DNA of 64,000 nucleotides, taken from Microlunatus flavus. Lineage in GTDB: Bacteria; Actinomycetota; Actinomycetes; Propionibacteriales; Propionibacteriaceae. Each line of letters opens with the position of its first letter. Positions within the stretch are counted from its first letter, which is position 1. The stretch covers positions 186,001 through 250,000 of the forward strand of contig NZ_FOFA01000005.1 of NCBI RefSeq assembly GCF_900110855.1, in the 5' to 3' direction. Made by a program: the position numbers and the translations under genes. This document shows positions 1 to 64,000 of this stretch, one piece after another. Under the pieces are notes generated by a model. The model was not told where the DNA came from, did no database searches, and worked only from the letters and a program-made list of their open reading frames with translations.

Positions 1-6
1 GGATCG

Positions 7-22
7 AGTGATCCAGATCACG
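7..22. promoter_or_regulatory. CRP-like palindromic site
   Basis: The sequence reads AGTGA, six bases, TCACG, matching the TGTGA-N6-TCACA pattern recognised by CRP/FNR-family regulators of actinobacteria. It ends 15 bases before the ATG of the exported beta-propeller gene. The match is seen directly; binding is inferred. Confidence 0.4.
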
Positions 23-37
23 TTCGAAGGGGAACGC

Positions 38-1123
38 ATGCTCGTACGTACACGCGTCGCGCTGGTCACGGCGACGGCACTGTCCTGCGCCGGTCTGCTC
101 GGGGGGGCTCCCGCGACCGCCGTGGCACCGACGGCGACGGAGACACCGGCCAAGGTGACCGTGGTCGCATCGGGGCTCGAGGGCCCGCGCCAGCTGAGCG
201 CGAAGGACGGCTACCTCTACGTCGCGGAGTCCGACGCCGCCCGGGCGACCCGGGTGCGCCTGTCCAACCGCGCCAAGCGGGTCGTCGTGCGCGACGTCCC
301 CAACGCGCAGGGGGTGACCAAGATCGGGAGCCGCCTCTACCTGGCGGCCGGCGAGACGCCTCCCGACGTCCCCGTGCCGCCCGTGAAGGGCGAGACCAGG
401 CTCTACGTCGCGAAGCCGTTCGCCAAGCCCCGGGTCTTCGCGAACCCGTACGCGTTCGAGCTGAAGTACAACCCGGACAACCAGACCCAGTTCGGTCCCG
501 ACGGCAAGCCGCTCGACGCGATCTCGAACCCGTACTTCCTGATCCCGCGTCGGGGACCCGGGTTCGCGCTCATGGCGGGCGCCGGGGGCAACGACGTGCT
601 CGCGGTGAGCAAGAAGGGCAAGCTCACCCCCTTCTTCGTGCCGTCGGCGATCACCACCGGTGACTGCGCGAAGCAGAAGCAGAACAGCGACGCCGGGCCG
701 AGCTGCGACCCGGTGCCCACCGGGCTGGCCTACGGGCCGAAGAGCCTGCTCTACGTGTCCGGCCTCAGCAGCGAGGTCCCCGGCGAGGGTCGGGTCTACG
801 TGGTCGACAAGAACGGCAAGCTGGTCAAGACGCTGACCGGCTTCGACTCCCCGACCGGCGTCGCGGTGGCCCCGGACGGGACGATCTACGTCTCCGAGGC
901 GCTCGCCGGGTTGGCGGGTCCGCCTCCGATCGACGACACGGTCGGGCGGATCGTCAAGGTCGCTCCGGACGGCAAGCGCACCGTCGCGCAGGTCAGCCAG
1001 CCCACCGGTCTGCTCTGGAGCGGAGGCAAGCTCTACGCGTCGACGCGGGCGCTGTACGGCGCGTTCAACCAGCAGCCGGGCAAGGGCCAGGTCGTCTCGG
1101 TCGACCTCGCCTCCTTCAAGTAG
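38..1123 (+). CDS. Exported ScyD/ScyE-like beta-propeller protein
   Basis: A 361-residue exported protein. The first 30 residues form a signal peptide: Arg residues, a hydrophobic LVTATALSCAGLLGG core, then an AxA-type cleavage site. The rest has repeated YVAES, LYVSG and IYVSEA blades with GP/PTG turns, typical of the ScyD/ScyE (NHL-type beta-propeller) family found in many actinobacteria. A longer reading frame starts at a GTG at 8, but the ATG at 38 has an AAGGGG ribosome site six bases upstream and gives a clean signal peptide. The substrate is unknown; the family name comes from scytonemin clusters and does not imply pigment synthesis. The upstream CRP-like site suggests carbon-dependent control. 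Confidence 0.8.
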   Translation: MLVRTRVALVTATALSCAGLLGGAPATAVAPTATETPAKVTVVASGLEGPRQLSAKDGYLYVAESDAARATRVRLSNRAKRVVVRDVPNAQGVTKIGSRLYLAAGETPPDVPVPPVKGETRLYVAKPFAKPRVFANPYAFELKYNPDNQTQFGPDGKPLDAISNPYFLIPRRGPGFALMAGAGGNDVLAVSKKGKLTPFFVPSAITTGDCAKQKQNSDAGPSCDPVPTGLAYGPKSLLYVSGLSSEVPGEGRVYVVDKNGKLVKTLTGFDSPTGVAVAPDGTIYVSEALAGLAGPPPIDDTVGRIVKVAPDGKRTVAQVSQPTGLLWSGGKLYASTRALYGAFNQQPGKGQVVSVDLASFK

Positions 1124-1454
1124 CCGACCGCTTCGGCGCCTTGCCCCGCCACGCGAGGGAACGGGCGTCGAGCTCACGCAGCAGGGGGTCGCCCTCGACG
1201 AGCAGCCGCTCGCCGAGGGCGACCGCCCCCGCCAGCCGGGCGTCGTCCAGCTGGCGGTAGGCCGCCCCGGCCCGCCGGTCGAGGTGGTCGTACCAGCGCC
1301 CGCCGACCGCGTCGTCGAGCAGGACACGCCCGAAGCAGTGGTTGAGCCGCAACGTCCAGCGACCCTCGCGCGCGGCTGCCGGCAGCGCGTCGTCGACCAG
1401 CTCGCGGTAGCGCCGCAGCAGCGTGTCCCGCGGCCCGCGCTCCTCCTCGCCCAT
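1116..1454 (-). CDS. Conserved actinobacterial hypothetical protein
   Basis: A protein of about 112 residues with no catalytic motif I can name. The LNHCFGRVLLDDAVGG...WYDHLD block and the C-terminal RSLAWRGKAP resemble a conserved actinobacterial family, recalled from memory and sometimes labelled GCN5-related although no acetyltransferase fold is visible. It starts eight bases after the DUF3224 gene, so the two are probably co-transcribed. An upstream in-frame start at 1493 would overlap DUF3224 by 31 bases and is less likely. Its 3' end overlaps that of the convergent propeller gene by a few bases. Confidence 0.6.
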   Translation of the reverse strand: MGEEERGPRDTLLRRYRELVDDALPAAAREGRWTLRLNHCFGRVLLDDAVGGRWYDHLDRRAGAAYRQLDDARLAGAVALGERLLVEGDPLLRELDARSLAWRGKAPKRSAT

Positions 1455-1462
1455 CCGTCCGC

Positions 1463-1879
1463 TCACCCGGGCGTCAGCTCCCAGTCGAACCACACCCGGT
1501 GGGTGCCGTCCTCGTCCACCGTCATCCCGCCGGTGCCGGCGATGTCCGCCAGGTCGCCGGTGCCGCTGCCCCGGGCGATGGTGAAGTGCTCGCCGTAGCG
1601 GTCCTGCCCGTGCGTCGAGGCCGCGTGCAGGAAGACGAACGTCCCCGTCCGGCCGCCGAGACTGCCCTCGAACGACTCGACCGCGACGTACGCGCCCGCG
1701 CCGCCCGGCCCCTGGCCGCCGCTGAACAGGGTCGCCGAGCGACCGTCCACCGCGCCGGCGTACCGCTTCTCCATCGTCGCCACGCCGACCGGCATGGCCG
1801 TCGTCACCGCGATCGGCGGCTCCAGCGCCAGCGGCGTGAACGACACCACCTCGAACGTCCCATCGGACCGCTCAGCCAC
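1463..1879 (-). CDS. DUF3224 domain protein
   Basis: A soluble protein of 138 residues matching the DUF3224 family: an N-terminal GTFEV strand, KRYAGAVDG, the YVAVESFEGSLGGRTGTFVF core, and a C-terminal GTGDLADIAGTGGM block ending YDWEL-like (FDWELTPG). The family has a small beta-barrel related to allene oxide cyclase, and its biochemical role is not established. There is no signal peptide. It is the first gene of a two-gene leftward unit and diverges from the ABC transporter operon. Confidence 0.85.
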   Translation of the reverse strand: MAERSDGTFEVVSFTPLALEPPIAVTTAMPVGVATMEKRYAGAVDGRSATLFSGGQGPGGAGAYVAVESFEGSLGGRTGTFVFLHAASTHGQDRYGEHFTIARGSGTGDLADIAGTGGMTVDEDGTHRVWFDWELTPG

Positions 1880-1946
1880 GGGTCCTCCCCTCGTCAGCGA
1901 CAGCGTGGCAGAGGGTTCCGACAGCTCCCGGCCGGCTCCGGGGCGC

Positions 1947-1975
1947 TGTGAGCCAGGTCACGAGCGGCGTATACC
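1947..1975 (+). promoter_or_regulatory. CRP-like site and -10 box of the ABC operon
   Basis: TGTGA-GCCAGG-TCACG (1947-1962) matches the CRP/FNR-family palindrome, and a TATACC -10-like hexamer follows at 1970-1975. Both lie in the divergent gap 51-79 bases before the first permease. The arrangement would suit activation of sugar uptake; this is inference from sequence. Confidence 0.45.
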
Positions 1976-2025
1976 CTGCGGGCGTCGGGTGGCAGCACCG
2001 TCGCGCCGCTCAGCGAGGAGGCTCG

Positions 2026-3030
2026 ATGACGAGTCCGGCAGCCACGGCGACCGGTCGTGCCGCTCCCCCGCGCGAACGGACCGCACCCGGGACGGCGTCG
2101 TCCGCGCCCCGCTCGAGACGCCGGGCGCGGCAGCGCATGAGCTCCGCCGAACGCCGCCGCCTCCGCACGGGGCTGCTCTTCGTGTCCCCGTGGATCGTCG
2201 GCGTGCTGGCCTTCGTGATCTACCCGCTCGTCTACTCCTTCGTCATCAGCCTGACGCGCTACTCGGGCATGCAGACGCCGACCTTCGTCGGGTTCCAGAA
2301 CTACGTCGCGGCCTTCACCGACCCCCTCGTGCGCACGTCGACGGGCAACACGCTCTTCTACGCCGGGCTCGCCGTGCCGGTCGGCCTCGTCGTCGCCGTG
2401 GTGCTGGCCCTGTGCATGAACCGCAACGTGCGCGAGGTCGCCGTCTACCGCGCCGCGCTCTACGTCCCCTCGCTGGTGCCGGCGTTCGCCCTCGCGTTCA
2501 TCTTCGCGGTCTTCGTGAACCCGCAGTTCGGCCTGGTCAGCCGCCTGCTCGCCCTGACCGGCCGGCAGAACGTGGACCTCCTGCAGGACCCGACGACGGC
2601 CAAGATCGTCATCGTCACGATGGCTCAGCTCGGCGCGGGCAACGCGGCGCTGATCTTCCTCGCCGGCCTGCGGAACATCCCCACCACGCTCTACGAGGCC
2701 GCCCGCGTGGACGGCGCCGGGCGCTGGAAGCAGCTCACGTCGATCACGCTGCCGCTGCTCAGCCCGGCCATCCTGTTCAACCTGATCACCGGCATCAGCG
2801 GCGCGCTGCAGGTCTTCACCGAGGCGTACGTGCTGACCAACGGCAAGGGCGACCCCGACAACGGGACGTTGTTCTACATGCTCTACCTCTACAAGAACGC
2901 CTTCTCCTACGCCTCGCTCGGCTACGCCTGCGCGCTCGCGGTGCTGCTCTTCGTCGCCGGGATGATCTTGTCCCTGCTGGTCTACGTGCTGTCTAGGCGG
3001 CTCGTGCACTACGACGTGGCCGCCGGATGA
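2026..3030 (+). CDS. Sugar ABC transporter permease (MalF type)
   Basis: A 334-residue inner-membrane permease. A charged cytosolic tail of about 45 residues precedes six hydrophobic segments, the first being LLFVSPWIVGVLAFVIYP. The EAA loop that contacts the ATPase reads EAARVDGAGRW near residue 226, followed by LPLLSP, as in carbohydrate (CUT1) permeases. The ATG at 2026 is preceded by a strong GAGGAGG ribosome site; a longer frame from 1948 is rejected for lack of one. It overlaps the next permease by four bases (ATGA). No ATPase gene accompanies the operon, so a shared MsiK-like ATPase elsewhere is likely. Confidence 0.9.
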   Translation: MTSPAATATGRAAPPRERTAPGTASSAPRSRRRARQRMSSAERRRLRTGLLFVSPWIVGVLAFVIYPLVYSFVISLTRYSGMQTPTFVGFQNYVAAFTDPLVRTSTGNTLFYAGLAVPVGLVVAVVLALCMNRNVREVAVYRAALYVPSLVPAFALAFIFAVFVNPQFGLVSRLLALTGRQNVDLLQDPTTAKIVIVTMAQLGAGNAALIFLAGLRNIPTTLYEAARVDGAGRWKQLTSITLPLLSPAILFNLITGISGALQVFTEAYVLTNGKGDPDNGTLFYMLYLYKNAFSYASLGYACALAVLLFVAGMILSLLVYVLSRRLVHYDVAAG

Positions 3031-3962
3031 CCGCCGTCCTGGACCCGCGCGCCACCGCAGGGCCCGAACCGGCGCCGTCCGGAAGGTCGCGGCTGCGCCC
3101 GAGCCGGTCGACGGGCCGCGCGCCGGACGGGAGCACGTACGGCGGCTGGTCGGCGGTGCTCGTGCGCGTGGTGATGATCGCGCTCTGCCTGCTGTTCCTG
3201 CTGCCGCTCTACTGGATGGTCGCGAGCTCGCTCAAGACCAACGAGGAGATGGCGACCTACCCGCCGTCGTGGTGGCCGGCGGTCCCCCAGCTCGGCAACT
3301 ACACCGACGCGGTCAGCACGTTCCCGTTCTGGACGATGTTCGCGAACTCGGTGATCATCACCGTCGCCTCGGTGGTGTTCGCGGTCGTGTCGAACTTCCT
3401 CGTCGCGTACGGCTTCGCGTGCGTCGAGTGGCCGGGGCGGGACAAGCTCTTCTACGTCGTGCTCGCCACCCTGTTCCTGCCGTTCCCGGTGACGCTGATC
3501 CCGATGTTCGACCTGTTCGCCAACCTCGGCTGGGTCAACACCTACCTGCCGCTGATCGTGCCGCACCTGTTCGCGTCGGCGTTCTACACGTTCCTGCTGC
3601 GCCAGTTCCTGCTGCAGGTGCCGAAGGACATGCTCGACGCCGCCCGGGTCGACGGGGCCGGCGAGTGGCGGATCGCCTGGCGCCTCGTCTTCCCCTCCGC
3701 GCTGCCCGCGCTGACCGCGGTCGCGATCTTCTCCGCCGTCGCGGCCTGGAACGACTTCCTCGGGCCGCTGGTCTACCTGCAGGACACCAAGGTGCAGACG
3801 CTGTCGGTCGGGCTGCAGTACTTCCGCTCCACCCAGACCGAGGACCTGCAGTACAACCAGCTGATGGCGGCGTCGGTGCTCGTCGTCATCCCGCTGGTGG
3901 TCCTGTTCTTCGTCTTCCAGCGCTACTTCCTGCGCGGGATCTCGCTGGGAGGGTTCAAGTGA
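3027..3962 (+). CDS. Sugar ABC transporter permease (MalG type)
   Basis: A 311-residue partner permease. After a Pro/Arg-rich N-terminus it has six membrane segments (first: VVMIALCLLFLLPLYWM). The EAA loop is DAARVDGAGEW near residue 204, followed by LVFPSALPAL, and the C-terminus FQRYFLRGISLGGFK is typical of the MalG/CUT1 family. The start codon overlaps the previous stop (ATGA) and its own stop overlaps the next gene's GTG, so the three genes are translationally coupled. Confidence 0.92.
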   Translation: MTAVLDPRATAGPEPAPSGRSRLRPSRSTGRAPDGSTYGGWSAVLVRVVMIALCLLFLLPLYWMVASSLKTNEEMATYPPSWWPAVPQLGNYTDAVSTFPFWTMFANSVIITVASVVFAVVSNFLVAYGFACVEWPGRDKLFYVVLATLFLPFPVTLIPMFDLFANLGWVNTYLPLIVPHLFASAFYTFLLRQFLLQVPKDMLDAARVDGAGEWRIAWRLVFPSALPALTAVAIFSAVAAWNDFLGPLVYLQDTKVQTLSVGLQYFRSTQTEDLQYNQLMAASVLVVIPLVVLFFVFQRYFLRGISLGGFK

Positions 3963-5326
3963 GCGGCGTGACCGTCAGCCGGCGCCGCTTCCTCGGTGGC
4001 GCCGCCGCGCTCGGGACCGCCGCGGGCCTCGGCGGGCTGGCCGGCTGCAGCCGGGGCGAAAGGCCCGCCGACGAGCTGCTGCTGTGGGGCGTCAGCGGCG
4101 ACCAGGTGCCCAACCAGCAGAAGGTGCTCGACGGCTTCACCGCCGCGCACCCGGGCGTGAAGGTCGTCGCGCGGAGCGTCCCGAGCGCCGTCGACGGTGA
4201 CGCGACCCCGGTGATCACCGCCGTCCGGGGCGGCGACGCGCCCGACGTCTGGTACATGGACCGCTTCACCGGCGCGCAGTACGCGGCGATCGGGCTGCTC
4301 GAGCCGATCGACGACCTGATCAAGGAGTTCGGCGACGAGGGCATCACCGACGACTACCTGCGCTTCGGGGTGAACGAGCTGACCTACCAGGGCCGGCTCT
4401 ACGGGCTGCCGGTCGGGACCGACGTCCGCGCGCTGTACTACAACAAGACGCTGCTGCGTGACGCCGGCGTCGACCTCGACGAGCTCGACCCGAAGAACGG
4501 TCCGCTCACCGTCGAGCGCGTCTTCGAGCTCAGCGGCAAGGTCACCAAGAAGGACGCGCGCGGCAACTACACGCAGATGGGGCTGGTGCCCTGGCTCGAC
4601 CAGGGCTGGGGCTACACCTGGTCGATCGGCACCGGCGCCGTCTACTTCGACGACCGTGCGTGCGGCCTGGACCTGACCGCCGCGCCGGTCGTGGCGGCGT
4701 TCCAGATGCTCGCCGACTGGGGCCGCGACGCCGGGCACAGCCAGGTCAACGCGTTCACGAACTCCTACCAGCCGCCGACGAACGCGGCCCCCTCCCAGAG
4801 CGCCTTCCTCGCGGGCAAGACGGCCTTCACGGTGCAGACCTCGACGACCGTGTTCGGCCTGAAGAAGTACGCGCCCGACCTGGAGTACGGCTTCACGTTC
4901 CTGCCCGTGCAGAAGGCCGGCGACCAGCCGTACACGTGGTCCGGCGGCTTCTCGGTCGTCGCCCCCAAGGGGTCGCGGATGACCCGCGAGGTGTGGGAGC
5001 TGATGAAGTTCTACGGCGGCAAGCCGGGCCAGCAGATCTTCTCCCCCGCGACGAAGTCGCTGCCGACGCTCAAGTCCCTCTTCGACGAGCGGTCGCTGGC
5101 CGACATGAAGCCGTTCATCGACCAGCTCGAGTACTCCACGTCGCGACCCCCGATCCCGGTCAGCTCGCTGTGGTGGGACGCGCTGGTCCAGGTCCACAGC
5201 GCGATGAAGATCGGTTCGCAGACCCCGGCCTCGGCGCTCGAGCGCGCGCAGGCACGGGTGGGCCCGCAGATGGAGGCGTACTGCCCCTTCACCATGCCCG
5301 AGGGCTACGGCCAGAAGGGCCTCTAG
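3959..5326 (+). CDS. Sugar-binding lipoprotein of ABC transporter (Tat type)
   Basis: A 455-residue extracellular solute-binding protein of the carbohydrate family. The N-terminus SRRRFLGGAAALG is a twin-arginine motif and LAGC is a lipobox, so it is probably exported folded and lipid-anchored. The mature part shows LLLWGVSGD, FTAAHPGVKV, DVWYMDRFTGAQYA and GLPVGTDVRALYYNK, typical of binding proteins for sugars. The GTG at 3959 lies five bases after GGGAGGG and overlaps the permease stop by four bases; GTG 3968 is an alternative. The specific sugar cannot be read from sequence. Confidence 0.88.
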   Translation: MSGVTVSRRRFLGGAAALGTAAGLGGLAGCSRGERPADELLLWGVSGDQVPNQQKVLDGFTAAHPGVKVVARSVPSAVDGDATPVITAVRGGDAPDVWYMDRFTGAQYAAIGLLEPIDDLIKEFGDEGITDDYLRFGVNELTYQGRLYGLPVGTDVRALYYNKTLLRDAGVDLDELDPKNGPLTVERVFELSGKVTKKDARGNYTQMGLVPWLDQGWGYTWSIGTGAVYFDDRACGLDLTAAPVVAAFQMLADWGRDAGHSQVNAFTNSYQPPTNAAPSQSAFLAGKTAFTVQTSTTVFGLKKYAPDLEYGFTFLPVQKAGDQPYTWSGGFSVVAPKGSRMTREVWELMKFYGGKPGQQIFSPATKSLPTLKSLFDERSLADMKPFIDQLEYSTSRPPIPVSSLWWDALVQVHSAMKIGSQTPASALERAQARVGPQMEAYCPFTMPEGYGQKGL

Positions 5327-5403
5327 CCGACCTCGAGGCCGGGCGTCCCCGGGCCCTAGAGTGGCTCGCGAGAGGCCGAGACGCCGAGGCTGCAGGAGGA
5401 ACC

Positions 5404-6768
5404 GTGTCCGTGACCGACGACCAGGCTGGTCAGCAGACGACGCTCGGCGGGCCCGGGCTCCCCCAGGAGCGTCGGCTCGTCACGAGCATCCCCGGACCGC
5501 GCTCGCTGGAGCTCGCCGACCGGCGCAAGGCCGCCGTCGCGAGCGGAGTCAGCTCCTCCATGCCCGTGTACGCCGTCGCCGCCGGCGGGGGCGTCCTGGT
5601 CGACGTGGACGGCAACTCGCTGATCGACCTCGGGTCCGGCATCGCCGTGACCACGGTCGGCAACGCCGACCCGGCCGTGGCCGCCGCCGTCGCGGCGCAG
5701 GCCGTCCAGCTGACGCACACGTGCTTCACGATCACGCCGTACGAGGGCTACGTCGAGGTGGCCGAACGGCTCAACCGCCTGACGCCGGGCGACCACGCCA
5801 AGCGGAGCGCGCTGTTCAGCTCCGGCGCCGAGGCCGTGGAGAACGCGATCAAGATCGCGCGCCACCACACGGGGCGCACGGCCGTCGTGGCCTTCGACCA
5901 CGCCTACCACGGCCGGACCAACCTCACCATGGCGCTGACGGCCAAGTCGATGCCGTACAAGGCCGGGTTCGGGCCGTTCGCGAGCGAGGTCTACCGCGCG
6001 CCGATGTCGTACCCCTACCGCGACGGCCTGTCCGGCCCGGAAGCGGCGAAGCGGGCGATCACGGTGATCGAGAAGCAGGTCGGCGCCGCCGACCTCGCCG
6101 CGGTGATCATCGAGCCGGTCCAGGGCGAGGGCGGGTTCGTGGTCCCGGCCGAGGGCTTCCTGCCCGCGCTGCAGGCCTGGTGCAACGCCAACGGCGTGGT
6201 GTTCGTGGTCGACGAGATCCAGTCGGGCTTCGCCCGCACCGGCGACCTCTTCGCCAGCGAGCACGAGGGCGTCGTCCCCGACCTGATCACCACGGCCAAG
6301 GGCATCGCGGGTGGCATGCCGCTCTCCGCCGTCACCGGCCGCGCCGAGATCATGGACGCCCCGCACGCCGGCGGCCTCGGCGGCACGTACGCCGGCAACC
6401 CGGTCGCGTGCGCCGCGGCGCTGGCGGCGCTGGACCACTTCGAGCACGACGGCCTCGTCGAGCGGGCCCGCGAGATCGGCACCCTGCTGGTCGACCGGCT
6501 GCACGCCGCCCAGGCGGCCGACCCGCGGATCGGCGACGTCCGCGGCCGGGGCGCCATGGTCGCGATCGAGCTGGTCGACCCCGCCACGGGCGAGCCGGAC
6601 GCCGCGCTCACGGCCGCGGTGGCCCGCCGGGCGGCGGACGAGGGCGTGATCGTGCTGACGTGCGGGACGTACGGCAACGTCATCCGCCTGCTCCCCCCGC
6701 TCGCCATCGGCGACGACCTGCTGTCCGAGGGCCTCGACGTGCTGCTCGGCGCGCTGTCCGCGTCCTGA
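5404..6768 (+). CDS. gabT: 4-aminobutyrate aminotransferase
   Basis: A PLP-dependent class III aminotransferase of about 454 residues, transferring the amino group of GABA to 2-oxoglutarate to give succinate semialdehyde. Visible motifs: FSSGAEAVENAIKIAR for cofactor phosphate, VVDEIQSGFARTG (Asp near 270) and TTAKGIAGGMPLSAV (Schiff-base Lys near 299), then GGTYAGNPVACAAAL. The opening EIQ/YAGNPVAC signature favours GabT over ornithine or acetylornithine enzymes. GTG 5404 lies four bases after AGGAGG; GTG 5410 is an in-frame alternative with more usual spacing. It opens the GABA/polyamine block; a gabD gene is not visible nearby. Confidence 0.9.
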   Translation: MSVTDDQAGQQTTLGGPGLPQERRLVTSIPGPRSLELADRRKAAVASGVSSSMPVYAVAAGGGVLVDVDGNSLIDLGSGIAVTTVGNADPAVAAAVAAQAVQLTHTCFTITPYEGYVEVAERLNRLTPGDHAKRSALFSSGAEAVENAIKIARHHTGRTAVVAFDHAYHGRTNLTMALTAKSMPYKAGFGPFASEVYRAPMSYPYRDGLSGPEAAKRAITVIEKQVGAADLAAVIIEPVQGEGGFVVPAEGFLPALQAWCNANGVVFVVDEIQSGFARTGDLFASEHEGVVPDLITTAKGIAGGMPLSAVTGRAEIMDAPHAGGLGGTYAGNPVACAAALAALDHFEHDGLVERAREIGTLLVDRLHAAQAADPRIGDVRGRGAMVAIELVDPATGEPDAALTAAVARRAADEGVIVLTCGTYGNVIRLLPPLAIGDDLLSEGLDVLLGALSAS

Positions 6769-6855
6769 CGTCGAGAAGTGGGCGGCGGTTCCGTCTCCCC
6801 ACCGAGCGGGCCGTCCGGCGCGCTCGGTGACGCTCGACCAGAGAAGGTGGCTCCC

Positions 6856-7251
6856 GTGCAGATGAAGCTCGAGCTCGTGCAGGTCCCGGCCAGCGACGTG
6901 GACCGGTCGTTGGCCTTCTACCGCGACGGGCTGGGGTTCGCCCTCGACGTCGACGTCACCCCGATGGAGGGCATGCGCGTCGTGCAGCTCACCCCGCCGG
7001 GGTCGGCGTGCTCGATCCTGCTCGGCACGGGGATGGGCGAGGCGTCGTCGATGCCGCCGGGCACCCAGAAGGCCCTGCACCTGGTCGTCGCCGACATCCA
7101 GGCGGCGCGCCAGGAGCTCGTCGACCGCGGCGTCGAGGTCGCCGAGGTCGTCGACGTCGGCGGCGGGGTGCTGTACGCGTGGTTCAGCGACCCCGACGGC
7201 AACTCCCTCGCCCTGCAGGAGATGCCCTGGCGCACGGGCGAGAGCTTCTAG
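6856..7251 (+). CDS. VOC/glyoxalase superfamily protein
   Basis: A protein of 131 residues with one vicinal-oxygen-chelate fold: VPASDVDRSLAFYRDGLGF at the N-terminus, VVQLTPPGSACSILLG in the middle, LHLVVADIQAARQEL and the closing WFSDPDGNSLALQEM. These elements fit the glyoxalase/bleomycin-resistance/dioxygenase superfamily. Substrate is unknown. GTG 6856 follows GAGAAGG with eight-base spacing; ATG 6862 is also possible. It follows gabT by 87 bases and may be co-transcribed, but no functional link to GABA is evident. Confidence 0.82.
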   Translation: MQMKLELVQVPASDVDRSLAFYRDGLGFALDVDVTPMEGMRVVQLTPPGSACSILLGTGMGEASSMPPGTQKALHLVVADIQAARQELVDRGVEVAEVVDVGGGVLYAWFSDPDGNSLALQEMPWRTGESF

Positions 7252-7254
7252 CCA

Positions 7255-7430
7255 GAACGCTCCCTGAGCAGCAGGAACGCTCCCTGAGCCTGTCGAAGGG
7301 CCCGGAACGGGTTGGCGTCTGCCTTCGCAGAAGAACGCCAACCTTCTCGAGGCCCTTCGACAGGCTCAGGGAGCGTCCCGCGCGTCGACCTGTTCGAGGC
7401 CCCCTTCGACAGGCTCAGGGAGCGTTCCAT
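7255..7430. repeat. Dispersed inverted-repeat element, locus 1
   Basis: Three full units of a CGCTCCCTGAGCCTGTCGAAGGG-type sequence, plus a 16-base partial. One unit (7274-7302) runs forward; two (7351-7379 and 7398-7428) run in reverse, so the region can fold into a large hairpin. Inside the loop a second inverted repeat, GTTGGCGT (7311-7318) with ACGCCAAC (7335-7342), strengthens it. It separates the convergent VOC and aminotransferase genes and may act as a bidirectional terminator or a REP-like element. Confidence 0.85.
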
Positions 7431-7459
7431 CCGCTCGACGAGCTCAGGGCGCGTACCCC

Positions 7460-8878
7460 CTAGATCAGCGCCCAGGCGCGGGTGAGGACGTCGCGCAGGA
7501 TCGACTCCATCTCGTCGAACTGCTCCTGGCCGCAGACCAGCGGCGGGGCGAGCTGGATGACGGGGTCGCCGCGGTCGTCGGCGCGGCAGTAGAGGCCGGC
7601 CTCGAACAGCGCGCCGGACAGGAACCCGCGCAGCATCCGCTCGCTCTCGTCGGCGTCGAACGTCTCCTTGGTCGTCTTGTCCTTCACGAGCTCGATGCCG
7701 TAGAAGAAGCCCTCGCCGCGGACGTCGCCGACGATCGGCAGGTCGAGCAGACGCTCGAGTGTCCGGCGGAAGGCCGGACCCTGCTCGTGCACGTGGTCGT
7801 TGAGGCGCTCGGACTCGAAGACGTCGAGGTTGGCCATCGCGACCGCCGCCGAGACCGGGTGCCCGCCGAACGTGTAGCCGTGGCTGAAGCTCGTCGTCCC
7901 GTGCGCGAACGGCTCGAAGAGCCGGTCGCTCGCGATCATGGCCCCGATGGGCGAGTAGCCCGAGGTCATGCCCTTGGCGCAGGTGATGATGTCGGGCACG
8001 TAGCCGAAGTCGTCGCAGGCGAACATCGACCCGATCCGCCCGAACGCGCAGATCACCTCGTCGGAGACCAGCAGCACGTCGTGCTCGTCGCAGATCTCGC
8101 GGACCCGCTCGAAGTAGCCGGGCGGCGGCGGGAAGCAGCCGCCGGAGTTCTGGACCGGCTCCAGGAACACGGCCGCGACGGTGTCGGCGCCCTCGAAGAG
8201 GATCGCCTCCTCGATCCGGTCGGCGGCCCAGCGCCCGAACGCCTTGCCGTCGCCCGCGTACAGGTCGGGCGCGCGGTAGGCGTTGGTGTTCGGCACCCGG
8301 AACGTGCCCGGCACGAGCGGCTCGTAGACGGCCTTCAGCGCCGGGATGCCGGTGATCGACAGCGCGCCCTGGGTGGTGCCGTGGTAGGCGACGGAGCGCG
8401 AGATGACCTTGGTCTTGCCGGGCTTGCCCGTCAGCTTGAAGTACTGCTTGGCGAGCTTCCAGGCGCTCTCGACCGCCTCGCCGCCGCCGGTGGTGAAGAA
8501 GACGCGGTTCAGGTCGCCGGGCGCCAGGTGGGCGAGCCGCTCGGCCAGGTCGATCGCGGCGGGGTGCGCGTAGGACCAGAGCGGGAAGAACGCGAGGTCG
8601 GCCGCCTGCTTGGCGGCCGCCTCGGCGAGCTCGTGGCGCCCGTGGCCGGCCTGGACGACGAACAGCCCGGCGAGGCCGTCGAGGTAGCGCCGTCCGCGGT
8701 CGTCCCAGACGTACGCCCCCTCGCCGCGCACGATGATCGGGACCTCGTGGCCCTCGCCGTACGCCGACTCGCGGGTGAAGTGCTTCCACAGGTGCTTGCG
8801 GGCGGCGAGCCCGCGGTCCGTGCCGCGGGGCGTCGTGCTCGCCGCGCCCTGGGTGGCTTCCTGCGGGGTGGTGGTCAT
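7460..8878 (-). CDS. Class III aminotransferase, probable polyamine/omega-amino acid type
   Basis: A 472-residue PLP enzyme. Motifs: FFTTGGGEAVESAWKLAKQY, YHGTTQGALS, VSDEVICAFGRIGSMFA (Asp near 271), and IITCAKGMTSGYSPIGA (Schiff-base Lys near 301), then HGYTFGGHPVSAAVA. This pattern belongs to the taurine/putrescine/beta-alanine-pyruvate aminotransferase group. With an Lrp regulator, an APC permease and an aldehyde dehydrogenase nearby, putrescine or a related diamine is the likely amino donor; that is inferred from context. It is the last gene of a leftward unit, 64 bases after the Lrp gene. Confidence 0.82.
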   Translation of the reverse strand: MTTTPQEATQGAASTTPRGTDRGLAARKHLWKHFTRESAYGEGHEVPIIVRGEGAYVWDDRGRRYLDGLAGLFVVQAGHGRHELAEAAAKQAADLAFFPLWSYAHPAAIDLAERLAHLAPGDLNRVFFTTGGGEAVESAWKLAKQYFKLTGKPGKTKVISRSVAYHGTTQGALSITGIPALKAVYEPLVPGTFRVPNTNAYRAPDLYAGDGKAFGRWAADRIEEAILFEGADTVAAVFLEPVQNSGGCFPPPPGYFERVREICDEHDVLLVSDEVICAFGRIGSMFACDDFGYVPDIITCAKGMTSGYSPIGAMIASDRLFEPFAHGTTSFSHGYTFGGHPVSAAVAMANLDVFESERLNDHVHEQGPAFRRTLERLLDLPIVGDVRGEGFFYGIELVKDKTTKETFDADESERMLRGFLSGALFEAGLYCRADDRGDPVIQLAPPLVCGQEQFDEMESILRDVLTRAWALI

Positions 8879-8942
8879 GCCGTGCTCCTTGCCGTGGTGC
8901 TCAGAGGTTCTTCGGGTGGGTCCGTGGGCCGGGTCACGCGCC

Positions 8943-9425
8943 TCAGCGCGTCCCCCAGTCGTAGCGCTGCCGGTGCAGCTTGAGGTAGAGGAAGGCCTCC
9001 GTGCTCGTGACGCCGGGCAGGCGCCGGATGCGGGCGAGCAGGTCGAGCAGGTGCTCGTCGTCCTCGCACACGACCTCGACGAGCAGGTCGAAGCTGCCGG
9101 CGGTGCTGACGAGGTACTCGACCTCCGGCAGCGCCTCGAGCCCGACGAGCGGGGCGCCCGGGTCGCCGTCCACCCGGATGCCGATCAAGGCCTGGCGCAG
9201 GAACCCGACCTGGGTCGGGTCGGTGACCGCCACCACCTGGATGACGCCGGCGTCCACCAGCCGCTGGACGCGCTGGCGGACCGTCGTCTCCGACAGCCCG
9301 ACCGCCGCGGCCAGCGACGCGTACGACTGCCTCCCGTCGCGCTGCAGCATCTCGACGAGCCGGCGCGCGACCTCGTCGAGGACCGGGCGGCCCGTCGCCC
9401 GGCTCGCCGCTCCACGAGCGTTCAC
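8943..9425 (-). CDS. Lrp/AsnC family transcriptional regulator
   Basis: A 160-residue regulator. Residues about 15-65 form the winged helix (DEVARRLVEMLQRDGR, YASLAAAVGLSETTVRQRVQRL), and residues about 80-150 the RAM ligand-binding domain (VEYLVSTAGSFDLLVEVVCED, RIRRLPGVTSTEAFLYLK). Its GTG overlaps the stop of the APC permease gene by four bases (GTGA), so the two are translationally coupled. It most likely senses an amino acid or polyamine derivative and controls the permease/aminotransferase unit. Confidence 0.92.
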   Translation of the reverse strand: MNARGAASRATGRPVLDEVARRLVEMLQRDGRQSYASLAAAVGLSETTVRQRVQRLVDAGVIQVVAVTDPTQVGFLRQALIGIRVDGDPGAPLVGLEALPEVEYLVSTAGSFDLLVEVVCEDDEHLLDLLARIRRLPGVTSTEAFLYLKLHRQRYDWGTR

Positions 9426-11098
9426 TGCTCCGGCGGGTCCTGCTGCGGGCGCACCGCGGTCGCGCCGGGCGGGAGGTTCGAGCGGTCGGGGCTGATGATC
9501 GTCGCCATCTCCCCAGAATCAGGCAGGGCGACGCGCGGCTGCTGCGTGCCGCCGTGCGCCAGCACCAGCTCGTCGGCCGCGCGCTTGGGCAGGGTCTCGC
9601 CGCGGAAGTACGCGGGGTGCAGCCGCTGCCACACGATCATGAGGACCACACCGAGCACCAGCGAGCCGATGCCGAGCACGAACACCCCGCCGATCCCGCC
9701 GATCGAGGTGTAGCCGTAGTCGGGCTGCGCGTACTGGTAGGCCGCGATGACGAACGCCGCGAGCAGCGACACCCCGCCGAGGAACGGGAACAGCCCGCGC
9801 ATCACGAAGTGGCGCACGCTCGCGGTCAGCGTGCGGCGGTAGAACCACACGCACGCGAAGCCGGTCAGGCCGTAGTAGAAGGCGATCAGCAGGCCGACGG
9901 CCGCGATGGAGTCGGCCAGGATGTTCTCGCTGACGAGCGTCAGGCCGACGTAGAAGATGATCGAGATGATCCCCATCCAGATCGTCGAGCTGCTGGGCGT
10001 CAGGTGCTTGGGGTGGATCTTGGCGAACCGCGACGGGATGGCCTGGTAGGCCGCCATCGACAGCGACGTGCGCGCCGTCGGCAGGATCGTGGTCTGCGTG
10101 GAGGCTGAGGCCGAGGTCAGCACGGTGATCACGAGCAGGATCTCCATGACGTGGCCGAACGCGCTGTCGCCGAACACCTGCGTGCCGAGCGCGGCGAAGA
10201 TGTCGTCGGCGTTGTCCGGGTTGCCGAGCCCGACCCCGGAGTCGCCCACGCCGGCGAAGGCGACCATGGCGATCGAGACGATGGCGTACGTCGCGAGCAG
10301 CAGGAGCGTCGACAGGATGGCGGCGCGGCCCGGCGTCTTCTCCGGGTCCTTCGTCTCCTCGTTCACCGCGACCGCGCTGTCCCAGCCCCAGTAGATGAAG
10401 ACGGCGATCAACGTGGCCGTGACCAGGGCGTTCAGGGTGAGGCCGGACGGCCAGAGCCAGCTCAGGCTCGGGGTGATCGAGCCCTCCGGCGGCGCCGAGC
10501 CGAGCACTCTCGCGAGCGCGTACACGGCGAAGATCACGAGCACGACCAGCTCGATGCCGAGCAGGCAGTACTGGATCCGTGCGCTCAGCTCGAGGCCCCG
10601 CCAGCAGATGTAGGTCATCACCGCGATCCACAGCACGCCGACGACGGTGCTGGCCACGGTCGAGTCGGCGAGGTCGGAGCCGAAGAGCTCGAAGGTGTAC
10701 GAGCCGGCGATCTGCGCGAGGTTCGCCATGACGATGATGTCGGCGACGATGATCCCCCAGCCGCCCATCCAGCCGGCCTTGGGACCGAACGCCCGTGCGG
10801 CCCAGGTGAACGTGGTCCCGCAGTCGGGCTCGGCCCGGTTCATCTCGGCGTACGCGACGGCGATGAAGTACATCGGCAGGAACGCGAGCAGCATGATCGA
10901 CGGCGCCTTGATGCCGACCAGGCCGTCGCCGTTGGCCACGAGCACGACGTAGCCGAGGCTCGCCGCCAGGCTGTACGCCGGCGCGGTCGACGCGACCCCG
11001 ACGACGATGCTGGAGACCAGGCCGAGGGTGCCGCTCTTGAGGCCCTTCTCCCCCGCGCCCGCGCTCACGCCTGCCACGTCCTCGACCGTGCTTGCCAC
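9422..11098 (-). CDS. APC superfamily amino acid/polyamine permease
   Basis: An integral membrane transporter of 558 residues with about 12 hydrophobic segments. The N-terminal KSGTLGLVSSIVVGVASTAPAYSLAASLG carries the APC-family glycine-rich first helix, and WGWDSAVAVNEETKDPEKTPGRA is the conserved loop of this group. GTG 11098 has GGGAGG five bases upstream; a frame reaching 11266 would run over the divergent saccharopine-dehydrogenase gene and is rejected. As first gene of the permease-lrp-aminotransferase unit it probably imports the amine degraded by its neighbours, for example putrescine or GABA. Confidence 0.88.
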   Translation of the reverse strand: MASTVEDVAGVSAGAGEKGLKSGTLGLVSSIVVGVASTAPAYSLAASLGYVVLVANGDGLVGIKAPSIMLLAFLPMYFIAVAYAEMNRAEPDCGTTFTWAARAFGPKAGWMGGWGIIVADIIVMANLAQIAGSYTFELFGSDLADSTVASTVVGVLWIAVMTYICWRGLELSARIQYCLLGIELVVLVIFAVYALARVLGSAPPEGSITPSLSWLWPSGLTLNALVTATLIAVFIYWGWDSAVAVNEETKDPEKTPGRAAILSTLLLLATYAIVSIAMVAFAGVGDSGVGLGNPDNADDIFAALGTQVFGDSAFGHVMEILLVITVLTSASASTQTTILPTARTSLSMAAYQAIPSRFAKIHPKHLTPSSSTIWMGIISIIFYVGLTLVSENILADSIAAVGLLIAFYYGLTGFACVWFYRRTLTASVRHFVMRGLFPFLGGVSLLAAFVIAAYQYAQPDYGYTSIGGIGGVFVLGIGSLVLGVVLMIVWQRLHPAYFRGETLPKRAADELVLAHGGTQQPRVALPDSGEMATIISPDRSNLPPGATAVRPQQDPPEQ

Positions 11099-11213
11099 CG
11101 AGCCTCCCGGGTGCGACTGGCGCCCACTTCTTTCCGAACTCGTCGGATGTGGCGCGGAATCCGTGATTTCTGGGAGTCTAGGGCTCTGATTCCGATTTGT
11201 GGAGAGGTCCTCG

Positions 11214-12464
11214 ATGCGAATCCTGCTCATTGGTGCCGGCGGCGTCGGCGATGCCGTCGCCCGCATCGCCGCTCGTCGCTCGTTCTTCGAGTCGCTGGTG
11301 GTGAGCGACTACGACCTCGCCCGTGCCGAGCGCACGGTCGCGGCCGTGCGGGAGCGGCACCCCGACGACGAGCGGTTCCGGGCCGACCGGGTGGACGCGT
11401 CGAGCGCCGAGGCCGTGGCCGAGGCGGTCCGGCGCCACGGCGCGACCCACGTGCTGAACGCCGTCGACCCGCGCTTCGTGATGCCGATCTTCGACGGCGC
11501 CCGGCAGGGCGGGGCCGACTACCTCGACATGGCGATGTCGCTGTCGCGGCCGCACCCGGAGCGCCCGTTCACCGAGACCGGGGTCAAGCTGGGTGACGAG
11601 CAGCTCGCGCAGCACGACGCGTACGTGGCGGAGGGCCGCCTCGCCCTGGTGGGCATCGGGGTCGAGCCGGGGCTGTCGGACGTCTTCGCCCGCTACGCCG
11701 TCGACCACCTGTTCAGCCACGTCACCGAGCTGGGCGTCCGCGACGGCGCGAACCTCGCCGTCGCCGGCTACGACTTCGCGCCGGGCTTCTCGATCTGGAC
11801 CACCATCGAGGAGTGCCTCAACCCGCCGGTCGTCTACGAGCGCGACCGCGGCTGGTACACCCTCGAGCCCTTCAGCGAGCCGGAGGTCTTCGACTTCCCC
11901 GGCGGCATCGGGCCCGTCGAGTGCGTGCACGTCGAGCACGAGGAGGTCCTCCTCATGCCGCGCTGGCTCGACGCCGACAAGGTGACGTTCAAGTACGGGC
12001 TCGGCAACGAGTTCATCGAGGTGCTGAAGGCGCTGCACAAGGTCGGTCTCGACAAGACGGAGCCGGTGAGCGTCAAGGGGGTCAAGGTCTCGCCCCGCGA
12101 CGTGGTCGCCGCGTGCCTGCCCGACCCCGCGACGCTCGGCGACGCCATGAGCGGCAAGACCTGTGCCGGCCTGCTCGTCACCGGCACCGGCAAGGACGGG
12201 CAGCCGCGCAGGGTCTACCTGTCCCACGTCGTCGACAACGCCGACTCGATGCGGATCGACGGGGCGCAGTGCGTGGTCTGGCAGACCGCGCTCAACCCGG
12301 TCGTCGCCCTGGAGCTCCTCGCGAGCGGAGTCTGGAAGGGCACCGGCGTCCTCGGCCCGGAGGCGTTCGACGCGGTGCCGTTCCTCGACCTGCTCGCCTC
12401 CCCCGACGGCTACCACTCCCCCTGGGAGCTCAACGAGCTGGAGCCCGAGCCCAGCGCTCCCTGA
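11214..12464 (+). CDS. Saccharopine dehydrogenase-like oxidoreductase
   Basis: A 416-residue enzyme with an N-terminal Rossmann fold (ILLIGAGGVGDAVARIAARR) and the THVLNAVDPRFVMPIFDGA and VGIGVEPGLSDVFARYA blocks of the saccharopine dehydrogenase/carboxynorspermidine synthase family. These enzymes reductively join or oxidatively split amino acids or amines through a secondary amine, so a role in polyamine or lysine breakdown fits. ATG 11214 follows GGAGAGG by six bases. The last codons (SAP, stop) lie inside a dispersed repeat unit. It diverges from the permease gene with a 115-base shared promoter region. Confidence 0.85.
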   Translation: MRILLIGAGGVGDAVARIAARRSFFESLVVSDYDLARAERTVAAVRERHPDDERFRADRVDASSAEAVAEAVRRHGATHVLNAVDPRFVMPIFDGARQGGADYLDMAMSLSRPHPERPFTETGVKLGDEQLAQHDAYVAEGRLALVGIGVEPGLSDVFARYAVDHLFSHVTELGVRDGANLAVAGYDFAPGFSIWTTIEECLNPPVVYERDRGWYTLEPFSEPEVFDFPGGIGPVECVHVEHEEVLLMPRWLDADKVTFKYGLGNEFIEVLKALHKVGLDKTEPVSVKGVKVSPRDVVAACLPDPATLGDAMSGKTCAGLLVTGTGKDGQPRRVYLSHVVDNADSMRIDGAQCVVWQTALNPVVALELLASGVWKGTGVLGPEAFDAVPFLDLLASPDGYHSPWELNELEPEPSAP

Positions 12465-12535
12465 GCCCGTCGAAGGGCCAGGGACGCTCCCTGAGCCCGT
12501 CGGGAGGGAACGCTCCCTGAGCTTGTCGAAGGGCC
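12454..12535. repeat. Dispersed repeat element, locus 2
   Basis: Three copies in the same direction of the CGCTCCCTGAGC(C/T)(C/T)GTCGAAGGG unit: 12454-12479, a shortened 12483-12505, and 12506-12534. The first includes the stop codon of the saccharopine-dehydrogenase-like gene. The element lies between convergent gene ends. Confidence 0.85.
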
Positions 12536-12564
12536 TCGTCAGAGGTCGGCGTCCGGCAACCACC

Positions 12565-13410
12565 TCAGGCCGCGAACTCCTGCGCGTGGTCCCGTGCCCA
12601 CTGCTCGAGGGTCAGGCCGGGGCGCCCGAGCAGCGGCTCGACCGAACGGACCGGGTCCGGCTCGGCGACGGTGCCGGCCCAGTGGGCGAGCATCATCGAC
12701 ACGATGCCGGGGTCCACGCCGTAGCCCTCCAGCTCCGTACGGAACTCCTCCGGGGGCTGCTCGGTGAAGGTCAGCCCACGGCCGACGGCGCGGCCGATCG
12801 CGTCCAGCTGCTCCACCCGGGTCAGCGCCTCGGGGCCGGTGATCGGCACCACCGCGCCCGCCAGGTCGGGCCGGGTCAGGGCGAGCGCGGCCACGGCGCC
12901 CACGTCGGCCTCGTGCACCGGGGCCTGCGCCGAGGTCGGGTACGGGCCCCGCACCCCGCCGGTGAACACGATCGACCGGCTCCAGGCCAGCAGGTTCACC
13001 GCGAAGGTCCCCGGCCGCAGGATCGTCCAGCCGGCACCGGACTCCCGGACGGCCTCCTCGACCGGTGCGTGGTGGACCGCGCTCGCCGTGCCGTGGTCGC
13101 GCTCGTGCTCGAGCGCCGCCGCCAGCGACGACAGCAGCACGAGGCGCTCGACGCCGGCCTGCGCCGCCGACCGGGCGAGGTCGGCGGCGCCGTCGGCCGG
13201 GAAGACGAAGGCGCCGGTGACGCCCTCGAACAGCCCGGGCGGGGGTTCAGCGAGGCTGCCCTCCCGTACGTCGACGGCGGCGGGAAGCGCGGCGGCGGCC
13301 GGCTCGCGGGTGAGGGCGCGGACGGCGTGGCCCTGGCGCAGCAGCTCGGCGACGACGTGGCGGCCGACGTTCCCGGTCGCGCCGGTCACGAGGAAGGTGG
13401 TGGTGTCCAT
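12565..13410 (-). CDS. NmrA-type NAD(P)H-binding oxidoreductase
   Basis: A 281-residue atypical short-chain dehydrogenase. The N-terminal FLVTGATGNVGRHVVAELL is the glycine-rich cofactor loop, and no YxxxK catalytic pair is evident, as in NmrA/quinone oxidoreductase-2-like proteins. The C-terminal part (PEALTRVEQLDAIGRAVGR, FTEQPPEEF) matches the same group. Its ATG at 13410 diverges from a WYL-domain regulator with a 62-base gap, a layout in which the regulator commonly controls the enzyme. Substrate unknown. Confidence 0.85.
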   Translation of the reverse strand: MDTTTFLVTGATGNVGRHVVAELLRQGHAVRALTREPAAAALPAAVDVREGSLAEPPPGLFEGVTGAFVFPADGAADLARSAAQAGVERLVLLSSLAAALEHERDHGTASAVHHAPVEEAVRESGAGWTILRPGTFAVNLLAWSRSIVFTGGVRGPYPTSAQAPVHEADVGAVAALALTRPDLAGAVVPITGPEALTRVEQLDAIGRAVGRGLTFTEQPPEEFRTELEGYGVDPGIVSMMLAHWAGTVAEPDPVRSVEPLLGRPGLTLEQWARDHAQEFAA

Positions 13411-13472
13411 GACCGGCAGCCTCTCGCCCGATGCGGCAGGATCCTTGCCGCAGCCGAACTAGGGTCGGCACC

Positions 13473-14429
13473 ATGTCCCCGTCGGCGCGGCTGCTGAGGC
13501 TGCTCGGCCTCCTGCAGTCCCGCCCGCGCTGGAGCGGGCCCGAGCTGGCCGCCCGGCTGGACGTCGGGCGGCGAACGCTGCGCTACGACGTCGCCAAGCT
13601 GCGCGAGCTCGGCTACGAGGTCGAGGCCGGGCCGGGAGTGGCCGGCGGCTACTCCCTGGGTCCCGGCGGCTCGGTCCCCCCGTTGCAGCTCGACGACGAC
13701 GACGCCGTGGCCATCGCCGTCGGCCTCCGCCTGGCGGCCGCGACACCGGGACTGGCCGACCAGGCGAGCCTCGCCCTCGCCAAGCTCGAGCGGGTGCTCC
13801 CCTGGCGGCTGCGCGGGCGGGTGGACGCGCTGCGGACCTTCACCGAGGCCGTGCCGGACGCCGACCGCGCCACCGACCCCGACGACCTGGTCCTCCTGAC
13901 CGCGGCCTGCCGGGACGCGCGGACCGTCCGCTTCGCCTACACCGCGCGCGACGGGTCCGGGTCGCAGCGGCAGGTGGAGCCGTACCGGCTCGTCCACCTC
14001 GACGGGCGCTGGCAGCTCCTCGCCTTCGACCCGGCGAGGGACGACTGGCGCACCTTCCGGCTCGACCGGATGCGCCTGCGCCCGGGCGCCGGCGCCCGCT
14101 TCGCGAGGCGGACCCCGCCGAGCGCGGCCGACCTCGTCGTGAGGAGCGACGCCTTCCACCGGCGCCACCACGCCGTCGTGCTGGTGGAGGCGCCCGCGGA
14201 GGTCGTGGCCCGGCGCGTGCCGTCGAGCGTCCCCGTCGAGCACGTGGACGAGTCCCGTTGCCGGGTGCGGGCCAGCGGGGAGTCGGCGCGGGCGCTGGCC
14301 CTCAACCTGCTCCTGCTCGACCACGACTTCACCCTCGAGCAGGCGTCGCCCGACGTCCTGGCGGCCCTCGCCGACCTGCGCCGACGACTGGACCCTGCGC
14401 TCAGCGCACCCCCGCCATCCGCGCGCTGA
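13473..14429 (+). CDS. WYL-domain helix-turn-helix regulator
   Basis: A 318-residue regulator. Residues 1-60 form a DeoR-like winged helix (LLRLLGLLQSRPRWSGPELAARLDVGRRTLRYDVAKLRELGY), split here as seen in the sequence; a ligand-binding WYL domain follows around residues 150-200 (VEPYRLVHLDGRWQLLAFD, FRLDRM). A TAGGGT -10-like box at 13460-13465 lies seven bases before ATG 13473, so the mRNA is probably leaderless; the upstream in-frame start at 13431 is rejected. Its last 29 bases overlap the convergent POT transporter gene. It probably regulates the divergent NmrA-type gene. Confidence 0.85.
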   Translation: MSPSARLLRLLGLLQSRPRWSGPELAARLDVGRRTLRYDVAKLRELGYEVEAGPGVAGGYSLGPGGSVPPLQLDDDDAVAIAVGLRLAAATPGLADQASLALAKLERVLPWRLRGRVDALRTFTEAVPDADRATDPDDLVLLTAACRDARTVRFAYTARDGSGSQRQVEPYRLVHLDGRWQLLAFDPARDDWRTFRLDRMRLRPGAGARFARRTPPSAADLVVRSDAFHRRHHAVVLVEAPAEVVARRVPSSVPVEHVDESRCRVRASGESARALALNLLLLDHDFTLEQASPDVLAALADLRRRLDPALSAPPPSAR

Positions 14430-15873
14430 TCCAGCGCCGGCCCAGAAGCAGCAGGACGCCGACGGCGATCGAGGCGGCGCCGATGATCAGGAAGTACGGC
14501 CTCTCGCTCGCGGGGTCGTAGAAGCCGGCGAGCGTCCCCGCCGTCGCGGTGCCGACGGCGATGGAGAGGAAGTACAGCGCGATCATCTGCGTGTGGAAGG
14601 CGGCCGGCGCGAGCTTGGTCGACAGCGACTGCCCGACCGGGGAGAGGCACAGCTCGGCGAGGGTGAAGAAGAACAGGATGAGCACCAGCCACAGCAGCGG
14701 GGTGCTGTTCGGCGCCCCGTTCGCGAAGGGCAGGAACAGCAGGAACGCCACCCCCATGAAGAGCGTCCCCAGCGCGAACTTCACCGGCGTCGGCGGCTGA
14801 CGGTCCCCCAGCCGCGTCCACAGCGCGGCGAACACCCCCGCGAAGACGATGATGAAGACCGGGTTGATCGACTGCACGAAGCTCGGCGGCATCGTCCAGC
14901 CGAAGACGTCGCGGTCGAGACGCTGGTCGGCGTAGACCGCGACCACCGTGCTCTGCTGCTGGAACAGCGACCAGAAGACGGCGCTCGCCACGAACATCGG
15001 GATGAACGAGACCACGCGGCTGCGCTCGTCGGCGTCGATCTTGTCCGACGTCAGGATCACGGCGAAGAGGGCCACGGTGGCGACCACGGTGATGCCGACG
15101 ACGATCGCCGAGAGCCGGCCGGCGGTGATCACGCCGGCCACGGCGAGCACGACCACGAGCAGCACCACGACGAGCGCGGCCGCGCCGTAGCGGACCCGCC
15201 CCCGCCGGTCGAGCGGGTTGGCGACGGCGTGGCCGGCGTCGCCCAGGGTGCGGCGGCGCAGCAGCAGGTACTGGGTGAGCCCGAGCGCCATGCCGACCGC
15301 GGCCAGGCCGAAGCCCCAGTGGAAGCCCTTCATGCCCTGCAGCAGGCCGGTCAGCAGCGGCCCCACGAGCGCACCGATGTTGACGCCCATGTAGTAGATC
15401 GAGAAGCCGGCGTCGCGGCGCGTGTCCTCCGGCGCGTAGAGGTCGCCCAGCACCGAGCTCGTCGTGGTCTTGAGCGAGCCGGACCCCAGGGCGATGCAGA
15501 CCAGCCCGATCCCGACGCCGGCCAGCCCCGGCACGACGGCCAGCGAGATGTGGCCGAGCATGATCACCACGGCGGCGACGAGCAGCGTCCGCTCCGCGCC
15601 CAGCAGCCGGTCCGCCACCCAGGCGCCGAGGATCGCGGACAGGTAGACCAGCCCGCCGTACGCGCCGACGATCGACGTGGCCGCGCTCTCGGGGAGCGCC
15701 AGCCCGCCCTGTGTGACGCTGTAGTACAGGTAGTAGACGAGGATGCCCTGCATCCCGTAGAAGCTGAATCGCTCCCACATCTCCACGCCCGCGAGGTTCG
15801 CGAGGCCGAGCGGGTGGCCGAAGAACGTACGGCCGGTGCCCGGGCGGTCCTTCTCGACCAGTCCAGTGCTCAT
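14401..15873 (-). CDS. POT/PTR family proton-dependent oligopeptide transporter
   Basis: A 490-residue membrane protein with about 12-14 hydrophobic segments. The EMWERFSFYGMQGILVYYL stretch is the ExxERFxYYG signature of proton-coupled di/tripeptide symporters; GDLYAPEDTRRDAGFSIYYMGVNIGA and ELCLSPVGQSL are also family hallmarks. ATG 15873 is chosen because the frame further upstream overlaps the divergent hydrolase and lacks the family N-terminus (TFFGHPLGLANLAGVEMWERF). Its 3' end overlaps the WYL regulator by 29 bases in convergent orientation. Confidence 0.92.
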   Translation of the reverse strand: MSTGLVEKDRPGTGRTFFGHPLGLANLAGVEMWERFSFYGMQGILVYYLYYSVTQGGLALPESAATSIVGAYGGLVYLSAILGAWVADRLLGAERTLLVAAVVIMLGHISLAVVPGLAGVGIGLVCIALGSGSLKTTTSSVLGDLYAPEDTRRDAGFSIYYMGVNIGALVGPLLTGLLQGMKGFHWGFGLAAVGMALGLTQYLLLRRRTLGDAGHAVANPLDRRGRVRYGAAALVVVLLVVVLAVAGVITAGRLSAIVVGITVVATVALFAVILTSDKIDADERSRVVSFIPMFVASAVFWSLFQQQSTVVAVYADQRLDRDVFGWTMPPSFVQSINPVFIIVFAGVFAALWTRLGDRQPPTPVKFALGTLFMGVAFLLFLPFANGAPNSTPLLWLVLILFFFTLAELCLSPVGQSLSTKLAPAAFHTQMIALYFLSIAVGTATAGTLAGFYDPASERPYFLIIGAASIAVGVLLLLGRRWISARMAGVR

Positions 15874-15913
15874 GGTGGCAGCGTCGCACGTCCGCGCCGC
15901 GCGGCTACCGTCT

Positions 15914-17368
15914 GTGCTCGTGCTTCCCTCTCGGCCGGACCGGCCGCTCGACCGCACCCGCCTGCCCGAACCGGTGCTCGACCGCAGCCCGGAGCTGGTC
16001 TCTCTCTACTGGACCGCCTGGGAGACGGCGTGGGGGCACGTCGTGGAGCAGGCGGGCGTGCCGCAGTCGCCGTACATGGACGAGGGCTTCGACCCCGCGG
16101 TCATCTGGATCTGGGACACCTGCCTGATGACCCACTTCTGCAAGTACGCCCCCGACCTCTTCCCGGGCGTCGAGAGCCTGCAGAACTTCTACGCGCCCCT
16201 GCACGACGGCACCGCGTCGGCCCTGCTGATCCAGCACCCCGACAACCCTCCCCTGCTGGCCTGGGCGGAGGAGGAGTACGTGCGCCACACGGGCGACCTC
16301 GAGCGCGTCGCCCGCGTGCTGGACGCCGGCCACCTCCAGCAGCACTTCACCTGGTTCGACACGGTCACGCCCGGGACGCTCCTCCCCGGCGCGGTGATGC
16401 CGACGGCCGTCGAGCGGCGGCCGGAGGGCTACCGCTGGGGCGCGATCCAGAGCGGCATGGACAACACGCCGCGCGCCGGCGAGGCGACCTGGTACGGCAA
16501 CTCCCGCGGCGGGATCCTCTGGCTCGACGCCATGGCCCAGCAGGCGCTCTCCGCGCTGAGCATCGCCCGCCTCGCCCGCCTGGTGGGCCGGACGTCGCTG
16601 GCGCAGGAGTACGAGGCGCACCACGCGGACCTCTGCGCCGCGCTCCAGCACCACTGGGACGACGAGGACGCGACCTTCTACGACCGCCTCGAAGACGCAC
16701 CGTTCCCGTTCCGGCGCGTCGTCACGCCGGCGGCGTACTGGCCGCTGCTGGCCGGCGCCTGCAGCCCGGAGCAGGCCCGGGCGCTGGCCGACCTGCTCGA
16801 GGACCCGCGCCGGCTGGGCGGCCCCGTGCCCTGGCCCTCGGTCGCCCGGGACGACCCCGCCTTCCGCCCCGACGGGCAGTACTGGCGCGGCGGCGTCTGG
16901 GTGCCGCTCGCCTACATGAGCGCACGGGCGCTCGCCGACCACGGCCACGCGGCGCTGGCGCGGACCGCGTCGCGAGCCCTGCTCGAGCACATGGCCCGCA
17001 CCTACGCCGACCACTCCCCCTCGTCGATCTGGGAGGCGTACGCGCCGGTGGCCGCGGCGCCCGCGACGGACAAGGACGGCCGGACGTCCGTCCGCCCCGG
17101 CTTCTGCGGCTGGTCGGCGCTCGGGCCGATCTCGATGCTGGTCGAGCACGTGCTCGGCTTCCGTGTCGACGCCACCACGCGGACCGTGCACTGGGACCCC
17201 GACGGGGACGGCCGGCAAGGGATCCGCCGCCTGCGGTGCGGGGACACGCTGGTCGACGCGGTCGCCGACGGCGACGAGGTCGTGGTCGAGGTCGACGGGC
17301 CGATCACCCTGGTCCTGGCCGGGCGACCGGTGGAGCTCGGCGCCGGCCGCCACGTGCTCGCGCGCTGA
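15914..17368 (+). CDS. MGH1-type (GH63-like) glycoside hydrolase
   Basis: An intracellular (alpha/alpha)6-barrel hydrolase of about 484 residues. Motifs include YMDEGFDPAVIWIWDTC, YRWGAIQSGMDNTPRAG, GNSRGGILWLDAMAQQA, QYWRGGVWVPLAYM, SIWEAYAP and RPGFCGWSALGPISM. This WDT/SGMDN/YWRG arrangement belongs to trehalase-like and mannosylglycerate/glucosylglycerate hydrolases (GH63, MGH1 type). There is no signal peptide. No ribosome site is visible; TACCGT at 15906-15911 suggests a leaderless transcript starting at GTG 15920, six bases inside the frame given here. The likely substrate is a small alpha-glucoside or alpha-mannoside. Confidence 0.82.
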   Translation: MLVLPSRPDRPLDRTRLPEPVLDRSPELVSLYWTAWETAWGHVVEQAGVPQSPYMDEGFDPAVIWIWDTCLMTHFCKYAPDLFPGVESLQNFYAPLHDGTASALLIQHPDNPPLLAWAEEEYVRHTGDLERVARVLDAGHLQQHFTWFDTVTPGTLLPGAVMPTAVERRPEGYRWGAIQSGMDNTPRAGEATWYGNSRGGILWLDAMAQQALSALSIARLARLVGRTSLAQEYEAHHADLCAALQHHWDDEDATFYDRLEDAPFPFRRVVTPAAYWPLLAGACSPEQARALADLLEDPRRLGGPVPWPSVARDDPAFRPDGQYWRGGVWVPLAYMSARALADHGHAALARTASRALLEHMARTYADHSPSSIWEAYAPVAAAPATDKDGRTSVRPGFCGWSALGPISMLVEHVLGFRVDATTRTVHWDPDGDGRQGIRRLRCGDTLVDAVADGDEVVVEVDGPITLVLAGRPVELGAGRHVLAR

Positions 17369-17416
17369 GCACGCCCGCCCGGCCGGCACCGACCGGGGTC
17401 AGGCGTCGACCGGGGG

Positions 17417-18640
17417 TCAGGCGTCGACCGGGGCGCACGGCCGCAGGTCGGTCGCCCGCTCCTGCCGGCGTGTCCGCGCGGCCCCGACGGCCAGGGCCAC
17501 GAGCACCAGCGCGACGTCCAGCGCCCCGTACGCCACCACGGTCGGCTCGAGCCCGAACCGTCCGACGGCCAGCCCGGCCGCGAGCGCCGGCACGCTGAAG
17601 GCGAGGTAGCTGACGACGTACATGGACGCGAAGACCTGGCCGCGCGCGGCCGCCGGCGCCGCCTCGCCGAGCGCGTGGACGGCGAAGCGGAACGCCGCGC
17701 CGAAGCCGAGCCCCGCGACCACCGACCCGACGACGTAGAGCGGGGTCGAGCGCACGAGCAGCGCCGCGACGGTGGCCAGGACGCCCAGGGCCAGCGCGGC
17801 GTTCCCCGACCACTGCTGCGAGCGGGGCGGCAGCGCGGTGGACGCCGCCGTGCCGATCGCCCCCGACACGAAGAACACCCCGAGCACGCCCCCGACGACG
17901 AAGTGGCTGCGCACCCCGAGGACGCTGCCGATGATCGACGACCCGAGCGACAGGTAGAGCCCGGAGAGCGCCCACGTGGCGACGAGCGTCGGCACCAGCG
18001 CGAGGAACGCCGGGCGCACCGTCGCGGGCAGGCCCGCGCTCGGCAGCAGCGCGCGCCACAGCGGTTCCCGCTCGTCCGCCGCGGGACGGCTGGGCTCGCG
18101 GACGAACCACACCAGCGCGGCCAGCACGACGTAGGCGGCGGCGAGGACCCAGAAGACGAGCTGGCGCGGCAGCGGGGCGAACTCGACGAGGGCGCCCGCG
18201 AGGACCGCGCCGAGCGCGATCCCCAGCGCGGGGACGGCGCTGCTGACCACCGAGCCGGTCCGCGGGTGCGGCGCCGAGTCCATGATCATCGCCGTTCCCG
18301 TGCCCGCGGCGGCCCCGACCGCGATCCCCTGCACCACGCGCGCGACCACCAGGCCGCCCGGACCCCCGGCCAGCGCGAAGAGCACCATCCCCACCGCGAG
18401 GAGGACCAGGGCGGCGGACGCGACCGGGCGCCGTCCCACCCGGTCCGACAGCGACCCGACCGTCAGCAGCGAGGCGAGCAGGGCGACCACGTACACGGCG
18501 AAGACGACGGTCAGCGCGAAGGCCGACAGGCCCCACAGCCGCTGGTAGACGGGGTAGAGCGGCGACGGCGCCGACGCGGCCGTGAGGGTCGCCGCCCCGA
18601 AGGTTCCGGCGACGACGAACGAGACGGGGCGGCTGAGCAC
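17417..18640 (-). CDS. MFS transporter, probable efflux pump
   Basis: A 407-residue transporter with 12 hydrophobic segments. The first loop reads GSLSDRVGRRPV, the major-facilitator A-type signature, and APSPLYPVYQ near the N-terminus is typical of drug-efflux MFS proteins. The GTG at 18640 has GGAGG four bases upstream; an earlier GTG at 18664 lies inside the operator palindrome and is rejected. It diverges from a TetR regulator, and the shared palindrome strongly suggests repression by that protein. The exported compound cannot be deduced. Confidence 0.88.
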   Translation of the reverse strand: MLSRPVSFVVAGTFGAATLTAASAPSPLYPVYQRLWGLSAFALTVVFAVYVVALLASLLTVGSLSDRVGRRPVASAALVLLAVGMVLFALAGGPGGLVVARVVQGIAVGAAAGTGTAMIMDSAPHPRTGSVVSSAVPALGIALGAVLAGALVEFAPLPRQLVFWVLAAAYVVLAALVWFVREPSRPAADEREPLWRALLPSAGLPATVRPAFLALVPTLVATWALSGLYLSLGSSIIGSVLGVRSHFVVGGVLGVFFVSGAIGTAASTALPPRSQQWSGNAALALGVLATVAALLVRSTPLYVVGSVVAGLGFGAAFRFAVHALGEAAPAAARGQVFASMYVVSYLAFSVPALAAGLAVGRFGLEPTVVAYGALDVALVLVALAVGAARTRRQERATDLRPCAPVDA

Positions 18641-18651
18641 GAGACCTCCAA

Positions 18652-18708
18652 CGCTTAAAGCCACGATCGTGGCTTTAGCGAAGGTAGCCCACGGGTCCCG
18701 CTAAAGCC
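18652..18708. promoter_or_regulatory. Palindromic operator between MFS and TetR genes
   Basis: A perfect inverted repeat, TAAAGCCACGA with its mirror TCGTGGCTTTA, spans 18656-18677, flanked by CGCT/AGCG. A second CGCTAAAGCC half-site is at 18699-18708, followed by an imperfect partner. The site covers the promoter region of both divergent genes. Binding by the adjacent TetR protein is inferred. Confidence 0.75.
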
Positions 18709-18731
18709 AACATCTTTGCCATAATGGCCGC

Positions 18732-19295
18732 ATGCCTCCCGCAGCAGCCACCGGTCGGCCCGGCGGACGCAGCAGCCGGGTGCTCGCCTCGATCTACGAC
18801 TCCGTCGGCGCGCTGGTCGGCGAGGGCGCCGAGCGGATCACCTTCCCCGTCATCGCCGAGCGGGCCGGCGTCACGCCGAGCACGCTCTACCGGCGCTGGG
18901 ACGACGTGGACGCGCTCCTCGAGGAGGTCGCGGTGGCCGCCCTGACGCGGGAGGGCGAGTCGGCGCCGGACACCGGGTCGCTCGAGGGCGACCTGACCGA
19001 GTGGGCCCTCACGATCGCCCACGACATCAGCCGTCCGGAGCGGGTGCGCTACCTGCGCGCGATGGTCTCGGCCCGCGGCGACCTCGTCTCGAGCTGCCCG
19101 GTCACCGACCGGCGCCACGACCAGGCGCGTGAGGTCGTGCGGCGCGCGTCCGAGCGCGGGGAGCCGGCCCCCACCGTGGACCAGGTCCTCGACCACGTCG
19201 TCGCCCCGCTCTACCACCACGTCCTCTTCGCCCTCGACGTCGACGACGCGTACGCCCGCCGGCTCGTCGCCGACGTGCTGGCGATGGTGCGCTGA
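18732..19295 (+). CDS. TetR family repressor
   Basis: A 187-residue regulator. The N-terminal 60 residues contain the TetR DNA-binding domain (SRVLASIYDSVGALV, ITFPVIAERAGVTPSTLYRRWDDVDALLEEV), and the rest is an alpha-helical ligand domain like TetR_C. CATAAT at 18720-18725 lies six bases before ATG 18732, so translation probably starts at the first base of a leaderless mRNA. It diverges from the MFS pump gene and probably represses both through the operator between them. Confidence 0.92.
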   Translation: MPPAAATGRPGGRSSRVLASIYDSVGALVGEGAERITFPVIAERAGVTPSTLYRRWDDVDALLEEVAVAALTREGESAPDTGSLEGDLTEWALTIAHDISRPERVRYLRAMVSARGDLVSSCPVTDRRHDQAREVVRRASERGEPAPTVDQVLDHVVAPLYHHVLFALDVDDAYARRLVADVLAMVR

Positions 19296-19305
19296 GGGCG
19301 CGGCC

Positions 19306-20757
19306 CTACCCCTCGAAGCCGTGGAACTGCATGACGTGCTTGACGCGCGTGTAGTCCTCCAGGCTGTACATCGACAGGTCCTTGCCGTAGCCGGAGTGCT
19401 TGAACCCGCCGTGCGGCATCTCGGCGACGAGCGGGATGTGGGTGTTGACCCACACGCAGCCGAAGTCGAGCCGGGCGGGGACCCGGGCCGCCCGGCCGGC
19501 GTCGCGCGTCCAGACCGACGATGCCAGGCCGTACTCGGTGTCGTTGGCGAACCGCACGGCCTCGTCCTCGTCGCCGAACTTCTGGACCGTGATGACCGGG
19601 CCGAAGATCTCGGTGACGATCGCCTCGTCCTCCTGCTGCACGTCGGCGATCACCGTCGGCGCGTAGAAGAAGCCGCGCTCGCCGACCCGGCGACCACCCG
19701 CCACCACGCGGGCGTGGTCGGCGACCCGGTCGACCAGGCCGGAGACGTGGGCGAGCTGGTTCGGGTTGTTGATCGGGCCGAACAGGATGTCGTCGTCGGC
19801 CGGGTCGAAGCCGGTCCGGGTGGCCTCCGCGGCCTTGGCGAGGGCGGGCACGAAGTCGTCGTAGACCCCCGCCTGGCAGATCACCCGGGTGGCGGCGGTG
19901 CAGTCCTGGCCGGCGTTGAAGAAGCCGGCCAGGCTGATCCCCTCGACCGCCGCCTCGAGGTCGGCGTCGTCGAACACGACCACCGGGGCCTTGCCGCCGA
20001 GCTCGAGGTGCGCGACCTTGAGGTCCGGCGCGGCCGCGGTGGCCACGGCGATGCCGGCGCGGGTCGAGCCGGTGATCGACACCATCCGGGGCACGGGGTG
20101 CGAGGCGAGCCGGGCGCCGGTGTCGCGGTCGCCGCAGACGACGTTGACCACGCCGGGCGCGAAGGCCTCCTGCGCCTTGCGGCCGAGCCACACCGTCGAG
20201 GCGGGTGTGGTGTCGGAGGGCTTGAGCACGACGGTGTTGCCGGCGGCGAGCGCGGGCGCCATCTTCCAGACCGCCATCATCAGTGGGTAGTTCCACGGCG
20301 TCACCTGCGCGACGGGCCCGCGCGGCTCACGACGCACCGACGAGGTGTGGCCGCGCAGGTACTCCCCCGACGCGCGCCCCTCGAGGACGCGGGCGGCGCC
20401 GGCGAAGAAGCGGAGCTGGTCGACGGCGACGGCCACCTCCTCCGACAGGGTCAGCCCGAGGGGCTTGCCGGTGTTCTCGACCTCGATCTCGGCGATCTCC
20501 TGGGCCGACTCCTCGACGAGGTCGGCGAGCTTCAGCAGCGAGCGCTGCCGCTCCGACGGGGTCGTCCAGCGCTGCGACTCGAAGGCCCGCGCCGCCGCCG
20601 CGAAGGCCGCGTCGACGTCCGCCTCGCCGGAGTTCGGCGAGGTCGCGTACACCTCCCCCGTCGCCGGGTTGACGATGTCGAGCGTCGCGCGGTCGGCGCT
20701 CTCCCGCTCGTCGCCGTCGATGATGTTGACGAAGCTCTTCTTCTCCGCCTGCTCCAC
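19306..20757 (-). CDS. Gamma-aminobutyraldehyde dehydrogenase
   Basis: An NAD(P)-dependent aldehyde dehydrogenase of 483 residues. The catalytic Cys lies in [13 protein letters not shown] (near 286) and the general base Glu in HLELGGKAP (near 252); TPWNYPLMM and [12 protein letters not shown] are the cofactor motifs. The C-terminus [21 protein letters not shown] is characteristic of the PatD/Prr aminobutyraldehyde dehydrogenase group. It would oxidise 4-aminobutanal from putrescine to GABA, feeding the GabT encoded at 5.4 kb. Betaine-aldehyde dehydrogenase is the main alternative. Confidence 0.85.
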
Positions 20758-20817
20758 GTCTGGACCCCTCTGCCGTGACCGGTGCTGCTCCGACCGGTGC
20801 CTGCGTGACCGATGGTC

Positions 20818-21714
20818 TCAGGGCGCCGACCAGCGTCGGCGCCAGGTCGTCGGCGTCGTGCCCGTGCGCCGGCGGAACTGGCGGGAGAAGTAGTACGCGT
20901 CCCCGAAGCCGACCCGGCGGGCGACCTGGGCGACCGGCAGCGCGGTGGTCGTCAGGAGCAACTTGGCCGCCTCGACCCGGGCGTCGAGCACCCAGGCGAG
21001 CGGCGAGGTGCCGAGGTGGCGCCGGAACAGCCGCGTCACCGTCGGCGGGGACACGCCCGCGGCGGCGGCCACCTGCTCGAGGGTGACGGGCCGACCGGGC
21101 TCCGCGCCCACCCAGGCGATCGCCCGGCGCAGCGCGAGCGGCAGCGCGTGGTCGTCGGCGGAGCCCGGGGCCGCCGGAGCCCCGAGCGCGTCGACCAGCA
21201 GCGTGCCGAGCGCGCGGGCCGCCTCGAGCGTCGGGGTGCCGCGGTCCCAGACCTGCGTGGCGAGCCGGGCGACGGTGCGCAGGGCGGGGTGACGCTCCTC
21301 CGACGTCACCCACAGGGCGCTCCCGACGGGCAGCGGACGGTCGGCGCGGGCAGCCGTCCCCGTCAGCGGATGCTCCAGGTGGTGCGGCACGGCCAGGTCG
21401 ATCGGCTCGGACGCGTCCTGCCACGGCACGAGGTGCGCCCCGTGCACGAGGTAGGGGTCGCGGGCGTCGGGCCGGTAGCGCACCGCGTGCCCCCACGGCA
21501 TCAGGACGAGGTCGCCCGGACCCAGGGCGAGGACCGTCCCGTCGACGACGACCTCGCCGCGCCCGGACTCGACCGCGAGCAGCATCCGCGACTCCACGTG
21601 CGGGTACGCCGAGTGCTCGTCCGGCCCGAACTGCACCGTGGCGGCGAAGGCGACCAGCGGGAAGCCGTCGGTGACCGCCCAGCGGCCGGCGGGCTTCGGC
21701 GCCTCCGACCTCAG
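20818..21714 (-). CDS. AraC family regulator with cupin sensor domain
   Basis: A regulator of about 298 residues. The N-terminal half is a cupin fold (SGRGEVVVDGTVLALGPGDLVLMPWGHAVRY), and the C-terminal 100 residues are the double AraC helix-turn-helix (VTLEQVAAAAGVSPPTVTRLFRRH, VAQVARRVGFGDAYYFSRQFRRRTG). The start is uncertain: no ATG or GTG occurs in frame near the N-terminus. I place it at a CTG that overlaps the stop of the PhyH gene by four bases (CTGA), as coupled genes do. It is encoded directly after PhyH and 60 bases before the aldehyde dehydrogenase gene. Confidence 0.8.
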   Translation of the reverse strand: MRSEAPKPAGRWAVTDGFPLVAFAATVQFGPDEHSAYPHVESRMLLAVESGRGEVVVDGTVLALGPGDLVLMPWGHAVRYRPDARDPYLVHGAHLVPWQDASEPIDLAVPHHLEHPLTGTAARADRPLPVGSALWVTSEERHPALRTVARLATQVWDRGTPTLEAARALGTLLVDALGAPAAPGSADDHALPLALRRAIAWVGAEPGRPVTLEQVAAAAGVSPPTVTRLFRRHLGTSPLAWVLDARVEAAKLLLTTTALPVAQVARRVGFGDAYYFSRQFRRRTGTTPTTWRRRWSAP

Positions 21715-22673
21715 CAGATCTTGTTCTTCTGCCAGCGCAGCTCCTCGTGCCAGTCGACCAGGCGCAGGCCCCGGTCCGCCCAGTAGTGCTGGAGGCCCGG
21801 GTCCGTCCAGCCCTCGTACACCTCGTCCCAGATCAGGATGTCGCAGTGCGGGCTGATCGAGCCACGGGTGATCGGCTCGTCGGCGCGCTGGTAGCGCATG
21901 TCGACCGACAGCCGGACGCGCTCGCCGAGCTGGTTGGGCATCCCCTTGTGCACGGTCAGGCTGTTGAAGGTCAGCACGTCGCCGGCGGCGAAGTCCGCCA
22001 CGCCCCAGGCGCGGCCCGAGTCGCAGATGGCCGCCTCGAGCTCCCCGGCGCCCCGGGAGGCGTGGTAGGTCAGCAGCCCGTCGGCGTGCGAGCCGACCAG
22101 GACGGTCAGCGCACCCAGCTCGACGGGGCAGTCCCCCAGCGGGAACCACGCGGTCCACACGTCCTTGCTGCCCTGGATGTGGATGAAGTCCTGGTGCGCG
22201 GGCGTCGGGGCGGCCTTGCTCCCGGGGACCATGACCCGCGCGATCGAGAGGGGCTGGCGGATGACGTTCCCGCCGAGCAGCCCGTCGTAGAGGTCGAGCA
22301 GCGCCCGGTCGTGCCCGAGCGCGTGGAAGTCCTGCAGGCGGTAGATCTCCTGGTACGCACCCAGCGGCACCCCGGTGCCGCAGAAGGCCGCCTCGACCGG
22401 GTCGACGCGGTCGAAGGCCTCGACGTCGGCGATCCCGTCCATCGGGTCGGTGCCGGGGACCAGCCAGCCGTGGTCGGCGACGACCTGCATGATCTGGCGC
22501 CGGACGTCGAGCACCCGCTCGCGCCGCAGCAGCCCGCGGAAGAAGAGGTAGCCGTCGTCGGCGGCGCGGGCCAGCAGTGCGGCCGGGTCCCCCAGCAGCG
22601 CGCTGGAGTCCACCAGCTCGACGGTCGGGTTGCTCGACGGTGCGGTTCGCGTGCGCGGGGCCGTGGCGGTCAC
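21711..22673 (-). CDS. Phytanoyl-CoA dioxygenase (PhyH) family protein
   Basis: A 320-residue non-haem Fe(II)/2-oxoglutarate oxygenase. The iron triad is visible as HQD in PTPAHQDFIHIQG (His160 and Asp162 approximately) and a distal His in FNSLTVHKG (near 242), followed by the RLSVDMRYQ arginine for 2-oxoglutarate. Bacterial members hydroxylate small molecules, and lipids are not required. GTG 22673 follows AGGAGG by five bases. It lies between two AraC regulators at the edge of the carbohydrate locus; its promoter shares a motif with that of the downstream AraC gene. Substrate unknown. Confidence 0.85.
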   Translation of the reverse strand: MTATAPRTRTAPSSNPTVELVDSSALLGDPAALLARAADDGYLFFRGLLRRERVLDVRRQIMQVVADHGWLVPGTDPMDGIADVEAFDRVDPVEAAFCGTGVPLGAYQEIYRLQDFHALGHDRALLDLYDGLLGGNVIRQPLSIARVMVPGSKAAPTPAHQDFIHIQGSKDVWTAWFPLGDCPVELGALTVLVGSHADGLLTYHASRGAGELEAAICDSGRAWGVADFAAGDVLTFNSLTVHKGMPNQLGERVRLSVDMRYQRADEPITRGSISPHCDILIWDEVYEGWTDPGLQHYWADRGLRLVDWHEELRWQKNKIC

Positions 22674-22758
22674 GGACGCCTCCTGGTGGTGGGACTGCTC
22701 GGTCCTTCCCAGGGTCGACCTGCAGCCGGCGACGCGTCCATGCAGCAGACGCGTACCT

Positions 22759-22770
22759 CCTGGACGATCC
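22759..22770 (+). promoter_or_regulatory. Shared motif upstream of PhyH gene
   Basis: CCTGGACGATCC occurs here and, in reverse, at 23697-23708 in the next divergent promoter region. It lies 86 bases before the PhyH start and just after the AraC gene stop. It may be a binding site of that AraC protein. Confidence 0.4.
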
Positions 22771-22772
22771 GA

Positions 22773-23678
22773 TCAGCGGGCCTGGGCCGATCCCGGGGGC
22801 GCCTCGGCGTGCGCCCGCGCCCGGAACGTGCGCGGGCAGACCCCGTTGACGGCGGTGAACTGGCGCGTGAAGTAGAACGGGTCGGGGTAGCCGACGGCCG
22901 CCGCGATGTCGGCCACCGGGTGGTCGCTGGTGATGAGCAGCTGGCGCGCCCGGGCCATCCGCAGCCGCTTCACGTACTCCAGGACGGGGAAGCCCGTGGC
23001 GGCGCGGAAGCGCGCCGAGAAGTGCGACGTGCTGAATCCGGCCAGCTCGGCCAGCACGGGCACGCTCACCGGGTCGCCCAGGTGCTCGCGCAGGTGCTCC
23101 TGCACGAGGCGTACGGGCTCGGGGTCGACCTCCGAGCGTCGCTCCCGCTCGGCGGCGAGCTGGGCGAGCAGGTGCCAGGCCGCCCCCGCGGCGGCGACCA
23201 GGCTCGCCCGGGTCTCGTCGCGGGCCAGCTGGTCGCAGATCTCCTCGACGTGCGCGAACGCGGCGTAGCGGTCGACGAGGGCACCGGTCGGCCGGGCCGC
23301 GCTGAGCCCGGTCGCGGCGATCAGGTCGGGCACGTCCTCACCGACCACGTGCAACCACCAGATCGACCAAGGGTCCACCGCGTCGGCGAAGTAGCGGTGC
23401 GGCCGGCCGGGCGGGACGACGACCACGTCGCCGGGCCCGACCTCGTGGCGGGCGCCGTCGAGCTCGCACCAGCCGGCCCCGTCGGCGCAGAGGATGACGA
23501 TCGCCTGGTCGACGCCCGCCCGGCGTACGCGGCCGTGCCGGGCGGCGTGCGGGAAATGTCCAGCGTCGGTGACGAGCATGCGCGACGTCGGAGGCCGGCG
23601 CGAGGCCTCCGACACCAGCGGGGCGGGCAGGACGTGCAGCCGCTCGCCCGGGAAGCCGTCGGCCAGGTAGCGGTCCAC
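22773..23678 (-). CDS. AraC family regulator (sugar-responsive type)
   Basis: A 301-residue regulator. Residues about 30-130 are an AraC ligand/dimerisation cupin (ADGAGWCELDGARHEVGPGDVVVVPPGRPHRYFAD, split here between blocks), and the C-terminal 100 residues are the HTH pair (VSVPVLAELAGFSTSHFSARFRA, VADIAAAVGYPDPFYFTRQF). Its GTG start at 23678 diverges from the large DUF5107 gene by 86 bases. Position and type suggest that it activates the carbohydrate operon to its right, and possibly PhyH to its left. Confidence 0.92.
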   Translation of the reverse strand: MDRYLADGFPGERLHVLPAPLVSEASRRPPTSRMLVTDAGHFPHAARHGRVRRAGVDQAIVILCADGAGWCELDGARHEVGPGDVVVVPPGRPHRYFADAVDPWSIWWLHVVGEDVPDLIAATGLSAARPTGALVDRYAAFAHVEEICDQLARDETRASLVAAAGAAWHLLAQLAAERERRSEVDPEPVRLVQEHLREHLGDPVSVPVLAELAGFSTSHFSARFRAATGFPVLEYVKRLRMARARQLLITSDHPVADIAAAVGYPDPFYFTRQFTAVNGVCPRTFRARAHAEAPPGSAQAR

Positions 23679-23691
23679 GTCACGCAGTGAA

Positions 23692-23708
23692 CCAGACGAT
23701 CGTCCAGG
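23692..23708. promoter_or_regulatory. Palindromic motif in AraC/DUF5107 divergent promoter
   Basis: The core GACGATCGTC (23695-23704) is a perfect palindrome, and read on the minus strand the site begins CCTGGACGATC, the same 11 bases found before the PhyH gene. It lies 14 bases upstream of the AraC gene and about 57 before the DUF5107 start. Confidence 0.45.
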
Positions 23709-23764
23709 TTGTTCGTCGGATCGTGCATTCCCCGCACCGGGTCGCGCTGTCTAGCGTGGCGCTC

Positions 23765-26700
23765 GTGCTCGATGACGCGCTCGACCTCCCGGCCCGCCCG
23801 GACCGGCTGGCCGACGCGCCCGTGGCCGTGTGGGACGCCCCCGTCACGCTGCCCACCTACCTGCCCACCGCGCCGAGCCGCTACCCCGCCTACCTCGACC
23901 GGCGCGTCTACCAGGGCTCCTCGGGCCGGGTCTACCCGCTGCCCTTCCACGACCGCATCGGCGAGACCCCCGAGCCGCACACCTGGCAGGGGCTGCACCT
24001 GGAGAACGAGCACCTGCGCGTGCTGGTGCTGCCCGAGCTCGGCGGGCGGATCCACCTGGCGCTCGACAAGCGGACCGGCTACCCGATGTTCTACGCCAAC
24101 CCGGTGATCAAGCCGGCGCTCGTCGGGCTCACCGGCCCCTGGCTGGCGGGCGGCGTCGAGCTGAACTGGCCCCAGCACCACCGGCCGGCGACGTTCCTGC
24201 CCACCGCCTGGGCGCTGGAGACCGGCGGGGTCGACGGGGTCGACGGCCAGGACGAGGTCACCGCCTGGTGCTCCGACCACGACCCCTTCGCGCGGATGAA
24301 GGGCATGCACGGCGTCCGGCTGCGCGCGGGCTCGACCGTGCTGGAGCTGCGGGTGCGCCTGTTCAACCGCAGCGACGTCCCGCAGACGTTCCTGTGGTGG
24401 GCGAACGTCGCCGCGCAGGTGCACGCCGACTACCAGTCCTTCTTCCCCGACGACGTGCACGTCGTGGCCGACCACGCCAAGCGCGCGCTCAGCACCTTCC
24501 CCACCGCCACCGGTCGCTACTACGGCGTCGACTACCCCGCGCGGCACGACGACGACACACGGCCGGACAGCCCCCGCCAGGTGCCGGGCGACCGGCTCGA
24601 CTGGTACCGGAACATCCCGGTGCCCACGTCGTACATGTGCCTGGACTCGACGGGCGACTTCTTCGGCGGCTACGACCACCGCGCGCAGGCGGGCTTCGTG
24701 CACTGGGCCGACCACCGCACCGCCGTCGGCAAGAAGCAGTGGAGCTGGGGCGACTCGGACTTCGGCCACGCCTGGAACCGCAACCTCGCCGACGACGGCT
24801 CGGCCTACATCGAGCTGATGGCCGGCGTCTTCACCGACAACCAGCCGGACTTCTCCCACCTCGCGCCGGGCGAGACCAAGACGTTCTCCCAGCACTGGTA
24901 CCCGGTCTCCGGCACCGGCCCGGCCGTCGCCGCCAGCCTCGACGCCGCGCTCGGGCTCGAGGTGGCGCAGGGCCGCACCGCCCTGGCCCTCGACGTCACC
25001 CGCGCGCTCCCCGGCTCCCGGCTCGTCGTCCGCGGCGCGGACGGCGGCGTGCGCCACGACGCGACGCTCGACCTGTCCCCGGACGAGCCGCGCCGGGTGC
25101 TGGTCGAGGGCGAGGACGTCGCGCAGGTCGAGCTCACCCGGCACGGGCGGGTCCTGCTGCGCTGGGACGCGCCTGCGCAGCCGGCCGCGCCGACCGCCCG
25201 CGCCGCCGCCGAACCCGCCCCGCCCGAGCAGATCGCCTCGGTCGAGGAGCTCTACCTCACCGGGCAGCACCTCGTGCAGTACCGCCACGCCACCCGCTCG
25301 CCCGAGCCGTACTGGGCCGAGGCGCTGCGGCGCGACCCCGGGCACGCGCCGACCCGCACCGCGCTGGCCGCGCGCCGCCACGCCGACGGCCGCCTCGCGG
25401 AGGCCGAGACCCACCTGCGGGCCGCGGTCGAGCGCCTCACGCGGCTCAACCCCAACCCCGTCGACGGCCAGGCCCACCACCTGCTCGGCCTCGTCCTCGC
25501 CCGGCTCGGGCAGGACGAGGAGGCGTACGCGGTCCTGGCGCGGGCCGCCTGGCTGCGCGCCTGGCTCGCCCCGGCGAGCTACCAGCTGGCGCTGCTCGAC
25601 GCCCGGCACGGGCGCGACGCCGCGGCCCTGGAGCGCGTCGGGACGGCGGTGCACGCGGACGCCGACCACCTCCAGGCCCGCAACCTGCGCACCGTGCTGC
25701 TGCGGCGGCTCGACCGCCACGACGAGGCCGACGCGCTGCTCGCGGCGACCCTGGCCCTCGACCCGCTGGACGTCTGGGCCCGGCAGCTGGCCGGCGGGCT
25801 GGAGGACGGCCACGGGCTGCTGGAGCCGCAGACGCTGCTCGACGTGGCCCTGGAGAACGTCCGGTGCGGCGAGCTCGCCGCAGCCCTCGAGCTGCTTGCG
25901 CTCGCCCGCACGGCCGACGAGCGCCGCCCGCTGGGCCAGACCGCCTGCGGACTGCTCGCCGACTACCACGCCGCCGTGGTCCACGACGCCCTCGGCGAGC
26001 CCGGGGCCGCGGCGGCCGCGCGGACCCGCGCCCGCCACGGCGACCGGACCTGGAGCTTCCCGGGCCGGCTCGACGACGTGGCCGCCCTCGAGGCCGCCCT
26101 CGCCCACGACCCGGACGACGCCACCGCCGCCGCGCTGCTCGGCCACTGGCTCTACGCCCACGACCGGGCCGACGAGGCGATCGCGCACTGGCGGCGCTCC
26201 CTCGCCGGCGACCCGACCGACCCCGTCGTCTGGCGCAACCTCGCGGTCGCGCTGGTGAACCGGCACGAGGAGGTCGACGGCGGGCTGCAGGCGTACGACC
26301 GGGCCCTCGCCTGCGCGCCCGGCGACGCCCAGCTCTGGTACGAGAGCGACCAGCTGCTCGGCCGCGCCGGCGCACCGGTGGCGCAGCGGCTGGCGCGGCT
26401 CGAGGCGGTGCCGGCGGCGGTCGGGAGCCGCGACGACCTCAGCGTCACCCTCGCCCACCTCCTCGTGGACGCCGGCCGGGCCGCCGACGCCCTGGCCGTG
26501 CTCGAGGGCCGGCGGTTCCAGCCGTGGGAGGGCGGCGAGGGCCAGGTGCTGCGGGCCTGGGAGCGGGCGCACCTGGCGCTGTCGGCCGCGTGCCTCGAGC
26601 ACGGCGACGCCGAGGCGGCCCAGCGGCACGCGGAGGCCGCGATCGACACCCCGGAGCACCTCGGCGAGGCGCGCCACCCGCTGGCCAACCCCGCGGCCCT

Positions 26701-27187
26701 GCTGCTCGCGCTCGGCGCCGCGGCGGACGCGGCCGGCGACCACCCGCGGGCCCGCGCCGCCTGGACCGAGGCGGCCGCGGCGTCCGGGGACTTCGGGGGC
26801 ATGGCCCCGCTGTCGTACTCGGAGAACACCTACGCCTCCGTCCTCGCCGCCCGGGCCGTCGGCGACCTCGACCGGGCCCGCGCCCTGAGCGACGGCCTCG
26901 CTGGACACGTCGAGGAGCTCGCGGCGACGACGCCGGTCGTCGACTACTTCGCGACCTCGCTGCCGAGCCTGCTGCTGTTCGACGAGGACCTCCAGCGGCG
27001 CCAGGACCTCACGGTCGCGCTGCTGCGCGCCCAGCTCGCGCTGCTCGCCGACGACCGGCCGGCGGCCCGCGCGCACCTCGACGCCGTGCTGCGCGAGGAC
27101 CCGGCGCACGAGCAGGCCCTGGACCTGCTGAGCGACCTTCGAGGCCACCCCCGATCCGACCGCAGACCCGCCGGGAGCATGGCGTGA
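23765..27187 (+). CDS. DUF5107 and tetratricopeptide-repeat protein
   Basis: A cytosolic protein of 1140 residues. The first ~370 residues match DUF5107: NEHLRVLVLPELGGRIHLALDK, YANPVIKPALVGLTGPWLAGGVELNWPQHH, and VHWADHRTAVGKKQWSWGDSDFG. The fold resembles galactose mutarotase/glycoside-binding domains. The remaining ~750 residues are alanine/leucine-rich helical repeats with TPR signatures (HLLGLVLARLGQDEEAYAVLARAAWLR). TAGCGT at 23752-23757 lies seven bases before GTG 23765, suggesting a leaderless mRNA. The stop overlaps the following cellulase-like gene. Such proteins occur in actinobacterial sugar-utilisation loci, but their activity is not defined. Confidence 0.82.
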   Translation: MLDDALDLPARPDRLADAPVAVWDAPVTLPTYLPTAPSRYPAYLDRRVYQGSSGRVYPLPFHDRIGETPEPHTWQGLHLENEHLRVLVLPELGGRIHLALDKRTGYPMFYANPVIKPALVGLTGPWLAGGVELNWPQHHRPATFLPTAWALETGGVDGVDGQDEVTAWCSDHDPFARMKGMHGVRLRAGSTVLELRVRLFNRSDVPQTFLWWANVAAQVHADYQSFFPDDVHVVADHAKRALSTFPTATGRYYGVDYPARHDDDTRPDSPRQVPGDRLDWYRNIPVPTSYMCLDSTGDFFGGYDHRAQAGFVHWADHRTAVGKKQWSWGDSDFGHAWNRNLADDGSAYIELMAGVFTDNQPDFSHLAPGETKTFSQHWYPVSGTGPAVAASLDAALGLEVAQGRTALALDVTRALPGSRLVVRGADGGVRHDATLDLSPDEPRRVLVEGEDVAQVELTRHGRVLLRWDAPAQPAAPTARAAAEPAPPEQIASVEELYLTGQHLVQYRHATRSPEPYWAEALRRDPGHAPTRTALAARRHADGRLAEAETHLRAAVERLTRLNPNPVDGQAHHLLGLVLARLGQDEEAYAVLARAAWLRAWLAPASYQLALLDARHGRDAAALERVGTAVHADADHLQARNLRTVLLRRLDRHDEADALLAATLALDPLDVWARQLAGGLEDGHGLLEPQTLLDVALENVRCGELAAALELLALARTADERRPLGQTACGLLADYHAAVVHDALGEPGAAAAARTRARHGDRTWSFPGRLDDVAALEAALAHDPDDATAAALLGHWLYAHDRADEAIAHWRRSLAGDPTDPVVWRNLAVALVNRHEEVDGGLQAYDRALACAPGDAQLWYESDQLLGRAGAPVAQRLARLEAVPAAVGSRDDLSVTLAHLLVDAGRAADALAVLEGRRFQPWEGGEGQVLRAWERAHLALSAACLEHGDAEAAQRHAEAAIDTPEHLGEARHPLANPAALLLALGAAADAAGDHPRARAAWTEAAAASGDFGGMAPLSYSENTYASVLAARAVGDLDRARALSDGLAGHVEELAATTPVVDYFATSLPSLLLFDEDLQRRQDLTVALLRAQLALLADDRPAARAHLDAVLREDPAHEQALDLLSDLRGHPRSDRRPAGSMA

Positions 27188-28500
27188 CCCGCACCCCCGT
27201 CCCCCTGCCCGCGCACCTGCCGGAGCGGCTGACGATCACGCTCTGGGACTTCTCCTGGTACGTCCGCACCGGCCCGGGCGAGCCGTTCGAGGACCTCGAC
27301 CGGGCCTTCGCCGAGGCCGTCGAGCGCGGGTACAACACGATCCGGATCTGCGCGATGCCGTACCTGCTCTTCGGCAGCGGGCTCGACACGTCGGCGCTGC
27401 GCCTGGGTCCGCTCGGCAACGGCTACGGCTCGCGCACCCGCTGGTACGACGTCGAGCAGCCGACGACGATCGACGCGCGGGCCCAGCTGCTCGCGCTCTT
27501 CGAGGCGGCGCGGCGCCACGACTGCTTCGTCATCCTCTCGTCCTGGGAGTACCAGCAGAGCAGCTCCTTCGCCGCGACGTCGGACTGGTGCGACGCGCTG
27601 ATGGCGATCGACCCCGAGGACCGGGCGCAGGCGCAGGCGGTGGCGCTGGCCGACCTCGTCGACCACCTCGCCGAGCACGGCCTCGACGATCGCGTCGCCT
27701 TCACCGAGGTCCACAACGAGGTGCAGGTGGGGCACCTGGCCGACGACCTGGCCGGGGTCGACCGCGGCGACCACGACGCCACCGTCGTCGCCCTCCGGCC
27801 GCGGCTGGAGCGGGCCGTCGCCGCCTTCCACGCCCGCCACCCCGACCGGCCCGTCACCGTCAACTACGCCCGGGTCCCGGTCGGTGCGATGCGCGGGATC
27901 CCCGAGGAGATCGACGTCCTGGTCACGCACCCGTACGTGTACGGGGTGCTGAACGCCTTCATCGACACCTACGGCCTGCGCGGGTCGGTCGAGGCGTTCG
28001 ACCAGGCCCGCGCTGAACGGGAGATCCTGCGGCGGGGCGCGCCCCCGCTGGCGTTCTGGGGGCCTGACGAGCCCTGGCGCTCGCGCGCGACGATCGTGGC
28101 GCCCGTCGAGATCTACGTGCACGACTGGTGCGACGCGGAGGCGGTCGACCGCTGGCTCTACCGCCACCACGGCGCCTGGGAGCAGGAGATGCTCTCGACC
28201 CTGCGGACCTGGCTCGACGTGGCGCACGACTGGGCGCAGGTGCACGGCGTCCCCCTCGTCTTCGGCGAGGGCTGGGTCGGCTACACCCCGCGCGACGGCC
28301 GCTACGAGGAGGGCCCGCTCGGCGCAGCCTTCTGCCGCACCGCCGTGCAGGAGTCCATCCGCGTCGGCGCCCGCGGCACCCTCGTCTGCTCCAACGCCGC
28401 ACCGCAGCACGCCATGTGGGCCGACGTCGCGCTGCAGCAGCAGTGCAACCAGGCCTTCCAGCAAGGGGCCTTCCAGCAAGGGCCCTTCCCGCAGACCTGA
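27184..28500 (+). CDS. Cellulase-like glycoside hydrolase
   Basis: A 438-residue TIM-barrel protein without a signal peptide. The start TITLWDFSWYVRTGPGEPFEDLDRAFAEA, the RICAMPYLLFG strand, FTEVHNEVQVGHL (likely acid/base Glu) and VPLVFGEGWVGYTP (likely nucleophile Glu) suit the cellulase-like/GH5-clan families. Cytosolic location and neighbours imply action on imported oligosaccharide rather than polymeric cellulose. GTG 27184 overlaps the DUF5107 stop (GTGA), so the two are coupled. The C-terminus has a short repeated FQQGAFQQGPF tail encoded by a local sequence duplication. Confidence 0.8.
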   Translation: MTRTPVPLPAHLPERLTITLWDFSWYVRTGPGEPFEDLDRAFAEAVERGYNTIRICAMPYLLFGSGLDTSALRLGPLGNGYGSRTRWYDVEQPTTIDARAQLLALFEAARRHDCFVILSSWEYQQSSSFAATSDWCDALMAIDPEDRAQAQAVALADLVDHLAEHGLDDRVAFTEVHNEVQVGHLADDLAGVDRGDHDATVVALRPRLERAVAAFHARHPDRPVTVNYARVPVGAMRGIPEEIDVLVTHPYVYGVLNAFIDTYGLRGSVEAFDQARAEREILRRGAPPLAFWGPDEPWRSRATIVAPVEIYVHDWCDAEAVDRWLYRHHGAWEQEMLSTLRTWLDVAHDWAQVHGVPLVFGEGWVGYTPRDGRYEEGPLGAAFCRTAVQESIRVGARGTLVCSNAAPQHAMWADVALQQQCNQAFQQGAFQQGPFPQT

Positions 28501-28554
28501 CGTACGACCCGCACCGCCCGCTCGGCCCGACACCCGTTCGAAGGAGAACAGACC

Positions 28555-29871
28555 ATGGGTCCCACCCCGTTCACCACGCCCTCGCTCTCGCGCCGCAACC
28601 TGCTCCTCGGAGGGGCCGGGGCCGCGAGCGCGCTGTTCCTGTCCGGCTGCATCGGCGGCAGCCCGGCGCCGAGCACCGAGACGAGCAGCGCGGCCGGCGA
28701 CATCAACGCCCCGCTCACGCTGCAGTCGGACCTGTCGGACGAGCTGCCCAAGAAGGCGATGGAGTCGCTCGTCGCGGGCTACAGCGCGCACAAGCTGACC
28801 ATGAACACGGTCGCCACCGAGCAGTTCCGTGCGCAGCTGTCGAGCTACCTGACCTCGCAGAACCCGCCGGACGTGATCACCTGGCTCGCCGGCTCGGTGG
28901 CGCGCGACTACGCCGCCAAGGGCCTGCTGCTCGACGTCTCGGACATGTGGACCGGCGACGGCGCCTGCGCCAAGTTCTCGCCCGCGCTCAAGGCGCTGTC
29001 GAGCGGCGACGACGGCAAGCAGATCTTCGTGCCCACCAGCTACTACTGGTGGAGCATCTTCTACCGCAAGTCGGCCTTCGAGGAGTGGGGCGTCAAGGCC
29101 CCGACGACCTGGGACGACTTCATGGCCATGAACGACACGCTGAAGACCAAGGGGATCTCGCCGCTGACCTGCGGCACCGGGTCGACCGCGTGGATGGCGT
29201 CGGGCTGGTTCGACTACCTCGACCTGCGCATCAACGGCGCCCAGTTCCACCGCGAGCTGCTGGCCGGCAAGCACTCCTTCGACAGCGCCGAGGTGCGCAA
29301 GGTGATGGACACCTACGCCACCCTGATCCCGTACTTCGACCCCAAGGGCCGCTCGTACAGCTGGCAGGAGGCGGCGACGCCGCTGATCAACAAGAAGGCC
29401 GGGATGTACCTGATCGGCGCCTTCATGACCTCGGCCTTCCCGAAGGGCGACCTGGACGACGTCGACTTCTTCCCGGTGCCGACGATCGACCCGTCGATCC
29501 CCTCGGCGGAGGAGGCGCCCACCGACGGCTACTTCGCCAGCGCCAAGACCAAGAACCCGGCCGGCACCAAGGACCTGCTGGCCTACCTGGCGGCGCCTGC
29601 GCAGCAGCAGGCCTACATCGAAGGCGCAGGCTCCTCGAACCTGCCCACCTCGCCCGACGTCGACACGACCAAGTTCTCGCCGCTGGTGCAGAAGGGCATC
29701 AAGCTGCTGCAGGACACCAAGGAGATCACGCAGTTCTTCAACCGCGACTCCAGCGACGCCCTGCAGACCACGGCCGACACCGCGCTCACGCGCTTCCTCG
29801 ACCACCCGGACGACGTCGCCACCATCCTCAAGACCTGGCAGGCCGCCGCCCAGAAGATCTGGAACTCCTGA
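28555..29871 (+). CDS. Carbohydrate-binding lipoprotein of ABC transporter
   Basis: A 438-residue extracellular solute-binding protein. SRRNLLLGGAGAAS is a Tat-type signal and LSGC a lipobox near residue 32. The mature part shows NPPDVITWLAGSVARDYAAKG, FVPTSYYWWSIFYRKSAFEEWG and TTWDDFMAMNDTLK, typical of carbohydrate (CUT1) binding proteins. ATG 28555 follows AAGGAGAA by seven bases. It opens the transporter part of the locus and probably delivers a galactoside or related oligosaccharide, given the alpha-galactosidase downstream. Confidence 0.92.
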   Translation: MGPTPFTTPSLSRRNLLLGGAGAASALFLSGCIGGSPAPSTETSSAAGDINAPLTLQSDLSDELPKKAMESLVAGYSAHKLTMNTVATEQFRAQLSSYLTSQNPPDVITWLAGSVARDYAAKGLLLDVSDMWTGDGACAKFSPALKALSSGDDGKQIFVPTSYYWWSIFYRKSAFEEWGVKAPTTWDDFMAMNDTLKTKGISPLTCGTGSTAWMASGWFDYLDLRINGAQFHRELLAGKHSFDSAEVRKVMDTYATLIPYFDPKGRSYSWQEAATPLINKKAGMYLIGAFMTSAFPKGDLDDVDFFPVPTIDPSIPSAEEAPTDGYFASAKTKNPAGTKDLLAYLAAPAQQQAYIEGAGSSNLPTSPDVDTTKFSPLVQKGIKLLQDTKEITQFFNRDSSDALQTTADTALTRFLDHPDDVATILKTWQAAAQKIWNS

Positions 29872-29879
29872 GGTCCGTC

Positions 29880-30839
29880 ATGGCGAACGTGACCTCGGAC
29901 GCTCCCCCGCTGGCGGCGGACCGCCCTGACGACGGGCCCCCGCCGCGGCGGGGCCTGCTCGCGCGCCGCGGCGTCACCAGCCGCGTGCCCCCCGTGATCT
30001 GGGTGCTGCTGCTGGTGCCGCTGGCCGTCGAGCTGTTCTGGGTCTTCTGGCCCGCCTTCAACAGCTTCCAGCTGTCCTTCACCAAGTGGAACGGCGTCGG
30101 CGCGGCGCAGCCCGTCGGGCTGAAGAACTACCGGACGCTCTTCGCCGACCCGGTCTTCCACACCGCGATCAAGAACACGGTGATCTGGGCGATCGGGTTC
30201 GGCGGTCTGTCCGTGCTGATCGGGCTGGCGCTCGCCGTCGCGCTCAACCGTCCCCGCCGCGGCGTGGGGATCTACCGCAGCGCGATCTACCTGCCGATGG
30301 TCTTCTCGCTCGCCGTCACCGGCCTCTTCTGGCGCGTGCTCTACCAGCCCGACGGCCCGATCAACACCGTCCTGGCCGCGATCGGTGTCGACACCGGCGA
30401 GCACCAGTGGCTGGCCGACCCGCGCACCGCCCTCGCCGCGATCCTGGTCGCGGCCATCTGGCGCCAGGCGGGCTACATCATGGTGCTCTACCTGGCCGGG
30501 CTGAAGGGCTGCGACCCGAGCCTGGAGGAGGCCGCCGCCGTCGACGGCGCCACGGCCTGGCAGCGCTTCCGCTTCGTCGTGATGCCGCAGCTCAAGAACG
30601 TCAACACCGTCGTCTTCGCCGTCACGGTGATCGACTCGCTGCGCACCTTCGACATCGTCTGGGCCATGACGCGCGGCGGGCCGTACGACAGCACGCAGCT
30701 GCTCAGCACGTACATGTACCAGGTCGGCTTCAGCCTGGTGAACCTCGGCTACGGCTCCGCGATCGCCGTCGTGATCTTCGTCCTGGCCATCGCGTTCATC
30801 ATCACCTACCTGGTCCGCGCGACCCGCGAGGAGGACTGA
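29880..30839 (+). CDS. Sugar ABC transporter permease (MalF type)
   Basis: A 319-residue permease with six membrane segments, the first VIWVLLLVPLAVELFWVFWPAF. The EAA loop reads EEAAAVDGATAWQRFRFV near residue 220, with VMPQLKN following, as in CUT1 permeases. It starts eight bases after the binding-protein stop and ends one base before the next permease. No ATPase is encoded in the locus. Confidence 0.92.
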   Translation: MANVTSDAPPLAADRPDDGPPPRRGLLARRGVTSRVPPVIWVLLLVPLAVELFWVFWPAFNSFQLSFTKWNGVGAAQPVGLKNYRTLFADPVFHTAIKNTVIWAIGFGGLSVLIGLALAVALNRPRRGVGIYRSAIYLPMVFSLAVTGLFWRVLYQPDGPINTVLAAIGVDTGEHQWLADPRTALAAILVAAIWRQAGYIMVLYLAGLKGCDPSLEEAAAVDGATAWQRFRFVVMPQLKNVNTVVFAVTVIDSLRTFDIVWAMTRGGPYDSTQLLSTYMYQVGFSLVNLGYGSAIAVVIFVLAIAFIITYLVRATREED

Positions 30840-30840
30840 C

Positions 30841-31722
30841 ATGGCCGTCGCACCCGCGCTCCCCCGCGCCGTCGACGCCCCGGCACCGGCCCCGGCCCGG
30901 CGCCGCGCCAAGCACCGCTGGGTGTTCCACGCGGTGATGGGGCCGGTGGCGTTCCTGTGGGTCCTGCCGCTGCTCTTCGTCATCGTCGTGGCGCTGCGCA
31001 GCTTCGACGACATCGCGACCAACGGCCTGGGCTCGCTGCCGTCGTCGTTCACCCTCGAGGCGTTCGGCACCGCGTGGACGGGCGGCAGCATCGGCGGCGC
31101 GCTGCGGAACAGCCTCGTCGTCACCGCGGCGACGGTGGTGCTGGTGCTGTTCCTCGCCTCGCTGTCGGCCTTCGCCCTGAGCCGCTACAAGATCCCCTTC
31201 GGCCGGGCGATCCTGCTCGCGATGCTCGCGGGCAACCTGCTGCCGCCGCAGATCCTGCTGATCCCCGTCTCGAAGATCTGCGAGATGCTCGGCATCTACG
31301 ACCGGCTCTTCGCCCTCGTCGCCGTGCAGGTCGGCTTCGGCCTCGGCTTCTTCACCTTCGTGCTCTACGGCTTCATGCGCTCGCTGCCGGCCGAGGTCTT
31401 CGAGGCCGCGAAGATCGACGGCGCGGGCGAGCTGCGCACGTACGCGGTGATGGTGCTGCCGCTGTGCCGCCCGGCGCTGGCCGCCCTGGCGGCGCTCGAG
31501 AGCACCTGGGTGTTCAACGACCTGCTCTGGGCGCTGACCGTGCTCCGCACCGACACGAAGTTCCCGATCACCGCGGCGCTGCTCAACCTGCAGGGCGGCT
31601 ACACGACCTCGTGGAACGTCGTCGCCGCCGGCTCCCTCATCGCCGCCGTCCCCACGACGATCGTGTTCTTCGCCTTCCAGCGCCACTTCGTCTCCGGCCT
31701 GCTGGTCGGCGCGAGCAAGTGA
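30841..31722 (+). CDS. Sugar ABC transporter permease (MalG type)
   Basis: A 293-residue permease. Six hydrophobic segments begin with FHAVMGPVAFLWVLPLLFVI. The EAA loop is FEAAKIDGAGELRTYAVMVLP near residue 184, and the C-terminus FQRHFVSGLLVGASK is typical of MalG-like proteins. It immediately follows its partner permease, and the alpha-galactosidase gene begins 32 bases after its stop. Confidence 0.93.
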   Translation: MAVAPALPRAVDAPAPAPARRRAKHRWVFHAVMGPVAFLWVLPLLFVIVVALRSFDDIATNGLGSLPSSFTLEAFGTAWTGGSIGGALRNSLVVTAATVVLVLFLASLSAFALSRYKIPFGRAILLAMLAGNLLPPQILLIPVSKICEMLGIYDRLFALVAVQVGFGLGFFTFVLYGFMRSLPAEVFEAAKIDGAGELRTYAVMVLPLCRPALAALAALESTWVFNDLLWALTVLRTDTKFPITAALLNLQGGYTTSWNVVAAGSLIAAVPTTIVFFAFQRHFVSGLLVGASK

Positions 31723-31754
31723 GCGGCGGACCCGACGAAGGAGACCGCTGGCTG

Positions 31755-33794
31755 ATGCGGACGGCGACGAGCACGTACGCGGTCGGCCTCGCGCCCGACG
31801 GGGCCGGCCCCGTGCTGCTCGACTGGACCGACGGCGAGCCGCGGACGTGGGCGCCGGTGACCGTCAACACCTTCGTGCTGCCCGTCGACCGCGAGCCGCT
31901 CGAGCTCGCCGTGCTCGGCACCCGGCAGGCCGGGTCGTTCGACCTGCTCGTCGACCACGGCGACGCCCTCGTCGGGGCGCGCGTGGAGTGGGACGCCGAG
32001 GACGTCGTCTGCGTGACGGACGGCCCGTCGACGACACTGACCGCCCGCGGCCGGGACACCACCGGTGATCTTGCCGTCGAGCTGGTGATCATGACGTCGA
32101 CCGCGCACGACGTCGTGATCAAGCACGCGTCGTACACCAACACCGGTGATCAGCCGCTCACCCTGCCGCGCGCGTTCGGGCCGGGGTGGGAGCTGCCCGT
32201 CGGGCCCGGCGCCCACGTCGCGCACCTGTACGGCGACTGGTCGCGCGAGTTCACCGAGGGTTCCGTCGACCTGACCGCGGGCGAGCTCAGCCTCGGCAGC
32301 CGGCAGGGCATCACCTCCCACGCCCACGCGCCCGCGGTGCGGGTGTCGTCCCTCGCCGACCCGGGCGGGCCGGCGTACGGGGTGGCGCTCGCCTGGAGCG
32401 GGTCGTGGCGGCTGGCGATCGACGCCCCACCCTTCGCGACGCGGGTCCGCGTCCTCGGCGGCGTGGACGACCAGGCTGGCGTGGTCACCCTCGGACCGGG
32501 CGAACGCTTCGTGACGCCGCAGACGCTGGCCGTCTTCGCGCCCGACGGGGCCGACGGGGTCCGGCGGCGCTGGCACGACTTCGAGCGCCACGTCCTGTGC
32601 CGCGACATCTCCCCCGCGCACCGACCCGTGGTCTACAACTCCTGGTACGCCACCACGTTCGCCGTCGACGTGGACCACCAGCGCGCGCTCGCCGACGTCG
32701 CCGCGGGGCTCGGCGTCGAGGTCTTCGTCGTCGACGACGGGTGGTTATGGGGCCGGGACAGCGACCGGGCGGGGCTGGGCGACTGGACGCCCGACCCGGT
32801 GAAGTTCCCGGACGGGCTGGGCCCGCTGACCGACGCCGTGCTGGCCCACGGGATGCGCTTCGGGATCTGGGTCGAGCCGGAGGCCGTGAACCCCGACAGC
32901 GACCTCTACCGCGCCCACCCGGACTGGGTCTACCGGGCCGGCGACCGGCCGCTGGTGACGAAGCGCCACCAGCTGGTCCTCGACCTCGGCCGCCCCGAGG
33001 TGCTGACCTGGACGCTCGGCTGGCTGCGTGACCTGCTGTCGGCGCACCCGATCACCTACCTCAAGTGGGACATGAACCGTCCCGTCACCGACGGCGGCCG
33101 GCCCGGGGACCCGTACGGGCGGCAGTGGGCGGTGCAGCACACGCTGGCCTACCACGCGGTGCTGCGCATGCTGCGGGAGGAGTTCCCGCACGTGACCGTC
33201 GAGGCCTGCGCGGGCGGCGGCGGCCGGGTCGACCTCGCCGTCCTCGGGCTGACCGATGTCGTCTGGCCGAGCGACGAGACCGGCGCACGCGACCGGCTGG
33301 CGATCCAGCACGGCTTCCTGACCGCGTACGGGCCGCACGTCATGAGCTCGTGGGTCACCGACGAGCCGAGCCGGCTCGACCTCGAGCCCGCGAGCCTGGA
33401 GCTGCGGTTCGTGGTGGCCATGAGCGGCGTCCTCGGCATCGGGGCCGACCTGCTGGCCTGGGACGAGGCGCAGCGCGCCCGGGCCGCCGAGCTCGTCGCC
33501 CTCTACCGCGACCTGCGGGCGACGATCCACACCGGCTGCGTCGAGCTCCACGGGCACCCGCGCGACCCCCTGTCCGTGGTCGAGCACGGCACCCCCGACC
33601 AGACGGTGCTGCTCGTGGCCGGGCGTACGGGCCGCACGACGAGCACCCTGCGGCCGCGGACGCTCGCGCCCGACGCCTCCTACCGACGCCGAGGCACCGA
33701 TGAGGTCCGCCGCGGTGCCGCGTGGGCGGCAGGTCTGGACGTGGGCTTCGACCTCGCCCCGGACGCCGACGTCGTCGTCCTCGACCGGGTCTGA
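31755..33794 (+). CDS. GH36 alpha-galactosidase
   Basis: A 679-residue family 36 glycoside hydrolase. The nucleophile Asp is in TYLKWDMNRPVTDGG (Asp439) and the acid/base Asp in VWPSDETGARDRL (Asp507); WYATTFAVDVDHQ, VDDGWLWGRDSDRAGLGDW and GIWVEPEAVNPDSDLY are further GH36 blocks. It has no signal peptide, so it hydrolyses terminal alpha-galactose from imported oligosaccharides in the cytosol. ATG 31755 has AAGGAGA ten bases upstream; GTG 31719, overlapping the permease stop, is an in-frame alternative adding 12 residues. It is the clearest clue to the substrate of this locus. Confidence 0.93.
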   Translation: MRTATSTYAVGLAPDGAGPVLLDWTDGEPRTWAPVTVNTFVLPVDREPLELAVLGTRQAGSFDLLVDHGDALVGARVEWDAEDVVCVTDGPSTTLTARGRDTTGDLAVELVIMTSTAHDVVIKHASYTNTGDQPLTLPRAFGPGWELPVGPGAHVAHLYGDWSREFTEGSVDLTAGELSLGSRQGITSHAHAPAVRVSSLADPGGPAYGVALAWSGSWRLAIDAPPFATRVRVLGGVDDQAGVVTLGPGERFVTPQTLAVFAPDGADGVRRRWHDFERHVLCRDISPAHRPVVYNSWYATTFAVDVDHQRALADVAAGLGVEVFVVDDGWLWGRDSDRAGLGDWTPDPVKFPDGLGPLTDAVLAHGMRFGIWVEPEAVNPDSDLYRAHPDWVYRAGDRPLVTKRHQLVLDLGRPEVLTWTLGWLRDLLSAHPITYLKWDMNRPVTDGGRPGDPYGRQWAVQHTLAYHAVLRMLREEFPHVTVEACAGGGGRVDLAVLGLTDVVWPSDETGARDRLAIQHGFLTAYGPHVMSSWVTDEPSRLDLEPASLELRFVVAMSGVLGIGADLLAWDEAQRARAAELVALYRDLRATIHTGCVELHGHPRDPLSVVEHGTPDQTVLLVAGRTGRTTSTLRPRTLAPDASYRRRGTDEVRRGAAWAAGLDVGFDLAPDADVVVLDRV

Positions 33795-33809
33795 CGCGGT
33801 GGTGCGCTC

Positions 33810-34586
33810 GTGACCCGACCTCTGGTCCTGGACGTCGACCTCGCCCACGGCGGCCGCTGGACCTCGCTGCGGACACGGGAGCGGGAGTGGCTGTGGACCA
33901 ACCCGGACCGCACCGTTCAGGGCGCTCGGCCTCACGTGCGGCCCGGCGACGCCTTCGTCGACGCGGGCGGCGTCGAGGAGTGCTTCCCCACCCTGCGCGG
34001 GACGCCCGACCACGGCGACGTCTGGTCGCGCCCCTGGTCGGGGAGCCCCGACGACGCGACCGTGACGGTCGCGGGCGCGCGGCTGCGGCGCACGGTCCGC
34101 GTCGGCAACGACACCGACGGCTCGGTCGTGCTCGGCTACACGGTCGAGGGCGAGCCCGGGGCCCCCTTCGTCCACGCCGTGCACGCGCTGCTGGACGTCG
34201 GTCCCGAGGCCCGCCTCGAGGTCCCCGGCGCGGGCACGATGGTCGTCCTCGACGTCGACGACCCCGTCCGGACCTGGCCCTCCGGGCTCGACCGGCTCGG
34301 CCCGGACGACGGGACGGCGGTCTGCGCGGTCCTGCCCGGGGTCGAGGAGGCCACGGTGACCGACGGCGCCGAGGCGCTGCGGTTCCGGTGGGAGGCGCCC
34401 GGCCGGGCCGGGCTGTGCTCGCTCGTGCTGTGGCGCAACCTCCGCGGTTGGCCCGCGACCGGGCCGTACCGCTCGATCGGGCTCGAACCCACGCTCGGGC
34501 GGACGGTCGACCAGACCGGTCCCGGCGCGGCCCGTCTCGACGCCCGCGGCAGGGCCGCCTGGACGATCACCGTCACCGCCCTCTGA
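33810..34586 (+). CDS. Galactose mutarotase-like protein
   Basis: A 258-residue protein with weak similarity to the aldose 1-epimerase fold: GGRWTSLRTREREWLWTNP at the N-terminus resembles the sugar-contacting start, and GGVEECFPTLRG with DHGDVWSRPW fits the middle of the fold. A catalytic His/Glu pair cannot be assigned with confidence. It follows the alpha-galactosidase by 15 bases and probably belongs to the same operon, where interconversion of sugar anomers would be useful. It could also be a non-catalytic binding protein. Confidence 0.65.
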   Translation: MTRPLVLDVDLAHGGRWTSLRTREREWLWTNPDRTVQGARPHVRPGDAFVDAGGVEECFPTLRGTPDHGDVWSRPWSGSPDDATVTVAGARLRRTVRVGNDTDGSVVLGYTVEGEPGAPFVHAVHALLDVGPEARLEVPGAGTMVVLDVDDPVRTWPSGLDRLGPDDGTAVCAVLPGVEEATVTDGAEALRFRWEAPGRAGLCSLVLWRNLRGWPATGPYRSIGLEPTLGRTVDQTGPGAARLDARGRAAWTITVTAL

Positions 34587-34595
34587 CCCGCCGCG

Positions 34596-36092
34596 TCAGC
34601 GGTCGGTCGGCGCCCGCATGACGCGGCCCACGGTCGTGGCCTTCTGGCGCACCGTGCCACCGAACTGCACGCCGCCGCACTCCGGGGGCCCGTCGGACGC
34701 GAACGGCACCGAGAAGTCGCCCGTCCGCGTGTAGGTGACCGCCGTGCCCTTGCTCGTCCAGCCCGGGTCGGTCCCCAGCCCGACGGTCTGCCCGATGACC
34801 GACGCCAGCTTGAGGTCGTACGGGCGGCCCTTCTGGGCGGCCGGCTTGGTGACGGTCTGGCCCAGGGCGTTGACCAGGAGGCTGCACGGCAGCGCACGGA
34901 GGTCGGAGAGCCGGTTGGCGGAGACGTCGAGGGAGCTCAGCGACGGCGGCGCCGTGAACCCGCGCAGGCTGCTGATCTGGTCGTTGCTCAGCTGCAGCGT
35001 CTGCAGCGCCGGGAAGGAGCCGAAGCCCGCGAGCGAGGTGACGCGGCTGTCCTGCACCGACAGGTACGACAGCCCGGGCAGGCGGCCGAGCGGGCTGAGG
35101 TCTGCGCCGTCGACACCGCTCAGCACGACGCTGCCCAGCTGCTGCAGCCCGCTCACGCCGGCCACGTCCTTGAGCCCCGCGGTGCTGACGACCAGCGAGC
35201 TGAGGTCCGTGGAGGAGGCGAGCGCGTCGAGCGACGAGAGGCGTACGCCGAACACGCTGAGCTCGGTGAGCGCGGGCTTGCCGGCGAGCACGGCGCCGTC
35301 GCCGCCGGCGACGTTCAGCGAGAGCGACTCCAGCTGCGCGAGGGGCGCGAGCGCGGAGACGTCGGTCGCGGCGGCCTGGACGTCGAGACGGGTCAGCCCG
35401 GTCAGGCCGCGCAGCGCGGACAGGTCGCGGACGTCCGGCGTGCCGAGGGTCAGCTGCTGCAGCTGCGTCAGCGCGGCCACGGCCGAGACGTCGACGGGCC
35501 CGTCCTGCCGCACGTCGAGCCGGCGCAGCGCGGTCAGCGGGCGCAGCGGCTCGAGGGAGGTCCAGGTGCCGCCGCCGACGCGGAGCGAGCGCAGGTTCGT
35601 CAGCGACGCGAGCGGCGCCAGGTCGGCGACCGGGTTGTCGGACACGTCCAGGTTCGTGAGGCCGGTCAGGCCCTCCAGCGGCGCCAGGTCGCCGATGTGG
35701 GCGCCCGGCACGGAGAGGTCGCGCAGGCCGGTCAGGCCCGCCACCGGCGCGAGGTCGTCGACACCGCTCGAGCCGGAGAGGTCCAGCGAGCTCAGGTTCG
35801 TCAGGGCCTGGGCACCGCCGAGCCCACCCACCGGGACGAAGTCGCACAGCAGCGAGGTGACGGTCTCCGCCTGCGCGCGCGTCACGGGGACGTCGGAACG
35901 CTGCCCGAGCGTGCCGGCCACGCAGCGGCGGAAGCCGGCGTCGGTGAACGACACGTCGTCGGCCGCAGTGGCCGTGGCGACGGAGAGGGCGGACAGCCCG
36001 CAGGCCAGGAGCAGGGCGGTCAGGCCACGACGAGCGTGTCGGACGAGGACGGTCTGCTGCTGGCGACGGGAAGCGGGGGATCTTCTCGGCAC
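34596..36092 (-). CDS. Secreted leucine-rich-repeat protein
   Basis: A 498-residue exported protein. Residues about 20-44 (GLTALLLACGLSALSVATATA) form the signal peptide. From about residue 80 to 400 there are some 14 leucine-rich repeats of roughly 22 residues (LTGLTNLDVSDNPVADLAPLA, LTQLQQLTLGTPDVRDLSALRG), like internalin-type LRRs. The last ~100 residues, with a Cys and a TYTRTGDFSVPFASDGPPECGG stretch, may be a small beta domain. A TAAAAT box at 36105-36100 sits about seven bases before GTG 36092, suggesting a leaderless mRNA. The 3' end is nine bases from the convergent mutarotase-like gene. Partner unknown. Confidence 0.85.
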   Translation of the reverse strand: MPRRSPASRRQQQTVLVRHARRGLTALLLACGLSALSVATATAADDVSFTDAGFRRCVAGTLGQRSDVPVTRAQAETVTSLLCDFVPVGGLGGAQALTNLSSLDLSGSSGVDDLAPVAGLTGLRDLSVPGAHIGDLAPLEGLTGLTNLDVSDNPVADLAPLASLTNLRSLRVGGGTWTSLEPLRPLTALRRLDVRQDGPVDVSAVAALTQLQQLTLGTPDVRDLSALRGLTGLTRLDVQAAATDVSALAPLAQLESLSLNVAGGDGAVLAGKPALTELSVFGVRLSSLDALASSTDLSSLVVSTAGLKDVAGVSGLQQLGSVVLSGVDGADLSPLGRLPGLSYLSVQDSRVTSLAGFGSFPALQTLQLSNDQISSLRGFTAPPSLSSLDVSANRLSDLRALPCSLLVNALGQTVTKPAAQKGRPYDLKLASVIGQTVGLGTDPGWTSKGTAVTYTRTGDFSVPFASDGPPECGGVQFGGTVRQKATTVGRVMRAPTDR

Positions 36093-36127
36093 CCGTCAAA
36101 TTTTACGGCGGCGAGCCTGGCGCGTCT

Positions 36128-36154
36128 GGCGTTACGCGAAACGCCCTAATTTTT
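36128..36154 (+). terminator. Hairpin with T-run
   Basis: GGCGTT (36128-36133) pairs with AACGCC (36140-36145) around a six-base loop, followed by CTAATTTTT. This has the form of an intrinsic terminator reading rightward, although no gene reads into it; it may be a relic or act on the LRR promoter region. Confidence 0.4.
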
Positions 36155-36345
36155 CGCCGAGGGTCAAATAAGCGTCGCCCAGGACAGAAGGCCGCCGCGA
36201 GGAGCTCGCGACGGCCGACGTGCAGGGGTGGGGTGCTCGTACAAACAGGAAACCCTTGTCAGCGCACACATCCCGCGAAGCCGCACCAGTGCCCGCACCC
36301 ATGGCCGCCGAAATCAGCACCCCATCCCCGGCTCTCGCCCCCCCC

Positions 36346-36418
36346 GCTCGTCGACCCCGGCGGTCTTCATCGCCTCGAGCACCTCGAGCACGGCAGCATC
36401 GTCCAGGGCCATCGGCAT
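36346..36418 (-). pseudogene. Possible 5' scrap of an IS256-type transposase gene
   Basis: A ribosome site (AGAAGGA) precedes ATG 36418 and the codons MPMALDDAAVLEVLEAMK, then TAGVDE, after which the frame turns to Gly/Arg-rich noise and stops at 36314. From memory, this start resembles the N-terminus of IS256-family transposases of actinobacteria. Only about 24 residues would remain of some 400. No terminal inverted repeat or target duplication is visible, so this is tentative. Confidence 0.35.
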
Positions 36419-36923
36419 CGTGTCCTTCTGTGAGTTCCCTGGTCCGGTCTCACTGACCGGTGCACGATGGCCGCCCTCGTCGCCCCGGAAGGCGCGACAG
36501 TCAAGCCGGGGACCTACACCACCCCCAGGGACACGAACGATCGCCGGATCTCGACATCGCCCAGGGGCGTCGCTGTGGCGCACCGTGCCGTTGGTTCGGC
36601 GGCGTACGGGTGCCGTGCGACGGACGACGGACGACGGACGACCGCACCGCTCGCCTTCCTTCAACGGCGTGCTCGCGGAGAAAGAGGTGAGCGGCCCGTG
36701 GTCTGCGCCGCTCGCATCTCTCGACCCCAGATGGTCACGTCGCGAATGAAGAGCTCGGCGGTGCGCTGTCGTCCGTCTCCGAAGGGCGAGAAAGAGGAAG
36801 AACCAGCCACTCTCATGGTCGTGGTCGACGCCGGACGGCTGACCGGACTGCCCCGTCGCGCGCCGAGACGCAGACTGCGCCGCCCCCGGTGGGGGACCGC
36901 GCAGTCGGTCGACCGGCCGGGGG

Positions 36924-36978
36924 TCAGGCGCTGTAGTTCTTGCGGCTGCCGGACTTCGCCAGGCCACGGGCCACGAGC
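36924..36978 (-). pseudogene. Truncated copy of the small GLAKSG membrane protein gene
   Basis: Read on the minus strand this gives LLVARGLAKSGSRKNYSA and a stop, nearly the same as the C-terminus of the 97-residue protein at 38348-38641 (YLVSRGLAKSGSHENYSA). Upstream of these codons the similarity is lost and no start or membrane segment is present. It is therefore the 3' remnant of a duplicated gene, on the other side of the desaturase gene. Confidence 0.7.
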
Positions 36979-37127
36979 AGGGAGGAAGGGCGGCCCGAGG
37001 TCACCGATGCGCTGGCGGCCGCCTGGACGTCTGCGACCGGACCTCGGCGGCGCTATGGGCCCAGCGCCACGGCCTCCTCGAGGACCGCCGGCAGCCGGCC
37101 GCCGCCCGGGCTCGGCGTCGAGCCGGC

Positions 37128-38204
37128 TCAGCGCAGCTGGGCGACCATCGGGCAGCGGAACGCGTCCGGGGCAGCAAGGCCGACCTGGTTGAGATGGCGG
37201 GCCACGATGGCCCACGCGCTGAGCAGGTTCGTCTCGGTGTAGGCGACGTCGTTCGCCCGGCAGTGCTCGCGCACGAGGCGCCGGGCGGCGGCCAGATGGG
37301 GCCGCGGCATGCTCGGGAAGAGGTGGTGCTCGATCTGGTAGTTGAGCCCACCCATGAGGACGGTGGCCCACCACCCGCCGGAGACGTTGCGCGAGGTCGC
37401 GACCTGCTTGGACAGGAAGTCGAGCTTGACGTCGCGCGGGACGACGGCCATGCCGATGTGGTTCGGGGCGAACGAGGCACCCATGTAGAAGCCGAACACG
37501 GCCAGCTGCACCCCGAGGAACGCGAAGCCCAGGCCGAGCGGCAGGAGCCAGAACAGCAGGGTCAGGTAGACCGCGAACCGGGCGGCGAGCGCGACGAGCT
37601 CGAGCTTGCGGCCCGGCAGGTGGCGGTTGGTCCACAGGCTCTGCGTCGAGCGGACGTGCAGGTTGACACCCTCGCCGAGCAGCAGCGGGAAGAAGAACAC
37701 GCCCTGGTGGCGGGTGAACCATGCCATCGGGCCGCGACGGGTCGCGGCGTCCTCCTCCACGAAGGAGAAGGTGTCGATCGCCAGGTCCGGGTCCTTGCCG
37801 AGCTTGTTCGGGTTGCCGTGGTGGCGGGTGTGCTTGTCCATCCACCACGAGTAGCTGATGCCGACGCCGACCACGGCCAGCCACCAGCCGGCGCGGTCGT
37901 TGGCTGGGCCGGAGGCGAGGACCTGGCGGTGCGAGGCCTCGTGGCCGAGGAAGGCGAGCTGGGTGAAGACCACCCCGAGCGCTCCGGCCACCAGCAGCTG
38001 GAGCCAGGAGTCGTCCAGCAGGACGAGACCCGTCGTCGCGCCGGCGAGCGCGAGCACGAGCGCGGCGAGGACCAGGGCGTAGAACCAGCGCGTCCGGTCC
38101 TGCAGCCCGAGTGTGCGGCTGGCCTGGGCGAGCGCGGTGTAGGTCTGGGTGGTGGCGGCGGCCGACCGTCTCGGCCGGGTCGGCGACGGGAGGGTGAGGC
38201 TCAT
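37128..38204 (-). CDS. Membrane fatty-acid desaturase (acyl-CoA/acyl-lipid)
   Basis: A 358-residue di-iron membrane desaturase. Three histidine boxes are visible: GHEASH (near 84), DKHTRHHG (near 125) and YQIEHHLFPS (near 290), with four hydrophobic segments between them. The GASFAPNHIGMAVV block is shared with the second desaturase at 40.8-41.9 kb, so the two are paralogues. The family introduces a double bond into long acyl chains using oxygen and an electron donor. The upstream small membrane protein gene is probably co-transcribed, with a strong hairpin in between. ATG 38204 has only a weak ribosome site. Confidence 0.9.
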   Translation of the reverse strand: MSLTLPSPTRPRRSAAATTQTYTALAQASRTLGLQDRTRWFYALVLAALVLALAGATTGLVLLDDSWLQLLVAGALGVVFTQLAFLGHEASHRQVLASGPANDRAGWWLAVVGVGISYSWWMDKHTRHHGNPNKLGKDPDLAIDTFSFVEEDAATRRGPMAWFTRHQGVFFFPLLLGEGVNLHVRSTQSLWTNRHLPGRKLELVALAARFAVYLTLLFWLLPLGLGFAFLGVQLAVFGFYMGASFAPNHIGMAVVPRDVKLDFLSKQVATSRNVSGGWWATVLMGGLNYQIEHHLFPSMPRPHLAAARRLVREHCRANDVAYTETNLLSAWAIVARHLNQVGLAAPDAFRCPMVAQLR

Positions 38205-38305
38205 GAGGATCCGTTCGTGGTCCGGGTGACCGACCCGGGAAGGTCCCCACGGCGAGCAGGGAGGGACGCGCAGCCTGCGCGGGGGGGGTGGGAGCCGAGC
38301 TCCTG

Positions 38306-38337
38306 CCCCGTGGCGCCCGTCAGGGGGCGCCACGGGG
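38306..38337 (-). terminator. Strong hairpin between small protein and desaturase genes
   Basis: CCCCGTGGCGCCC (38306-38318) and GGGCGCCACGGGG (38325-38337) form a perfect 13-bp stem with a six-base loop, 10 bases after the stop of the small membrane protein. No T-run follows. It may be a partial terminator, an mRNA stabiliser, or an antitermination target controlling the desaturase. Confidence 0.6.
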
Positions 38338-38347
38338 CGGGCGACGC

Positions 38348-38641
38348 TCAGGCGGAGTAGTTCTCGTGGCTGCCGGACTTGGCCAGCCCGCGGGAGACCA
38401 GGTAGGCGACGGTGAGGTAGACGACGTAGCGCATGGCGGTGGTGGCCCCGAACGGGTCGCCACCCGCGCTGCCGGCCTCGCCGTCGTAGAAGTTCGCCGT
38501 GACGATCACCGCGAGGACCATTGCGACGAAGACGAACAGCTCGGTGGTCTTGGTCGAGGCCTTCGTCTCGGTGGACAGGCGACGGCGGGGCTGACCGTCG
38601 GTGCGGTCGACGTCGTTGTAGCTGGCCGTGGTGGCGCTCAT
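38348..38641 (-). CDS. Small conserved two-helix membrane protein
   Basis: A 97-residue protein with a polar N-terminus of about 32 residues and two hydrophobic helices (ELFVFVAMVLAVIVTANF and AMRYVVYLTVAYLVSRGL), ending GLAKSGSHENYSA. Proteins with this GLAKSGS ending are, from memory, common in actinobacteria and have no assigned function. It lies upstream of the desaturase on the same strand and may be an accessory membrane component. A truncated copy is at 36924-36978. It diverges from the TetR regulator. Confidence 0.8.
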   Translation of the reverse strand: MSATTASYNDVDRTDGQPRRRLSTETKASTKTTELFVFVAMVLAVIVTANFYDGEAGSAGGDPFGATTAMRYVVYLTVAYLVSRGLAKSGSHENYSA

Positions 38642-38712
38642 AGGAAGTCTCTCTGCTTGTGCGACCGGTGTCGCATGTGGCGGTGCCGGTTCCCGACATC
38701 TTCGCCCGGTCT

Positions 38713-38762
38713 CTACGTACGACTTCTACGTTGTAGACCTACGATTGAGAGACTACACGTAG
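38713..38762. promoter_or_regulatory. CTAC/GTAG operator cluster
   Basis: Within 50 bases there are CTACGTAC (from 38713), TCTAC-GTT-GTAGA (38725-38737) and CTAC-AC-GTAG (38753-38762). These inverted half-sites lie in the divergent gap between the desaturase unit and the TetR gene, where a repressor site is expected. Confidence 0.55.
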
Positions 38763-38837
38763 CATGACCCATGTCCAACTCGGGCGCGCCTCGTCGACCC
38801 CTCGGACGCGCCCCCTCCCAGCAGAACGGCACCACTG

Positions 38838-39542
38838 ATGAACAGCCCCACCTCGCCGCCCGGCGACGCGACCTCCGAGCGGGTCCCCCTCACCCGGCAG
38901 CGCGTGCTGGCCGCCGCCCTCCGACTGGTCGACGACGAGGGGCTGGACGCGCTCACGCGACGCCGCCTGGGCCAGGAGCTCGGCCGGGACGCCATGACCC
39001 TCTACCGGCACGCCCCCGACAAGGCCGCCCTCCTCGACGGCATCGTCGAGCTCGTCCTCGACGAGCTCGACATCCCCGACGGCGGGCAGGACTGGCAGAC
39101 CCAGCTGGCCCGCACGGCCCACGACTTCCGCCGGCTCGCGCTGGCGCACCCCCACGTTCTCGGGCTGATCGTGACCCGCCCCCTGGCCACCCCGCTCGGG
39201 CTCCGCCCGCTGGGCACGCTCCGCCCGCTCGAACGCCTGCTCGCGGTGCTCACCGACGCCGGCTTCGCCCCCGCCCTGGCGCTGAAGGTGTACCGGCTCT
39301 ACATCGGCTTCCTCCACGGCCACCTGCTCACCGAGCTGCAGGAGCTCGTCGCCGACCCCGAGGAGACCATCGACCTGCTGCGTCTCGGGCTGCACCGCCT
39401 GCCTCCCCGCGAGTTCCCGCTGCTGCGCAGCCTCGCCACCGAGCTCGCCACCTACGACGGGGCCGCCGAGCTCGACCAGGGGCTCGCCGTCCTGTTCGCA
39501 GGCCTTGAGTCCCAGCTCGTGGCCGTCACCGACCGCGGCTGA
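38838..39542 (+). CDS. TetR/AcrR family regulator
   Basis: A 234-residue regulator. Residues about 18-65 are the DNA-binding domain (TRQRVLAAALRLVDDEGLDALTRRRLGQELGRDAMTLYRHAPDKAALLD, in consecutive blocks), and the C-terminal part matches TetR_C (HPHVLGLIVTRPLATPLG, YRLYIGFLHGHLL). The ATG at 38838 lies well downstream of the CTAC/GTAG sites. Because it diverges from the small membrane protein/desaturase unit it probably senses a lipid-related ligand and controls desaturation; this is inference from layout. Confidence 0.9.
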   Translation: MNSPTSPPGDATSERVPLTRQRVLAAALRLVDDEGLDALTRRRLGQELGRDAMTLYRHAPDKAALLDGIVELVLDELDIPDGGQDWQTQLARTAHDFRRLALAHPHVLGLIVTRPLATPLGLRPLGTLRPLERLLAVLTDAGFAPALALKVYRLYIGFLHGHLLTELQELVADPEETIDLLRLGLHRLPPREFPLLRSLATELATYDGAAELDQGLAVLFAGLESQLVAVTDRG

Positions 39543-39992
39543 CCACCGGCCACGACGGCCCATCGATGGCCCGCCGACGGCCCACCTCGGCTCCGCGTGG
39601 CTCTGCCGCACCCGCCGGCCCCGCGGCCGCGAGCCGGCACCCGAGGGCGCCGAGTGTCGCGCGACACCTCCCACGTCGTCCTCGACGTGCTTCGCCACCT
39701 CGGCCGCGGGTAGGACAGGGGCACGAGCAGCCGCGGGGTGCACCACCGTGCTGCTCCAGGTCCGCGCCGTTGAAACCACAGCGCGCAGGCTGCACGGTGA
39801 CGGCCCCCTCCGCGGACGTAGCGCGGAGGGGGCCTTCCGTCATTATGGTCCGCGCGACCGATCGTCGGGGGTGCCGATCGCGAGGACGCTCACCGCACCG
39901 CTCCGCTGGCGTGCTGGCGCGACGTACGGGCTTGGTCACGACTGCTGCACGCGCGCTAGGGTCGGCGTCCACGACCGGTGAGGGGCGGGCAG
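39543..39992. other. Intergenic interval with hairpin, possible small RNA
   Basis: About 450 bases without a credible protein. It holds a very stable hairpin at 39802-39834 and, upstream, weaker inverted repeats such as CCGT...ACGG (39766-39798). A TAGGGT -10-like box at 39957-39962 probably serves the ANTAR gene to the right. Confidence 0.5.
39802..39838 (+). terminator. Perfect 13-bp hairpin
   Basis: GGCCCCCTCCGCG (39802-39814) pairs with CGCGGAGGGGGCC (39822-39834) around a seven-base loop, followed by TTCC. It could end the TetR transcript or be the 3' end of a small RNA. Confidence 0.6.
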
Positions 39993-40778
39993 GTGGCGTC
40001 AGAAGAGCAGCCGGACGAGGCCCTGCGCAGCGCGGAGCAGCGTGAGGCGGAGGACGACGACCTCGGGGCGAGCCTCCGGGGCCTGTCCGTGCTGTCGTCC
40101 GCACGGTTGCCGCTGACGGAGGTGCTGACCCGCGTCGCCCGCTACGCGGTGCAGGCCATCCCCGGCGCGGACGGTGCCGGCCTGACGCTGATCGAGCAGC
40201 ACCGGTCCGACACCATCGTGCAGACCGCGGACTTCGTCGGCGAGGTCGACGCGATCCAGTACGGGCTGGGCGAGGGCCCGTGCATCACCGCCGCCCGGGA
40301 CGGGCTCACGGTGGTCTCCGGCTCGCTCGGGGGCGACCCCCGCTGGCCCCGCTTCGGCGGCGGGGTCGCCCGGCTGGGCGTGCACAGCGCGCTCTCGCTG
40401 CCGCTGGTCACGCCCGACGAGGTGGTCGGAGCGATGAACGTCTACGCGTACGCGAAGCACGCGTTCGACGAGCGGGCCGCGGGGCTGGGTGAGATGTTCG
40501 CCGTGCCGGCCGCCGTGGCGGTGCAGAACGCCCGGGTGCTCGAGGACGCCCGACGACTGGCCGAGCGCCTGCAGCACGCCCTCGACGAGCGGATGGTGAT
40601 CGAGCGGGCGGTGGGGATCGTGATGAGCCGTTCCGGAGTCGAGGAGGGCGAGGCCCGGTCGCGGCTCACCCGGCTGAGCCAGCACGAGCACGTGAAGCTC
40701 GTCCAGGTCGCCCGAAGCCTGGTCGACGAAGCCGCTCGCCGCGCCCGCAGCCGGCCCCACGACCGACCCCTCGGCTGA
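39993..40778 (+). CDS. GAF-ANTAR regulator 1
   Basis: A 261-residue protein with an N-terminal GAF sensor (residues about 40-185: VARYAVQAIPGADGAGLTLIE, YGLGEGPCITAA, ALSLPLVTPDEVVGAMNVY) and a C-terminal ANTAR RNA-binding domain (LQHALDERMVIERAVGIVMSR, SRLTRLSQHEHVKLVQVARSL). ANTAR proteins bind two-hairpin RNA targets and prevent transcription termination. GTG 39993 follows AGGGG by seven bases; GTG 39978 is in frame but has no ribosome site. First and most divergent of six such genes here. The ligand of the GAF domain is unknown. Confidence 0.9.
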   Translation: MASEEQPDEALRSAEQREAEDDDLGASLRGLSVLSSARLPLTEVLTRVARYAVQAIPGADGAGLTLIEQHRSDTIVQTADFVGEVDAIQYGLGEGPCITAARDGLTVVSGSLGGDPRWPRFGGGVARLGVHSALSLPLVTPDEVVGAMNVYAYAKHAFDERAAGLGEMFAVPAAVAVQNARVLEDARRLAERLQHALDERMVIERAVGIVMSRSGVEEGEARSRLTRLSQHEHVKLVQVARSLVDEAARRARSRPHDRPLG

Positions 40779-40805
40779 CCCCCGGGGACCCGGACGTCTC
40801 GGCCG

Positions 40806-41948
40806 TCAGGTCGCGCGACGCTGCGCGACCAGCGGGCAGAGGAAGGGGTCCTTGCCCTTGAGACCCACCGTGTTGAGGTAGCCGACGACGCTGCGGTAGG
40901 ACTCCCAGAGCGTGGTCTGGGTGTACGGCACCCCCTCGGCTGCGCAGTGCGCCCGTACCAGCGGAGCGATGGTGCGCAGGTGCGGACGCGCGACGGAGGG
41001 GAACAGGTGGTGCTCCACCTGGTAGTTGAGCCCGCCCATGAAGACGCTCATCAGCGGCCCTCCGCTGATGTTGCGGCTCATCAGCACCTGCCGACGCAGG
41101 AAGTCGAGCTTCAGGCGCGACGAGACCAGCGGCATGCCGATGTGGTTCGGCGCGAACGCCGAGCCCATGTAGAGCCCGAACACCCCGATCTGCACCACGA
41201 CGAACACGAGGGCCTTCTCGGGCGGCAGCACGGCCAGGACGAGGGCGAGCAGCCCACCGAGGCGCAGGGTCAGCAGGGTCGTCTCGAGGGCACGTCGCTC
41301 GACCTTGCCGCGACCGGCGACGCGCTTGACCGCCTCGACGTGGAGCGACAGCCCCTCGAGCAGCAGGAGCGGGAAGAAGTACCAGCCCTGGTGCGCCACC
41401 AGCCACCGGAACACGGGGGTGTCGCGCCGGGTCGCCATGGCCGGCGTCATCGCGACGGCGGCGATCTCGATGTCGGGATCGACGCCCTCCTTGTTGGGAC
41501 CGGAGTGGTGCCGGGTGTGCTTGCTCCGCCACCAGCCGTAGCTGATCCCGACGAAGAGGTTGGCGAGGACGAGGCTGGCCCCGTCGTTCCACCGGCCCGA
41601 CCGGAAGATCTGCCGGTGCGCGGCGTCGTGGCCCAGGAACGCGATCTGGGTGAGCACGACGGCCAGCACGGCGGCGTTGGCCAGCTGCCACCACGAGTCG
41701 CCGAGCCGCACGAAGCCGGCGACCCAGGCGCCGAGCACGACGACGGCGCCGACGAGCTTGGCCCAGTAGTAGCCGTAGCGGCGACGCATGAGACCCAGCT
41801 CGGCCACCTGCCGGGTGAGGGCGGTGAACGAGCTGCCGGCCTCGCGCGGCGACCGCGCAGCCGTGGCCGGCGCCGGTGGCGCGGACGCGGGTCCGGGCAG
41901 CGTCCGGGAGACGGGAGAAGGGATGGTCCGGGTGACGAGGGAGGTCAA
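40806..41948 (-). CDS. Membrane fatty-acid desaturase, second paralogue
   Basis: A 380-residue desaturase with the same organisation as the protein at 37.1 kb: GHDAAH (near 106), SKHTRHHSG (near 145) and YQVEHHLFPS (near 309), and the shared GSAFAPNHIGMPLV block. The N-terminus is longer and Pro/Ala/Ser-rich. The start is a TTG at 41948 without a clear ribosome site, so the true start could be inside, for example at the internal Met near residue 54. It is convergent with GAF-ANTAR regulator 1. The two desaturases may differ in chain length or position. Confidence 0.88.
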   Translation of the reverse strand: MTSLVTRTIPSPVSRTLPGPASAPPAPATAARSPREAGSSFTALTRQVAELGLMRRRYGYYWAKLVGAVVVLGAWVAGFVRLGDSWWQLANAAVLAVVLTQIAFLGHDAAHRQIFRSGRWNDGASLVLANLFVGISYGWWRSKHTRHHSGPNKEGVDPDIEIAAVAMTPAMATRRDTPVFRWLVAHQGWYFFPLLLLEGLSLHVEAVKRVAGRGKVERRALETTLLTLRLGGLLALVLAVLPPEKALVFVVVQIGVFGLYMGSAFAPNHIGMPLVSSRLKLDFLRRQVLMSRNISGGPLMSVFMGGLNYQVEHHLFPSVARPHLRTIAPLVRAHCAAEGVPYTQTTLWESYRSVVGYLNTVGLKGKDPFLCPLVAQRRAT

Positions 41949-42333
41949 GAGGGAGGCCTGTTCGGCGGTCTTCCCAGGACGGGGCTCAGGTTGTCCGCGA
42001 GGCGCGGGCAGGACGCACGGCGACGGGTGTCACGGCGGTCCCGGTCCTGAGTGGCTGCTCGGGCAGCGCCACCAGCCTATCCGCGCGAGACAGGTCGCTC
42101 GGGGTGCTCAGGAGCGGTCCCGTCGCATTCGCGTCACGGTGGGGCCCGCGCAAGCGCTGGTCCGGCGCGAGGGGCGCATTGGTACCGGTCTCGCACGATC
42201 GCCGACGAACCACTAGCCTGGTCCTGCTGCACCAAGCAGCCGGTCTGGAACGTGCTCCGCCGCTCGACCCCGGGCCGCAGCGCACAGGACGCTCCCACCA
42301 GATCATCCGGGCAACGCCCACAGGGCAGGCCGC
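41949..42333. other. Intergenic interval before GAF-ANTAR 2
   Basis: 385 bases with no convincing gene. A TAGCCT box near 42213 could be the -10 element of the GAF-ANTAR 2 gene, giving a leader of about 110 bases. I see no strong hairpin or repeat. Confidence 0.4.
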
Positions 42334-43293
42334 ATGTCCCCCTCGCTCCTGTCCCTCGTCAGCGACGACGACAGCACCCCCTCCACCGACAGCGCACCGT
42401 CCACCGACAGCACCCGCCTTGCCGCGGCCCTCGCCGACCTGGCGGAGGTGATGCACACCGCGACCGGCACGCGCGCGCTGCTCGACGAGCTCGTCGCGGC
42501 GGCGCTGCGGCTGGTGCCGGGAGCGCAGGCCACGTCGATCATGCTCGTGGAGCGCCGCACGCTCGCCTCGCAGCACGCAAGCAGCCCGACGGTCGACCAG
42601 GTCGACGCCTACCAGCTGGAGCTGCGCGAAGGTCCGGGCCTCGACGCGGTCGCCCAGGCGCGGCCCGTACGCGTCCCCGACATGGGCCAGGAGCAGCGCT
42701 GGGCGACCTTCGCGCCGCAGGCACGCCTGCTCGGGGTCGTCAGCACGCTGTCCCTCCCGCTCCGGACCGGGACGACCGTCCTGGGCGTGCTGAACCTCGT
42801 CAGCCCGCGGCCCGCCGCCTTCGACGACGAGTCCGAGCGGATCGGCGTGCTGCTCGCCGGGCACGCCGCCATCGCGCTCGCCCACGCCCGCAGCGTCGAC
42901 AACCTCCGGCGAGCGGTCGCCGGCCGCGACCTCATCGGGCAGGCCAAGGGCCGGCTCATGGACCGCTACGGGCTCGACGAGGAGCGAGCCTTCGCGGTCC
43001 TGCGTCGCGTCAGCCAGAGCACCCACCGCAAGCTCCATGACGTCGCCCGCGAGCTCGCCACCACCGGAGGGCTCGCCGCGCTCAGGGAGCTCGAGGACGA
43101 GCTGGCGCTCGACCGCGCCGCGGAAGCCGGCGACCCTGACGACACCGCTGCCGAGGCCGACGCCGCCGCCGACCCCGGCGACGCCGCACCCGGTCCAGAC
43201 GCAGCCGGGGCCGTCGCCTCGGGCTCGCCCGACGCGGCAGGAGACGGGCCCGAGCCCGGTGAGGCTGCCACCGAACCCGCGCACCGCCTCTGA
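42334..43293 (+). CDS. GAF-ANTAR regulator 2, acidic tail
   Basis: A 319-residue protein: a short Ser/Asp/Thr-rich N-terminus with a repeated TPSTDSAPSTDS, a GAF domain (residues about 35-190: ALLDELVAAALRLVPGAQATS, LREGPGLDAVA, AFDDESERIGVLLAGHAAIAL), and an ANTAR domain (GRDLIGQAKGRLMDRYGLDEE, VSQSTHRKLHDVARELA). After the ANTAR domain is an unusual tail of about 65 residues made almost only of Ala, Asp, Glu, Pro and Gly. Its GAF and ANTAR parts are closest to regulators 3 and 4, suggesting local duplication. Confidence 0.9.
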   Translation: MSPSLLSLVSDDDSTPSTDSAPSTDSTRLAAALADLAEVMHTATGTRALLDELVAAALRLVPGAQATSIMLVERRTLASQHASSPTVDQVDAYQLELREGPGLDAVAQARPVRVPDMGQEQRWATFAPQARLLGVVSTLSLPLRTGTTVLGVLNLVSPRPAAFDDESERIGVLLAGHAAIALAHARSVDNLRRAVAGRDLIGQAKGRLMDRYGLDEERAFAVLRRVSQSTHRKLHDVARELATTGGLAALRELEDELALDRAAEAGDPDDTAAEADAAADPGDAAPGPDAAGAVASGSPDAAGDGPEPGEAATEPAHRL

Positions 43294-43301
43294 CCTGGCA
43301 G

Positions 43302-43640
43302 TCAGACGGGGAAACGGACGCCCGTGAGGTCCTCGGAGACCGCCCACAGCCGCTGCTGGATGGCCAGTTCGTAGGACAGCGGGCTGGACCTGACGACCCC
43401 GGGTTACCCCCGCGCCTCGCCCCTCCCGCCGGGACCGTCGCACTGCGCGCACCGACTCCAGCGACGTCAGGTCCAGCTCCTGCACGGTGACGTGCCCCCT
43501 GCTCGGGCCGCGGCGGCCTCACCCTCGTGACATCTCGGACGGCCAGCACGACGGACGCACCGTGCTGAGCGAGCACCCTGGCCGTCTCGAAGCCCAGTCC
43601 GGTGTTGGCACCCGTCACGACGTACGCGATTCGATCCCGC
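43302..43640 (-). pseudogene. Decayed short-chain dehydrogenase (retinol dehydrogenase-like)
   Basis: Pieces of one SDR lie in order but in different frames: RIAYVVTGANTGLGFETARVLA, then SVVLAVRDV; after a frame change VQELDLTSLESVRAVRR; and finally SYELAIQQRLWAVSEDLTGVRFPV and a stop. The cofactor TGANTGLG motif is intact, but the catalytic YxxxK core (some 170 residues) is deleted. An intact relative would have about 300 residues. The gene is therefore a pseudogene with at least one frameshift and a large internal deletion. Confidence 0.82.
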
Positions 43641-44004
43641 CCTCGCCGTCCTCCACCTGGACCTGGAGGACTCCCTCCGGCGGCGATCCGGTCGCTGGTC
43701 CTGGGGGCGCTCCCCGCCGCCGAGGTACGGGCTGCCGGGCGGACGACCCTGGAGCCGATCGGGCGCGCACCCTCGGCCGCTCTGAGCGGTCCGCGAACTC
43801 CCGGGGTCGCATCTCGCGCGGGTCCGTCGGCGCTCAGCCGCATCCACCCCGGCGACGTCGGTCGAAACATCGTCAGCCCCGACGAGGGGTGGCGTCGCGG
43901 GGCCCAGCACTCGTGTCGCGGTGGCTCGACGGGTTCAACAGCGCAGCACGGCGAGCCACCACGGGGGCAGGGGCGCCGGCAGCCGTCGCCGAGCACCGGG
44001 TGCG
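43641..44004. other. Interval with no recognisable gene
   Basis: About 360 bases between the SDR remnant and GAF-ANTAR 3. Reading frames here are Arg/Gly/Pro-rich and do not resemble known proteins. It is probably decayed sequence related to the adjacent pseudogene. Confidence 0.45.
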
Positions 44005-44766
44005 TCACTCCACGGGCTGCTCGAAGGCGTCGAACTTCCGCGTGGTGACGAGTTCCTCAGCCACGTCGTGGAGCTTGCGTCCGCTGTGCTGGCTCACCTG
44101 GACCAGCAGCCGGAAGGCCCCCTGGCTGTCGAGGTCGTAGCGCAGCATGAGCATCCCCTTGGCCTGGCCGATCAGGTCCCGGGTCCACACCGCCCGGTGC
44201 AGGTTGTCGACCTTCTGCGCACCGGAGAAGGCCACGGCCGCGTGCGAGGCGAACAGCAGCCCGACCTCCTCCGACTCGTCGTCGAACGCGTCGGCCTCAC
44301 GGCTGTAGAGATTCAGCGCGCCGAGGTTGTCGCCCTCGACGTAGAGCTGGAGCGACAGCATGCTCCTCGCACCCGCCGCGTGAGCGCGACGGGCGAACCG
44401 CGGCCAACGCTGCTCCGTGCTCATGTCGTCCACCCGGACCGTCTGCTGGTCGAACACGGCGTCGAGGCACGGGCCCTGCCCGGTCTCGCTCTGGATCTCG
44501 TCGACCACCTCGGGCAGGACGCTCGACGCGTGCCGTGAGGTCACGCGGCTGCGGCCGGTGACCATGCTGATCGAGCCGTCCTGGGTGCCCGGCACGAGAC
44601 GGACCGCGGCGGCCACGACCTCGTCGAGCATCGTGTCGGTGTCGTCCTTCGTCTCGAGCAGTCGAGCCAGGCTGCTCATCTCCTCGGCGACGCGCGCGCG
44701 GCTCCTGACGCGCGGTCTCTCCGCCGAGGACCCGCCGGCAGCGTCACGATCCGCCTGGTCTGTCAT
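44005..44766 (-). CDS. GAF-ANTAR regulator 3
   Basis: A 253-residue protein with a GAF domain (MLDEVVAAAVRLVPGTQDGSISM, TGQGPCLDAVFDQQTVRVDDM, LGALNLYSREADAFDDESEEVG) and a C-terminal ANTAR domain (TRDLIGQAKGMLMLRYDLDS, VSQHSGRKLHDVAEELV). ATG 44766 is chosen because GGAGA precedes it by six bases; an upstream GTG at 44805 would add 13 unlikely residues. It is the only member of the cluster on the minus strand, divergent from regulator 4 with a 324-base gap. Confidence 0.92.
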   Translation of the reverse strand: MTDQADRDAAGGSSAERPRVRSRARVAEEMSSLARLLETKDDTDTMLDEVVAAAVRLVPGTQDGSISMVTGRSRVTSRHASSVLPEVVDEIQSETGQGPCLDAVFDQQTVRVDDMSTEQRWPRFARRAHAAGARSMLSLQLYVEGDNLGALNLYSREADAFDDESEEVGLLFASHAAVAFSGAQKVDNLHRAVWTRDLIGQAKGMLMLRYDLDSQGAFRLLVQVSQHSGRKLHDVAEELVTTRKFDAFEQPVE

Positions 44767-45090
44767 CCGGTCTCCGGCATCTCGTTGTGTCCCCCTGTGC
44801 TGCATCCGAGGTGATCGTCGCGGAAGATCGCCGGTGCCGGCAACAGCCCGCCACTCGTGCGGGAGCCCCGCGACCGTGCGCAGAACTCCAGACGGTCCTC
44901 CTCGAGTCCCTCACACCGACGTGCGCCGGTCCGGGCGCATCCTTCCGGCCAAGGGATGGCATGATGGGCGCCACGGGTCAAACAGCGGCTCGTCCGGTCG
45001 TTCGCGCACCAATGACGGCGGGACTGCAGCCTCACCTCCTGGACGGCACCGCCCCGCAGGTCGCGCGCAGCCCGGGAAGGCGGCACGACG
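44767..45090. other. Divergent promoter region of GAF-ANTAR 3 and 4
   Basis: 324 bases with no gene. A CATGAT -10-like element near 44960 could serve the rightward gene. No clear palindrome is visible. Confidence 0.4.
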
Positions 45091-45861
45091 ATGACCGACG
45101 CCCACCACTCCAGCCCCCAGGGCGAGCCGTCTGCAGAGGACCACGGGACTGCGATCACCAACGTGCTCGCCGACCGCCTGGGCGGGCTCGCTCGGCAGCT
45201 CGAGGCCGAGGACGACCCGAGCAGGATGCTCGACGAGCTGGTCACCGCGGCTGTTGCGATCATCCCCGGTGTGGAGCACGCCTCGCTGAGCATGGTCTAC
45301 GCACGGCGAGAGGTCCGGTCGGAGCACCCGTCGAGCGACCTCCCGGCCGAGGTCGACGCCATCCAGAACACGGTCGGAGAGGGACCCTGCCTGGACGCGA
45401 TCTACCGGGAGCAGACCGTCCGGGTGCCCGACATGCTCCATGAGCCACGCTGGCCCCTGTTCGCGAAGCGGGCCCACGACGCGGGGGCGGGCAGCATGTT
45501 GTCGTTCCAGCTCTACGTCCAGGACGACAACCTCGGCTCGCTGAACCTGTACAACAGCCGCGCGAACGGTTTCGACGACGAGTCGGAGCAGGTCGGTCTG
45601 CTCTTCGCCAGCCACGCGGCGGTCGCGTACGCGGACGCCAAGAAGATCTCCGGCCTGACTCGCGCCCTGGCCAGCCGGGACCTGATCGGTCAGGCGAAGG
45701 GGATGCTGATGGAGCGCTACCGCCTCGACGCGGACCAGGCATTCGGCGTCCTGACCCGGGTCAGCCAGTCGACCCACCGGCCTCTCCGGGAGGTCGCCGA
45801 CGAGCTCGTCAGCAGCGGCCGCCTCCCCGAGCTCGGGCTGGGGCAGCAGGCCGAGAGATGA
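45091..45861 (+). CDS. GAF-ANTAR regulator 4
   Basis: A 256-residue protein closely similar to regulator 3: GAF motifs MLDELVTAAVAIIPGVEHAS, VGEGPCLDAIYREQTVRVPDM and LGSLNLYNSRANGFDDESEQ; ANTAR motifs SRDLIGQAKGMLMERYRLDA and VSQSTHRPLREVADELV. GGGAAGG precedes ATG 45091. The similarity of 3 and 4, back to back, suggests an inverted duplication. A signalling role through RNA antitermination is known for the family; the input is unknown. Confidence 0.92.
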   Translation: MTDAHHSSPQGEPSAEDHGTAITNVLADRLGGLARQLEAEDDPSRMLDELVTAAVAIIPGVEHASLSMVYARREVRSEHPSSDLPAEVDAIQNTVGEGPCLDAIYREQTVRVPDMLHEPRWPLFAKRAHDAGAGSMLSFQLYVQDDNLGSLNLYNSRANGFDDESEQVGLLFASHAAVAYADAKKISGLTRALASRDLIGQAKGMLMERYRLDADQAFGVLTRVSQSTHRPLREVADELVSSGRLPELGLGQQAER

Positions 45862-45946
45862 GCGTGCGGGCGAGCACTCCTGGGTCGCCGGTGATCCGAC
45901 ATGGTGCCCGCCGCCTGGCGGTCCGCGCCCCGCGCGTGGCCGGCGC

Positions 45947-46657
45947 GTGATGTCGATCGAGGCCTCCCTCGTCCAGGCGCTGGACGGCGGACGCGGGGCG
46001 GATGCGGCTGATCGGCTGTGCGAGGCGTGCGTCGCCCTGCTGTCGGTCGACGCAGCCGCGATCTCCCTCGTCTTCGACGGCGTCAACTCGGCCACCCTGG
46101 GCGGTAGCAGCGACGAGGCGCGGTTGTTCGACGAGCTGCAGTTCACCTTCGGGGAGGGCCCCTGCCTCGAGTCGGTGGCGACCCGTGCGCCGGTGCTCGC
46201 GCTGGACCTCGGCGCCGAGGTGGTCGCCGGCCGGTGGCCCGCGTACGGGCCCGCGCTCCTCGACCAGGGCATCGCCGGCGTGTTCGCGATCCCGGTGCTC
46301 ATCGCCGGGGAGTACGTCGGGGCGCTCGACCTCTTCCGCCGCCAGGTGGTGGCGCTGGACGGCCAGGACCTCTCGGGCGCGCTGGTGGCGGCCGAGCTGG
46401 CGGAGATGCCGCTGCTGGACCTGATCGCCGCGACCGAGCAGGACCCGCTCGAACCGGGGACGCCCGCGTGGACGGAGCTCGACAAGATCACCCGCGACGA
46501 GGTGAGCCAGGCCACCGGCATGCTCGTGGCCCAGCTCGACGTCGACCCCGCCCAGGCGCTCGTCCGGCTGCGGGCGCACGCGTACGCCACCAACCGCTCC
46601 GTGACCGCGGTCGCGCGGGACGTCCTCGACCGCCGGCTCCGGCTCGGTGCCGGATGA
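45947..46657 (+). CDS. GAF-ANTAR regulator 5
   Basis: A 236-residue protein with a GAF domain that lacks the long N-terminal extension of regulators 2-4 (CVALLSVDAAAISLVFDG, LQFTFGEGPCLESVAT, AGVFAIPVLIAGEYVGALDLF) and a C-terminal ANTAR domain (DEVSQATGMLVAQLDVDPAQALVRLRAHAYATN, in two blocks). It belongs to a different subgroup from 2-4. The start is GTG 45947 or ATG 45950; neither has a clear ribosome site. It is followed by regulator 6 after 61 bases and the two are probably co-transcribed. Confidence 0.88.
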   Translation: MMSIEASLVQALDGGRGADAADRLCEACVALLSVDAAAISLVFDGVNSATLGGSSDEARLFDELQFTFGEGPCLESVATRAPVLALDLGAEVVAGRWPAYGPALLDQGIAGVFAIPVLIAGEYVGALDLFRRQVVALDGQDLSGALVAAELAEMPLLDLIAATEQDPLEPGTPAWTELDKITRDEVSQATGMLVAQLDVDPAQALVRLRAHAYATNRSVTAVARDVLDRRLRLGAG

Positions 46658-46718
46658 CTGCACGCACCCCGCGTCTGGCCCCCGGCCGGCCCCACCTCCG
46701 CCCCGAAGGGACTTCCTG

Positions 46719-47471
46719 ATGGCCGACGATGCTCGTGAAGCACGCGTGCTCGGCGCCGTGGTCACCCTGGTCGACAACCTGCTGCAGGACTTCGACGTCG
46801 TCGAGCTGCTCACCGACCTCACCGAGCAGTGCGCGAACCTGCTCGATGTGTCCTCGGCCGGGCTGCTGCTGGCCGACGCGCGTGGCGGGCTGCACCTGAT
46901 GGCCGCCACCTCCGACCGCACCGAGGAGATCGAGCTGCTGCAGCTGCAGGCCGACGAGGGACCCTGCCTGGACTGCTACGCGACCGCGCAGCCCGTGTCG
47001 ATCGCCGACCTCTCCGTCGTGGGCGGACGCTGGCCGCGGTTCGTCCCCGCCGCTCGCGAGGCCGGATTCGCGTCGGTGCACGCCGTGCCCATGACGGCGG
47101 CCGGCAGCGCGCTCGGAGCCCTGGGCCTCTTCGGCACCCGACCCGGGGCGCTCAACGAGTCCGACCTCCTGGTCGCCCGCAGCCTCGCGCACGTCGCCAG
47201 CGTCGCCATCGTGCAGGGACACCCACCCACCCCGGAGACCGTCCTGCCGCGACTGCGGGCCGCACTGGCCAGCCACGTGGTGGTCGAGCAGGCCAAGGGC
47301 TTCCTCCGCGAGCGCCTCGACGTGACCGTCACCGAGGCCTTCGCCCTGCTCCGTCGCTACGCCCGCGAGCACGACACGCACGCGTCCGAGGTGGCGCGCC
47401 GGCTCATGTCGGAGCCGGCGGCACGGCCCCTGATCGTCGAGGCCATCGTCAGGCTGACCGCCGCCGTGTGA
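46719..47471 (+). CDS. GAF-ANTAR regulator 6
   Basis: A 250-residue protein. GAF motifs: LTDLTEQCANLLDVSSAGLLL, LLQLQADEGPCLDCYATAQPV, and GFASVHAVPMTAAGSALGALGLF; ANTAR motifs: SHVVVEQAKGFLRERLDVTV, then EAFALLRRYAREHDTHASEVA. ATG 46719 follows GAAGGGA by eight bases; a frame from 46647 would overlap regulator 5 and is rejected. It pairs with regulator 5 in one transcript. Confidence 0.92.
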   Translation: MADDAREARVLGAVVTLVDNLLQDFDVVELLTDLTEQCANLLDVSSAGLLLADARGGLHLMAATSDRTEEIELLQLQADEGPCLDCYATAQPVSIADLSVVGGRWPRFVPAAREAGFASVHAVPMTAAGSALGALGLFGTRPGALNESDLLVARSLAHVASVAIVQGHPPTPETVLPRLRAALASHVVVEQAKGFLRERLDVTVTEAFALLRRYAREHDTHASEVARRLMSEPAARPLIVEAIVRLTAAV

Positions 47472-47533
47472 GCGGTCGGGTCGGCTGCACGGCCCGTCGG
47501 TAATCAGCTGCTCGGGCGAGCGTCGTCCGCTGT

Positions 47534-47573
47534 CCCCTCGACCTCGTGGTCAGCCCCTCGACCTCGTGGTCAG
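47534..47573. repeat. Tandem duplication of 20 bases
   Basis: Two identical adjacent copies of a 20-base unit that begins CCCCTCGACC and ends TCGTGGTCAG (47534-47553, 47554-47573), with a shorter related GCCTCGAC directly after. Confidence 0.85.
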
Positions 47574-47642
47574 GGCCTCGACGCTCCCGCGACGGTCGAG
47601 CCCGACCGTGTCGACCCGCTGTTCGTTCCGTCGCGCACCCGT

Positions 47643-47664
47643 CGTCACCCCCGCGGGGGTGACG
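47643..47664. promoter_or_regulatory. Perfect 22-base palindrome
   Basis: The half-site CGTCACCCCCG is followed directly by its reverse complement. Having no loop, it looks more like a protein-binding site than a transcription terminator. It lies 170 bases after GAF-ANTAR 6 and far from any start codon. Confidence 0.5.
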
Positions 47665-47913
47665 TGATGTGTGCTGCCAGTCGGCCGAAGTGGGGATCGA
47701 GGCGCCGCCATCCGAGCCGCGTCCTGCCGATCGAGCGCTCACGACCAACCCAGCGCCCGTCGTGACGGAGCCCCTGTGCCCCACCTCTCTGACGTCCTAC
47801 CCGTCGGTCCGTCCGCTCCCGGGATCCGGCCTGCCGTCCGGGACCACGAAGCGTCCGAAGCAGCCCGACGACTGCCGCGAGGCGGTCACCCTGACGTCGC
47901 GTGCTCGCCGCCG

Positions 47914-48060
47914 ATGCAGATCACCAGGGAGCGCTGGTGGTTGTTCGAGCCGGAGCCCGCCGAGGACGACCTCATGCAGCGCGTCTTCGTCGCATCGGCG
48001 GCGCAGCGTTACCGGCTGGACCGCGATGCCGCGACCGCCTCGCCCACGGAGGTGCTCTGA
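47914..48060 (+). CDS. Possible small protein, 48 residues
   Basis: An ATG-started frame giving MQITRERWWLFEPEPAEDDL, then about 28 more residues ending ASPTEVL. Its composition is less Arg/Pro-biased than neighbouring noise, but no ribosome site is seen and I do not recognise it. It could be a remnant of a longer gene. Confidence 0.25.
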   Translation: MQITRERWWLFEPEPAEDDLMQRVFVASAAQRYRLDRDAATASPTEVL

Positions 48061-48460
48061 CGGGTGGGTCGCTGAGGCGAAGCGCATCGGCGGCGGGTGC
48101 GCGGTGCGCACCTCCTGCCTGGAGTGGGTCCTGCGCAGCGGAGCCGCCCACGGGGTCTTCGGCGGGCTCGACGCGGGAGAACGCACGTCGCTACGGCCGG
48201 CTCGCAGACGGCGCCGACCGGCACGGTGCACGTCAGCACGACGTCGGCGTAGGTGCGGGCGGTGCGGATGGTGGACCAGCGGCGTCCAGCACGAGGAACC
48301 CGTCGAGGGACACACCTCGATCTCGGTGCCGGGAGCGGCCGGACGAGGCTCCGGCAGGCAGGAACGAGCCCCCACGACCAACGGCCGTGAGGGCTCTCAT
48401 CTCTGTCAGGTCGCCGTCGACAGCTCGCGACGACCTCAGGGGTGGGGAGGGTGGGGTGGG

Positions 48461-48824
48461 TGGAGGTGGCGGGAATCGAACCCGCGTCCTTGGACAGCGA
48501 ACCAGGTCTTCTCCGGGCGCAGCTGGCTAGTCGTCTTCTCGGTCCCTGCGCTCGCGCCAGCACGTCGCAGACAGACCCAGTCTCAGAAAAGTCCCGGACG
48601 CACCCTGAGACACGGTGCGGCCAGCAAGTCCTCTAGATGAGGCCAGGTTCCGGGGCGAGGACAGCCTCGGTCTGACCCTTCGATCACTGTTTAGACAGCG
48701 AGAGCGAAGTCAGTGCGCTTAGAGTTGGCACTTGTTGGTTTCCAAGGGACATTAACGAGTTGACCTTGGATTCTCGGCCCGCTTCTCCTGGGACTACCGA
48801 CCCAAGTCGAAACCGATCACCCCC
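48461..48824 (-). ncRNA. ssrA: tmRNA
   Basis: A one-piece transfer-messenger RNA of about 364 bases. The 5' end GGGGGTGATCGGTTTCGAC and 3' end GGTTCGATTCCCGCCACCTCC pair into the acceptor and T arms; CCA is not encoded. The tag frame (48729-48691) encodes ANSKRTDFALAV and a TAA stop. tmRNA with SmpB rescues stalled ribosomes and marks the unfinished protein for proteolysis. The smpB gene is at 54.7-55.2 kb. Ending in LAV instead of the usual LAA is notable. Confidence 0.95.
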
Positions 48825-48875
48825 TGTTGAGTTGTCCACCCCCTCGGCCGCGGACGGCTTCGGGAGCAAGGAGCC

Positions 48876-48906
48876 ATCCTACCCGTGGGGCGGAGGATTC
48901 TGCCAA
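48876..48906 (-). promoter_or_regulatory. Probable ssrA promoter
   Basis: On the minus strand TTGGCA (48906-48901) and TAGGAT (48881-48876) are separated by 19 bases, resembling housekeeping sigma-factor -35 and -10 boxes. The mature tmRNA end lies about 52 bases downstream, which allows for 5' processing. Confidence 0.5.
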
Positions 48907-48970
48907 GGGTAACGCGGACCGGCCGAGAACATTCCCGGCCGGTCAGGCATCCACGGCCTGCGGCGTGCCC

Positions 48971-49585
48971 CTACTTCTCGGACAGCACCTGCAGCTTGAG
49001 CACCCGGGTCACCGGGTTGCGCCACTCCTCGCCCTGCAGGGCCTTGGCGCCGCCGACGATGGTCAGGATGAACCAGCCGAGCGCCATGAAGCCGAGGACG
49101 GGGTCGAACCCGTCGCCGGGGAAGATCGCGGAGGCGATCCCCCCGGCGATCACCAGGAAGAACGACAGCAGCTGGAAGTTGAACGCCTTCGCCGCCTCGC
49201 GCCGGGCGTACGAGCCGGGCTGCGAGAGGCCGAAGACCAGCAGCGGGCCGAGCAGCCAGAGGGCGAAGACCGAGAAGTGCGCGAAGCCCGCGGCACCGCG
49301 GCCGGCCTGCTGGCGCACCTCCGGGCGGACCAGCGGCTGGTAGGCCGGGTGCAGCCCGACGGCCTGCGAGGTCAGCGGCACCGACACGATCCCGTAGAAG
49401 GCCTGGTTGAGCTCCCTCCGGTTGTTCGCCTCGAGGACCTGGCCGAGGCGCCAGTCGAGCTCGCTCTCGCCGATGCGGTCCTCGGCGTACGCCTGCTGCA
49501 GCCAGGACACCGCCCGGTCACGCTGCTCGGGGGTCACGGACATCTGCAGGCTGGGGTGCGGGTACTCAAACGGCTGCGCGCTCAT
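48971..49585 (-). CDS. DUF1707/DUF4870 membrane protein
   Basis: A 204-residue protein. Residues about 12-65 resemble DUF1707 (VTPEQRDRAVSWLQQAYAEDRI, GESELDWRLGQVLEA), a small N-terminal domain frequent in actinobacterial membrane proteins. The C-terminal half has three hydrophobic helices with the DUF4870 pattern (FALWLLGPLLVFGLSQPGS, AFNFQLLSFFLVIAGGI, GWFILTIVGGAKALQGE). Function is unknown. ATG 49585 is chosen because upstream codons run into the repeat region and become Arg/Pro-rich. Confidence 0.85.
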   Translation of the reverse strand: MSAQPFEYPHPSLQMSVTPEQRDRAVSWLQQAYAEDRIGESELDWRLGQVLEANNRRELNQAFYGIVSVPLTSQAVGLHPAYQPLVRPEVRQQAGRGAAGFAHFSVFALWLLGPLLVFGLSQPGSYARREAAKAFNFQLLSFFLVIAGGIASAIFPGDGFDPVLGFMALGWFILTIVGGAKALQGEEWRNPVTRVLKLQVLSEK

Positions 49586-49661
49586 GCCGTTCAGGATGGC
49601 TCTCAGCAGGGCCTCGCCGCCATCAGGAGCGACCCCGGTCCGACCCCGACCTGCGGATGAG

Positions 49662-49838
49662 AGCGCGCCCTGAGCCCAACCAGGAGAGCGCTCCCTGAGC
49701 CCAACCAGGAGAGCGCTCCCTGAGCTTGTCGAAGGGCCCCGGAGGGGTTGGCGCTCGCGCTTCTCGAGGGCGTTCGTGCCGACCTCTTCGAGGCCCTTCG
49801 ACAGGCTCGGGGAGCGTTCGCCGGGCAGGCTCAGGGCG
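49662..49838. repeat. Dispersed inverted-repeat element, locus 3
   Basis: Contains two tandem copies of a 25-base CCCTGAGCCCAACCAGGAGAG... unit (from about 49669), then a forward CGCTCCCTGAGCTTGTCGAAGGG unit (to 49738) and a reverse GGCCCTTCGACAGGCTCGGGGAGCG unit (49792-49816), able to pair as a long hairpin. Unlike the other loci it sits between divergent genes, next to the FKBP promoter. Confidence 0.8.
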
Positions 49839-49867
49839 GGTGCTCGGCGCCGGGATAGGTTGGAACC

Positions 49868-50239
49868 ATGTCTGAGAAGCCCGAGGTCGACGCACCCGAC
49901 GGTCCCCCGCCCACCGAGCTGCAGGTCACCGACCTCACCGTCGGTGACGGCACGGAGGCCGGCCCCGGCGACACCGTCAAGGTGCACTACGTGGGCGTGG
50001 CCTACAGCACGGGCGAGGAGTTCGACGCGTCCTACAACCGGGGCGCCCCGCTCGACTTCCCGCTCGGTGCCGGCCGCGTCATCCGCGGCTGGGACGAGGG
50101 CGTGGCCGGCATGAAGGTCGGCGGCCGCCGCCGGCTCGTCATCCCGCCGCACCTGGCGTACGGGGACCGCGGCGCGGGCGGCGTCATCGCCCCGGGCGAG
50201 ACGCTGATCTTCGTCGTCGAGCTGGTCGACGTCCGCTGA
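49868..50239 (+). CDS. FKBP-type peptidyl-prolyl cis-trans isomerase
   Basis: A 123-residue single-domain FKBP. The fold is covered from [23 protein letters not shown] through [23 protein letters not shown] and [18 protein letters not shown] to [11 protein letters not shown], in blocks, with the conserved Tyr, Asp, Trp and Ile/Val of the active site. No signal peptide, so it acts in the cytosol on Xaa-Pro bonds. TAGGTT at 49856-49861 lies six bases before ATG 49868, implying a leaderless transcript. Confidence 0.95.
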
Positions 50240-50256
50240 CCCCACCGCAGGACCGG

Positions 50257-52761
50257 GTGCCCCCGGACCGCATCGAGGTCCGGGGCGCCCGCGAGCACAA
50301 CCTCCGCGATGTTGACGTCGACCTGCCGCGCGACGCGCTGGTCGCCTTCACGGGGATCTCGGGGTCCGGCAAGTCGTCGCTGGCCTTCGCCACGATCTTC
50401 GCGGAGTCGCAGCGCCGCTACCTGGAGTCGGTCGCCCCGTACGCGCGGCGCCTGATCCAGCAGGCCGGGGTGCCGCGCGTCGACTCCGTGAACGGGCTGC
50501 CGCCGGCCGTGGCCCTGCAGCAGCAGCGCGGTGTCGGCGGCTCCCGCTCCTCGGTCGGCACGCTGACCACGCTGTCGAACACGCTGCGCATGCTGTTCTC
50601 CCGCGTCGGCACCTACCCCGACGGCGCGGAGCGGCTCGACTCCGACTCCTTCTCCGCCAACACCCCGGCGGGTGCCTGCCCCCGCTGCCACGGCGTCGGG
50701 CAGGTGTACGCGGTCAGCGAGTCCTCCGTCGTCCCGGACCCGTCGCTGAGCATCCGCCAGGGTGCGGTCGCCGCCTGGCCCGGCGCCTGGCTCGGCAAGA
50801 ACTTCCGCGACATCCTCGCCACGCTCGGTCACGACATCGACCGCCCGTGGCGCGACCTGCCGCAGGGCGACCGTGACTGGATCCTCTTCACCGACGAGCA
50901 GCCCGTCGTCACCGTGCACTCCGAGCGCGAGGCCGGACGCATCCAGCGTCCCTACCAGGGCCGGTGGACCGGCGTCCGCGCGTACGTCCTGGAGACGTTC
51001 GCCACGACGCGCTCGGCGCCCATCCGGCGCCGGCTGCGCGCCTACCTGGACGCCAGCCCCTGCCCGGTGTGCGGCGGGCGGCGGTTGCGGCCGGAGGCGC
51101 TCGCCGTCACCTTCGCCGGCCACGACATCGCCGACCTCACGGCGCTCCCCCTGGACCGGCTCGTCCCGCTGCTGCGCGACGCCGCGGCGGGGCACGACCC
51201 CGACAGCGCGGCGGGCCTGCTGCTGGGCGAGCTGCTGGGCCGCAGCGCCCTCGTGGTCGACCTGGGGCTGGGCTACCTGGCGCTCGACCGCGCCCTGCCG
51301 ACGCTGTCCTCCGGCGAGGTGCAGCGGCTCCGGCTGGCCACGCAGCTGCGCTCGGGGCTGTTCGGCGTCGTCTACGTGCTCGACGAACCGTCCGCCGGCC
51401 TGCACCCGGCCGACACCGCCGCGCTGGCGGAGGTGCTGGTCGGGCTACGCGACGCCGGCAACACCGTGCTCCTCGTCGAGCACGACCTCGACCTGGTCCG
51501 GGGGGCCGACTGGCTCGTCGACGTCGGCCCGGGCGCCGGGAGCGCCGGGGGCCGGGTGCTGCACAGCGGCCCCGTGGCCGGACTCGCCGACGTCCCCGAG
51601 TCGAAGACGCGCCGCTACCTCGACCCGGCGCACCGTCCGTCCGTCCCGGACGCGCCGCGGACGCCCACCGCGCACCTGCGGCTGGGCGGGGTGGTCACCA
51701 ACAACCTGGACGCGGTGGACGTCACGCTCCCCCTCGGCACCCTCACGGTGGTCACCGGGGTGTCCGGCGCCGGCAAGTCGAGCCTGCTCGGAGTGCTGGC
51801 GGACCTGGTGCGCGACCACCTCGGCGTGCCCGCCGACCTGCCGGACGAAGTCGTCGAGACCGGGGAGGACGCCGACCCGGACGACGAGGCGGGGCCGGGC
51901 ACCGAGGACGCGCCCGCGCCGGACGAACAGTCCCGCGCCGGCGCCCGCGCGGTCGAGGGCCTCGAGGCGGTCACCCGCCTGGTCGTCGTCGACCAGCGGC
52001 CCATCGGCCGGACGCCGCGCTCGAACCTCGCCACGTACACCGGGCTGTTCGACGCGGTGCGCTCGGCCTACGCGCGCACGCCCGAAGCCCGGCGGCGGCG
52101 CTGGAGCGCGAGCCGCTTCTCCTTCAACGTGGCGGCCGGACGGTGCCCGACCTGCAAGGGCGAGGGCTTCGTGGCCGTGCGGATGCTCTTCCTGCCGGGG
52201 TCCTACTCGCCCTGCCCCACCTGCCACGGGTCGCGCTACGCGGCGGAGACCCTCGAGGTGACCCGCGACGGGCGCAGCATCGCCGACGTGCTCGACCTCG
52301 ACGTCGAGGAGGCGGTCACCGCGCTGGCCGACATCCCGTCCGCGGTCCGCGGGCTCACGGCGCTGCGCGACGTCGGTCTCGGCTACCTCCGGCTCGGCCA
52401 GCCCGCGACGGAGCTGTCGGGTGGCGAGGCGCAGCGCATCAAGCTCGCGACCGAGCTGCAGCGCTCACGGCTCGCCGGGACGCTCTACCTCCTCGACGAG
52501 CCCACGACGGGGCTGCACCCCGCCGACGTCGAGCGGCTCCTGCGCCTGCTGCAGGGCCTGGTCGGCGGCGGGAGCACCGTCGTCGTCGTCGAGCACGACG
52601 CGGCGGTCGCGCTGGCCGCCGACTGGCTCGTGGACCTCGGGCCGGGCGGGGGCGACGCGGGCGGGCGCGTGGTCGACTCCGGCCGGCCGGCCGACGTCGC
52701 GGCCCGGGCGCTGGGGCCGACCGGTACGCACCTCGCGCGCCGGCTCACGCCGACGCGCTGA
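50257..52761 (+). CDS. UvrA paralogue, ATP-binding protein
   Basis: An 834-residue UvrA-type ABC ATPase. Two Walker A motifs (GISGSGKSS near 33, GVSGAGKSS near 501), zinc-site pairs ([35 protein letters not shown]) and two ABC signatures ([10 protein letters not shown] near 350, LSGGEAQRI near 721) are visible. It is shorter than canonical UvrA (about 950) and lacks much of the UvrB-interaction region, as in UvrA2/drug-resistance paralogues. A highly acidic insertion around residues 530-565 interrupts the second ATPase domain. It follows FKBP by 17 bases and may share its transcript. Confidence 0.88.
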
Positions 52762-52764
52762 GCC

Positions 52765-54681
52765 TCACCAGCTGCTGCTGCCGCCTCCGCCGCCACCACC
52801 GCCGGAGAAGCCGCCACCGCCGCCGAAGGAGCTGCCGCCGCCGAAGCCGGTCCCGCTGCTGCCCGAGGTCGACGGCACCGGGGTCGCCGCCGTGCTGAGC
52901 GCGCCGGTGAGGAAGCCGGTGTTGAACGAGGCCAGGTTGAGGTTGCCGTAGTACCAGTACGGCGTGGTGTCGGGGATGCGGCCCATCGCCACGAGGTCGC
53001 CGCACACCTTGGCCCACCGGTCGGCCAGGCCGAACACGATCGCCCAGGGCAGGTAGCGCGAGAAGATGTCCTCGCCCTCCTCGAAGCGGAGCTGGTCGGC
53101 CTCGGCCGTCGCGAGGTACTTCTGGAAGCCCTCGACCTGGTCGGTCCAGGCCCGGCCCTCGGGCGTCCGCTGGCCGCGGCGCATCTTGTGGCGCACCACC
53201 GCGACGGTGATGATCACGGGCAGCAGGGCCGCCGCGAGCAGCAGCGCCCAGAGCCCGGCGTGGACGATGCCGAAGAAGACGAGGAACACCAGCCCGAACC
53301 CGAGCCCCTTGGTGGCCCGGCCGGTGGGGACCTTCGTGAACCACCCCCGGGCGGCGACCTGCTGGCGCACCGCGGAGTCCAGGTCCTGGTGGGCCTGGAG
53401 CATGCTGCCCTGGGAGCCGAGGTCGACGACGGTGCCGGGCGGGTCGCCGCGGAAGATCCCGTTCAGCAGGGCCATCTCGTGCGGTGCCGTCGCGACCCGC
53501 GGGTCGAGCAGGTCCACGCGGATGTCGCGCGGGTTCTCGCTGATGATCCGCACCCCGCCGCGCACGGCCAGGTCGACCAGCGTCGCCGCCGTCTCCTTGG
53601 TGTCGATCACGCCGTCGACGAGCAGACCGGCCTCGGCGACCGGGATCTTGGGCGGCACGAACGCGACCGGGATCTGCAGGTCGGGGTCGCTCAGGACCGT
53701 CTCGACCTGCTGCCCGCCGGCCGGGAACGACCCCGGCGGCAGACCCGCGAAGCGCTGGTCGCGCCCGTTGCGGCGGTAGTAGGCGACGCCGAGCAGCGGG
53801 GCAGCGATCGCCGCTCCTCCGACCGCCACGCCCGCACCGACGACCGCAGCCGTCTCGGCCGGGGTCCGGGCGTCCGCCCGCGGCTGCAGGTCCGGCGTCA
53901 CGACGGCCACCGTCCCGGGCTTGATCTTGACGCCGATCGTCATGTTCTCGCCCGCCGGCAGCTCGTCGGTCTCGAAGACGCCCGCGTCTCCCTGCACGGT
54001 CGCGGGCTGGCTGCAGGTGTTCTGCGACGTCACGGAACCGGCGTAGCACCGCAGGTCGCCCTCGTAGGGCCCGTCGGGGACCGACGCCTTCACGCGCACC
54101 TGCGTGAAGGCCGGGTTGCCGGTCCCGGTGACGTCCCAGTAGAGCTCGTCGTAGGGCGGGCTGGCGGCCGGCGAGCTGCGCAGCGCGCCCTGGACGTCGT
54201 AGCTGATGACGTACGTCGCGGTCGGCGCCGTGACGGTCTCGCTGGCGCTGCCGATCTGCAGGGTCGTGGTGACCTCGCGGCCCTTCTGCGACGGCGTGTC
54301 CTCGCGCTGGACGTCGGTGTTCGCTCCGGTGGGGCTGGTGACCTTGATGTTGCTGACGGTGTAGACCGCGTCCTGGTCGGTGTCCTTGCCCTGCTCGGCC
54401 CACGGCTCACGGGTGACGAGGAAGCGCTTGATGCCGTGCCGGCCCGAGTCGCTGCCGAACTGCCAGACCCAGGTCTCCTTGACGGTGAGGGTCCCGCTGG
54501 GGTTGACCGTGTAGTCGACGTCGAGAGAACGGACCAGGTCCGGCGTGGCCGCGTACGCGGGGCGGGTGCCGACGACGAGGCCGGTGAGGACGGCGCCGCA
54601 GGCGAGGAGCAGCGCGAGCAGCAGCCGGCTCGCGCGACCGGGCGTCCTGGTCGGCGCCGCGACCGCCGCCCGCGTGGTCAC
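52765..54681 (-). CDS. DUF2207 exported membrane protein
   Basis: A 638-residue protein: signal sequence ([19 protein letters not shown], cleaved near AYA), an extracellular beta-rich domain of about 220 residues ([21 protein letters not shown], then [13 protein letters not shown]), a membrane segment near 270, and a cytosolic part with two adjacent helices around 455-490. The C-terminus is a Gly/Ser-rich tail ([17 protein letters not shown]) typical of DUF2207 proteins. Its GTG overlaps the smpB stop (GTGA). The family's role is not established. Confidence 0.88.
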
Positions 54682-55157
54682 CGGTTCCGCCGGTTCCGTG
54701 CGGCCAGGGCGCGCTCGGCCTCGCGCCGGCCCTCGCGCTCGGCGAGGGCGTGGCGCTTGTCGTACTCGCGCTTGCCGGTGCCCAGGGCCAGCTCGACCTT
54801 GGCGTAGCCGTCGTTGAAGTACAGCGACAGCGGGATGAGTGTCGCGGCGCCGGTGGAGCCGAGCTCACGGGCGATCTTGTCGATCTCGCGACGGTTCAGC
54901 AGGAGCTTGCGCGTACGCCGGGCCGTGTGGTTGGTCCAGGTGCCGTGGCTGTACTCGGGGATGTTCGCGCCGCGCAGCCACACCTCGCCGTCGTCGAGGG
55001 TCGCGTAGGCATCGGTCAGGTTGGCGTGGCCGGCGCGCAGGGACTTGACCTCGGTCCCGCTCAGGACGAGGCCCGCCTCCCACGTGTCGTGGATGGTGTA
55101 GTCGTGGCGCGCCTTCTTGTTCGACGCGACGACGCTGCGACCCTTCTCCTTCGGCAT
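54678..55157 (-). CDS. smpB: SsrA-binding protein SmpB
   Basis: A 159-residue RNA-binding protein starting [20 protein letters not shown], with the OB-fold blocks [35 protein letters not shown] and [18 protein letters not shown] and the basic C-terminal tail [16 protein letters not shown] that inserts into the ribosomal mRNA channel. It carries tmRNA to stalled ribosomes. ATG 55157 matches the usual family start; ATG 55166 is nine bases upstream. The gene overlaps the DUF2207 gene by four bases. Confidence 0.97.
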
Positions 55158-55244
55158 GGGACCCATTGTCCCTGCTCGCGGGGTCGCTCGCGGTCCCGCC
55201 CCGCCCCCGTCACCGGAGGCGGGGCGAGTGGGCTCAGCCCAGGG

Positions 55245-56294
55245 TCATGCGCCCAGCGTCGCGGTGTCGATGACGAAGCGGTAGCGGACGTCGCTGGCGA
55301 CGACCCGGTCCCACGCCTCGTTGACCTTGTCGGCGCTGATGACCTCGATCTCGGCACCCAGGCCGTGCTCGGCGCAGAAGTCGAGCATCTCCTGGGTCTC
55401 GGGGATGCCACCGATGCTGGAGCCGGCCAGGCTGCGCCGGCCGGGGAGCAGCGAGAACGCCTTGACCGACATCGGGTGCTCCGGGGCCCCGACCTCGACC
55501 AGGGTGCCGTCGACGCGGAGCAGGCTCATGTAGGCATCGAGGTCGAGGTTCGCCGAGACGGTGTTGACGATGAGGTCGAACGAGCCGGCGAGCTGCTCGA
55601 AGGTGTCGGGGTCGCTCGTCGCGAAGTAGTGGTCGGCGCCGAGGCGCAGGCCGTCCTCCTGCTTCTTGAGCGACTGGCTGAGCACCGTGACCTCCGCGCC
55701 CATGGCGTGGGCGATCTTGACCCCCATGTGGCCGAGGCCGCCGAGCCCGATGATGGCCACCTTCTTGCCGGGGCCCGCCTGCCAGTGGTTCAGCGGCGAG
55801 TAGAGGGTGATGCCGGCGCACAGCAGCGGAGCCGCCTCGTCCAGCTCGATGCCCTCGGGGATGCGCAGCGCGAAGTCCTCCTCGACGACGATGTGCGTCG
55901 AGTAGCCGCCCGCGGTCGGCTTGCCGTCGCGGCCGACGCCGCCGTAGGTGCCGATGTTGCCGTTGAGGCAGTACTGCTCCAGGCCGCGCTGGCAGCTGTC
56001 GCACTCGCGGCAGGAGTCGACGAGGCAGCCGACGCCGACCCGGTCGCCGACCTTGTGCTTGCTGACGTCGGAGCCGACCTCGGCCACGACGCCGGCGATC
56101 TCGTGGCCGACGACGATCGGCCAGCCGGCGTCGCCCCACTCGCCGCGCGCGGTGTGGATGTCGGAGTGGCAGATGCCGGCGAACTTGATGTCGATCAGGA
56201 TCTCGGTGGGGCCGACGTCGCGGCGCTCGATCGTGGTCGGCTGGAGCGGCTCGGTCGCGCTGGGGGCGGCGTAGGCGTGCACGGTCAACGGCAT
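55245..56294 (-). CDS. Zinc-dependent NAD(P) alcohol dehydrogenase
   Basis: A 349-residue medium-chain dehydrogenase. The catalytic zinc ligands are in GICHSDIHT and GHEIAGVV, and the structural zinc Cys set in [15 protein letters not shown]. The cofactor fold is [21 protein letters not shown]. The SLAGSSIGG and [16 protein letters not shown] blocks fit the cinnamyl-alcohol/YahK-type NADPH aldehyde reductase group, active on a broad range of aldehydes. It lies between smpB and the M23 gene as a separate leftward unit. Confidence 0.92.
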
Positions 56295-56495
56295 GGAGGT
56301 TCTCCTCGTGGCTGCGGGAGGCGACGGACGACGGTCGACGGTGGGTCGACACGTGCGTCGCGCGCTCGTGGCCGGACGACGGCGTCGGTGTCCGGGGCGG
56401 GTCGCCGCCTCGAGGCGGCGCCCGGTTCATCGTAGGTGGACGCCCCGGGTGCGCACGGTGCCCGAACGGCCGACCGGCGCCGAGAACCCCGACAC

Positions 56496-56536
56496 GCCGG
56501 GGCCGGACCCGCTTCCCCTGCGGTCCGACCCCGGCG
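56496..56536 (-). terminator. GC-rich hairpin downstream of M23 gene
   Basis: CGCCGGGGCCGGACC (from 56496) can pair with GGTCCGACCCCGGCG (to 56536) with one mismatch around a 12-base loop. No T-run follows. Confidence 0.5.
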
Positions 56537-56560
56537 TGACGCACCGGGGGGTGATCTGGG

Positions 56561-56582
56561 GGCCGGGACCTGGGTCCCGGCC
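56561..56582 (-). terminator. Perfect hairpin after M23 gene
   Basis: GGCCGGGACC (56561-56570) and GGTCCCGGCC (56573-56582) form a compact stem 31 bases after the M23 stop. With the next hairpin it probably ends the ftsX/M23 region transcript. Confidence 0.55.
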
Positions 56583-56612
56583 GTGTCCGTGGGTGAGCCG
56601 GCGGCTCCCGGC

Positions 56613-58133
56613 TCAGTACCAGCTCATCGGGTTCACCATGCCGCCGTTGAGCCACACCATCAGGTGCAGGTGGCAGCCCGTCGAGTAGCCGGTGGTGCCC
56701 ACGTAGCCGATGACCTGGCCCTGCCGCACGTGCTGGCCGACGCTGACGACGTAGCGGATCGCGTGGTTGTAGCCGGTGGTGACGTACTTCCCGTCGACCC
56801 GACCGTGGTCGATCATCAGCCGGTTGCCGTAGCCCGCGTTGTAGTACTTCTCCGAGACCGTGCCGCTGTAGGCCGCGTGGATCGCCGTGCCGCACCCGGC
56901 GCCGAAGTCGGTCCCGTCGTGCAGCTTCCAGACGTGCAGCACGGGGTGGAAGCGCATGCCGTACGGCGACGTGATCGGCGCCGACACCGGGTAGATGAAG
57001 CCGTGGTGCGCGCCCGACGACGACGTGCTGGCGCTGCTGGAGGGCCGCGGCGGGGCGGAGACGCGCGGGGCGCTCGACCGGGTCGAGCGCGACGCGGACG
57101 AGGACCGCTTCGCCGACTTGGCGGCCTTCGCCTGGCGGGCCGCCTCCTTGGCCGCACGCTCCTGCTGGGCGGCGCGCCGTGCGGCCGCCGCCTTCTCGGC
57201 GGCGCGGGCCGCGGCCTTCTCCTTGGCGATCCGCACGGCGATGCGGTGCTCGACCGACGAGCGCTCCGCCGTCAGCTGCGCGTACTGCGCCTTGTCCTGA
57301 GCGACGTCCTTGGCGGCGACCTGCTGCGCGGCCTGGCGGGCGGCGACCTCGCCGGCGACGGAGGCCGACGCCGCACGGGCCCGGGCCTCGAGGTCGCGGG
57401 TGCGGGCCAGCGAGTCGGCGGCCTCCTTGCGGTCTGAGGCCACCTTGGCCTCGGCCTTGGCGAGATCGGCCTGCTTGGCCTTGAGCTGGGCCTCGAGGGC
57501 CAGGAGGTCGTCGATCTTGGACTGGGTCGTGTCGAACATCGTGGTCGCCCACTGCATGCGCGTGGCCAGGTCACCCGTGCTGGGACTGGTCAGGACCGCG
57601 ATCGGCATGAGGTTCGTCTGCTGCTGGTAGGCGCTGCGCACGATGACGCCGACCATCTGCTTCTTGGCGTCGAGCTGCTCCTGGCAGTCGAGGACGGCCG
57701 CCTTCGCCTTGGCGAGGTCGGTCTGCGCCTGCTTGAGCTTCTTGGCCAGCCGCGCGTCCTCGGACCGGGCCGCCGCCAGCTGCGACTCCGCGGCCGCCAG
57801 CTGGTCCTGGGCGACGGCGAGACGGCTCTGCGCCTCGTCGAGCCGGACGCCGGCGTTGCTGAGCGCCGCGCTCGACTCGCCGAGGTCGGCCTTGGTCCGG
57901 CTGATCTGCTGCTTGAGCTCGCTGCGGCGGTCGGTGAGGTCGTCGGCTTGCGCGGAGGCGACCAGCAAGCCGGCGCTGAGCGCGACGGCGAGGGCTCCGG
58001 TCGTCAGGACGGCAGGCAGGCGCCGCGCCCCGAGGGCACGGCTCCGCCGATGGCGGTGGTGCTGACGCTGACCGTGGACGGACAGGTCGTCAGCGTCCGG
58101 AGCGTCGGTGACGACGCGGGGAAGGTCCGGCAC
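56613..58133 (-). CDS. Coiled-coil M23 endopeptidase (LytM type)
   Basis: A 506-residue envelope protein. A basic N-terminus is followed by a signal or anchor segment (AVLTTGALAVALSAGLLVASAQA, about residues 40-62), a long coiled coil from 65 to 340 rich in Ala, Gln, Lys and Glu, and a C-terminal M23 domain. Zinc and catalytic positions are visible as KLHDGTDFG (near His404/Asp408) and CHLHLMVW (near 488). The layout resembles EnvC or RipA-like partners of FtsEX, and ftsEX is directly upstream on the same strand, so it probably cuts peptidoglycan at division. The GTG start lacks a clear ribosome site. Confidence 0.9.
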   Translation of the reverse strand: MPDLPRVVTDAPDADDLSVHGQRQHHRHRRSRALGARRLPAVLTTGALAVALSAGLLVASAQADDLTDRRSELKQQISRTKADLGESSAALSNAGVRLDEAQSRLAVAQDQLAAAESQLAAARSEDARLAKKLKQAQTDLAKAKAAVLDCQEQLDAKKQMVGVIVRSAYQQQTNLMPIAVLTSPSTGDLATRMQWATTMFDTTQSKIDDLLALEAQLKAKQADLAKAEAKVASDRKEAADSLARTRDLEARARAASASVAGEVAARQAAQQVAAKDVAQDKAQYAQLTAERSSVEHRIAVRIAKEKAAARAAEKAAAARRAAQQERAAKEAARQAKAAKSAKRSSSASRSTRSSAPRVSAPPRPSSSASTSSSGAHHGFIYPVSAPITSPYGMRFHPVLHVWKLHDGTDFGAGCGTAIHAAYSGTVSEKYYNAGYGNRLMIDHGRVDGKYVTTGYNHAIRYVVSVGQHVRQGQVIGYVGTTGYSTGCHLHLMVWLNGGMVNPMSWY

Positions 58134-58627
58134 AGCTGTCTCCCACTCGGGTCCGCCGGGAGCCTTGCTCCGACCGTTCGCGGCGGTCCGAGCAGTGACT
58201 CTCGACTTGAGATCGAGATTCTGGGGGGAATCCCGGTGTGTCGGTCGGGGTGACCGGCGGCCCGGATGTTAGGCAGACGTCAGACCCCGGTCGCAAGGCC
58301 TGACCCTCGAGTCACAGGCGTCCCAGGCGTGACTGCACATAAAGCCTTCATCGAGACTTCATCGGCGAGGTCGAGGCAGCACTGATCGGCGTTCGCGTCA
58401 AGCCCCCACGGTTCGAGAGGCCCGTCGCTGACCCTTCAGACGTGCCCGCGCCGGGTCCTCATGAGCAGCGTCGAGCAGCCCCGGGATCGACCAGTTCCCA
58501 GCCGTGCCGGCGTCGCGCCGGCCGGGTGGGACAGGCGCAGGACGACACCAGCCCCACCGCTCGGGAGCGGTGGGGCCGGAACGGGCGTACGTCGGCGGCG
58601 GGCCTCAGGGCCGCCGCGGGCGGGGAC
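58134..58627. other. Intergenic region between ftsX and M23 genes
   Basis: 494 bases without a gene, lower in GC around 58335-58370 (ATAAAGCCTTCATCGAGACT), where the M23 promoter probably lies. A hairpin after ftsX is listed separately. Confidence 0.5.
58553..58576 (-). terminator. Hairpin after ftsX
   Basis: CCCCACCGCTC (58553-58563) and GAGCGGTGGGG (58566-58576) form an 11-bp stem about 50 bases after the ftsX stop, without a T-run. It suggests that ftsEX and the M23 gene are separate transcripts. Confidence 0.6.
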
Positions 58628-59545
58628 TCAGACGCGCAGGTACTTGCGGGTGGTGACCAGCGTCGGGATCACGGCCAGCACGAGGCCGACGAGGGCCACG
58701 CCGAGCATGGCCAGCCCGGTCTGGCTCCAGCCGATCCACGGGATCGACCGGATGGCGGGCTCGGCCTTCTGCATGACGACGAAGTAGACGCCGGCCCCCA
58801 GCGTCGCGCAGGCCAGCGCGGCGCCCACGAGGGCCGAGAACACGGCCTCGAAGAGGAACGGCAGGGTGATGTAGAGGTTGCTCGCCCCGACCAGCCGCAT
58901 GATGCCGATCTCGCGTCGTCGCGCGAACGCGGCGAGCCGGATCGTGTTGCCGATCTGCAGCGCGGCGGCGATGAGCAGCAGCGCGGAGGCGACGATCGTC
59001 CCCCACTGCACGAAGTTGAGCGCCTTGAAGAACGGGTCCAGGTACTGGCGCAGGTCCTGGACCTTCTGCACGCCTCGCAACCCCTGGACCGAGGTGACGA
59101 CGCCCTGGTACTCCTCGGGGTTCTTGAGCTTGACCCGGAAGGACTCCTGCATCTGGTCGACGGTCAGCGAGTCACGGATCGGGCTGCCGGCGTACGCGCG
59201 CTGGAACTCGTCGTACGCCATCTGCTTGGTCTCGAAGTATACGCCGTCGGCGGCCACCTCGGGGTTGGACAGCAGCGTCTGCTGGATGACCTGCTTCTGC
59301 GCGTCGGTCGCGTCGGTGCCCGGGTCGCAGTTGTCGCCCGAGACGTCGGCGGTGCACAGGAAGATCGAGATCTCGATCTTGTCGTACCAGCGGCCCTTCA
59401 TGAGGTCGACCTGCTGGTTGGCCAGCAGCCCCGCGCCGAACAGCGACAGGGACACCCACATGGTCATGATGACCGCGAGGGTCATCGTCAGGTTCTGGCG
59501 GAGGCCGGCGCCGGTCTCGGAGAAGATGTGGCGGAAACGCATCAA
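58628..59545 (-). CDS. ftsX: Cell division protein FtsX
   Basis: A 305-residue membrane protein with four helices: one near residue 20-45 (LTMTLAVIMTMWVSLSLFGAGLL), a large extracellular loop to about 175, and three near the C-terminus (WGTIVASALLLIAAALQIG, EAVFSALVGAALACATLGAG, AMLGVALVGLVLAVIPTLV). RRREIGIMRLVGAS is the conserved FtsX cytoplasmic motif. It pairs with FtsE and activates periplasmic-side cell-wall hydrolases through its large loop. It begins 16 bases after ftsE. Confidence 0.96.
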   Translation of the reverse strand: MMRFRHIFSETGAGLRQNLTMTLAVIMTMWVSLSLFGAGLLANQQVDLMKGRWYDKIEISIFLCTADVSGDNCDPGTDATDAQKQVIQQTLLSNPEVAADGVYFETKQMAYDEFQRAYAGSPIRDSLTVDQMQESFRVKLKNPEEYQGVVTSVQGLRGVQKVQDLRQYLDPFFKALNFVQWGTIVASALLLIAAALQIGNTIRLAAFARRREIGIMRLVGASNLYITLPFLFEAVFSALVGAALACATLGAGVYFVVMQKAEPAIRSIPWIGWSQTGLAMLGVALVGLVLAVIPTLVTTRKYLRV

Positions 59546-59561
59546 CGGTCCTTACTGGGGC

Positions 59562-60248
59562 TCACTGGTAGCCGTAGACGCCGCGGCTCTGGTCGCGCAC
59601 GACCTCGCCGTCGTCGAGCTCGATCACGCGCTTGCGCATCTGGTCGACGATCGTCGAGTCGTGCGTCGCCATGAGGACGGTCGTGTTCGCACGGTTGATG
59701 CGGTCGAGCAGCTTCATGATGCCGATGCTCGTGGCCGGGTCGAGGTTTCCGGTCGGCTCGTCGGCGATGAGGATCATCGGCCGGTTGACGAACGCGCGGG
59801 CGATCGCGACGCGCTGCTGCTCGCCGCCGGACAGCTCCTCGGGCAGCCGGCCGCCCTTGCCGTCGAGACCGACGAGCTCGAGCACCTCGGGCACGACCCG
59901 CTTGATCGTGGACGGGGGCTTGCCGATCACCTGCAGGGCGAACGCGACGTTCTCGGTGACGGTCTTGTTGGGCAGCAGCCGGAAGTCCTGGAACACCGTG
60001 CCGATCTGGCGGCGCATGGCGGGGATCTTCCAGCTGTGCAGCTTGCCGAGGTCGCGGCCGGCCACGAAGACCTTGCCGCGGGTGGCGCGCTGCTCGCGAA
60101 GGATGAGGCGCAGGAAGGTCGACTTGCCCGACCCTGACGCCCCGACGAGGAAGACGAACTCGCCCTTGTCGATGTCGACGTTGACGCGGTCCAGCGCGGC
60201 GCGGCGCTGGCCGTCGTAGGTCTTGGAGACGCTCTCGAAACGGATCAC
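59562..60248 (-). CDS. ftsE: Cell division ATP-binding protein FtsE
   Basis: A 228-residue ABC ATPase. Walker [10 protein letters not shown] (near 36), Q-loop [12 protein letters not shown], signature [14 protein letters not shown] (near 138), Walker [13 protein letters not shown] (near 160) and the switch His in MATHDSTI are all present. The [20 protein letters not shown] start is typical. With FtsX it forms a mechanotransmission complex for septal cell-wall cleavage. It lies between prfB and ftsX, the usual actinobacterial order. Confidence 0.97.
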
Positions 60249-60411
60249 TGGCTGGGTCCCGGCCGGGTAGGAGACTCCGTCCCAGCCTCACGCTGGGCCA
60301 GACGGCCGCGTCCACTGTAGGTGAGCGCGAGGCCCGCCCGGCTCAGGCGAGGACGAGGCGCGCCGCCCGGACGGTGTCCGGTCCGGGTGGCGCGGGCGCG
60401 GCCGGCCGCGC

Positions 60412-61524
60412 TCACGCGTCGGCGTGCTCGCGCATCCGCCAGCGGATCCCGGAGTCGATGAAGCCGTCGATGTCGCCGTCGAACACCGCGTCGGGCGAGG
60501 AGGTCTCGTAGTCGGTGCGCAGGTCCTTGACCATCTGGTAGGGGTGCAGCACGTACGAGCGCATCTGCGAGCCCCAGCTGTTGCCGCCGTCGCCCTTGAG
60601 CGCGTTCATCTCGGCCTCGCGGTCGTGGCGGGCCTTCTCGAGCAGCCGGGACTGCAGGACCCGCAGCGCGGCCGCCTTGTTCTGCAGCTGGGACTTCTCG
60701 TTCTGGCAGGAGACCACGATGCCCGTCGGCAGGTGGGTCAGCCGCACGGCCGAGTCGGTCGTGTTGACGCTCTGGCCGCCCGGGCCCGAGGAGCGGAACA
60801 CGTCGACGCGGATGTCGGCCTCGGGGATGTCGATGTGGTCGGTCGACTCGGTGACCGGCAGCACCTCGACGCCCGCGAACGAGGTCTGGCGGCGCCCCTG
60901 GTTGTCGAACGGCGAGATCCGCACCAGCCGGTGCGTGCCCTGCTCGACCGACAGGGTGCCGTACGCGTACGGGGCGCGGACCTGGAAGGTCGTCGACTTG
61001 ATCCCCGCCTCCTCGGCGTAGGAGGTGTCGAAGACCTCGGTGGCGTACTTGTGACGCTCGGCCCAGCGCAGGTACATCCGCTGCAGCATCTCGGCGAAGT
61101 CGGCCGCGTCGACCCCGCCGGCCTCGGAGCGGATGGTCACGAGGGCGTCGCGCTCGTCGTACTCCCCCGCCATCAGCGTGCGCACCTCGAGGGCGTCGAT
61201 GGTCTTGCGCAGCGCGGCCAGCTCGCTCTCGGCCTCGACCATGCTCGCGTCGTCGCTCTCCTCCTGGCCGAGCTCGACGAGGACCGACAGGTCGTCGAGC
61301 CGCTGGCGCAGGTTCGTGACGCGGTCGACGTCGGCCTGCAGCGCGGACAGCCGCGAGGTGACCCGCTGGGCGTTGTCGACGTCGTCCCACAGGTCGGGTG
61401 CGGCGACCTGCTCCTCGAGCGCCGCGATCTCGACGCGCTTGCCGGCCGGGTCGAGCACGGCCTCGATGGAGGCGAGCGCGCGCTCGAGCTCGGGGATCGC
61501 CACGGAGAAGTCGGTACCAGCCAC
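60412..61524 (-). CDS. prfB: Peptide chain release factor 2
   Basis: A 370-residue release factor for UGA and UAA. The peptidyl-tRNA hydrolysis motif GGQ lies in [17 protein letters not shown] (near 248), and the stop-codon-reading SPF tripeptide is in [15 protein letters not shown] 61524 is preceded by a TAGACT box at 61538-61533, so the mRNA is probably leaderless. The frame is continuous: there is no programmed +1 frameshift near codon 25 as in enterobacteria. It heads the prfB-ftsE-ftsX group, with 163 bases before ftsE. Confidence 0.96.
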
Positions 61525-61593
61525 GACGTGCAAGTCTAGGGCGTCCCGCCCGGACCGTCCCCGGCCCGAGGACCAGCGAAGGAGTGCGTGCCC

Positions 61594-62529
61594 GTGCCCG
61601 AGGTCGTCCTGGCCGTCGACGTCGGCGGCACGAAGATGGCGCTGGCCCTGGTCGACGACGAGGGCACCGTGCTGGCCGAGGAGCTGCGGCCGACGCCCGT
61701 CGAGGCGGACCCGCTGCGCGTGGTCGCCCCGCTGCTCGAGGCGGTCGCCGTCCTCACGAGGCGGCTCCCCAGCGGGACCGAGCCCGTCCGCGTCGGCATC
61801 TCCTCCGCCGGACCGCTCGACGGCCCCCCCGGCACGGTGTCGCCGGTGAACATCGGCGCCTGGCGCGACTTCCCCCTCGTCGCGCAGGTCCGCGACGCCG
61901 TCGTCGAGGCCATCGGCCGCCCGGCCGTCGTCGGCCTCGCCAACGACGGCCACTGCTTCACCCTCGGCGAGCACTGGCTGGGCGCCGGCCGCGACGTCGA
62001 CTCGATGGTCGGCCTGGTGCTGTCGACGGGCGTCGGCGCGGGCGCGGTGCTCGACGACCGCCTCTTCGGCGGCGCCACCGGCAACGCCGTCCACCTCGGG
62101 CACATCAGCGTGAACGCCTGGGGCGAGCGCTGCGTCTGCGGCGGGCACGGGTGCGTGGAGATGTACGCCCGCGGCCCGGCGATGGTCGCCGCCGCCCAGG
62201 CCCGGGGCTGGACCGGTGGGGACGACGCCAAGGCGCTGACCGCCGACGCCCGCGCGGGCGACCCGGTGGCCCTGGCCGTGGTGGACGAGGGCATGCGGGC
62301 GCTGGCCGCCGGCATCGCCACCACCGCGACCGAGCTCGACGTGACGACCTTCGTGCTGGGCGGCGGCGTGTCGAAGGCCGGCGACGTCGTCTTCGGGCCG
62401 CTGCGCCGCCACCTGCCCGAGTTCGCGGTGCTGCCCTACGTCACAAACCTCGAGGTGCGCCCGGCCGTGCTCGAGAACGCCGGCCTGCTCGGCGCGGCCG
62501 CGCTCGCGCTCCGGCTCGACCTGCCCTGA
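61594..62529 (+). CDS. ROK family sugar kinase (glucokinase-like)
   Basis: A 311-residue ROK protein. ATP site [13 protein letters not shown] at the N-terminus, catalytic Asp in [15 protein letters not shown], and the zinc signature [10 protein letters not shown] (near 180) are present; no HTH domain precedes them, so it is a kinase rather than a repressor. Substrate may be glucose, N-acetylglucosamine or a related hexose. GTG 61594 has GAAGGAG nine bases upstream; GTG 61588 is closer than usual. It diverges from prfB. Confidence 0.9.
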
Positions 62530-62553
62530 CCCACGCCTCCCGCGCCGCGGGCA

Positions 62554-62602
62554 AGGTTCCCTGAGCCGCCAGCCACGTTCCCTGAGCCTGTCGAAGGGTC
62601 AG
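62554..62602. repeat. Dispersed repeat element, locus 4
   Basis: Two units in the same direction, GTTCCCTGAGCCGCC (62556-62570) and CGTTCCCTGAGCCTGTCGAA (from 62575, continuing GGGTCA to 62601). The last covers the stop codon (62601-62599 on the minus strand) of the neighbouring membrane protein. It separates convergent genes. Confidence 0.8.
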
Positions 62603-63042
62603 CGCAGCGGGCGGCCGTCCTCCCCGGGTTCGTCGGGCTCGTCGGGCTCCTCGGGCTCCGGCTCGCGGAGCTCCTCGATGCGGACGAAACGTTCCGCCGA
62701 CGCATCCCTGCGCAGCGGCCGGTCTCCGACCCAGATCAGCACGAAGGCGGCGAACGACAGTCCCAGCGCGAGCACGGGCCCGAAGACGAGGACGAAGACC
62801 AGCGCGAGCGCGAGGACGTCCAGGCCGAGCACGACGAGCGCGCCGCGCGGGGTGATGCGGCTGCGCCGGGCCCGCCAGGTGACGTACGCGACCCACGGGA
62901 CCATCGCCACGAGCGTGACCACGAGCGCGAAGCCCGACATCCCCGCCGAAAAGGCTCCGGCGACCAGCCGCAGCATGGCCACGAGCCCGATCGCCCCCGT
63001 CAGGACGCCGAGCGCGGTCCGGACGCCGAGCGTGGTGGTCAT
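62599..63042 (-). CDS. Small integral membrane protein
   Basis: A 147-residue protein with four hydrophobic segments (ALGVLTGAIGLVAMLRLVAG, FALVVTLVAMVPWVAYVTW, ALVVLGLDVLALALVFVLVFG, ALGLSFAAFVLIWVG) and an acidic C-terminus, EPEPEEPDEPDEPGEDG. I recognise no family. The acidic tail and the stop codon abut a dispersed repeat unit. It is 25 bases downstream of a conserved 100-residue gene on the same strand. Confidence 0.75.
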   Translation of the reverse strand: MTTTLGVRTALGVLTGAIGLVAMLRLVAGAFSAGMSGFALVVTLVAMVPWVAYVTWRARRSRITPRGALVVLGLDVLALALVFVLVFGPVLALGLSFAAFVLIWVGDRPLRRDASAERFVRIEELREPEPEEPDEPDEPGEDGRPLR

Positions 63043-63067
63043 GGCGCGTCAGCGTACGGCGAGGGGC

Positions 63068-63370
63068 TCAGAGGTAGCCGAGCTGCTCCTGCAGCGCGCG
63101 CACGCGGGCCAGGTCGTCGGCGAAGCCGTCGGCGGAGACGAGGTCGTGCTCGTCGTCGTCGCTCTTGACCACGTACTCGACGGTCGCGACCACGGCGCGC
63201 TGCTGGCGGGCGGTGTACTCGTCCCAGTGCGCGAGGATCCGGGTGAGCCCGGCGTGGGCGGCGAAGGCGCGCTCGATGTCGAGCCGGTCGTTGCCGTGCA
63301 TCGCGCCCAGGAGCATCGACCGGTGGGCCGACAGGGTCTCGCGCAGCACGACGGCCTCGTCCGTGGTCAC
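63068..63370 (-). CDS. Conserved actinobacterial hypothetical protein
   Basis: A 100-residue soluble, helix-rich protein. The block FAAHAGLTRILAHWDEYTARQQRAVVATVEYVV, in two halves, then DDDEHDLVSADGFADDLARV, recalls a conserved actinobacterial family of unknown function that I know only from memory. Its gene starts 125 bases before tRNA-Val on the other strand. Confidence 0.75.
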   Translation of the reverse strand: MTTDEAVVLRETLSAHRSMLLGAMHGNDRLDIERAFAAHAGLTRILAHWDEYTARQQRAVVATVEYVVKSDDDEHDLVSADGFADDLARVRALQEQLGYL

Positions 63371-63494
63371 GCGTCCAGGCTAGGGGCGCGGGCGCCCGCG
63401 CCGACCCTGGTTCGTCCCGGGTTCGCGGGACCGCCGCCGATCGGTGCGAGAATGACGCGCCCGTCGACGACCACCTGGTCCGCAGCGAGGGCGC

Positions 63495-63568
63495 GGGAGC
63501 ATAGCTCAGCTGGTCAGAGCACCTGCCTTACAAGCAGGGGGTCGGGGGTTCGAGCCCCTCTGCTCCCA
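63495..63568 (+). tRNA. tRNA-Val(TAC)
   Basis: The acceptor GGGAGCA pairs with TGCTCCC, the D arm reads AGCTCAGCTGGTCAGAGC, the anticodon arm CCTGC-CTTACAA-GCAGG has anticodon TAC (63529-63531, codon GUA), and the T arm is GGGGGTTCGAGCCCC. The 3' CCA is not encoded. Confidence 0.96.
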
Positions 63569-63704
63569 CCCGTGGGCCACGACCCTGCCCGAGGACGCGC
63601 TGTTACAGGTGCGTACCGACCGCCGCGCCGGTGCAACGAAGCGGCCGCGCGGACCGATCCTGCTGGTGACCCGCACGCGTGCCGCACAGCAGGGAGCCGA
63701 GCCC

Positions 63705-63935
63705 ATGGCCGTCGTCCACGTCTACCTGATCCCCGGCACCATGACGCGGGTTCCCAGTGGCTGGTGCGACCGGTGCCAGACCCCGTCGGTCTGGACCGGC
63801 CCGGTCTGGCGCCTCGCCCCGGCGGGCGTGGACCTGCACGGTCAGGTCACCGGCTGCCCCGACTGCGCGGCCTGGACCACCGTCCCTGCCCGCGCGGCGG
63901 TGGCGGCGACCGTCGAGGCCGAGCCGGGAGCCTGA
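63705..63935 (+). CDS. Small two-CxxC protein
   Basis: A 76-residue protein with CDRCQTPSVW and GCPDCAAW, two CxxC pairs about 30 residues apart, which could form a zinc ribbon. ATG 63705 follows AGGGAG by eight bases; an upstream in-frame start at 63609 is less likely. Function unknown; possibly a nucleic-acid-binding or redox-sensing protein. Confidence 0.7.
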   Translation: MAVVHVYLIPGTMTRVPSGWCDRCQTPSVWTGPVWRLAPAGVDLHGQVTGCPDCAAWTTVPARAAVAATVEAEPGA

Positions 63936-63963
63936 CGCCGCAGCGCGCGCCCGGCGGGAGCGG

Positions 63964-64000
63964 TCAGCGCCGCTCGGCGAGCAGCACGGGGATCTCACGG
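63964..64000 (-). CDS. C-terminus of a gene cut by the window edge
   Basis: Only the last 11 codons are inside the window: REIPVLLAERR and a stop. A REIPVL-type ending is common in small flavin/F420-dependent proteins (recalled from memory), but nothing firm can be said from this length. Confidence 0.35.
   Translation of the reverse strand, partial: REIPVLLAERR

Follow-up and report, generated by a model that had tools for sequence, protein, structure and literature searches.

Six GAF-ANTAR genes in Microlunatus flavus include an old tandem pair that may encode a two-subunit RNA regulator

The 64-kb stretch of the Microlunatus flavus genome analysed here (the window) holds six genes for GAF-ANTAR proteins within 7.5 kb, g1 to g6 in Table 1. 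Each protein scores over the curated cut-off for a Pfam GAF family and for ANTAR (PF03861), with ANTAR bit scores of 56.7, 72.7, 66.6, 73.7, 38.8 and 49.3 from g1 to g6, and has the GAF domain followed by the ANTAR domain, which is the architecture of a one-component regulator. All six open reading frames that an earlier, sequence-only reading placed at 39993-47471 are present. The genome has 14 ANTAR matches (13 over the cut-off), and six of the 14 lie in the cluster. No NCBIfam family reaches its cut-off for any of the g1-g6 proteins. Translation of g1 could alternatively begin at the in-frame GTG at 39978.

Table 1. Genes and other features in and around the GAF-ANTAR cluster (positions in the window)
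Feature	Position	Strand	Basis and remarks
Second membrane fatty acid desaturase (PF00487)	about 37128-38204	-	Outside the cluster, beyond a TetR gene
g1, GAF-ANTAR type D	39993..40778	+	Pfam, tree; valine in place of the ANTAR lysine
Membrane fatty acid desaturase ORF (PF00487)	40806..41948	-	Inside the cluster, between g1 and g2
g2, GAF-ANTAR type A	42334..43293	+	Pfam, tree
Likely decayed short-chain dehydrogenase	43319..43708	-	adh_short match under cut-off, broken reading frame
g3, GAF-ANTAR type A	44005..44805	-	Pfam, tree
g4, GAF-ANTAR type A	45091..45861	+	Pfam, tree
g5, GAF-ANTAR type B	45947..46657	+	Pfam, tree; first gene of the B-C pair, altered ANTAR domain
g6, GAF-ANTAR type C	46719..47471	+	Pfam, tree; second gene of the B-C pair
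tmRNA gene	48459..48824	-	3' end towards the cluster

Two desaturase genes had been described as flanking the cluster. One of them is in fact inside it, convergent with g1 at a gap of 27 nt, and is retained in the nearest relative (G010) with 90.5% identity. The other is outside, and its start was chosen by eye as the first methionine within the desaturase part. The stretch of the likely decayed dehydrogenase has no alignment to the G010 cluster. tmRNA genes are a common site of gene gain. Exact copies of 14-20 nt of the tmRNA 3' end were searched in the window and not found, and a tmRNA-targeted integrative element was rejected, as no such repeat bounds an insert there.

Pairwise identity is 46-55% among g2, g3 and g4, and 21-34% for the other pairs of the six. 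The tree places g2, g3 and g4 in one 13-row clade (support 98/98), with g5 and g6 in clades apart from it; the type C branch is weakly held (96/43). The assignment of regulators 1, 5 and 6 to different subtypes (D, B and C) holds. The motifs proposed as common to the other three hold in part: DLIGQAKG and FDDESE occur in all three, but EGPxLDA only in g2 (EGPGLDA) and g4 (EGPCLDA), with QGPCLDA in g3. For g3, the closest row comes from the same genome, being the paralogue L001 (61%) on contig C17. g4 falls beside a gene from another site of a genome of the same genus (G001), and g1 beside a G001 gene located elsewhere. Simple local duplication as the origin of the cluster does not fit this tree. 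Tandem and inverted duplication, as first proposed, would explain at best part of the cluster: g2-g4 are one clade, but the nearest relatives of g3 and g4 are outside the cluster and g1, g5 and g6 are of other types.

The six-gene set is a lineage-specific gathering, because the G010 cluster has five of the genes, without g3, and G001 has no GAF-ANTAR gene at the corresponding tmRNA locus. Among the five genes common with G010, g2 is the least constrained, with a dN/dS of 0.27 (YN00) or 0.75 (NG86). The values are 0.038 and 0.22 for g5, and 0.077 and 0.25 for g6, by the same two methods. Orthologues scattered in near relatives, which the sequence-only reading took as a mark of independent, unrelated genes, are found for g1 and g4. 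The g5-g6 pair does not show this pattern, its types being adjacent across families.

g5 and g6 lie on the same strand in the order B then C, with a gap of 61 nt, and form a B-C two-gene unit. This unit is old: it is kept as a tandem across the class and also occurs outside it. Among the best type B matches (E<=1e-60), 54 of 58 are followed directly by a C on the same strand, and 71 of the 78 best type C matches (E<=1e-90) have a B directly upstream. All matches listed give at least 105 B-C pairs, which is 105/140 B rows and 105/150 C rows (10 of 150 B rows were dropped as the same gene as a C match); 35/140 B and 45/150 C are unpaired among them. The pairs among the matches listed span at least 89 genomes, 51 genera and 24 families of the class, with gaps of -1 to 316 nt and a median of 59. 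Beyond the class, 8 genomes from 6 families hold 10 more tandem B-C pairs. Across 58 pairs, B distances correlate with C distances (r 0.675; permutation maximum 0.195), these being raw distances, so that species descent may contribute to r.

Type A served as a control, with neighbour typing done on stop-to-stop frames. A typed tandem same-strand neighbour is present at 1/80 type A loci, and any typed neighbour within 3 kb at 9/80; the 80 loci come from one protein search, many of them from Rhodococcus, Gordonia, Williamsia and Mycobacterium relatives. The view that most genomes scatter such genes therefore fits type A, but not types B and C.

Residue signatures were counted on distinct ANTAR strings (79 B, 76 C and 118 A) in EutV numbering, and the counts are partly self-selected, since the types were called by profiles containing the ANTAR domain. 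Lysine occupies position 149 in 0/79 B, 75/76 C and 93/118 A. Position 172 is F or Y in 77/79 B, R in 70/76 C and Q in 104/118 A. Type B strongly keeps R168 (77/79), the aromatic at 172 and G150 (79/79), and has F or Y at position 164 in only 17/79. Lysine 149 is lost in types B and D, and E160 is mostly replaced in all four types. As described in part of PMC8934654, EutV positions 149 and 164 are RNA contacts and residue 172 sits inside the hexaloop. By alignment, the EutV RNA-contact set (R142, K149, E160, Y164, R168 and M172) is not fully kept in g5, which retains R142 and R168 without K149, E160, Y164 and M172, or in g6, which retains K149, an aromatic at 164 and R168 without R142, E160 and M172. 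Judged from these sequences, type B has its own altered ANTAR signature.

The three-helix form of the ANTAR domain is indicated by Pfam in all six proteins and by predicted models for g5 (pLDDT 89.7) and g6 (pLDDT 91.7), both with a GAF part and an ANTAR part that has three C-terminal helices. The best 50 Foldseek rows for g5 are a Nostoc response regulator and photoreceptor entries, with none named ANTAR; the GAF part drove these matches, which therefore carry no information on the ANTAR part.

Paired hexaloop hairpins that fit ANTAR targets were searched in the window and in the leaders of GAF-ANTAR genes, and canonical targets are not enriched. A strict dual AxxGxx rule gives 0 matches on the plus strand and 1 on the minus strand (near 62709) of the window, with 1.5 and 1.6 expected and none in the cluster. 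The relaxed rule gives 4 and 2, with 8.6 and 8.7 expected. In leaders, taken from approximate start sites, the strict rule shows no enrichment for A (0/125, 0.6 expected), C (0/76, 0.2) or D (0/15, 0), and a small excess for B (2/80, 0.4 expected). Relaxed counts in leaders are 0 for A (3.4 expected), 3 for B (1.9), 2 for C (2.05) and 0 for D (0.35). Three B leaders carry their hairpin pair at the start codon. Two relaxed-rule matches of the window touch cluster genes, one inside g1 (40171) and one antisense to g4 (45769).

A membrane fatty acid desaturase gene is a recurrent neighbour of several GAF-ANTAR types. In the genus, 9/38 desaturases have a listed GAF-ANTAR gene no more than 2 kb away (0.38 expected); in the class, a listed B or C is that close to 9/150 listed desaturase rows (0.145 expected). 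Neighbourhoods with a desaturase and a B-C pair on the same strand are found in the genus and in family f19. Direct tblastn finds an adjoining desaturase at 7/48 pair loci, and most pairs are without one. A first neighbour clustering had given 11 loci with desaturase-like genes, and only those confirmed by tblastn were used; a neighbour cluster of short-chain dehydrogenases, found at scattered positions, was put down to chance. Here the desaturase adjoins g1 and is 4 kb from g5-g6. The recurrent neighbour hints at lipid control as an output. Lipid remodelling, an output first suggested from the two desaturase genes, has gained neighbourhood support from the genus and class counts, although most pairs have no adjoining desaturase.

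Most likely, the B-C pair would be an RNA regulator of two subunits whose outputs include lipid desaturation. The full explanation, in which the cluster is a lineage-specific GAF-ANTAR group holding this old unit, has about an even chance of being right. B and C would be co-transcribed and act together, and their gene order suggests that they probably form a hetero-oligomer. Each GAF domain may sense a small-molecule or redox signal. Type C would bring an ANTAR domain with the usual lysine, and type B a changed RNA-contact face that either recognises a second loop of another kind or holds C in check. The pair may act after transcription start, by antitermination or translation block, and one likely target would be the desaturase mRNA, hence membrane lipid unsaturation. 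A bolder form is unlikely as it stands. In it, B and C would make up an obligate heteromer, the first ANTAR system of two subunits, in which each ANTAR domain reads a different hairpin loop, and this heteromer would control the adjoining desaturase in several lineages. If true, the plug at position 172, aromatic in B and arginine in C, would make an asymmetric RNA site, invisible to the AxxGxx dual-hexaloop model.

Type B may also lack RNA binding, its altered ANTAR domain acting instead as an anti-activator, a regulatory partner by which type C is sequestered or gated. This is a version of the main explanation, their odds overlap, and it can be held tentatively. Type B has neither lysine 149 nor, in most strings, an aromatic at 164, as such a role would allow, but R168, F/Y172 and G150 are kept as in a binding surface; a protein contact would look alike. 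It is doubtful that the cluster consists of six independent one-component regulators, homodimers with their own signals and targets, which transfer and duplication brought together next to the tmRNA gene. The G001 tmRNA locus without GAF-ANTAR genes, the g1 and g4 orthologues elsewhere in G001 and the lack of g3 in G010 agree with such gathering, but the constant order and short gaps of B-C in 24 families are difficult to account for if g5 and g6 work separately, and the window has no tmRNA 3'-end repeat. The local network of the sequence-only reading, in which tandem and inverted duplicates compete for overlapping RNA targets or pass them on to one another, is improbable: it draws on the single clade and common core motif of g2, g3 and g4, but g3 and g4 have their nearest relatives outside the cluster, g1, g5 and g6 belong to other types, and canonical hairpins in the cluster are not beyond chance.

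The B-C pair is of more interest than the six-gene cluster, which is a lineage-specific gathering. GAF-ANTAR proteins are common in actinobacteria, and a fixed-order pair over 24 families is a strong hint of two-part devices. The residue in contact with the loop is type-specific, which may be why standard target models would overlook their RNAs, and the neighbouring desaturase offers an output open to testing.

Tandem GAF-ANTAR pairs or a desaturase link were not found within the partly surveyed, mainly open-access literature. Among solved structures, the best sequence match to the ANTAR part is PDB 6hmj ('putative PAS/PAC sensor protein'), presumably PAL of Nakamurella, a PAS-ANTAR light sensor; it has a PAS sensor by its entry name, in contrast to GAF here. 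A GAF/ANTAR gene is reported close to alkB9, an alkane monooxygenase gene, in nine regions of Rhodococcus (PMC11854999), and a GAF-ANTAR neighbour is reported for Streptomyces SCO7424 (PMC12838073). Mehta and Ramesh 2021 (PMC8164766) also treat ANTAR proteins of actinobacteria, whose target RNAs often overlap the ribosome site and include lipid genes; the portion of that paper considered describes no tandem pair, subtype signature or desaturase neighbourhood. EutV of Enterococcus faecalis (PDB 6wsh, 6ww6) is a response-regulator ANTAR antiterminator, and its ANTAR domain aligns by profile with the cluster proteins, of which g5 and g6 have three helices predicted in their ANTAR part. It differs in having a receiver domain in place of a GAF sensor, in the E160 mostly replaced here, in the lysine 149 lost in B and D, and in residue 172, which is type-dependent here. 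NasR of Klebsiella is, as described in part of PMC7496416, a dimeric, autoinhibited one-component NIT-ANTAR regulator. It is like the cluster proteins in joining a sensor to ANTAR, but it senses nitrate via its NIT domain, whereas here adjacent genes code for two different GAF-ANTAR proteins.

Judged from sequence comparison, the part of the cluster that has lasted is g5-g6, two unlike GAF-ANTAR proteins encoded as a conserved tandem pair. In a tree of GAF-ANTAR proteins (109 rows), g5 falls in the type B clade (17 rows, 100/99) and g6 in the type C clade (12 rows, 96/43), which is weakly held. B and C are adjacent in several distant genomes of this tree. The class search covered 394 genomes with B and C alignments, and 10 of the 150 listed B rows were dropped as the same gene as a C match. 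C lies directly downstream of 54 of the 58 B matches at E<=1e-60; conversely, 71 of the 78 C matches at E<=1e-90 have B immediately upstream. Among the matches listed, 105 of 140 B and 105 of 150 C are paired, giving at least 105 B-C pairs from 89 genomes (51 genera, 24 families); G160 is the sole genome where listed B and C matches lie less than 2 kb apart in another arrangement. As a control, a typed tandem neighbour occurs at 1 of 80 type-A loci. Forty loci selected for holding a B-C pair are excluded from this evidence. The pair also occurs, at different places, in at least 8 of the 20 genomes from the window's genus. Outside the class, a phylum search of 246 genomes found 10 tandem pairs, spread over 8 genomes of 6 families; G670 has one pair in C-B order and G577 one in convergent arrangement, and 9 of the 19 B matches are not in a tandem B-C pair.

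The sequence-only reading described six GAF-ANTAR genes, and all six ORFs listed in the table pass the Pfam cut-offs for both GAF and ANTAR. The 4.79 Mb genome (26 contigs) has 14 ANTAR matches, 13 above the cut-off, and six lie in the cluster. In the tree, g1 belongs to a separate clade (type D) and g2, g3, and g4 to a single clade (type A). The latter fits the proposed local duplication, but the closest relatives of g3 and of g4 lie outside the cluster and are nearer than g3 is to g4. The cluster is a real, mostly lineage-specific gathering.

Features in and beside the GAF-ANTAR cluster, with positions in the window
Feature	Position	Strand	Remark
Leucine-rich-repeat protein	34596-36092	minus	match to G001 (same genus)
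g1, type D	39993		
g2, type A	42334		
Short-chain dehydrogenase, likely remnant	43319-43708	minus	reading frame broken; between g2 and g3
g3, type A	44005	minus	
g4, type A	45091		
g5, type B	45947		
g6, type C	46719		
Unit of about 20 nt containing CCTCGACCTCGTGGTCAG	47536-47580		two copies in a row; downstream of g6
tmRNA gene	48459-48824		3' end toward the cluster, which it adjoins

In G010, the nearest relative found, the order g1, desaturase, g2, g4, g5, g6 is unchanged and the tmRNA gene follows; g3 is missing from the G010 cluster, and the dehydrogenase remnant has no alignment to anything there. In G001, both sides of the tmRNA locus match the window, and the site holds no GAF-ANTAR gene; 12.4 kb of the window corresponds to 4.1 kb in G001. 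The leucine-rich-repeat match sets the far boundary of the divergent stretch. The tmRNA side is matched in G001, G006, and G002, and the match does not run through the cluster. This pattern suggests that genes come and go next to the tmRNA gene. Relative to G010, g1, g2, g4, g5, and g6 have protein identities of 86.2, 72.0, 85.7, 90.2, and 91.2%, respectively, with dN/dS values of 0.060, 0.27, 0.098, 0.038, and 0.077 (YN00) or 0.18, 0.75, 0.28, 0.22, and 0.25 (NG86). These values indicate constraint on g1, g4, g5, and g6, and much less clearly on g2.

The ANTAR signatures of B and C are distinct. Positions follow EutV (6wsh_A, chain numbering less 2, in agreement with the residues that PMC8934654 names), and counts are of distinct ANTAR strings. 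Position 149 is K in 93/118 A, 0/79 B, 75/76 C, and 0/16 D. Position 172, the EutV residue that lies within the hexaloop according to PMC8934654, is Q in 104/118 A and 14/16 D, F or Y in 77/79 B, and R in 70/76 C. E at position 160 occurs in 6/118 A, 0/76 C, and 3/16 D; in type B, the eight commonest residues at this position do not include it. R168 is retained in 77/79 B and 70/76 C. Type B is thus altered in a conserved manner and is not in decay. Both g5 and g6, modelled with AlphaFold, show a GAF portion, and their ANTAR portion contains three helices; residues 167-178 of g5, ahead of the ANTAR, have pLDDT below 50.

Lipid remodelling had been proposed as an output, with two desaturase genes flanking the cluster. 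Of these two PF00487 genes one is outside but the other is inside, and "flanking" is not exact. Of the 38 desaturase matches in the genus, 9 are less than 2 kb from a listed GAF-ANTAR gene, where 0.38 would be expected, and 6 are less than 500 nt away, where 0.19 would be. The neighbours are type D in the window's genome, G010, and G001, type A in G015, and B-C in G003, G012, and G016. The G015 desaturase (locus L305), 74-76% identical to that of the window, is convergent with the type A gene (2815-3846 and 3900-5228). In the class, 9 of 150 desaturase rows are less than 2 kb from a listed B or C, against about 0.15 expected at an assumed 6.5 Mb per genome; the desaturase counts include members of one genus, which are not independent. 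The desaturase precedes B in G191, G436, G332, and G223, and follows C in G253, G129, and G397; these same-strand orders are found in the window's genus and in family f19, where they span two genera. The remaining cases, convergent in G239 and 1.8 kb away in G189, come from families f37 and f15. Checked directly, 7 of 48 pair loci contain a desaturase and 0 of 80 type-A loci do. The link thus looks real, yet applies to a minority of pairs, and lipid desaturation is a plausible output of g5-g6.

Other neighbours also recur. In family f5, each of the five pair loci examined (L255, L256, L257, L293, and L294, one genus) has a type D gene convergent with type C, and D-B-C groupings therefore recur beyond the window's genus. 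Seven loci (L263, L265, L267, L268, L273, L277, and L292) encode similar small proteins close to the pair; the one in L268 has a STAS domain.

The pair, with its observed gene order, signature, constraint, and neighbourhood, most likely acts together on RNA. The two genes would be co-transcribed, and their products may form a hetero-oligomer that responds to a signal and reads RNA. Canonical dual hexaloops show no enrichment across the window, within the cluster, or in most leaders. B leaders give 2 of 80 under the strict rule versus 0.4 expected, a small excess and too few to build on. The negative is weak, since the actinobacterial ANTAR targets described in PMC8164766 came to light only once the model was loosened. 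Three B leaders, in L224 (1333-2217), L269 (8966-9712), and L276 (9798-10604), have a dual AxxGxx hairpin, too few for a judgement. These hairpins begin 4-16 nt upstream of the approximately placed start codon, the place where PMC8164766 reports actinobacterial ANTAR targets.
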